Shown here one piece after another: positions 1 through 64,000 of a DNA stretch of 64,000 nucleotides (the stretch's first letter is position 1; every line of letters begins with the position of its first letter). The DNA lies in assembly GCF_036373705.1 (NCBI RefSeq), contig NC_089851.1:20155470-20219469 (forward strand), given 5' to 3'. Made by a program: the position numbers and the translations under genes. The notes under the pieces are model-generated. The model did not search any database and was not told where the DNA came from. It saw only the letters and a program-made list of their open reading frames with translations. The DNA comes from Amia ocellicauda (taxonomy: Eukaryota > Chordata > Actinopteri > Amiiformes > Amiidae).

Positions 1-520
1 GGTGCTCTTAGGCCTCTTCTGATTATGCTGGTAGTTTCTTTGAAGTGAAAATGTACATGCATCTGCACATTTCTCTTGATTTTTGAATTGCGAGACAAGT
101 GGCCCTTCTCTGTAATTGATGCAGATATTAAAGATTTTCCAAAGGACATGTGTTGAGGATGACAGGCTTATAGTTGCATTTGTAAATACATTTTGAAGAC
201 ACTTGTGCTAATAGAGGTCCTGAGTAATAGGTGCAGGGAGTAGTTATAACACAGAGAACATGAACTCTCTTCTTATCTAGACCCACAGCAAGATTATTTT
301 CATACATGATGTTTTGGAGTTAGATTAGCTCACTATTTTAACACTCTCTATTGTGAATTGTGTATATTGTCTATGGGGCAAATACAGTGAGACTGAAAAT
401 AAAAGCTTGAAATGGATCAGCTATTTTTATTTTGAGGTTGTAACACTGTAATTTGGCCTGAGGTAATATAGTGTTCTGTGAGTGACACCTCATTATCATA
501 ACGCAAATGTTCTTCATCAG

Positions 521-3500
521 AATTTATAAAGCAAAGAAGAACAGGGCTCCATGAATTCATTCAGAAAATAGTCTCGCATCCTCCGCTAAGCAACCAGTAA
601 GTATGATGAATTTTCTTCTTTTTCATTGTAGTTATTAGGATTGAGTATACTAATTATATGAAATAAAACATGTTTTAGGGCATTACACATTTTACTGAGA
701 TTAAATTGACATTGACAGATTTTTGACTAATATGTATCTTACAATTGTAAAAGAAAGCCAACTCAGCATACAACAAGCATCTAAAAAGAAAGTATTATAC
801 AGAAATATCCTTTTTTTCCTTATACATTCAAATAGGTTGGGTAATCTTCAGCCCAGTACAATCCTTGAATTGTACATTGAAGTCTCTTCCTTGTCTTTCT
901 CATTGTCTCCGTAAAGTTGAGGCAGTGAGGTACTGGGAACAGTAGGGGTGTATCTGTTTGATTCCTTTTCAGTTGTTGTTTGGCTCATTTGTTTAATTAA
1001 TTTCCCCTTCAGTTAATGTCTAAAATCTTATTTTGTATTCTCCTCAGAATGGAAATGCATTATATTTGATACCTTTGTAATGTGCTTAAATTATTGTCAG
1101 CCAGTGTGCTTTATTATACTGGAATTTGGTATCAGTTGTTTTTCTGTGGTTGTTTTCCTCACCTCTTCTTTTAGAATGTGAATCATACAATCATTATCTT
1201 GTTTGTTTTTTCAAGGAAGAAAGCCCTAAATCAATAGTATGACATACGAGTATCGTGTACGGTTGCGTATTCCAAAGCAGTAAAACCAGGATGCCAACAT
1301 GATCAGATTGCTTTGTTAAAAGACTTAAATCTGTGATGGACTTTGCACTTTCTTTAAATTGTTATTGAGCTTCTGCACTTTGCAAAGGGACTGGTTACAA
1401 TTTAAGAACCTTTTACAGATAGTTTTATTTTATTATTTATTTACAGCAATCAGTCTCTTAAGAAATGTTATATCATTTTCAGTTCTATAGTTCATGTCAG
1501 TCATTTTCATATGTGGAGATAATGTTTTGAGGGCAATAGTAATAGATTTGTCTACAAAGGGGAAAGGAAAATTCTCTAAATAAATAAATAAATAAAGTAA
1601 CAAGTAAAAGTTTCCCTTACTGGAAAACAGCTCTAGAAATACAGTACATTCTGTGTGGATTGCTTTAACTTGTATGTCTTCAGGCTGCATTATTTCACAA
1701 CACTAGTGATTCTTCATGACTTCATTTTTGGCTTCCAAAATTCCAGTAGTCTTGTTTTTGAGTTTGTTTTAAGCACATTCACAATCAAGGCTATAGGTTA
1801 ATATTAACTTAACTTAAATGTTAACTAATAAAACTAAAAATCTCCCTAAACATTCTAAAACAACATTAAAAAATATTCTGTGCAGTAATATATAAAAACA
1901 AAAACTGAAACTGAAACTTAATCTCACCACTGCATCTACAAAGGAAAGGCAAAAAGAAATACATTAGAAAAGAACAAAGCTAGTCAGTAAAGTTTCTAAA
2001 CAACAGTGACATTTTATCACAAAGAAAAGTCTCCTGCCTCAGTTGGCTCACCCCCCCCCCCTGACCGCTGTGCTCCCTCTCCATCGACAGTCCTGATGTC
2101 AGAGCTTTTCTCCAGATGGACAGACCAAAGAACCTCAGTGATGCCTCGGAGGATGAAGAAGAAAAGGTAAGCAAAGGCCTAAAGCATATACAGCATAATA
2201 AAATAAACAATTTACTGAATCAGAATTAGAGAGAACTCTTGCTGTCTTATATTTTGCAAGTAAAAACAATGCAGTTCTTTATTCAAATCGTGTTTTTGTG
2301 AAATGTTTCAGGACTGAGGAAACATGCTGCACCTTGCACTGTGTTACTGTAATAGAGTGAAAATAATCACTGCATGCTTTTGCTCTTTGTATATTTTTAT
2401 TCATCCATCTTGCTATTTTGATTTTTAGACATGACTCAACCTAGCATGGACATCTTTTCACCTCTTGGTGGAGATTTCTTATTTCCACCCTTTTTGAAAA
2501 TACATTCTAGACAATAAAATTTAAGAAGCTGTTATATCGTTACAATTATTTCTTCCCTTTCTTTTTATCAATTGTGTCTCTTCTATTTTTATTTTTGTGC
2601 CACCAGTGAAAGGGTGAAATCTAACATTCGGAGCAAATAATCTGCTCCTGGGATGGCTAGGAATGTGTGGAATTCTGTCTGAATGCTTCCATTTGAGATT
2701 GTTTGAAATGACCTGATCGGCACAAATGCCTAAGTGTTCAAATGTCTTAATGACATAATTTCTTTTTAGAGTAACTCTACCTCCAGCAATATAAACCTGG
2801 GACCATCTGGAAATCCACAGTAAGATTAAGCATATTCCTGTTTTTATTACCTCTTGTATTTGATTTTGTTTCCTCAAATGAAAACATCGCTTTCCATACT
2901 ACATTGCTTATTATCATTCAATCTTACTCCTCACAGGAATTGAAAACCTACATTTTATTTCTTGTAAATTATGTCTTGACTGTTCATTACTGCATCCGTT
3001 GCATTCTGCCAGCTATTCCATCTCAGTAATGATTAGCTGAATTCAATTCATCCATGTTTATATGGCAACAAAAACAGTATGGATTGTTCATAAAGAGTAC
3101 AGTGTTAAACACTTGCAGGGATAGAATGAACAAAGCACCAGCTGTGGCAACAGCATGTCAGTAAAGTAACACCAAAATTACTGATATACCATTCATTCCA
3201 ACCATTTACCTCCTGGAAATCTTTATTTTTCTGCATGCAGTTCTGTTCTTGTACTCCATGGCAAGGGTTATGGACAGAACTTTTAGATAGAGTAATTAGT
3301 TGGTAATATATTTATGTCCCAGTATTCAAGAATAAAATAAAATAAATAATACAACATAATCCACATCAGTATTTTTCTACTTTTTTCTGTACTCCAGATC
3401 CCTAATGTGTTGCTGAATGCTATTTCAAAAAATAGCTTTTGTTCTTGAATCCTAATTGTACTTATTTTGTCACTTATTTCAGTGCCAAACCAACAGACTT

Positions 3501-6500
3501 TGACTTCCTAAAAGTAATTGGAAAGGGGAGTTTTGGCAAGGTATGTATGGAAGCAACTGTTGTAAAAGTGGAATAGGAGAATCAAGAGCCTGTATCACTG
3601 CATCTCTGAATTGTTGTTGCAGTAATAAATTAATCCCAACCAAAATATTGTTTATATAAAATGCCCCTCCTCATCAATGATAGTGGGACCATGACTAAAT
3701 AATGACTCAATTCCTGTCACCAGCTGTCATCAGAAAGGAGCTATGTTCTTATTAATTCTGTTCTTTTGATCTACTGAGGTTCTGCTGTAACTTACACATT
3801 CTGGGACTTAAAAGCATTCGATGTGTGAGGCATCAATATCAGAATAAATAAAGTGGATCACTAGGGGATTCTGTAGGGTATTTATTGAAAAGGTTTTTAC
3901 TCCATGTGTTTACTGGAGTGGAAACCATTATATTTATGTATGCTACTGGTGACATTTTGGAGCAAGACGATCAAAACGTCTCTCTCATTGATGCTCTAAC
4001 CCGTCTTCTTTGCTTCTTATTGGATCAGCAGATGGAATTTCTATTTGGGAAGTGAAAGGTGCACTTCTTAGTTTCCCCTTATAGTTTCTGGCAAACTTGT
4101 CTGTTGTGTCTTAAAAATCGGTAATTAAATGTTGTTATTTTTCTCATCAAGGTTCTTCTTGCAAAACGTAAACTGGATGGGAAATATTATGCAGTCAAAG
4201 TCTTACAGAAAAGGGTCATTGTGAACAGAAGAGAGGTAACTGATGCATGTGGAAGCAATTGTCTGTGACAACTTTTTAAATATATATTCTACGTGTATAT
4301 TTATACTTGGCATTGCTTTGTTTTTCTCCCAGCAAAAACACATCATGGCCGAACGCAATGTGTTGCTAAAGAATGTCAAACACCCATTCCTGGTTGGATT
4401 GCATTATTCGTTCCAGACAACTGATAAGCTTTACTTCGTTTTGGATTTCATCAATGGGGGAGAGGTAAAAAGCTTCTTATTTTTTAATGTACTGTTATGA
4501 GTCATCTTTGGAGGAACAAAAACAATTAAGAAATGCCCCGAGTGGTGCAAATTAGGAAGTTCATTGTGTAATACGGATACTGGTCTTGGACTGGTCTTGG
4601 CTTACCATTTCTTAATATTATGTTTTCAGTATTACTATACCACTAATACTAGTATTCATCATATATGTCTGATTTGGTGTTCCTTGCTTAAAAGTGCATG
4701 CTGGGCCAGACAGAACTGAATGATTTTTCCTTAATGGTGGTTCTGGCAATGCCCTGGAGAGTGGGAATGACCAACACTGATGATAAGCTTATACTGGCTG
4801 TTGTTTAAGCATATCTGCACACATCTTTGTTTTCTATGTGTAGTAGAGACAATACTGGCTTTGTTAACTACAGTTTTGTAGACTTATTACAGAGCTCCTT
4901 CGGCCTGTCTTGTGTATCAGCTCCTTATTTAGCGGAGATAGTGTATTGTTTCTTCAGTGCAAACTAGCAGTTAAAAATAGACTGTTACACCTACAAAGAA
5001 TTCCCATTGTTCTGGAAGTTTCTAATGAAGACTCCCAACACGGCAGCTGTAATAGCAATTTATAATAAATGAAGAAAAGGTTTTCCATCTGGATACAAGC
5101 CCTTTAGTCCTCCCGGCTGTGGTGTAAGTTAAAATGGTCAGTGTGGGAGATTTATTCACAGATTGGGATCAGTGAATTAGCACCACTTCATGCTGTGTAA
5201 GCAAAGCTAGCTGTATGAAAATATTTTATTAGTATTTTCATAAATGCCAATCCAGTTCCTGGTGGTTACATTTCTGATTTAGACAGGATATTGTTAGTTT
5301 TCTGGAATCTTTATTCACTTAAAGTTTCAAAGGCCAGTTTTGTCAAAATATAAGTGTTTTGAAGCCGCTCAGGTCTGTTGCTCTGTATTTTCAGCTGAAT
5401 GTGCCTTTGCTGTTACATATTAATATTTGTGTTTTTCGTGGAAGGAACATTTTTGAGTCCCTAATTTGTATCTGGTGTATTTTTATCCTCCTTATAATGC
5501 CTTATTCTTCCTGGAAAATAGGACATCTAAAACCACAAAAGATCTCCAGAGTTTCTGTGTTTCACTGCTGAGCGCAGTTTCATACTTACCTAGGAATGTA
5601 CAGAAAGGATGTGTAGTGTGCCATCGGGCAATACTACACTAATTGACTGGCTCGACAACAGAGAGGCAGATGTGGTGTTGCGAAAGGGGTTTTTACTCAT
5701 TTTCTCAGATAAAGATACAATACTTAGCAGTTGGAAGTGAAAGGCCTTGTTCCCTGTCATTCTCCCAAGTGAATCTCAATGTTAATTACATTGAAATAAT
5801 GAAAATAAGTAATTTCAGTATGTTTTGCAGAATGTCTTGCAGTGTGTCAATGGCTCCACTTGACCAGCTGTCCCCCATCTAATTTCAGCTCTTTTTCCAT
5901 CTACAAAGAGAGCGCACCTTTCCAGAACCCAGGGCCAAGTTTTACATTGCAGAAATGGCAAGTGCACTCGGCTACCTGCATTCACTGAATATTGTTTACA
6001 GGTAAATTCCATGTATTTATTTAATCATTTGAAAACAGACGTTTTTGTAAATTTCTATACATTATTATTTTAGGTTAAACCTGTTAGCAAAAGGGCATAT
6101 TCAGTAGATTAATAAGGCACCCAAAACTAGCCATTTTCTGGTATTATAAGGCCTTGTCTGATTATAATTTTCCACTGGACAAATGTCCTAGATAATCTGA
6201 ATGTTTAACCTGTGCTTCAGTGTTTACACTGCTGAGGGGTTTATTATTACCTTGTGTTTTTTGGGCACATTTTGTTTGTCTTCCCCAAACAAATATGGGG
6301 AATATGCCAGGAAGTCCTGCAGTGTGGACAGGTAGTCCTCCCACTAAGGCAAATTAGTTTTTCTTCTACCTAATGTTATAATGATGTCTCTGTGTGGCTG
6401 CTTGTGGGGGACAAGGTGTGCCAGTGGGTGACTTGTGATAGTCACCATGGAAAAAGTGTGTTTAGGAGTGTTTCCTGAGAAAATGAATTATGAGCTGCTT

Positions 6501-9500
6501 ATGAGCTCTGAAAAGAAAATCCTCACCACTTTCTTTCTTCTTAGAGACTTAAAAAGATCAGTAAATAATAACAGAATCGTACCTAGGTTAAAGCATGTAC
6601 ACGTGTCACAACTAGCAGGAGCAGTCAATCCAACATCTAGAACTTAAACTGCATATTGCAGTGACTGGTGTCTTGAAAGCAGAACTCTTAAAGTTTCAAC
6701 ACCTGTTGTGATCTGAAGTTCAATGGGTTTTGGTTTAATGCAAACTTACTGTACTTAGATGAAACAATGTGGTGATTGTAGATTCTTTGCTGTCTCTGTC
6801 AAAAGAGGTTGCTGTAAATAAGTCAAAGCAAGTCCGTAACCAGCCGTTGACCTAACACTGCAGGGTGGGGAGAGGATGCAGTCTTTGTTTCTTAATGAAT
6901 TGAGGATTTTCTGCTTTTATTAGGGATTTGAAACCAGAAAATATTCTGCTCGACTCCCAAGTGAGTACACAGTTAAGCATTTGATGTACTGTATTTTATC
7001 GTGTAGTTTTTAAGTTCTGACTGTCAAAGAACCTATCCCAATGTTATAATTAATAATGCTGTTTATATTTGACAATAAACTGTTATTAATTGTTTAATGT
7101 AATTTTAGGTCAATGTGTACTGCTTGCAGATGTTGTTCAAGTACTGCAGTAACTGTATTCTATATGTAACAGCCTTGCATTTTAGATTATTTCTAATGGA
7201 AAAGAAAAATGTTAAATACTTTGGCAGTACTGAGCCTTTTAAACTGAAAACAAACAAAAAAACATTTATATACGTTTACTTACAATATTAAAGTTTATTA
7301 CCCTGTAGTAAACTCAGATTATGATAACTGAAAAAAACCCCTCAAGAATATGTAGAAAATCTCTGTGGGAGGCGGTTGACATTAGACAGTCTTACAGGAC
7401 AGCAGCAAATTCCTGTAGACAATACATGGCTTGTCTGGATGAAGATAATTATAAATGCTTTTGCCGTTTGCCTTTTTTTAAAGGGACATATCGTTTTAAC
7501 TGATTTTGGACTGTGCAAAGAAGGCATTTCTCGAGATGAGACTACAACTACGTTTTGTGGGACACCTGAAGTAAGTGGGTTTTTTTGTTTGTTTTTTAAT
7601 ACATATTTCATCAGTGTCATTTTGATATCCACAATTCTACCTTTTTACATATTTTGCTTTACCTCAAGATTTTCTCTGTATGCTTATTCAGTAGTTTTCC
7701 ATATGCCCCTATTATTATAATTATAATAATAGCCTACAATATAACATTAAAAAGCTTATTTTATATTCGCATTTTGTTATATACTCTCCATTTAACAAAT
7801 ATCAATGTGATGATGTCATATTTAATTGTAGCTAAACTATATGCATGATAGAAACAAACGATATCCCACTCGGGTGTTACAAAGGAAGTGTTCGAAATTA
7901 TTTACAAAGGTGTACTTTTTGTGAAATTGCCAAATTCTTAATGACACTTTTTAAGGCAACACCTAAATGCCAAAAAGCAAAGCATCCTATAGAAAGTTTT
8001 TTATTTTATTAATTCCATTTAATTTAATTCCCTTTATCGTTTTTTTTTTTTTTTTTTTTTTCCATCTCTAATTATAAATGGACAATCTTATTTGTCAGTA
8101 ACCCCTTCTGGGTGATTCTTGATATAATTATTTTTAATTATGTACATGCACTTCTGATGAAGTCCAAGCTGGTACTAGTATTATTGTTTTATGTAAAACA
8201 TCATGAAAGTAGTGACTTTTTTTTGTGTTGGTGCTTTTTCTTTTTAATAATATTGGATTTTATTTTTTGATTGCTGCATCTCATTTCAATTCCAGTACTT
8301 GGCACCAGAGGTTCTGATGAAGCAGCCCTATGACAACACAGTGGACTGGTGGTGCCTGGGCTCTGTGCTCTACGAGATGCTCTATGGCCTGGTAAGACTG
8401 TCTTGATGATAACTACAGCTTTAAGATATCTTAGCCAGTACAGGGTGCATTTCTCTTAATGTCTTCAATTAACATTTACTGTGAGGTAAACTGCATTCTG
8501 AATATTGTTTCTGCTCAGCAGTAACGTGCATAAGAAATTAAGCCAACCCCTTGCCTTTCACTAGGAGGCTGACATGCAACTGACTTTGCCAGGTCTGTTA
8601 CAACACTGTATGTAACACTACAGTTTTGAACTAATTTTAAAGCAATTCATTTAAAAGAGTCTTCTTCTGTCACCATGGTTCAGCTCAGCATCAGTGTCCA
8701 TTTCATGACATTACTCCAACTCATCTGTAATCTCAGTCTTCTATTCATTGGTCTTCACTGGACTGTTCGTCCCCAATGGGTATTGAATATATTGTGGTCT
8801 CTGAAGCAGCCACATGCTTTCGTTTTTCATAACAAATGCCCTCATTCTCATTGACAGCCATGCACTCCAGACAAAACTGAGCCCCATAAAAAAAATCTTG
8901 TAATAATTTAACCAAATTTTGTAACAACTGAATGTGTTCTCTGTTGTGTTTGCTTTTCCTGCAGCCACCGTTCTACAGTCGAGACACTCACGAGATGTAT
9001 GATAACATCCTCCACAAGACACTGACAATGCGACCTGGGGCTTCCAGCACAGCCTGGTCTATCCTGGAAGCACTGCTTGAAAAAGACCGGACGCAGAGGC
9101 TGGGCTCCAGAGAAGACTTTGTAAGTGTAGGAGGACCTCCCCCTAGTGGCTTCAGAATAACTGTAACGTTGTGGTATTCCCCAGCTCAGTACCCTAGTTT
9201 CCCACACTCAATGTGTCCACAAGTTCTGTCTTTCTGAACTGTTAAAACAAAATACCCCACTTTCCTTTGTTACCTAATAATGTATTTTTTTTTTTTTTTT
9301 GTGCAAATGGGAGCACTTTCATTTCCCCAAATGAAACACCATGGCTAGCAGGAACCTTGTTGTTTTGGACACTGTAAAAATCCCACTTACGATGGTAACT
9401 GCATGATAGTCAGGGTAATCTTAATAAGTGTAGTTTCCATCTTTTGAAATACTTGTAAATATTTCAATATGAGACTGAGTGTTGATTAGTGTGACCTTTA

Positions 9501-10251
9501 TTTAATACATTTGATTAATGATTAGGCTATGAATGTTTTTTTGTTTCACAGAATGAGATCAAAAGACACTCCTTCTTCAATTCTATTAACTGGGATGACC
9601 TTGAGCAGAAAAGGATTCCTCCTGCTTTTAATCCAAATGTGGTATGTAGTCTGTTAGTGGTTATAGTTCATTCACATTTTCAGTTTTTCTAAGCTACTGT
9701 CTTACTGGTTTCTTACAACACTACATTTTAACACAGCAAGGAATGTGTGTTTCTACCACTTTTCTTATTGTCTGTTCTTTCTGTTCTATTACTGTCTTTG
9801 AGTGGATTGAAAAAGTATTTCAGTGCTAATAAGCTGAAGGAAGTATACACTTTCATGTGTGGTTTGACACATTTGACAAAACGTGTTATGACTTTGATAC
9901 CAGACTAAACTCATTCTGAGGATTTGACCTTTTGGGACAGATATGCAGCACAAATGTTTATTGAGATGGATGAAGCTTTTTAACATAGACGATCTGTGAT
10001 GTAAGGAACACATACCTAGAAACAAGTTACAAATAGTTTTGCAGACGTTTTGTTGATCACATTACTGATTTATTTTATAGAACTCTCCAGATGACATTGG
10101 GAATTTTGACACAGAATTTACTGAGGAAGTGGTTCCAAACTCTGTGTGCTTTTCTTCTGACCACTCCATCTTCAATGCCAGTGTTCTGGAGGCAGATGAT
10201 GCATTTCTGGGATTTTCCTATGCTCCGCCTTCTGATGACTCTTTCCTGTAA
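521..10251 (+). CDS. SGK3: SGK3, serum/glucocorticoid-regulated kinase 3 (5' exons outside window)
   Basis: AGC-family Ser/Thr kinase recruited to endosomal PI3P by an N-terminal PX domain. Thirteen exons with GT-AG junctions and matching phases: 521-596, 2091-2166, 2770-2819, 3483-3540, 4152-4235, 4333-4464, 5889-6001, 6924-6960, 7484-7570, 8296-8391, 8965-9120, 9552-9641, 10081-10251. They encode 407 residues plus TAA. The first exon starts mid-codon and carries the last helix of the PX domain (FIKQRR). The kinase domain follows: P-loop GKGSFGK (80-86), ATP lysine K102 in YYAVKV, catalytic YRDLKPEN (D197), DFG (D215), T-loop threonine in [10 protein letters not shown] (T231). The C-terminal hydrophobic motif FLGFSYAPP has its serine at 397. 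These positions all sit 89 below the human numbering as I remember it, so no internal exon is missing. The linker after the PX domain is acidic (SEDEEEK). Introns hold only simple repeats and no other gene that I can see. The exons encoding the start and most of the PX domain lie left of the window. Confidence 0.97.
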
Positions 10252-10431
10252 AAACAGACCGGAAATCTAACACTGGTTCTGTAGGTGTTTCTTTCTGCAA
10301 AACATCAAGCTCCTACTCAAAGCTTAAATCGTGTAAATGGACTTTTCCTAAAAGGGATGAATTTCTCTTGTCTATAGGATCATACCTTTAGATCAGGAAG
10401 CCAAAGCCTTTATATTGAGTAAGCACTTGTG

Positions 10432-10437
10432 AATAAA
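10432..10437 (+). terminator. SGK3 polyadenylation signal
   Basis: AATAAA lies 180 bases after the SGK3 stop codon and is followed by a GT-rich stretch (GAATGTGTCAGTG), as expected for a cleavage site near 10455. The 3' UTR would be about 200 bases. Longer alternative 3' UTRs cannot be excluded. Confidence 0.6.
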
Positions 10438-10459
10438 GTTTATACAGCCGAATGTGTCA

Positions 10460-12189
10460 GTGCATCATTTTAAAATGAACCTCTGTTGAATATGAAAGAT
10501 TATTGAAATATGAATTTCACACAAGTATCCTACAAAGAGCATACTTAAGTGTGGGTCCCATATTATGGGATGAACTGTGCATAGGCTAGATTTTACAGAA
10601 ACTCTCATCTCATTGCAGCAGTTACTAGTCTCTCCTAAAATTAGGAGAGGTACTGTAAGAATGAAAGTTGAAAGCAGAGACATTCAAATTAACCTATGCA
10701 GTTTATATTTAATATTGTTGTAGACATTATACATCCAAGACGCACATGTATGCTTGTATTCTAATGTCTCACAATTTTATGTCTGTTTTGCCTGTACCGA
10801 AGCAATATTTTTGTCTTTCTATAATATGCCAAACTTTAAACATGTCTGCCTTAAAAGTTGGATTTATAAAAAATGTCTCTATGAAAACAATCATTTTAAG
10901 ACTTCTTAATATGCAATGGAAAATACTGGTACATCAATACATTGCACTGTAATGCAATGATATTAATGGTTTCAAACATTTTAAATTAAAAGTATTTATA
11001 TAGATATATACAGACACACACTGTAAACATTAAAGGACATGTTATAATGACTTATGTCTGGAATTCTTGTTTTTTTTCTGTTTTAGTAACATGATACATT
11101 GACAATTATTTACAGCAGACATCATTTCTGATCAAGTATTTATTTTAATAAATATTTCTCCATTAATTTTCATTCCTCATATTTAATTTCCTATACTCTA
11201 ATCATTCTTTCTTTAAAGGCCACAATATAGTTTAGAGCTCATGCCAAAATATGTTTTCAATGCTGGAGGCAGAATGTTACAAACAGTTTATCAAAATCTT
11301 AATTGTTTAAAAGATGTCAAATATTAGTAATTTTCTGAGATGAATTGTAAAATTGAAATAAATATTATGGTCCAAGAGGGACTTAGACGTTATTATTTGT
11401 AATGTATTTATTCTAAGTAGTTTCTATTAGGGCTGTGCGATATGACGATATATATCGTATGACGATAGAAAAACGTCTATCGTTTCATATTATGCTATAT
11501 CGCGGTGTCGCAAATCCCACTCTTTACGGCAGTATTTTTCGTCATTAGGACGGTTTGCGTTCTTCCCGGTTCTTCCACACGTGTCGGATGCGGCATGAAA
11601 TGAGCGTCAGTCTGGTTAACTTCTTCCCTATCTCCAGCATTGAACATTAGTACCAATAACCTAAATTATTACACCACAAAGCACACTATTATTCTGCAGT
11701 ACTGTGAGAAAAGCATTCATTCATTACACTGTAAAGTCTTAAAGAAAAACAGTGATTTCAGGGCAGCATTACAGAATATATTCAATATGCTGTTCAGTGC
11801 ATCCCAACGAAATGATTTAGCTTGCTGGTTACCAGTGGTATTTCAGTGCTCAATGAGCCAGTGTATACCGAGTTTAAAACAGGGAAAGGATGTAGGAGGA
11901 GAGGACGATTGCAATCTCAAAATCAGTGCTTTTCTGTGATGCAAAGTATTTGTTTTCATTATGAGCCTGTCCACAATATGAAACGGACACCCAGGGTCTG
12001 TCGTGCCGGCGGTTTGTCCATTCTTCCATCTTGTTTTCAGTGACGTAAGCACTGGGACCGCCAGTGTTTTTGCCTGTCAACGACATACATTTCCTAGAAA
12101 CCCTGCAGCGGAGAAAAGATCATCTGAATATACAAATGTGAATCTGAAATCAACCAGTGTATAGATATTTTTTTTTTTTTTTTTTTTAA
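10460..12189. other. SGK3-MCMDC2 intergenic stretch
   Basis: AT-rich spacer between the end of SGK3 and the MCMDC2 promoter. Short ORFs here have no recognisable domain or splice context. The only recognisable item is a hAT-like terminus at about 11428. A poly-T tract lies at 12170-12187. Confidence 0.6.
11428..11620 (+). mobile_element. hAT-type DNA transposon end fragment
   Basis: The segment opens with TAGGGCTGTGCGATATGACG and continues through several CGATA/TATCG palindromes (ATATATATCGT, CTATCGTTTCATAT, CTATATCGCGG). This resembles the terminal sequence of non-autonomous hAT elements common in fish genomes; that likeness is from memory. The matching opposite end (…CGCACAGCCCTA) is not present within the next 2 kb, so I read it as a one-ended fragment. 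The right limit is approximate. Confidence 0.45.
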
Positions 12190-12389
12190 ACACATTTATG
12201 AGTTGCGTCGAGTAATTGGGCAAATGCCCTGGTGTCGTGTACTTCGCCGGCCATCACTGCAATACATGAAGACTTAAAACGGTCGAGAAATAAATGCGAT
12301 ATTTTAATCTTATCGCACATGGACGTGTTGTGTTTGCATCCCGTCCGCAGTTCAGTATCAGAGACGGCCGTGGCGAGGGTGTTGTAAAC
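12190..12389 (+). promoter_or_regulatory. MCMDC2 promoter / 5' UTR, CpG-containing
   Basis: CpG dinucleotides become frequent just upstream of the MCMDC2 ATG (TTGCGTCGAG, GTCGTGTACTTCGCCGG, GTCCGCAGTT, GACGGCCGTGGCGAGG), unlike the AT-rich flanks. No TATA box is placed at a convincing distance. The transcription start is not determinable by eye. Confidence 0.4.
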
Positions 12390-21478
<9,089 letters not shown>

Positions 21479-21628
21479 CTTACACTGCAGTGCATGCAGT
21501 TCTGAAAGGTTTTGACAGTGCATTACCTGTCCAGCATTCAAGGTTTTATCCTCCACTACATAGTTGTGTTTGAAAATATTCACACCATTCTTTTTAACAT
21601 TCTCCTGCAATTCACTTAAATAAGGTTC

Positions 21629-21634
21629 AATAAA
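21629..21634 (+). terminator. MCMDC2 polyadenylation signal
   Basis: AATAAA 151 bases past the MCMDC2 stop. The next gene is transcribed toward it from the right, and its own signal lies about 590 bp away, so the two genes converge tail to tail. Confidence 0.55.
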
Positions 21635-21649
21635 TTACTAATCAGCTCC

Positions 21650-22200
21650 ATTTCTGAGCAGCAGTCAAAAGCTTACACACAACTTCTCTGAAGCCAGTGT
21701 ATAAACTGGCATTTTTTTTCTGGACCATAAATTACTTTCTGGATCTACTTTTTAAATGGAGATGCTCTTAATCTTTTAGCCTCATGCTAGGTTATACAAA
21801 ATGTCCAAATCTGCATTAGAACTTCCTGGGGTCAACATTCCTCTTTAAATAAGGCCAGAAGAATAGTTTCCAATCCATTTTAGGCAAGAGAATAGAAACT
21901 TTAGATGTGACCAAAAGTGGAGACCAGACTATTTTTTATGCTGAATCCTAAAAATGACACCAAGGGTAATACATATCTGCCCCCATAGAAAGGCTGTTCA
22001 CTTCTCTATGAATGGTATGTTCTAACTGGTCTAGTTTAAAGTAATCATTCAGGTTCAAAATTCAGATTGTACAATGTGCGATTAAACCAGAAGGAAGTGG
22101 GCAGAGAGCGAGACACCAGTGTGATCTATTCACCGCTATACTTTCACAGACCTCTGCAGTGGAAAATTACAAAGAAAATAAGTGATTAAGATGTATGCTC
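21650..22200. other. Spacer between converging MCMDC2 and SNHG6 genes
   Basis: AT-rich sequence without recognisable genes or repeats. It separates two convergent polyadenylation signals. Confidence 0.5.
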
Positions 22201-22219
22201 TGGATTGAATGCGAATCCC

Positions 22220-22225
22220 TTTATT
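22220..22225 (-). terminator. SNHG6 polyadenylation signal
   Basis: AATAAA on the minus strand (TTTATT on +) about 125 nt into the last exon, in the context CCAATAAAGGG. Confidence 0.5.
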
Positions 22226-22786
22226 GGTCAGAACCTCTACATGAATTCAAAGATGGGCAAAAGACTAATTGCACACTGGAAACTGCCATCCAGCCAATCG
22301 AGGGTGGTTGAAACTGCTCCTCCAACAACTGAAGTCTTCAGTCTTCACCTCTGGAAAAATAAACCACAGCAGTAAGGATAAAAGGTACAAAAGTTAATGT
22401 AATAAAAACATCCTCAAATTCACATTAAATTTAGAAACATTAAACCACTGGAGCCCAATCCCATCATTAAAGAGCAGTTGTGGTCAAGAAGTAATTATAT
22501 ACTACATGCAAGATCCCATGCTTTCCAGCAATTACAGAAAACACTGCCTCTTGGTTATCCAGCCTTCCTCTGTAGGACATGTAGTTTCATTAGCATGTGG
22601 TTATTGAAAGTTAATCTATAAGACATGAGGTTTAAAAGCCTGCATAAAAAGTATACCTCTTTACCAGGGATACAAGACTATTTTACAGTATACACAATGC
22701 TATGATCATTTTTAAGAATCATCACTTGAAAATGTATTCGCGTTTCCTATATGAGCCTATTGGTGGTTCTTTAAAATTATGGCAGT

Positions 22787-22873
22787 GCTGGAGGCTCAGA
22801 TTATCAGGGTCAGCACCCCAGCGTGTAGTCTGATGGGTAAACGGCAAAGTTAGGAAATCATCACAGCTCCAGC
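22787..22873 (-). ncRNA. SNORD87: SNORD87 copy 6 (last intron)
   Basis: C/D-box snoRNA of 87 nt. The 5' GCTGGAG and 3' CTCCAGC form a 7-bp terminal stem. C box GTGATGA, guide TTTGCCGTTTACCC, D'-like ATCAGA, C'-like GTGCTGA, D box CTGA. The guide is complementary to GGGTAAACGGC in vertebrate 28S rRNA. The segment between C' and D (CCCTGATAAT) is shorter than in the other copies. Confidence 0.9.
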
Positions 22874-23382
22874 AGCACCACACTGACTAGGACACACCTG
22901 TGGTACACTGTGGTGGACCAAAAGTAGCAATTATAAAACTACTAATAGTGGATCTATCTCTATCAAATCAATAACTACTGATTTCATAGTCTCTTGCAAC
23001 TAAAATTAACTTACGTGAGTCCGGTCACAAGATAGTCCTGAAACACAGGATTTTCACATCCCTAAAAGGAAACATGTTAATATAATGTGAAATACGAACA
23101 TAAACTCCAGGGTTGGTGTCGATTCCAAGTCCTTTCAATTCAATTGCAATAGAGCCCAGTGTCAATGGCAAAAATAAATTAAAACTGAACTGGAATGGAA
23201 AAGTAGAATTGACCCAAACCCTGGTAAACACAGAAATCAGAAGTCATCCATCCCATCAGTGCTTGCGTTAAACAAAAACACAAGCCCCTTAGAACAGGAT
23301 GTCTGGGGTGGTCACGATGCCTATTTGACTATACTCAATTCTGGGCTGCTGGCTTTCAGATGCTCTACATGTCAGTGCTGGT

Positions 23383-23468
23383 GCTGGAGACTCAGATCGT
23401 CACAGTGTCAGCACCCCTTTAAGTCTGATGGGTAAACGGCAAAGTAAGTAAATCATCACAGCTCCAGC
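23383..23468 (-). ncRNA. SNORD87: SNORD87 copy 5
   Basis: 86-nt C/D-box snoRNA: terminal stem GCTGGAG/CTCCAGC, C box GTGATGA, guide TTTGCCGTTTACCC, D'-like ATCAGA, C'-like GTGCTGA, D box CTGA. The loop between D' and C' is the shortest of the set (CTTAAAGGG). The variable segment before D reads CACTGTGACGAT. Confidence 0.9.
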
Positions 23469-23983
23469 AGCACCACACCGACTATAGATGCAGAGCAAGG
23501 AACAGCAGTCCTGCAGTACCTCAATACCATTAACTTTTCATTTTGGAACTAGTGCCCAATGGACTTTCCAATCCATTACAAAGCTAAATCAATACAATTA
23601 AAAACTTAACCATTTGTTCCTTTGCAAAACTTAAGCATATCCAGACTGGAAGTCCCAGTAGATACTCTACAAAGCCAAATGGAAATGATATACATCACTG
23701 TCACCCTGAGAAATTGTACCCAAAAATACCCAAATCAATTCTAAACAATTAGACCGTTCTCAAATTCAGGAGAACTAGTTACGTTCTTCCACATACCTCT
23801 TCCATGGATTCTTGGTTGTCCTCTCCGAGAGCAGTCCGCCATACTCTGCGATGTCATTCTCCACCACTGCCTAAAACATAGCATGCATGGCTTCATAGTA
23901 TCTCCACAGGTGAAAATAGGCAAGTTAAAATGCTGTACTCTGTGTAAGGCACCTTATACATTGACAGCATTGTATTCAGTGCT

Positions 23984-24073
23984 GCTGGTACTCAGATCAT
24001 TAGATTGTCACCACCCCAAATAGTGTCTGACGGGTAAACGGCAAAATGAAATAAAAATCATCACAGTTCCAGC
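23984..24073 (-). ncRNA. SNORD87: SNORD87 copy 4, most diverged
   Basis: 90-nt member with C box GTGATGA, an insertion before the guide (TTTTTATTTCA), guide TTTTGCCGTTTACCC, then GTCAGA where others have ATCAGA. The C'-like box is GTGGTGA and the D box CTGA. The terminal stem is shortened to GCTGG/CCAGC with an A-A mismatch. The segment before D is CAATCTAATGAT. The 28S guide is unchanged despite the other drift. Confidence 0.87.
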
Positions 24074-24655
24074 AGCAACACACAGACCATGCAAATCACC
24101 TAATTTTTTAAATCGGGGCCTTCAGAAGAGAGTGTAAATTACTTGTTGCAGTAGTGGTCAATGCCTAGACCACACACAGCTCTGGATATGGGTTTGCTAA
24201 ATAACTAATGTAGTCATGGGCAAGAATAATGCCAATTGCTTGATTTGTACTCGCCTCACCCCTCTCAGCAAGTCAAGCCAAGACCAAAGACTAACAGACA
24301 AGTCAGCAACCCATTTTGACTACAACAGTCCACAGGTCGTCCCCACCCCCTCCTCCAATTTAAGCAACTAATGTTTTCTATATATGCCCATGTGTACTCA
24401 GCCAAATGTATACGTTTTATGCCACCAACTCACCTAGCTGTCAGCTGTCCTCCGTGCTCCTCACCATCACGATCCACTGCGGACTGAAACAACCAGTTTA
24501 AAATTAGCCATGTTCTGGATGAAGCGATGCACTGGTACCTGTTGAAAAAACACTTCAAAAGCATATGCAGAAGCCACAGCAGGGAGCATATAGACAGTAT
24601 TCTGTACAAGACCCCAGATCCATTGATACACCAGTCTACCTAGGTCCGTATTGGT

Positions 24656-24742
24656 GCTGGAGACTCAGATAAGTGCATTGTCAGCAACCCAGCTAGAGTC
24701 TGATGGGTAAACGGCAAAGAAGCAAATCATCACAGATCCAGC
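24656..24742 (-). ncRNA. SNORD87: SNORD87 copy 3
   Basis: 87-nt C/D-box snoRNA: stem GCTGGA/TCCAGC, C box GTGATGA, guide TTTGCCGTTTACCC, D'-like ATCAGA, C'-like TTGCTGA, D box CTGA. The segment before D (CAATGCACTTAT) differs from all sister copies. Confidence 0.89.
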
Positions 24743-25332
24743 AGCAACACTGACCAGGAGACTCTAGGGGTACGTTGTAATAGGTCAAAGGCAGCATTTC
24801 TTCACCTTTAACTACTGTTCCGAGTTCATACTAAACTCATAAGAAATGTTACACATCAACTCATCTAAGAGGGGCAGAACTTTTACCTACGATCATAGGG
24901 ATACACAGAGCACATTTCTCCACAGAGGGAAATCAGCCCCCTTTGTTCAAAGGACAGCATTAAATCATTCTTTCCCCATTAATCACCTCTACACGGAACT
25001 CGCCCAACCCACAAACTGCCTTTATTCCAGTGGGATGCTGCAGTGAATAACCCACAAGCCCTGTACACATTGGATTATTCAGCTTTCCAACACCCTGCCC
25101 GTCACAAACACAAAATCCTTCCATCTCACACTTACCATGATCAGGTCCGAGAAACTTCCCAGTGGCCAGTGTTCTGTGGTCTTCCCTAAAAAACAAAATC
25201 CTGGTTTGATTCCAGAACATGACGTATGCACAGCCTTCTCTGGGTCATTTATCGGGAATGTCAGAGCTACCACATTCTGTTAAACCTAGCTGGATAACAA
25301 ACCCCTCACTCAGGGTGCTCCCTTAGGTCATT

Positions 25333-25418
25333 GCTGGAGACTCAGATCATCACAGTGTCAGCACCCCAATTAGGTCTGATGGGTAAACGGCAAAGTTAGG
25401 AAATCATCACAGCTCCAA
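25333..25418 (-). ncRNA. SNORD87: SNORD87 copy 2
   Basis: 86-nt C/D-box snoRNA with C box GTGATGA, guide TTTGCCGTTTACCC, D'-like ATCAGA, C'-like GTGCTGA, D box CTGA and CTCCAGC at its 3' end. The 5' arm reads TTTGGAG instead of GCTGGAG, which leaves about 5 pairs plus one wobble in the terminal stem. Confidence 0.88.
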
Positions 25419-25954
25419 AGGCAATGCACTGACTGGGGAAAACATTCAAATATGGGTACTTCAGATGGTAATACAACCACAGATCTAAAGACAGCATTGA
25501 CTACCACTCCTTCTCTGTCAATCACCCCTTTACCACCAGAATTACACAACACCCCATGTCCCCACTAAACTTATCTAGATACAAAAACAATTTTGATTTA
25601 ACCAATAGCTGGGTGCAAAACACTATTCACCATCTGTGATGAACAGGTTACCAGTATTCCTACAATGGCGGTAGCATTGAGAGAAGGTTAAGTCTAGATA
25701 TTTCGAACAGACCTCCCATTACACAGCACCCAGACTTCCAAACCCAACCCAACTGTAACATCCCCAACTCCCCTGCTTACCATGGTCCACTGGAGTAGTC
25801 CTCCAGCCCCCACAATGTCACCATCCACCGCTTCCTAAGGGAGAATACTTAGTTAGGTGAAATTCTACTTGCCTTCATACACTAAAACACCAGGTAGGTG
25901 CTTTATAGCAGTGCATATTAACTGCTAGAATATGGTCTGAATGTTGGCGCAAGT

Positions 25955-26043
25955 GCTGGAGACTCAGATCATCACAGTGTCAGCACCCCAGCTAGTAGTC
26001 TGATGGGTAAACGGCAAAGTAAGGAAATCATCACAGCTCCAGC
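25955..26043 (-). ncRNA. SNORD87: SNORD87 copy 1 (first snoRNA intron)
   Basis: 89-nt C/D-box snoRNA with a perfect 7-bp terminal stem (GCTGGAG/CTCCAGC), C box GTGATGA, guide TTTGCCGTTTACCC, D'-like ATCAGA, C'-like GTGCTGA, D box CTGA. It lies about 120 nt from the 3' splice site of its intron. Confidence 0.91.
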
Positions 26044-26468
26044 ATCAGTGCACAGTAATTACTGGACATTAATTAATGAAAATGTAAGCTGAGCAGTCTT
26101 TCATTTTAAACCCTGACAGGGCAAGCAGCTTTCATAGTGTCATTCTTGCTTGAATGGATTGTGGTGGATCATAGATTTACTATAGGCCTACACTAATCAA
26201 GGCATCTGTCAAGTTAATTCTCCATTGTGAAACATCAACATCATCCTTATCTTATGATATTGATTACCAGCACTTAACGTGTAAAACCATTTGCCAGGTC
26301 AAACAAAAAACAAAACTCCTTCAATAGCTTGCCTACATTAAAGTGTATAATTTATTCAGTATCTTTCCACCCCCCCCCAAATTCCAGTTTAGGCCAACAA
26401 GCCTTTTGAAGTAGGTTTAAAGTCAACATCCATAAAACTTGAAAACCTTACCTATATTTGGAAAGTTG

Positions 26469-28882
26469 TCATGATGGAGTCACTAACAGTTTCAGTCTTT
26501 CACACGAAGACCAATTTCTCTCGACAGAGCACATCAATAGACCTGCAGGGAAAACAATATTTAGAATGGACAATAAACACTGAACATTACTAGTAACTCA
26601 TAAGGAAAGCATGTTAATCATAGTGTTTTCAGAATCCAGTATTACTTTAGGTACGTTTCACAATTCGGAAATAATGACCAGCTAAATTGAATCGGTCAGT
26701 CTACGATTGTTAATTATTTTATTTTTTCTTAAGTCTCTAAACTATTATCGAATACACAAGTGTAAATAAGCACTTTCAATTCTTATTAGATCAATTACAT
26801 CCAAAACTAACTGTACATTACAATACAGTATATGGCATTATTCTAGGGCTTTGGACGAATACAATTTTTGAATCCTTTGCGGTTTCTGACTAAATTTTAA
26901 TTATTTTTCCCCCCCAAAATATAAAGGGTGCAGTATGTGAACATTCCAGAGATTCTGCTCAGTATTTGCTCATAAGCCTAAAAAAAATATATACATTCCG
27001 ACGCATGACAAAGTAGCAGTTTCAATTTACCCCAAATGATGGATTATTGCTTTGGGACAGGAGTGCTAGATAGCATTACATCCCAGGAGGTACCGCACAT
27101 TTTCATTGTAGAAATGGTTATTACAGGGGGAAAAAAAGCTGCAGCTATATAGAGCCTAAGAGGAAAGCAATCTATACTTATTGCACAACTGAAATATAGG
27201 TTTTAAAATATGTAGCCGAACTATAAAAGTGGTCTTCAAACAATACCACATAACTCAGTTACCCGTGCATCATATACAAAACAAATGCACGGAAAACTGA
27301 CAATTTTTCATGATGACGGATTGCTCATCCAGTGCAGAGGTATTGATTTTTTTACCCCCCTCTCCAAAAAAAGATAAGATGCACTGAAAGAAGAGCCAAT
27401 GTAGGCGTGATGGTGTCAGACAGCAGGGATGACAGATGAACTGGGGGTCAAAGGGCCCATGTAGCACAGCTTGGTAGCACAGCTCTTAGCAGTGCCATGA
27501 TAGTTGTTCCCCGGCAGGTTCAACTCAATGTCAGGACCTTTACCAAGACCGCAGCACCTCAGAGACGGCCAAAGTCAGACTTCCCCAAGAACAGATTCCC
27601 TAACCAGTAGCCATGCGAGGCCCGTCACTCAGCCCGGTCAGGGCCACTGGACAGCCCCAACCACAGGGGCCCAAATGGCAAAGGGGCAATTTATCACTGG
27701 AACTGGGACAACCAGCTGCTAGCATGATTTATGAGGACACTGTGGGGATATTAGAGTCTTTGTTCAATTTATCAGATTTCCCCCTCATATTTTCAAGTAA
27801 TTGCTTGCCAGGATTTTCACCATTACAGCCTCACAGCACATGAACAGCTGGAAAACAGCTCAGTTGCCATGCGTGATTCCCGCACACTGCTGGGATATGG
27901 GTCACATGTTATGTGAATCTCTGAACATGGTTACATTATATTTTCCAAGTATCATGATTACTCGACCTTTGGGATTAAGAGCACTGCATGCATTGTCATA
28001 TGGGTCTATGGGAACCTGACAATGACATACTGTTTTTACAAGAACTGATGTCCCTTTGGTCTACAGAAATACAGTTTTGTATTATTAACAAAAACACTTG
28101 ACAAATGAAAGCATGTGCGAAGTTATAGGATCGCATCACATTTCAGAACTGCACATTCAAACCTCCAGATTAAGACAGACAAGTATACATCCTTAGCGAT
28201 ATGTACAAAACAATGCACAACATACTGCTAACCAGGTAAGCCCAGTCACTTTTTGATCGTGTTATTTGCGAGGGAGGTGGGGATCTAGCTTGAAATAGGA
28301 TTGCATTATTAAAATAGTTACTTCACCCAAGATGTCTGCGCGCACAGGACCATGCGGAGATGGCGGCCCTTTTCAGCGGGAAAAACCGCACACAGCACCC
28401 CTGCCTTAACCAAACTGAAACCCTGAGCATGGCGACAGAGGCCCGATTTACCAGAATCACCCAGCACTGCTCCCCGGAGGCCTGCAGCCCTCACCCCGCC
28501 GGGACAAGGGCCACATCCCCCAGGCCATGCGGAACACGTGTCGATCAATGCACCGGCCATCAGCTCCAGCAAGGGCACTAACTGCACCAAACCCGGCCGC
28601 CCTGCTCGACGTGGGTCTACAGCTCTGTCTCTTGCCATGCAGTCGCCTTTTCTAACATTTGCGAAAAATAAGCCTCATAAAAGCATTTTGAGAAGATCGT
28701 CAAAACGCCATTACAAATACACATCTGCTAGCTAAACTCAGCGGATTATTCATATAAAATTACTTACGCTTACATGCATTGAGTATAATAAAAAGTTGAA
28801 TTGGTAGATCATACCTAAGCAAAAAACAATTACCTGGTGAAAGTAGCAACAATTGTGAAATGAGTGGCGCAGCCGCCGCCAT
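26469..28882 (-). CDS. 40-codon ORF across SNHG6 exons 1-2
   Basis: After joining E1 (28834-28882) to E2, an ATG GCG at 28882 opens a frame of 40 codons ending in TGA at 26469-26471. The peptide starts MAAAAPLISQLLLL and ends KLLVTPS. It has no domain I recognise; the leucine run is hydrophobic. Six exon junctions lie downstream of its stop, the layout expected for a nonsense-mediated-decay target, which many snoRNA host RNAs are. It could equally be a chance ORF. No evidence of translation is visible in DNA. Confidence 0.35.
26543..28833 (-). other. SNHG6 intron 1 with GC-rich segments
   Basis: 2.3-kb intron without a snoRNA. Most is AT-rich. Two GC-richer blocks stand out, about 27500-27710 and 28330-28640. 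The second, inside the CpG zone of the promoter, is open for 106 codons on the minus strand (28318-28638) but has no recognisable domain. A GCCGCCATCTCCGCATGG stretch within it resembles YY1/NRF1-type promoter motifs. I treat both as non-coding. Confidence 0.4.
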
Positions 28883-29070
28883 GCTGGCAGGCTGCTCGTC
28901 TCCAGTGTGCGGCGCATGCGTGACTGCCGTCTTTATGCGCTCTGCTCAGGAAGCGCTAACACTGGCGCAGGCGCGAATGGTCGGGTTCTTTTAGCGCTGC
29001 TCTGCGCAGTTGTGCGCAGGTCTGCAGAATCCCGTCGATCCCATTGGTGGAGCAGCGCAGATCCGTGCAG
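28883..29070 (-). promoter_or_regulatory. SNHG6 promoter, CpG island with NRF1-like and CCAAT motifs
   Basis: CpG-dense sequence directly upstream of E1. It contains GCGCATGCGTG and GGCGCAGGCGCG (NRF1-like), CTGCGCAGTTGTGCGCAG (7-bp inverted repeat, 29002-29019) and an inverted CCAAT box (ATTGG in CCATTGGTGG, 29041-29050). A YY1-like GCCGCCATGCTGG overlaps E1. No TATA box. The 29001-29065 part recurs upstream of PPP1R42. The exact start site is not resolved. Confidence 0.55.
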
Positions 29071-31245
29071 AGAATCCGTGCGGCCAACGGGCATAGGAGG
29101 CTGGAGTGGAGTAGCACTGCGGCTGCGCTGCGTCCTGTCTCTTAAATGTGAGCTGGGTGTGAGCATCGCTTACCCGTGTGCTTTACCAGACATTAGCAAA
29201 AGACGCATCATTGTAATGCACCAAAAATGTAATTATCTTCTCCTGCTCGATTTTAACATGTTTACATGAACATACAGTTTTGCTGTAATAGTAATAGTAA
29301 GAATAAGAATAAGAACAATATCACCAAAACCGAAATCGTGTCTCTTACTCCAGAGGAACCATGTGTGTTTTAAATATTTATTTTGAATTCGTGAAGATTA
29401 AATCCAAAATAATCTGTCCCTGCAGAGGACAATGTGTTGATGCAGATGTTCGTGTGGTGAGATAGTGAGCTTTAACAGTTTGCTTTGCAGCTTTAACCTA
29501 AAGCTTTCTTTGTGTCAAAACGAACTGCTTAAGAATATCCAAGAATTATTGCCTTGCCAGATAGGGAGCCAAATCCTTAGTAAACAGCAGCCACATGGAC
29601 AAGACTGAAGCCACGCAGTCGCTGCACTGGATTGTAGACTGCACTGTTCTGCGCTGTGCATTCCATACATGAATTGTGTCATATTTGACTGTCCTAAGGC
29701 ATAAAACTAACAAGGAGTTACAGACAATCTATAAGAATGACTCTATTGAGTAAACACTTGCTTGCAATTAATTTAGCTTAAATAAAATGTTCTTTGACTG
29801 GGAGTATACTTGTTCTAATCCATGCATAATCCCTCTAAAATAGTAAATAAACCCCATAATCTTACAGATACATTTTTAAATAAACTACAAGGCAAACCCT
29901 GTAAGGGCTGCACTCAAATGCTCATTGTCAACCTACAGTTTCCATTCTTTACCTTGAGTATCTTCTTTAATTAATTCAGTTAATTAACTCATTGCAAAAG
30001 CTGATTAAATATATTCAAAGCCATACAGTGATTTGTATACCATTACAGAAAGCATATTTTGCATTAATGTTTGGCTCTGCTATGAGCAGTTGAAAGCTCT
30101 AAAAAAGGCTAATATAATGATTCAGCCTTTGGTATGTGTTTGTGTTTGTTATTAAGTTATTTATTTAATATTCTGTGCAAATCCTAAACTCAGACCGCTA
30201 AAAAGTACAATTTACAAAAAAAAAAAGGAAATTGTTTGATCAACTGTAGTAATTTCAGATTATTTCCAGTCTGGAAATTCCAGACCCTGTGTCTACCAGA
30301 CAAGTCCTCCTCAATGTGTACAAACTTGTGAGGGCAGCTATATCAACCATTTCCACAAGCAGGAAGACATTTTATACCTAGAAGACTTTTATTTATGTGC
30401 TGCACGTATCTTCAGTAAGAGATGAAAAGATGAAATGAGATGAAAGAGACACTGATTTAGTTAATAACCAAGCACCTTAAAAAGTCTTAACTAGCAGAAT
30501 TACACATTACCAAGTGTACAATGTCAATATTATTGCACTTTCTCTTTAACGCCTGTACTAAATCATTTGTAGAGTCACCTATTTGACATTCAATACATTC
30601 TCTGTGAAAGAATAACCGCTCTGTTCAGCTTTAAGAAGTGTGAACACAATGTAGTAATTAACAGCAATTTTTAATTTCCCACATGTAGCAGCTTTTCCTC
30701 AAAAAAGTTGTCTTGAATTATTTTATAGTTTAATGTTTTTCTTTGTTTGTTTGACTTAAATACACGACTGAATTCTCAACACTGAATCTGGACTTGGTGG
30801 ACTACTTCACTTGGAAAGGAATATACAGTATTAACATTAATTAATCACTCATTCAAAGAATGCAGGAAAACACAACTCTGTTTAAATATATATTTTATAA
30901 ATATAAATATAATATGTATAAATATTTATAAAATCAATATCAATAATTAGATGTTTGAAAAACATTCTGGAACATCATTGGCTATCATTTTAACCAACAT
31001 GAAAACTGCAATCTGTTGGCCAGTCTCAAATGACTCACACAGAAATTGATTATTTCCATTGGGCAGAAACAACATATCCCTGTCAAACAAAAAACCACAG
31101 TTATGTATCAGGGTTGTTAGATGTGATTGGTGTGTGGGTTGAAGTTTGGATATATTCTGGGTCTTAATGTAAATCATAAATTGTGATGAAACTGCACTGC
31201 TGTTTCTCTAATTCAGAAAAATAGATTATCATCATAAACATATAG

Positions 31246-31285
<40 letters not shown>

Positions 31286-33869
31286 CTGTAATTTAAAATG
31301 TATATATATATATGAAATCTGTAATTTAAAATGTATTCTTAAATGTAAATTTCAGAAATATGTTTTCAAACAGAAACAACATGAGCCTCAAAAAACAATT
31401 CTTTAAAAATAATTTGTTGTCCCAATTCGCTGCTTTCAATCAAAACATATTTCTTTTTGTGTGATTTTTGTTTTTGCTTGTTTATTAACATGTGATAAGA
31501 ATAACCAATGGACCCCATCACTGCACAAAAAATAAATCAACAAATGTAAACACCATTATGATTCTGCGTAGAAAAGTTAGTCAGTTTGGTAAATAATCTA
31601 ATTTATACGTATTCATATTCTAAATGCAAGTGTTTTAAAATACATTTTTGAAGATACCCCATTACAAAAAAAATAACCTCATACACTATACAAATATTCA
31701 ATAAACATAATAAAGATAATATTCTAATAGGAATAACAGAAGTTTTCCGATTGTGTTTTGTTTCTTAATTTTTACCACAAAGTTCCATTTGAGCACATAT
31801 TCCATGCAATGCTTTCAGAGTATCTATTTATTTATAACAAGAAGAGTCTACAAAAGGGGGATTTAATAACATCAAAATAAAAAGTAAAACACTCAAGTAT
31901 AATGTGACAAATAATATAACTGATGTTAGAAACAACAAATCATAAGGGTACTTTAGATGTTAATTGTTTTAAAGTCTGTGCATAAAGATGTGAAAGATAT
32001 GAAAATGACAAACACAGTCTCTTACACACGCACACACACACACTCAGAGTTATATACTTTACAGGTTTCTAGTAATTTTCTGATCATTTTTCACTGGACA
32101 GTAATGTAACTGTGACATTTTCTTCATGGCATGCTGAATTCTTCAATCTTCTCTGTGCAGGTTCCTGTATCATATGCGTTTGTTTTCTGTACAGAATGAC
32201 AGGTGAAAAGTGGACTGCTAATCTTTATAGATGACAGATCGTTTATGAAAATGATACTTTACAACTTGATCTCCTCAACGTCTGCAATCTAAGACTGTGT
32301 TCCAATGATGTAAGTGAACACTGATTTTTTAATCATCTGCCGTGTAGAGCAAAACATTCAGAGACAGTTTGTATTTACTATAAGGGCAGGCCAGCATTAT
32401 TACACTATCTCATACACTATACTTTTTTACTGATTATTATTAATACTGTGTTTGTAGCCAGCTGAAATAAGCAATCACTTTGCAACTGTATCAGAAATGT
32501 AAATCAAAGTGTTTATTGTCTTTCAGCAAAAAGGTTCGACTGTAGTGATCCTCAACATTTTAATTCCACATAAAAACAAAATTACAGGATTTGTTATGGG
32601 TCATTAAAAAGACTACATCCTTCCCCCTTTCATGTTAATATAAATGAAGCTAATTTTGTAATTTGTTCTCATTAAAGCAGGATTTAATTTGCTAATAGAT
32701 TTTCCCCCCAAAAAAGAAAGGTATATATTTATCTCCATTTGCAGAATATTAATTACTTTTAAAGACCAGATTTTTTACATTTCTTCTGATGATTCTGAAA
32801 AAATATGCTTGTGTGTGTTTTGTAACATGAGAGCTGCCCCTTCTTTTCTTCTTCTCTGCCAATTTGTGATAAAAACTATGAACTGGGATTATTTGTAACC
32901 AGACCTGATTAAGCAGTCAATATTATACATCAAATAGATTTTCACCTTGTAAGGCTTAAGCTGTACTCGTACAAGCCACAGCAGCAACTGAGGAACAAAG
33001 TAAATATGTAGGCTATGTACAAGAATTCATTGTAGCAACTGGAACACTCGTTTTTATTTTTTCAATTCATTATCTAATAATACATAGTCATTATTTACAA
33101 CTATTCACCAAAAGAAACATAGGAGAAATTAAGATGTTTTTACCACTATTGTCAAGTCTGACAGACCACTTCACATGACAAATGTTAAGTTATTCAGACA
33201 TGCATTTAGTGCAAACGTTTTAACTGAAAGTGCATAGCCGCCCAGTCAAGCATGAAAGCTCATTACTTTAACAAATGGAATTTTTTAAAGCACAATAGTT
33301 CTGGAAGAATCTAAAACAAGTACAGAGTTGTAGGAGATTTCGAAAAAACAAACACCAACAGTCGTACAGGAGGGAATACATACAAAAACAAAACTCCAAT
33401 TACTCAGAATGGCAGGTTTTATGTTAATTATTTACAGATTTTGGCAAATATATATTAATGTACTTTTATACACATTTGGTTTGCTAAACATTTTCATTCA
33501 TTACCAGGACTGACCTTCATTGTCTTCATGAACTGGGTTTTGTTTTTCACATGTCTGTTGTGTCTCCAAAGCCTTTAAATCATTCCAGAAAACAAAACAA
33601 AACCAAACGAAAACCAAAAAGCCTCTGAAATGAAGGCAATAATTTGATCCCATTTGTTCAATCCTTTTCCACAAAAAGTGAGAATACCCCGTCAGCTTTC
33701 AGTCACTTCTGGTCTTCAACAGTCCCTTCAGCAAGACAATCCCATTACAAATGTGAAACTCTGATGTAGGCCTTTCCTTGTACAGTTGGACTACAATGCA
33801 GAAGCTCACACTGTCTTTGCCCTGGTGTTTGTAAACGACAGCGTCATACACAAGACAAGAGTTTTTAAC
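29071..33869. other. SNHG6-TCF24 intergenic region
   Basis: AT-rich spacer, including the TCF24 3' UTR at its right end. No gene, tRNA or transposon recognised. It contains an (AT)n tract near 31250 followed by a 33-bp tandem duplication and a short (AC)n run at 32024-32043. Confidence 0.55.
31250..31335. repeat. (AT)n plus 33-bp tandem duplication
   Basis: An (AT)16 run at 31250-31281 is followed by GAAATCTGTAATTTAAAATG, a second shorter (AT) run, and the same 20-mer again, a period of 33 bases (31281 and 31314). This looks like slippage or unequal exchange at the microsatellite. Confidence 0.85.
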
Positions 33870-35429
33870 CTACGTCTGGGAAGTCGAGGACTCGCCTTGG
33901 TTTGAGGTTTCAGCCTGACCCGAATTATTCAGAAACTGTCCTGTGGCACCAATGTACAACCGGGATCGCATTGGCCATTTCTGAAAATGAATGAATAAAT
34001 ATATAAATAAATAAATGTGAACCTGGTTAAAATATATTTTCTTTACCAGTGTTGCATCCCTTTTGCTGTCATCACCACTGAATATTTTTTTTCTTCATTT
34101 TAAGTTTCATCAAAGAGTAGAGGGATTTTTCTTTAGTTAATGATAAAGAGAGTTATATTAAAGAAACATTTATTCAGTGTTTTTGAAGTGATGCATTTGC
34201 TGTACACTCCTTCAGGTTTTACCGAGTAGGCATAAGATTCAGGTACAGGTACACAAAGACCTTTTAAAATATTTTAAAAAATAAATAGATTTGCTCACAA
34301 CCATGAATGTAAACCACAACAGTACCTAAATAGCAATTAAAATAGCTTCTGGCATAGTATCAATGTGTTACTAATATCCTATAAATATAGGCTATGCTAA
34401 CATATGTAAAAACAACATATCCACCATTCTGTCTTTCTTATACAGGTAAACTCTTTTAATGCATTAGCTATACAAGAACAATTTTGAAATTGATCAGAAT
34501 TTTGGATGCAGGGATTACATAATTGAATCAGATTTATACTTTGAGCTGTTTTTCTCATGTTATTGCCATTAAAGAATTTCAAACTAATGATATAGATGTC
34601 TTACATTGTATTATGTATTGTATAAATATATATTCATACTTCTAAATTAAATAAGGTGCCAGCTATACAAATACAAAGTAGGAGGCTATAAGAAATGAAT
34701 AAAACAAATTACACATTTACTAATTCCATGAACAGATATATTAAAAAAAAAAAAATTAAAATCTTTGTATTCGCATACAAATAATAATTTAGTAGCCAAC
34801 TTTCTACCGGTTAACAAAAAGGCTCTTAAGAATTGTTTTTCAAATCTAGTTTTAAACTCTAGTTTTAAAATCGCCCAATCTGTTATATGTAAAAAGTAGA
34901 CATTATAATTAATATTATTATTCAATGCAAGCTACGCTGTCTTTTATTCTCCTTTGAACGCCAGTCTCCCGCTACTCACTTTCACCGGGTGCAGGTACCC
35001 CTCGCCCTTCAGGGAGTGCAGCACCTCCGCCGGCCGGGTCCCCTCTCCCTCCTCCGCGCCGTCCTCCTGCAGGGTGCGGGTCAGGTGCGCGATGTAGGTG
35101 GTGGCCAGGATCAGCACGTCCAGCTTGGACAGCTTGGTGTCCGGGGGCACGGAGGGCAGGGTCCTCTGGAGCTCCAGGAAAGCGTGTCGCAGCGTCTGCA
35201 CTCGGCTCCTCTCCCGGGCGGCGTTGGCTGCGGCGGGCCGCCCTCTGCCGCCGAGGCTGGCCGGACGGAGCCCCCTGGAGCGGGCCAGCGCCTCCGAGCG
35301 CCGCCGGTCCGGGCCCAGCAGGGCGTCCACGTCCGGGCCGGGGCTGGAGCTGGGGCTGGAGGCCGGGCTGTCGTCCATTATGATGACTGGAGCGGCGCCG
35401 CTGTCCATCAGTGACGGTCTTCCCACCAT
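33870..35429 (-). CDS. TCF24: TCF24, bHLH transcription factor 24
   Basis: Two coding exons. Exon A, 34980-35429, gives 150 residues and ends HPVK at a GTGAGT donor. Exon B, 33870-33980, follows a TTTTCAG acceptor, continues [17 protein letters not shown] and stops at TAG. Total 186 residues. The bHLH domain spans about 69-120: basic region [13 protein letters not shown], helix 1 [11 protein letters not shown], loop SVPPDTK, helix 2 [17 protein letters not shown]. It is a class II-type factor expected to bind E-boxes in the nucleus with an E-protein partner. The N-terminus is Ser/Pro-rich ([12 protein letters not shown]). Met1 (35429) is preferred for being first, but Met8 (MDSGAAP) is equally possible. 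Reading through the donor gives a false end [11 protein letters not shown]. Human TCF24 has the same [15 protein letters not shown] junction as I recall it. Intron 33981-34979 is AT-rich and shows nothing else. Confidence 0.93.
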
Positions 35430-35470
35430 AGGGACGCGGCCAGACTCCAGACTGACTGAGCTCAGTGCGG
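34970..35470. other. CpG island over TCF24 coding exon
   Basis: Dense CpG and high GC relative to both flanks, coinciding with the first TCF24 coding exon. It explains the long open frames seen on both strands here, which are shadows of TCF24. Confidence 0.7.
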
Positions 35471-36119
35471 ACAGTCACTCTTGCGACATGTACCCTTCAA
35501 AACATGAATAAAAAGCATATTGATTATCCTATACAATAAGGTACATTATTTTTTGTTTGTTTGTTTAACAGAAAACACTTGTTTATTAATAATTGGTGAT
35601 AAGTTAGACCATACTTTTTATACCACCGCAGAAAATATTCTTCTTCTTCTTAGGCCTATTAATAATCATAATCATAATCATAATCTAAAACCAGCCTGGT
35701 ATATCACACACACACAAACACAAACTGTTGATAATTCGCCGGTTTTGATTATATGGTTATTGTGTACGCTCTGCACGCATGATCAAATTGGTTTACTTTA
35801 TACTATGATGTACCTATATATTATTATTTGTAACATCCACGTTTCTATTTTATTAGCTGTTCGTGGTTTTAACTACCTTTTCATTTCTTTCTTTCTTTCT
35901 TTCTTTACAAACTTAAATGCACCATGAGAGTCCGAATCTGATGAATGTAATTTATGATAAGGCGACAAAAAGGGTTAAAATGGTTATATTATTAAAAAGC
36001 ACACTGAGTTTTTAAATCCTGGTTACTGTGCAAGTAACTCTATTTCAGGCCCATTAGTATTTTCATCTGTTTCTCATCATGGCCATGATGAATGTGTCAG
36101 GCGCCCTCCAGTAGTCATC

Positions 36120-36300
36120 CACAGTACGGCGCATTTCTGCGCATTTCTGCGCTGCGCAGTGTCGGTGAAGGCGGCCGGCTCACCTGCGCTGCGGGACTCT
36201 GGCATCAGGATGCGCGGCGCGGCGCTCAGCTCCAGCGCTGCACTCTGCGGGCTCTGGGTAACAGCAGTCCAGCTGCGGCTTTATAACCCGTCCCGGCCGG
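36120..36300 (-). promoter_or_regulatory. Probable TCF24 upstream promoter and untranslated first exon
   Basis: An isolated CpG-rich block about 0.7 kb upstream of the TCF24 ATG. On the minus strand a TATA-like TTATAAAG (36279-36286) is followed after about 30 bases by GC-rich sequence that ends in CGCAGCGCAG|GTGAGC, a good donor at 36183/36184. A 5' UTR exon of roughly 36184-36252 spliced to an acceptor just upstream of the coding exon would fit. The block also contains repeated GCGCATTTCT and a GCGCTGCGCAG motif. The link to TCF24 rests on position and strand only. Confidence 0.45.
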
Positions 36301-36536
36301 GGCTCAGACGGTGCCTGTCCGTGTGTCCGAGAGTGCGGATCTCACCTGAATGAGAGAGTGGGTCTCTGGAGCCTCTAATTTAATGGCAACACAAAGAGTT
36401 GACAGCTCTTTCACTTTGGAGTAATTAATCACAAGCCCTTAAACCTCTCTGGCAGCAGGAGAGACACCCAGCTCCTTTCCCTTCCCAACTTATTTTAAAT
36501 GGAGAAGGGGGACCTATAGAGAACGCCAGAGGCGAG

Positions 36537-36558
36537 ATATATATATATATATATATAT
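36537..36558. repeat. (AT)n microsatellite
   Basis: Eleven AT units upstream of the TCF24 promoter block. Confidence 0.9.
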
Positions 36559-36906
36559 TTAACTGTATACCACCTACATTATGTATTTAATTTAAACCGA
36601 TGCTGTACTATACTGCGCACCAGGGGGAGACAGACTGGGGGAAAAGATTAAATACACTAATATACCGTCTTCTGTCTTACATTTCTTCTGTGTCTGGAAA
36701 AATTGCAGAATGACGACGACTGCGATGCTGACGATGACTGTTATATAACTGGCACACTTACTTCAGTTAGTACAACTCAAATATTACAAAAAATAGTCTA
36801 AACAGGTGTCATTTGCTAATGGTCATACCTTCCCTGAAATTCATACCTACCCTAATGTAAACCTAAACATTCATGTTATATACAATTTTACTGGATACTA
36901 CTGTGG

Positions 36907-36907
<1 letters not shown>

Positions 36908-36983
<76 letters not shown>

Positions 36984-37000
36984 TACATTTACGCACACAC

Positions 37001-37091
<91 letters not shown>

Positions 37092-37192
37092 TACATTTAC
37101 ATACACACATATACAGTGCATATATATTATATACATACATACATACATTTACGGACACACATATACAGTGTATATATATATATATATATATA
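36908..37192. repeat. Compound (AT)n/(AC)n microsatellite
   Basis: About 285 bp of alternating AT and AC dinucleotide tracts: AT 36908-36975, AC-rich 36976-37030, AT 37031-37079, then a twice-repeated ACATACATTTAC…ACACATATACAGTG unit and a last AT tract. All reading frames through it are low-complexity Tyr-Ile/Cys-Val artefacts. Confidence 0.95.
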
Positions 37193-38268
37193 GGTCAATC
37201 GACAGTATTTGTTATTATGGTCTGAATGCATTCTTATGAGCTGTAGGGCCGCTCAATTTTCAAGTAACAGCTAATAAATAAACCCTAAACTGTAATCAAC
37301 ACTCAAGCTGGAGGAAATTCTTGCAGGCCTCATAAATTAATCACCCTGATTTCCAGTGTCCGCTAACGGGGATCCAGGCAAATTAATGAATGGAATAATT
37401 CATAGCATGTATATCTCAGACTGGTCTTAATAAACATTGTTTTTGTAAGGATGAAGTAACAGTATTGCTCCAGGCCACTAATTATAAAGTAAAGCAAAAA
37501 GGTTAAGTAAGCTTTTTTCCTTAATTACTCTCCGTCTTTCAAGGGTTATATTCTCGCGTTGTTTTAAAGGGCTCCATCAAAGGTGCGCGGGGAATTAAGG
37601 CCGGTGGATAATAATAATAATAATATAATTACCCATTTAAATGACCTGCTGTCTTTCAGCGGGTATTATTGTCACATCATTTGCCGGCCTGTCAGCCCCG
37701 TCGCGCACATTGCCGATATAGCACATAGGCAGGATATATATGTGGCTGTTACCACACATTAAACAGTCCTTGTTTTATTTTATTTGCGGCAGTTCACTTC
37801 GTACACAACAGTAACAACATGCACGAACCATTTCTTAACCAGGAACATTGTTGTCACTTGGTTGATGCAGTCGTTTTAAAAGGGAATGGCAGAACATTTT
37901 CGTTTTTGTATTAATTTCTTTATACCTAGTTTGTAATTGTATTTTAGAATGACATGATTTAGATACAATATATATTATTGTATATACTATTTTATACAAT
38001 TAATATACAATTGCACACGATATATGCGTAGTATCTTATTTCGATTGCGATTAATTTAGAGCGTTTGGGAGCGCGAATGAATGCTCATTACAATCCCAAT
38101 GTTTGGCATTCAATAGTTATTTTTGATTTACGAAAAAATGAAAATCTATCAATATTCAGTAGTAGACTATATTGAGATTTATTAATTACGAGATGTCTAA
38201 ATGATAACGACACAATACAATTTCATGTTTTCACTCAAATCAAATCAAATGTATTCCTATGGTTATCT

Positions 38269-38272
<4 letters not shown>

Positions 38273-38323
<51 letters not shown>
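38273..38323. repeat. (AT)n microsatellite
   Basis: Uninterrupted AT dinucleotide run of about 50 bases. Confidence 0.95.
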
Positions 38324-38326
<3 letters not shown>

Positions 38327-40514
38327 AGTAAACTCAAAAAGTTACAATCGGCTTATTATTACCTTTAAAAAATAAATCAAATCAGCCTTGTGATTTGTTG
38401 TGAAGATCCTAAAGCAATAATTAAGTGTTTTACTATCCTTTACAGACATGCCTATGCATTTGGATATTCCTGCGGTATTTTAGGTCTAAATAATGAACAT
38501 CTACTAGAAAATGTTACAGTAGTCAAATCCTGTATATGTAAAAGTTAGTTCAATTACACTGTAGATAGATAGACTTCTGAACCATTTATTTTATATATAC
38601 CGAGACACAGATTATGTTACAAATTAAAAAAACTCAGAGCAAAAACTATTCCATGTAAGTATCCAGTGTTTGAATCATTCTTGAAGCATATACCCCCTAT
38701 CAACATTTTTTTATGTAATTTTCGAAAATGAGGTTTATAATTCGGGAACGTTTAAAATGTTTCCATTCATTAAAAATACATTTGATGCAAAATAATAATA
38801 ATAATCTATCACAATTCCTTAATGATAAAACGGATTAATGCAACATTATTTTCAATACGTTGTATTTATTTATTTATGTATCAGTTTTATTTCGTTTTAG
38901 TCAAATAGATGTGTAAATTAAGACATTTATTGAAATACTTATAAATCCTATTAGCAAAGAGACAACAAAAGGAAACACAAATTGGACGTAGTCTGTGATT
39001 TTAGAATATACAACCAGAGTATTAAAAATTAATTATGTCTAAAAAAACATAATTATGAGAAAAAAGAAAGAGCACACTGTAATGCATTAATCAAACTCTC
39101 CTAATTAACACAGAAGGATCTTTATGTGTAAAATAGATGTTTTAGTACACACACACACACATAAATGTGCAGAATTCACGTATAGAAACAATGTGTAAAT
39201 CATTTTAAAGTCTAAATAACTACAATCTGTAAGATTGATGCATCATCTTCTGAAAGTACTGGATGTACATAATAACTCTCACAACAACAACACAACATCT
39301 CAAAAACAAACTGAAACATGTTACACATAATGAAAAAAATAAAGCAGGCTGTAACATAAACAGTATCATAACAAAGCCATGAAGTTGTCTTGCCTAAAAT
39401 CTGAATCTATCAGTGAAACTAAACTTCAGATATATGAAAAGGTATTGCTTTCTTAGTAATGTACATATTGTATATACATACTCCACATATAGGGGAAAGT
39501 GTTGCAATGGATGCACACTCTCTGTGGAGGCAGAGAGGCTGGGTTCACAGTGTGCACAGCCCTCCTGTGTGCGGCGCAGGGTTTAAGCTCTCACACAGGG
39601 AAATGAGAGGGCAGCTCTGCAGACTCTGTCACATCCCGGACTGGCTGAACTCTCCTTGGATCCATCAGGCTCTGCGATCTGCCCAACAACACACGAGAAA
39701 CAGCTCATCAGCTCTGCAGAGCGCCTCACTATTTCTTAAAGGTGGATTTAAAACATATCGATGATGAAAAACAAGAACATCCACCAAAATAAGGAAAATG
39801 AGCGCACGCAAAGCAAACCAATGCAAAATAACCACATGCAAAACCCTTACTACAGTCAAGATGGTGATTTATACAGAGGTACATATATTCTGGATATTGT
39901 ACATTTCTAAAATGTTAATGAAAGCTACAGAGATTATTGTCACTTGCATTAGTAAGAAGAAATTCTATCCTGTTTGACAAGTGTCACATACAGTATCATT
40001 ATAGATAAAAAAACAAGCATGTAAATGTTTTCCTTGGCCTAAAACCAAGCACAATTCTGGACATGCAATTCATATCATTCAACAGACAGTGTAATTCCTA
40101 GTAGATTTCAAGATTTCAAACATTAATTAGAAAGTAAAACAAAACCACAAAGAATACTGAGCTGTGAATAAGCATCAAACATATACTGTATATATTATTC
40201 AGATATGAACAAACATGTAAAACAGTAGTAATTGAAATCTACCAATCATTTCATACTCCAAAGTGGAATGTTAAAGAAGCAAAAGAAAATCAACCAAAAA
40301 GATAAACACATAATTAAAATATAAGATATAAAAACCTATTATGACATTTCAATTATGCAGTTGTATGAATAGGTTGTGGAATGAATAAATTACATTGTTG
40401 CTTTCTAGGTCTTAAATACCCAGTAAAAAAACATTACAGCAATAATTACTGTATCTGTTCCAGTAACACAGAATCTCGAATTTAATCTCTTGGGTATAAC
40501 GCAGAGAGACTCAT

Positions 40515-40618
40515 TAGTGGTCCTTAAGGGCTGCAGGGTTTTCTGGTTTTTGTTCCACTTAAACTACTAATTACCAATTTAAAACTACTCATTGACATAA
40601 AATAATTAAGTTAACACT
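40515..40618 (+). repeat. Diverged dispersed repeat fragment
   Basis: TTAGTGGTCCTTAAGGGCTG…CTGGTTTTTGTTCC followed by TACTAATTACCAATT and TAATTAAGTTAAC. The layout of a TGGTTxxxGTTCCA stretch followed by AATTA-rich core resembles the left arm of the repeat at 42288. No clear right arm. Confidence 0.3.
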
Positions 40619-41839
40619 TTGTCTCAGGTCGTCCTACACAGGTTACGATTTGAGAGGCAGTTATCATATTTATTTAAACACTGCGATATCTCATCTAACT
40701 TGAAGGGTGTAATAATAATCTGGTAAGAGAATGAAAGAATAAAAAAAAATACAGTGTAATACAATCTGAGCAACACCAGCAAATACATTCCAGGATTTTC
40801 ATACAGTGTGCTTGAACAGCAAAATGAGACAATAGTAGCGCAAGCTCTGGATTAACTCACAGCGCTGACCCACCCACCCGTCACAAATTAAAAACACACT
40901 TGACTTTTTTTGACAGAGGACTTACTGCTGTTACTTAATAGAAACATGCTATCAAGTACTAGGATTAGGCATTTGCAATTGGTGGCTCAGGCACGATCTT
41001 AATAGAGACCAACATTCACTACAGCATGTGCAATATTGTCCCAGATGCGGTTTGTAGGAGTCACTGTATGTGTGCCTTGGATTCATCTCCCTGGAAATTG
41101 CTATATTATATGTAGCTGAAACAACACACACCAGTCCTGGGAGGGCAAGCCTTTGACCTGGGAGATACTATGTGTACAGGTACTTTCAAGTTCACATCAC
41201 ATAGCTTTTGGAACACCTTAAGTTGGCAAATTCTTGTTTAAATCTGTTCATCAAGTGTTCTTTCATTCAGAATAGTGCTTGAATGAGACACTATTTTTAA
41301 TTTTGTGTGTATTTTAAGACTATCCCTGAACACAGGCGATGACCTCTATTTAAACCTGCGAACAGGAGTTGCTTGTTTGTTTTTCAGCTTTATTCCTGGT
41401 TGGTTTTCCCAGCAAGACACTTGTTCTGCTCTGTTGCTTGCTAGAAAAAAATCTTGCTAGTTCTAATATAAACTAGTCCTGAAGGTAATGATTAGGTCAT
41501 GTGATTTCTTACGAAGGCATTTATTATCAGACAGAAGCATATTTATGAATGATTGTTTGTTTAATTGATAACTGAGTCAAGCAGAAAACTACTGTCCGTA
41601 AACCTACAGCAATTGAAAGATATGGTGTTATAATAATATGTATTTATTTGTGAAAGAAGCACTGGAAATAAACCTTCTTTTAAGTGTAGTTCTTGTAATG
41701 GGAGTAAAAATAAACATTTTATGCAAATGTCTCTGGGTGTCTGTGCAGCTTTTAGCCATATAGTGAAGCTAGTAAGAAATTGCAAAAACAGTTTCTAATT
41801 TAAATTGTTTATTGTTGTAAATAATTGTATTCACAGCCA

Positions 41840-41840
<1 letters not shown>

Positions 41841-41880
<40 letters not shown>
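41841..41880. repeat. (ATT)n microsatellite
   Basis: About thirteen ATT units. Confidence 0.95.
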
Positions 41881-41881
<1 letters not shown>

Positions 41882-42287
41882 AATAATTAATCATGCATTT
41901 ATTTTTCAATATAAAGAATGTTACACCAGAAGGATAACTTTAATTGGTTTAAAATCACATCCCGGTTGAATCATGCAGTAATCCAAGCGATAAAGGTGGA
42001 ATAAACAATATTTCAGTGAAGGACCATAAGATGGCCACGAGCTTGTAAGCTGGGAAAAGCCGAGACTGTTTTAATATTTAAAGCACTGCTTCATTGTTAC
42101 GCTTCCATAGCACAATTCAAAATTGACATATTTCATACCAGAGCTATGGGATTCCTATCAAACACAAGTCTGTGGGTTGCAATTTTAGTTTGATGCTTTC
42201 TTGAATTAATCAGAACTCAAAAAAGTAATTATTATTATATTGTTGCTGTAGTCCCATATAAACTACATGTTAGATTGGCCCCGGAAG

Positions 42288-42947
42288 AGCAGTGGTTCCC
42301 AAACCAGTCCTAGGGCCCCTCCTGCCCTAATGATTTTCATTGCAACCAAGCCCTTAATTACTTTATTGAAACTTGAATTGAACTGTTAATTCAATTAAGG
42401 GTTCAATTAAGCAATTGAGGGGGACTCCAGGGCCCAGTTGTTCAAAAAGTTTAATCTGGATCAGAATGATCCTTTTTTTTTTAACTTTACTGTACTGAAA
42501 GTCTTAATAGGTAGCCTAATGTCTACTTTTCTACTTTATCACTGTAACGGTTAAACACATCAAGTGCAAAATATAAATAAATGTATATATTTATACATAT
42601 ATAGTATATATACTACATGATACAAATGTTGTATTATTTGACCAATTTTAAAGTTTTATTACATTTTGTTCCTGAAATCCACCCTGAATCCACCCTTCTG
42701 CTGGGATCAGGATAATCCTGATTTTTTGGATCAAAGATCCAAATCCTACTAAAAACTTTGAACAACACATACTGAAGGTTGGATCCAGATCAAAACCAAG
42801 ACTGGATTACGTGATCTAATCCGATTTCAGAATCCTTTTTTTCTTTTGAATAACCCATTTTCAAGATTTGATCAATTCGATAGCCGAAATCCGATCAGAT
42901 TACTTCTGAACAACTGGGCCCAGGACTGGTTTGATAACCATTGCTGT
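42288..42947 (+). repeat. Foldback repeat split by a MITE
   Basis: The left arm AGCAGTGGTTCCCAAACC…CCAGTCCTAGGGCC (42288-42318) is an imperfect inverted copy of the right arm GGCCCAGGACTGGTTTGATAACCATTGCTGT (about 42917-42947, given here as two 16-base halves: GGCCCAGGACTGGTTT, GATAACCATTGCTGT). Between them lies an AATTAAGG-rich core and then the element at 42431-42920. A diverged relative may be at 18454-18618. Confidence 0.55.
42431..42920 (+). mobile_element. PIF/Harbinger-like MITE, 490 bp, CAG target duplication
   Basis: The left terminus GGCCCAGTTGTTCA and the right terminus TGAACAACTGGGCC are perfect 14-bp inverted repeats. The similarity extends inward (AAGTTTAATCTGGATC against AAGTAATCTGATC). 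CAG stands immediately outside each end (42428-42430, 42921-42923). A 3-bp CWG duplication and a GG-starting terminus are typical of PIF/Harbinger elements. The interior has many GGATC/GATCC palindromes and no transposase, so it is non-autonomous. Confidence 0.72.
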
Positions 42948-43052
42948 AGAACATAACAGAGGTTCTTAATTAGGATGAATGTGCCATTTAATAGGGTTTT
43001 ATCATTCATGCCCTGAGAATACAGGGTTACTACAACTAGTCATAAGACTACT

Positions 43053-43053
<1 letters not shown>

Positions 43054-43110
<57 letters not shown>
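43054..43110. repeat. (AAT)n microsatellite
   Basis: Nearly pure AAT run of about 19 units, 80 bp before a second AAT run. Confidence 0.95.
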
Positions 43111-43112
<2 letters not shown>

Positions 43113-43189
43113 ATTAATAATAAAAATAATAACATTGATAATTAAGAACTTCTGTTATATTCTACAGGAGCCAATTTAACAGCAATAAC

Positions 43190-43191
43190 AC

Positions 43192-43237
<46 letters not shown>

Positions 43238-43261
43238 TTAATAATAATAATAATAATAATG
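43190..43261. repeat. (AAT)n microsatellite
   Basis: About 24 AAT units with one interruption near 43235. Confidence 0.95.
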
Positions 43262-44610
43262 AGTAATGTATTTTGACTGTGTAAAACAGAAACAGCTACA
43301 CTACACATGGATTGAGCCATTGCAATGACATTATAATATCACTAAAGGGCATCACATTTTAATGACTCAACATTTAGTTGAATTATGCTCTGTTTAACAT
43401 GGCAATGCGGATGTTCCTTCGCGTTTGTTATTGTAACTGTCATACATTATGCATGTATTGGTCTCTCCTTTGGGTTAATAAGAATAAATATGCATTTTTA
43501 CTTCAAATAAATATAATAATAACTCAAAACAAGAGGAGACCAGATCATTCTTATGCAGTATAACTATTTAATGATCCCACTGAGTCAGTTGTATCAGCTA
43601 CCATGTCACATAAATGCACATTTTTCTATGCACTAAATGAACAAATTTAGATACTCTTTATCTGCATATTTGTGCTGACCCTCTGCAGTATTTTGATTAT
43701 CTCTGTCAAAGCTTCTTAAATCATACCCTTCAGTCCTACAAGAGGTCTGGGATGCACTGCTTTCTGTATTCTCCACAATGTTAAAGTCCTGCCATGAGAA
43801 CCCAACCATGACAGAATGCTATTTGCGCACTGAAAATTAAATGCAAGTAGAAGCTGGTCTCAGCCTGAAAGTCCACTTTTCCTTTCAGCAGAGCAGCCCC
43901 CTAGGTTACTGCCAGCACAGAAAACACTGTTTATTTGCATGGGGGAAGAAAGCTTTGAGACCGAGCAACTGACAAATAACAGGCCATTCATCAAGAACAC
44001 CGAAGGGAAGGAAATAAGCAGTTAAGTGAAACATGTTTACATTAAAATCACTTATACCAATTAAAGACCATTTTTCTTTCTGTTTTTCAAACTGAGATAT
44101 GTATTGTATTTTTAATTTCTCTAATTGTAACATTAAACTTTAGTGTCTTTTTCACACAAGATGATTAAGCTTTTTTTCTCACATCATCCTAAAGATTTAC
44201 TTTTTTTTAAGAATATGAACAATTGCATATTTAAACTTTCAGACTTAACAGATTCTCTTATTACTTTTCTTAAAAAATTCCTCATGCAAAAATAAGTCTA
44301 TTAGTCAGTGTATATTTATCTCAACCATTGTTTGTATTTGAAACCTAATTTCAAGTTATTTGTGTTTTCCATTTATCATACACCTTTGGGGCAGCTAACA
44401 TGTTAAAAAGGAAGTCAATTTAAAAACAGTTTTTCATGATCAGGAAAAATAACAATTTAATGAGCAGGCAGTAAACATGTTTTGGTTGTAACTCCCTTAG
44501 AAAGAATTCAGGAAAAACACATGAATAATATTGACAGGCTTTTCTTCCATCCACTGAAGACTGGTAATGTACATTTCAGATATTAAGCCTTATAGACATC
44601 AGTCTTTAAA

Positions 44611-50953
<6,343 letters not shown>

Positions 50954-53131
50954 GGGTGATCTAGTGGAAATAATTCTCAGAAGTATTTTCAGCTTCAATC
51001 AAGCAGTTGTCATTGTGAAAAATGGTGAAAAAGTCTGTGAAATAAATGGGCTACAATTATAACGGCACAGTAGAAAAGCATAAAATAACATAATTAAATC
51101 AGCCTAAATCACAATGCTTAAGTTAAAGGGCTACCCGAAACATTTAAGTACACAACATAAATATAATTTTCCACTTCCATACTCATATTTCAATTTTGAA
51201 AAGCTACTTCAAACAGTATAACAAATAAACAGCAAATACTTATTTACTGGGGAAGAAATCCTTAAATAAATTTGCATTACAGGTCAAATATATTAACTAT
51301 TATTATAACTAAAAACAAACATTAGAAGGCAAAGGTGGAACACATACTGGCTCAATTTGTGTTATGAGGGTTAACATATTCCCAGAACAGGAGTAGAATA
51401 AAAGGGTGTTTATTTAAATACCCCAGAGATTGTGCTGCTGGCCTGACCTACAGACATCTGAAACTCTTGAGTGCTTTTATCATGAAAATATCCCTGTGCA
51501 TACGTGAGCTTCATTACCACCACACAGAGACACCACCCTGCTCTCGGGTCTCTCTATTAATTCATTAAATGAAGTAACAAAGTAAACTGGATGTAGCATA
51601 AAGGGCACTGCTGGTACAGACTCACTGGGAGAATTGAGGCTGGGTAAAGCCTTTTCTTGACCATTTATCAAAGAATGAAGACAACACACAATCACACTCC
51701 TGACACTAGAGTTTCCTACAGTTGATCGTAGGGCATCAGGGGCAAGGAGAGACTAACATGAAGGCTGATGACGGATTGAAACGGGCTTCCTGTGCCTATT
51801 CAACACCAACTAGCATCAGCAGCCCACAGCACTTCAGAGACAGGAGTCAATTAATGCAGTTTCCTGTTAGTGGGGAACAGTTCCGTACTTAAGAGTTACA
51901 TAATAATAAAAACATGTAAATGTGTAGCCCAAATTCATAGAATGCAAATCAAGGAAAGTAAAGAGCTTTTTTAAACAACAAGTTTTCCCATGTAATTTTT
52001 TAAACATAATAAATGCCACATGAATAACATGTTAGTCCATCTATAAATGATACACAGATTAAAAACAAGTAATGAAGGAAATGTGGTCTTTTTTCAGGTC
52101 AGGTTTATCTAAAGTATAGCACAGGAGAATGAGATTGGCCTGCACAGAGAGCAGTGCTGAGACTGAGCACTGCAGAGTTGTGTTTCACCTTGCTGCATAA
52201 TTTAAGCTTCATTTAAAGTATTTATTTCAGTCTAGAAACTTTACACTTGCATCACATTTTACTGTCATACAAAACATTGTTGTATTTTTGCTGCACTTCA
52301 AGGAAGATCGGTTTTGTACTGGTCAAAGCCTGGCTACTGCCTGCATATTTGTTGAAATGTGCATTTAGGCAACATCTTAAAATGATAGGCTATTTATAAA
52401 ATGTCCCAAAGCAACATTGTTGTTTTCATCTAAAAAATGAATGAAAAAATGCATCAGAGGGTCACCATGACTGAAATACTGTCCAAGATTGTATTGGAAA
52501 CTTGACATGGGAATGGACACTTAAAGTTGACCTCCTTCCACACACTTGATCATACATATTTAAGTTAATGTGTGTTATGAATTTGGGGGTATTGTCCAGA
52601 GACAGAGACCTCAGAGTTACACAAATCTCTTTCTGGAGCTGCAGCCCACAGTGGTGCACTTGTGTATTTGTGGCAGTGAGTTTCACACAGACAGAACCAC
52701 ACTTTGAAAGACACTAAGAAGTCCTGCCAGTCCTAACACAAACTGAAAGTAACACACACATACACACACAAATAAATAAGGTATTTATTTATTTGGCTAA
52801 AGTGACTCATCGCCAAAAGTGAAAGGAATAGATGTAGGTGTACATCCTGAATAACATGAATTATTTTCATTATTCGAGTTTTCACATTACTTGGACTGGG
52901 CCACATGCCATGGTTGTCGCCTACGTACATAAACAACCAGCTGAAGTTTAAATTACATACATATCAAGTCAGTTCATGTCATGATAATTAATTTAATATC
53001 GATTTATTAATGCGAGTCATTATTAAACAATCGCCAACTTAAGACACATTGTCACCCACACTGTCGCAATGACACATAAAAACAAACACGATTCAAAGAG
53101 AACTCGGAGCCGTTTGAAGTATGTATCCTAC

Positions 53132-53365
53132 CTTTTAAAAGCACTTTGTACACTTTCCGTCCTTCTATTTTATGGAGGAAAACTCCAAGGCATTTCTGCG
53201 CAGGCGCACATGCGTGCAGGAGCACCTCGCGCGCCCGCTGTTTAGAATACAAGCCGAGCTGGTTGCTATGGAGAAACAGGTCGCGTTCTTGCTGCGCAGT
53301 TGTCCGCAGGTTTGCGCAGATCTGCACAATCCCTGCGATCTCATTGGTGGAGCCGCGCAGATACG
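53132..53365 (-). promoter_or_regulatory. PPP1R42 promoter and probable untranslated first exon
   Basis: CpG-rich block about 2.2 kb upstream of the first coding exon. On the minus strand a donor (TTTAAAAG|GTAGGA, exon edge 53132) could close a 5' UTR exon. Upstream lie an NRF1-like TGCGCAGGCGCACATGCG (53198-53215), CTGCGCAGTTGTCCGCAG, and an inverted CCAAT (ATTGG in TCATTGGTGG). The 53291-53365 segment closely matches the SNHG6 promoter module. Assignment to PPP1R42 is by position and strand. Confidence 0.5.
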
Positions 53366-53775
53366 CTTGAACTGCTGCTCGAGTCTAATGATGCATTAAA
53401 GGCAATTCATCAGATAAACACCAAAGCAATACATAAACTAGTAGGGTACTGTATTGGGCGATGCCCTACTAAACTTACAAAATGCCCAATTACACTAGTA
53501 CTGACACTTGTTTGGTTGAAGTAATGAAAATGTACCTGTCTTTTGAAACGTGTCCACATACAGATGCATAGCAATAACTTCACCCTTTATTTTGTATGTC
53601 TGTTTGGAACATTAAATAAGCAGAGATTAAAGAGTCGCTTATTTATATGAATACGCGTTTTTTTGAGTCATGGGATATTAATATTAAATCATATGGATGC
53701 ATTTTTTTAATTATTATTCTTATTCTTGCCAAATTAATAAGTTGTTGCTTTTTAAGCCTTCTGCAAAGCTGTTAC

Positions 53776-53776
<1 letters not shown>

Positions 53777-53853
<77 letters not shown>
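53777..53853. repeat. (ATT)n microsatellite
   Basis: About 25 uninterrupted ATT units, the longest trinucleotide run in the window. Confidence 0.95.
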
Positions 53854-53854
<1 letters not shown>

Positions 53855-56764
53855 TAGAAGTCATTAAACGGATCCTGAAACATGTACTGTAATACACGCC
53901 TGCTGTCCTGTGGGACACTTTTGTCTTTTCTTTATTTAGATAGTATTTTACAAATGACAGGTCTTGACTGCCTCAAATCAAACCTTCTTCATTGCATCAT
54001 ACTGGTTTACTATAAGCACAAGCTTTGTAAAAGGTATATTCCAATATGTTTCAGGCTTATTAGCATACAGCCTGATAAACTCCCATGGTACCATCTCTGC
54101 TTATTCCCTGTGGGGTGAAACGCTTTTGTTTTTATTTTTTTCCACCTTGCTAGCCATCTGAGATTTATGGTGTCTCTAGACAATACCTTCACAGTGCAGC
54201 TTGGCATGGATATCTGGATGTGAAATGTTGTCTTCATGTATGCTTAGATCACATGTTGAGGTTTACCCCATCTGTTTGTTAATTATAATTGTACAGATTG
54301 TAAATATATTTACTACATATTGAATGGTGGAATAATAACCATTTACAAATTTAGCAGCTCATTTAAAACTATTTCTGTCTGGGATAAAACCCAGCACAGT
54401 TTTTCTCAGTTCATCTCAACCATCACTTCACACTGTGCAATGCAGTAATCTTCTGACACCTAACTTTAGATATCATAAAACCATTCTAAACCAATCAGCT
54501 GTTAAACAATACTTTCTACAGGTATTTTCTTGAAGTATTCAGATGTTTTGGACAATTTTACCACTTTTACCTTGTAAATACACTTATTTTGGTATACAAA
54601 TGATTTTGTGTGGAATCTTTTACTAAAGACACTCTCAATTAACCAATATATGGAACACCCAGATATTTCAATGAATACCTTTATTTTTCAATCTCATTTT
54701 GCAAAAGATTGCAAAAACAGAGAAATAGCAGTACTGTTATTAATACTATTGTCACATTCCAAGCAAGTGGGGCATGCCAACTTGAAAAAATACATGACGA
54801 ATTGATACACAGTCTCAGGCCATTACTCAGAGGTGAAGCAATTCCACATCCCAACACATTCTTGTCAATGCTTTATTAGACACAACTAGAAAAATAAATA
54901 TTTTTAAATATGACTAAAATTAGAGGAATGGGCTAGTTAAAGCTGTTTGTGATTATAAAGGATACAGTGTCCTACAATTTAAGGATGTGAATTAATTTCC
55001 TTTCTAATACTAGAATGTCATCCCAGCTAAACACTGGCCCAAAGGTAATTGGATCTAAAATAAATATTGGAATTCACAAAGGAAATGGTAGATTAATTAC
55101 TTTAGAGTTTGAGAAAAAATTAAGGAGTGTGTATACTCCTTTTATGGATTATTTCTGTACTCACTTAAAAAGGCAAGGAAACATTTAAAAATCAATACAG
55201 TTATAAAGCTGGCATGCATATGAAAAACCCTTACACAAATGTACCAATGACGATCAGACATAGACATAGTCTTTAAAATAATGGCACTTTTCGGTTGTAA
55301 ATTGAATAGTTTGTAGAATAAAATATAGTGTGTGCAGTTGTAACTAGATATTGTAGTATTTTAAGAGCCTATTGTTTTAGAGGGCGTTTCACGCCCCACA
55401 AGTCGATACAGATGTTTAAATTGGATAAGCTTTTGTTACCATACTTGACATCTTCATAACTTCTTAGTAAGTAAAATGTTAATTCTCATCTCATTCATGG
55501 ATTACCATTTGACCCCTTCCTGAAAAACATCTTTAAAAAGAAAACCTTACTATAGCAAAGGTGTCAGGATGTTAAATGGGAAATCAAAATGACAGATAGA
55601 TAGCTTCATCCACTCTTGTGACATAGGATATAAAAAAATGCTGAACAACCAAACACAAACATTTGGGTAGGGTGTGGAGGGGATAATCTCTAAAATAAAA
55701 AAAATAAAAAATAAAAAAATAAATAAATAATGATTCTGTGGCACTCTTTGTGGTAATATGATATGAGCCACCAAAATTTCACAATAAGGAAAAGAAAAAC
55801 ATCCACCAAGATAAACTTTTTAGTGTGTTTTCCTTTTCTGTTTGAATAATTTATTCTTATATATGCTGGACTCATTGGCTTGAACCACACTGAGTTGTGC
55901 AGTGTTTAGCCTCCTGTCAGCTAGCTGTGATTGGAGGTTGTAATCTGATCACAAGCAGTCCAGGACACTGACAAACTATTGTTTCCAGGATTTAAAGACA
56001 TCATAAAAATAGCCTTTGAGATGCATTGGAAGTACAAGTGAAGCTGGAGCTCCTGACACTTAGGATGTGTCCACCTGTCAATCACTGTACTTTCAAGCTC
56101 ACGTGTGCCCCTGTCTTTAATTAGGACTAGGGTCACTGGGAAACAGTGTCAGTCTTTTCCAGGCTTTCAACATTACAGTATTATTAATAACAATTCAGGC
56201 TTTTTTTAATTATTTTTTTGACATGGCAGAAAAAGATTGTATATTGTGTGCTATCAAAACCTCCCTTTGTTACCCCATTAACTAATTGAACTGTTTAACC
56301 ATTAATGTTGCACCTTCATCATTTACAATATTGACATTTTCATTCCTCGCTGTTACATGGCATTTTACTAAATGTATTAAACCTTTTCAGATATTTATTT
56401 ACAGTTGAAAGCTAAATTAAACTATTTTTGCGATGCTATTCCTTGGTTACATTGGTGTAAGCAATATTAAGGAGCTTTCTGAGATCAAATTTGTAAGTTT
56501 TGTTTTCTATTGGAAAATTATAAAAAAAAAACGATTTCAACACATTACTTTAGTATAGATAAAAACTCTACAGCTCACAAATTGATACTAAACGTCAATT
56601 AAAATTGTGTGCCTACATTCTACTCTGACAAGTTGATTGCTTTGTGTGCAAAGTTGGATTTGTATGAACAACAGTATCTTTACAGTAATGAACACATTTC
56701 ACAGTGGCATTCACGACCAGCAAAGAGAAATACACCTTGTAAAGATATGCATTACAAAATGAAA

Positions 56765-56771
<7 letters not shown>

Positions 56772-56798
<27 letters not shown>
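56772..56798. repeat. (AT)n microsatellite
   Basis: About thirteen AT units after a GTGTGTGT lead-in. Confidence 0.9.
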
Positions 56799-59700
56799 GA
56801 TGCACTAATGTAAAGTTATACTAAGATAAACAATATGTTTGGTCTTATTTTAGTGATTGGATGTTAAATCTGAACTTTGACCCTCACTTCACCACACTGA
56901 AAAACCAAAACACCATAAAACACAACCAACGCAACCTATAGCGCCGCAGCTACCGGGAATTAAACCAGCATCCAGTGCTTCTGACAGCACCACACAAATA
57001 CACACGGTACCAAGTATCTTTATCAGTTTGGGCCTTTGAGTGAGTCTGGCTTTACAATTCAATTGCCTTATGAATCTAAGTGTAACTTTACTATAATTTA
57101 ATAGACCATTGAGCTCTTGGCTATGCAAGCTCAGCAGTGACCCGTGGTATTGTTATATCATGTCAAACAACTGGCTTCCTGTGACTGAGTGACTTGACTC
57201 CATTTATGCATGCCGAATATTTGGAAGGGAGGAAATGTAGCGCTGCTGTTTTTTTCAAAGTTTCCCTCAAGGGCACCGAACATTTTTTTTCAGCCAGTCA
57301 CTAACATGCTTGTTGAGATTTTTTTCTGACTCCAAAGTAAACACAAATGCTACCAAATATCTTCAGCCCTTTTTGCATAGTTGTTCCATTGGCCACAGTC
57401 TAATAAGAGGCCTACTGAAAAATAGCCATTCATCATTACTCCAACTTATCACTCCTTTGATGGGAAAACACAACCCCTGCAGCGCTCTCTTTGCTTACTA
57501 CAGGGTGGCTTTATTTATTATTGTAATACATGTCATTTGATTTAAGGTAATGAATTACACTGTAATTGAAGAAAGGGGGTTGTAATGGGAAACATCCCAG
57601 AAAATGTATTAGTTACTGTGCAATTTTTCAATAATCCATCATTTCTATTTTATTTTGTTGTGTTTTGTGTTATTTTTATTAGTCAAATATTAGTTTGTTC
57701 GCAAATTATCTTTTTGTGGTCACAAACACATTACATACACTATGTGAAAAATGTTAAAGAGAAATGTGTTATTTTGTTTGAATATTTCCTTATCTTTCTC
57801 AAATAAACAATATACAATATGTGTATTTGGTCCAGACAATTTTCTTTCTGACTGTAGAGCAGAAAGACAACAGTATGGGTACTGATTAAATATATATAAT
57901 CCTTCCAGTTGTTTTCTGATGAATGAATGCCCAGATAATCATTTTATATTTATTTATTTTTTAAACATTTTGACATCTTAATTAACAACCAGGCAGGAAA
58001 ATCATCATCCTACCAACACCCACGTTTGGCCCATAATTGGTGGGGGTTAATGTTAAAAAAGACAAGCATTTTATGTGAAATAGAGGACAGTTTATTATGG
58101 ATTGAACATGTATAAATGCGAAACAAATATTAAGTGATAGTTACAGTACAAAATTAAGACTTATTTGATCAAATGAATCTTACATTTATGCAGGATGGCT
58201 GTATGATATGAGGAGCAGCAGAGGTAATCTGAAGCTCCCATGTGCGAATAAAAATGTTTATGAAGTTGATAGAGATAATTCATCACATTTGCTATTACTA
58301 CTCCTAAAGCTGGATGTAAGCAGTAAATACTGTTTAGAGAAAACAAATGTAAACTCAGTCCTGGTATCTCTTGATAGTTATTTATTAGGAATAACAGGGC
58401 AGTATGATGGATATAAATTCCTTCATTGAAACTTATTAGTTCATTAACATTGTACTCTGGCTTGCACATCAATGTATCCCTAACACACAAACCCTTAACT
58501 GCATTGCATTTTAATATGTATTACACATATAATTTGTCTTCCAATAATCTGGTTCCATGGTTGATCTTGAAAGATAAAAAAAATAAAACAAAAAATTGAA
58601 AACTATTAAGTAATAGTAAAAATATTTCGTGCCAGTTTTTCTGTATTTAAAATATTTTAAAATATGCAGAAATATGAAGGTTTCTTCAAGCTGTTTCGAT
58701 AAAGTGCAGACATGAAAAATGAATGGATTCCAGTGTGCATGGCTTAAGTTTCTGTACTGCATCATTGACACACTGGTGCTAAAGGAATTTGAATCCTGAA
58801 GGATTGTGTACCAAATAAAGACAACTTGCCCAGATCCTTTGGTGGAGAAACGTTACGTACATGCCAACCTGTGTTTATGTTTGAGCAACTGCAGTGACTG
58901 AGTTTATTATTCCATTATGTAATGCTATGACTGGCCAAAATTTAAATGACTGTTTGAGGGTTTTGTTGTAAAGAAAAGTAACCATGGTCTTTGTTAAAGC
59001 CTTAACTTGTGTGTGGAGAATAGTCTAGCCACAGCCAAATAATCAAAGGGAATAAAAACGTCACAGCTGTCATTACCCATTACTCATTAACCCAAAGGAG
59101 AATACATTTCAAAAGAATGCTACCATTTACAAAAAGAAAAAAGCACTAATCTAAACACAACACATGAAGTACTATTATTTGTAACAATGTGTATGTACAT
59201 GCTAACTAGAAGACAAATACATTGTTTTGTTTTTTAATCTTAAGCACAATTCAGGTACATTTTGCCTATGAACAGAACATTTTTAAAAATGTTTATATAT
59301 AAAAAAAAAATTCAACCGGATTACAAAAGGTTATGCAGAATACATTTAATGGTACAATTTAAAAACAAGTCTACATTTTACTTATTTAATAGTAAGCTAA
59401 TTTGTATGAAGCTTTTTTAATATGACCTTTGATTATATGTTTTGTAACTAGTATGAATATTTTCAAACACAAGATTATACACCAGGAGAAAAAGATTACA
59501 ATAAAAATTTAAGAATGTAAAATGTGACCATGGATATTTGCAGTTTCCATTAATATAAATAGGCTGATTCTGCACAAGTTAAGAGTAAAAATAGGTAATT
59601 TGTTAAACTTTATATTACTGTCATTAACAGACAAACGATCAAAAGCTTTCCTTTGAAGTCTCGTCTTATTTGGAGAAAATATCTTCAAGATTCCAATGAA

Positions 59701-60258
59701 TTAGAAATCAGGACATGAATAAAAAACGCTGTTTCTGTGGCACAGCACACCTCTTCAGTTTGAATCAGACTGCTGTATATATTGCATGTGTATCTAAGAA
59801 TCTATATCTCATCCCCACCACCATACATTGATCCACTGCTGGATGAAAGCCTCCGCAAGATGTTTCTTCTCTACACATACTGACACAGAATACCAAGATC
59901 ACCACCTTATTTTAATACTGCAATCTAAAAACGCAAACAAGAGCTCTGGTAAAACATTTATTTATTTTGTGCAGGTAGAGGCGAATACATGTCATGAAAT
60001 ACAGTACTGCTAAGTCACACAGGAAAAAAATCAAGAGGGGAAACTTGAAAATGTACTGAGTAAGTGCAAACTACATCAAGGCAATAGCTCACACATGGCT
60101 GCTTCGGATACTGAGTATTATTGAGCAGAATTAATGGAAGAATACGTTTGGTTCATCCTCTTCCAACGTGAAGAGTCCAGTAAACAAAAAATAGGACATG
60201 AAAAAGAATAAAATAACTATTGAGTGATCTGTCATCTCCTGCTTTGCGGTCTTCATGG

Positions 60259-63922
<3,664 letters not shown>

Positions 63923-64000
63923 CTAAGGAGGAAAAAGGAAAGCATTTTCTTTGAACAGGGATAGATTTTTTTTAAACACCTTGTACACTCTACATGAAAA

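Follow-up and report, generated by a model that had tools for sequence, protein, structure and literature searches.

SNORD87 has been recorded as a multi-copy gene in zebrafish and Xenopus (four copies each) and in chicken (two), against one copy in human (PMC3349704). The chicken counterpart of HBII-276, GGgCD46, appears in PMC2653536 with three copies, one each in introns 1, 2 and 3 of a single host EST. The authors of PMC3349704 propose a trend to low snoRNA copy number in placental mammals, a view that respondents, in replies published with that article, reject as a general rule, citing SNORD115/116 against it. Another known case is U17, which occupies each of the six introns of Xenopus S8 (cited in PMC7601244): this is likewise one snoRNA repeated across six introns of one host, but U17 is of the H/ACA class, has a protein-coding host and does not serve rRNA methylation, whereas the case described here concerns a C/D-box SNORD87.

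Within a 64-kb window of Amia ocellicauda NC_089851.1 (positions 20155470-20219469 of the contig, meaning here the whole stretch of DNA analyzed; G+C 36.3%), six C/D-box snoRNAs lie on the minus strand at 22787-26043. Their lower ends are 596, 601, 672, 677 and 622 bp apart, with the strand, number and spacing that had been predicted. Judged from its sequence, this is very likely an intact six-copy SNORD87 array with an ordinary presumed mechanism: there is strong reason to favor an SNHG6-type host gene carrying six paralogous SNORD87 copies in introns 2-7, which would guide 28S modification and which would have arisen by old tandem duplication. The original description of the snoRNA as “amplified” relative to mammals has to be qualified, given the published multi-copy SNORD87 of zebrafish, Xenopus and chicken beside the single human gene. 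Published counts for those species are four, four and two to three, so that the six found here form a larger set within an arrangement that has been described before. The literature searched on SNORD87 and SNHG6 in zebrafish and fish, to which subscription journals contributed little, yielded no description of a six-copy SNORD87.

The six copies are filed as SNORD87, a likely assignment, on their guide, boxes and locus. The covariance search supports the predicted identity: at an E-value threshold, all six copies can be aligned with positions 1-85 of the Rfam SNORD87 model (RF00439), although none of them reaches the gathering score of 50 bits, which is the curators' cut-off and not a biological feature. 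From intron 2 to intron 7 of the host, all on the minus strand, the copies are c1 (25955-26043; 32.4 bits, E 0.0019; boxes present; 120 nt upstream of the acceptor), c2 (25333-25419; 23.9 bits, E 0.37; boxes and guide exact), c3 (24656-24742; 35.8 bits, E 0.00023; boxes present), c4 (23984-24073; 32.3 bits, E 0.0021), c5 (23383-23468; 34.3 bits, E 0.00059; boxes present) and c6 (22787-22873; 33.2 bits, E 0.0012; boxes present). The scores thus span 23.9-35.8 bits, with E 0.00023-0.0021 in five copies; the lowest, that of c2, is not significant alone, and the part following the guide aligns poorly to RF00439. At Rfam's curated thresholds the whole window gives zero matches. That the cut-off misses every member of what is likely a genuine SNORD87 array implies that surveys of copy number based on it undercount these genes, as PMC3349704 argued.

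Another family, sn2343 (RF01172), presumably of nematode origin, also matches all six copies (19.8-32.8 bits, E up to 0.7). The match is close in the C box and the guide segment, but the three alignments shown pass over most of the central and 3' portions, and the scores stay under the family's cut-off of 60. At E no higher than 0.1, Rfam gives 14 matches across the window: nine fall on these snoRNAs (c2 and c4 each being hit by one family) and five are to microRNA families. Three of the latter fall in a TA/CA repeat near 37 kb, a TA and CA microsatellite at 36890-37190 that attracts mir-297 matches under the cut-off.

Three elements are exact in every copy: the C box TGTGATGA, the 14-nt guide TTTGCCGTTTACCC and the D box CTGA. 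Every copy has CAGA as its D' box, degenerate relative to the CUGA of the Rfam consensus and at the same distance from the guide. A candidate C' box, assigned tentatively by its likeness to the C' consensus, reads GUGCUGA in four of the six, UUGCUGA in c3 and GUGGUGA in c4. Pairwise identity among the snoRNAs is 71.7-92.1%, with c4 as the outlier (72-78% to the others). The terminal stem GCTGGAG/CTCCAGC, predicted to be shared fully or in part, is complete in c1, c5 and c6; the outer stem of c2 is TTTGGAG. Over all copies, pairing holds in 90.2% of 41 stem cells, against 13.8-46.3% when the strands are slid; it does not exceed what shuffling the 3' letters yields (171 of 500 as good), and no stem pair among the six copies has changed on both sides, so that covariation is absent. 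Outside the snoRNA, about 14 nt immediately upstream (22874-22887, GTCAGTGTGGTGCT in c6) are partly common to c2-c6. Mammalian SNORD87 (RF00439; HBII-276, in SNHG6) shares the C box, guide, guide-D' distance, D box, terminal stem and (here predicted) intronic site; the differences are that mammalian SNHG6 has one SNORD87 and that here there are six, with CAGA as D' and scores under the Rfam cut-off.

The combination of C box and guide appears confined to this locus. With up to three mismatches allowed, the window has nine matches to the 14-mer guide (six exact, none with one mismatch, three with two or three), against a mean of 4.23 in shuffles, 5 of 100 of which had at least nine. A covariance model built from the six copies recovers them, by construction, at E 1.2e-22 or better, and its sole further hit has E 1.1. 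In the whole Amia assembly (988,188,214 bases in 385 contigs) the exact 14-mer occurs seven times, in the six array copies and at one other site (L011). The latter was rejected as a seventh copy: it is a pyrimidine-rich (CT-rich) stretch with no C/D boxes recognizable by eye, and neither Rfam (E up to 1) nor the six-copy model (E up to 10) gives a hit there. A C box followed after 4-16 nt by the guide occurs at six places only in the assembly, as a count of exact motifs. An Rfam family search of the assembly at E up to 0.001 returned nothing; since it also missed all 14 controls and these six copies, it is uninformative on absence. In the viral contigs scanned, there were no places for the guide with D' and none for the 28S target.

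The host model combines splice-site scoring (cut-off 5) with reading by eye, and consists of seven exons, A-G, plus a likely first exon, all on the minus strand. The predicted first exon (28834-28955) has a donor at 28833 scoring 7.9 and a start placed by eye; its 5' end, CTTCCT, is at a guess a 5'TOP. The remainder are exon A (26452-26542; acceptor 7.4, donor 9.8), B (25781-25834; donor 9.2, acceptor below 5), C (25136-25185; donor 9.9), D (24434-24483; donor 10.9, with alternative acceptor candidates at 24476, 24514 and 24538), E (23797-23870; donor 8.6), F (23015-23061; acceptor 5.6, donor 8.3, longer candidates existing) and the last exon, G (22214-22350; acceptor 8.8, AATAAA at 22225-22220, 3' end approximate). 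Each of the six donors that follow exons A-F scores between 8.3 and 10.9. Of the seven acceptors, three (A, F and G) reach 5.6-8.8; the other four (B, C, D and E) fall under the cut-off and were placed by eye. Other candidate exons are also listed by the splice-site scan. A protein-coding host was considered and rejected, the longest ATG frame in the modeled transcript being 44 codons. A scan of 28800-29100 for bacterial promoters and terminators, not meant for such genes, found nothing.

In this model each snoRNA lies inside its own predicted intron (introns 2-7 being 617, 595, 652, 563, 735 and 664 nt), between 113 and 436 nt before the next predicted acceptor (113-172 nt for c1-c4, 321 for c5, 436 for c6). 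The prediction of one copy per intron therefore stands for predicted introns 2-7 and fails for predicted intron 1 (28833-26543, 2291 nt), in which the model of six copies finds no SNORD87.

The host is probably an SNHG6-type gene, orthology here being deduced from the human gene order SGK3, MCMDC2, SNHG6, TCF24, PPP1R42. On one side of it is an SGK-like kinase (4240-4497, plus strand; best PDB match Sgk1 at 83 bits, the next 44), and on the other an HLH gene (34947-35474, minus strand) and LRR exons (48444-49968, minus strand; weak matches under the Pfam cut-off), a position that fits this order. A stretch at 13508-15819 on the plus strand is presumably MCMDC2-like; Pfam finds nothing in the three ORFs submitted from it, and gives a match in five of the 12 window ORFs submitted in all. 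An SNHG6-like position among SGK-like and HLH neighbors agrees with the prediction; the orthology of the host, for which the LRR matches are weak, is putative. Also in the window is a transposase of the Tc1/Sleeping-Beauty type (16536-17490, plus strand; PF25787, PF01498). It looks disrupted: the ORF stops at 17372, and a second one, overlapping it in a different frame, continues.

Ahead of D', the guide is complementary to 28S GGGUAAACGGC, exactly and over 14 of 14 nt in all six copies. Against the rRNA pieces compared, all from other eukaryotes (28S of L001, L002 and L004; 18S and 5.8S of L004), the best guide site of every copy is the same 28S place, with 14-17 contiguous pairs including G-U, a score reached by 2 of 180 shuffled guides. 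The same G, preceding UAAAC (of GCGCGGGUAAACGGC), stands at the fifth paired position in all six. The stretch GCGCGGGTAAACGGCGGGAGTAACTATGAC, presumably a conserved part of eukaryotic 28S, is found once in the Amia assembly, exact and inside a 28S fragment; it is also present in four records named as bacterial, all four of which match the Rfam eukaryotic LSU model. In human, the SNORD87 target is 28S G3723 (PMC3349704; PMC10911272; the main text of the review PMC8393311 has no occurrence of SNORD87 or 3723), and by deduction the G predicted to be methylated by all six copies is the counterpart of G3723.

A simple scheme would accommodate these features. The host would be transcribed and spliced, at sites that are themselves modeled, and each intron lariat, once debranched, would be trimmed down to a C/D snoRNP of 86-90 nt. 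Ahead of D' (CAGA), the guide would pair with GGGUAAACGGCGGG of 28S rRNA, where fibrillarin would methylate the third G, the presumed equivalent of human G3723. The array may have grown through ancient tandem duplications of exon-intron units; the introns, and the exons in part, would since have drifted, with the snoRNAs retained.

The age of the copies is suggested by what surrounds them. Sequence lying between and around the snoRNAs was compared as 21 pairs of stretches, of which 20 fall inside the spread of shuffled scores (7-196 of 200 shuffles as good); the one exception is 26900-26060 versus 23382-22891, matched by 1 of 200. (This comparison left out the 15-17 nt just upstream of each copy, where some similarity remains.) Introns with almost no detectable similarity, enclosing snoRNAs that are 72-92% identical, suggest that the copies are old and have been maintained. 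The simplest reading would be purifying selection acting on every copy, with gene conversion confined to the snoRNA as a possible alternative to it.

One other possibility is that only one or two SNORD87 copies work and that the rest are decaying, still alike through recent duplication or gene conversion. The low identity of c4 to the others would fit, as would the imperfect outer stem and low Rfam score of c2 and the distance of c5 and c6 from their next predicted acceptors (321 and 436 nt vs. 113-172 nt for c1-c4). The guide, C box and D box are nevertheless intact in all six while the intervening stretches show next to no resemblance, unlike what recent duplication or decay would leave, and this explanation is considered unlikely. 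If, on the other hand, all six copies are functional, each might be kept by selection for dosage, with the level of 28S methylation set by copy number in this lineage, as might be the case in oocytes or early embryos with their bulk production of ribosomes. A link between SNORD87-guided 28S methylation and proliferation has been described in human fibroblasts (PMC10911272), but for this locus the dosage idea, raised in the original prediction as well, is speculative and rather doubtful.

How the array grew is suggested by its exons. In register from the exon start, exons B and D agree at 26 of 38 positions, B and E at 26 of 38, and D and E at 23 of 38; random blocks did as well in 0, 6 and 2 of 3000 trials, respectively (the likeness of B, D and E had been spotted by eye prior to the test). 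The remaining seven of the ten exon pairs give no sign of homology (537-2953 of 3000 random blocks as good), with C and F unlike the others. The resemblance of B, D and E in register indicates that exon-intron units were duplicated, at least three of them; the predicted amplification of the snoRNA together with its exon-intron unit can be retained to that extent, and finds no counterpart in C and F. Were the snoRNAs instead retroposed into existing introns, the dissimilarity of C and F would be expected. Such an origin would leave the in-register likeness of B, D and E and the partly common nucleotides upstream of c2-c6 to be explained, and by eye neither an A-rich tail nor a target-site duplication is seen; it is accordingly held improbable.

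The original prediction also raised the possibility that multiplication left room for new guides, and the copies could have become guides to additional rRNA sites by way of the region before the D box, which does vary between them. In c4 this region forms 13 contiguous pairs, including G-U, with a eukaryotic 28S, and 2 of 30 shuffles were as good. For the other five D-regions, 11-30 of 30 shuffles did as well; for the six internal regions (those before the internal CTGA, or before GTGA in c4, where an internal CTGA is absent), 7-20 of 30 did, and the c4 result, as one of 12 tests, is near chance expectation. With no complementarity clearly beyond shuffles to the rRNAs of other eukaryotes in any of the six D-regions and six internal regions, this part of the prediction was not borne out, and such second guides seem very improbable. 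Misassembly can occur in tandem arrays, but the six copies and the stretches between them all differ in sequence, unlike one stretch repeated in error, leaving an assembly artefact scarcely credible.

Duplication of exon-intron units in an SNHG6-type host, with retention of the snoRNAs, would make this array a good case of a snoRNA multiplied along with its exon-intron unit and retained while the enclosing introns turned over almost completely. Placed with the published counts, it extends a vertebrate series of one, two to three, four and six copies. Does the number of snoRNA genes set the level of methylation? A series of this kind could be used to ask.

The exact target match in the Amia assembly is carried by L013 (5068-5787), a fusion of partial 18S and partial 28S sequence. 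Its 28S portion ends at CTCTTA, presumably beside the R2 insertion place, and is followed by apparently unrelated sequence. In L001 (380-560), a 28S in a record named as that of a tubeworm endosymbiont, the conserved sequence is left after ACTCTCTTA, at the same place as in L013.
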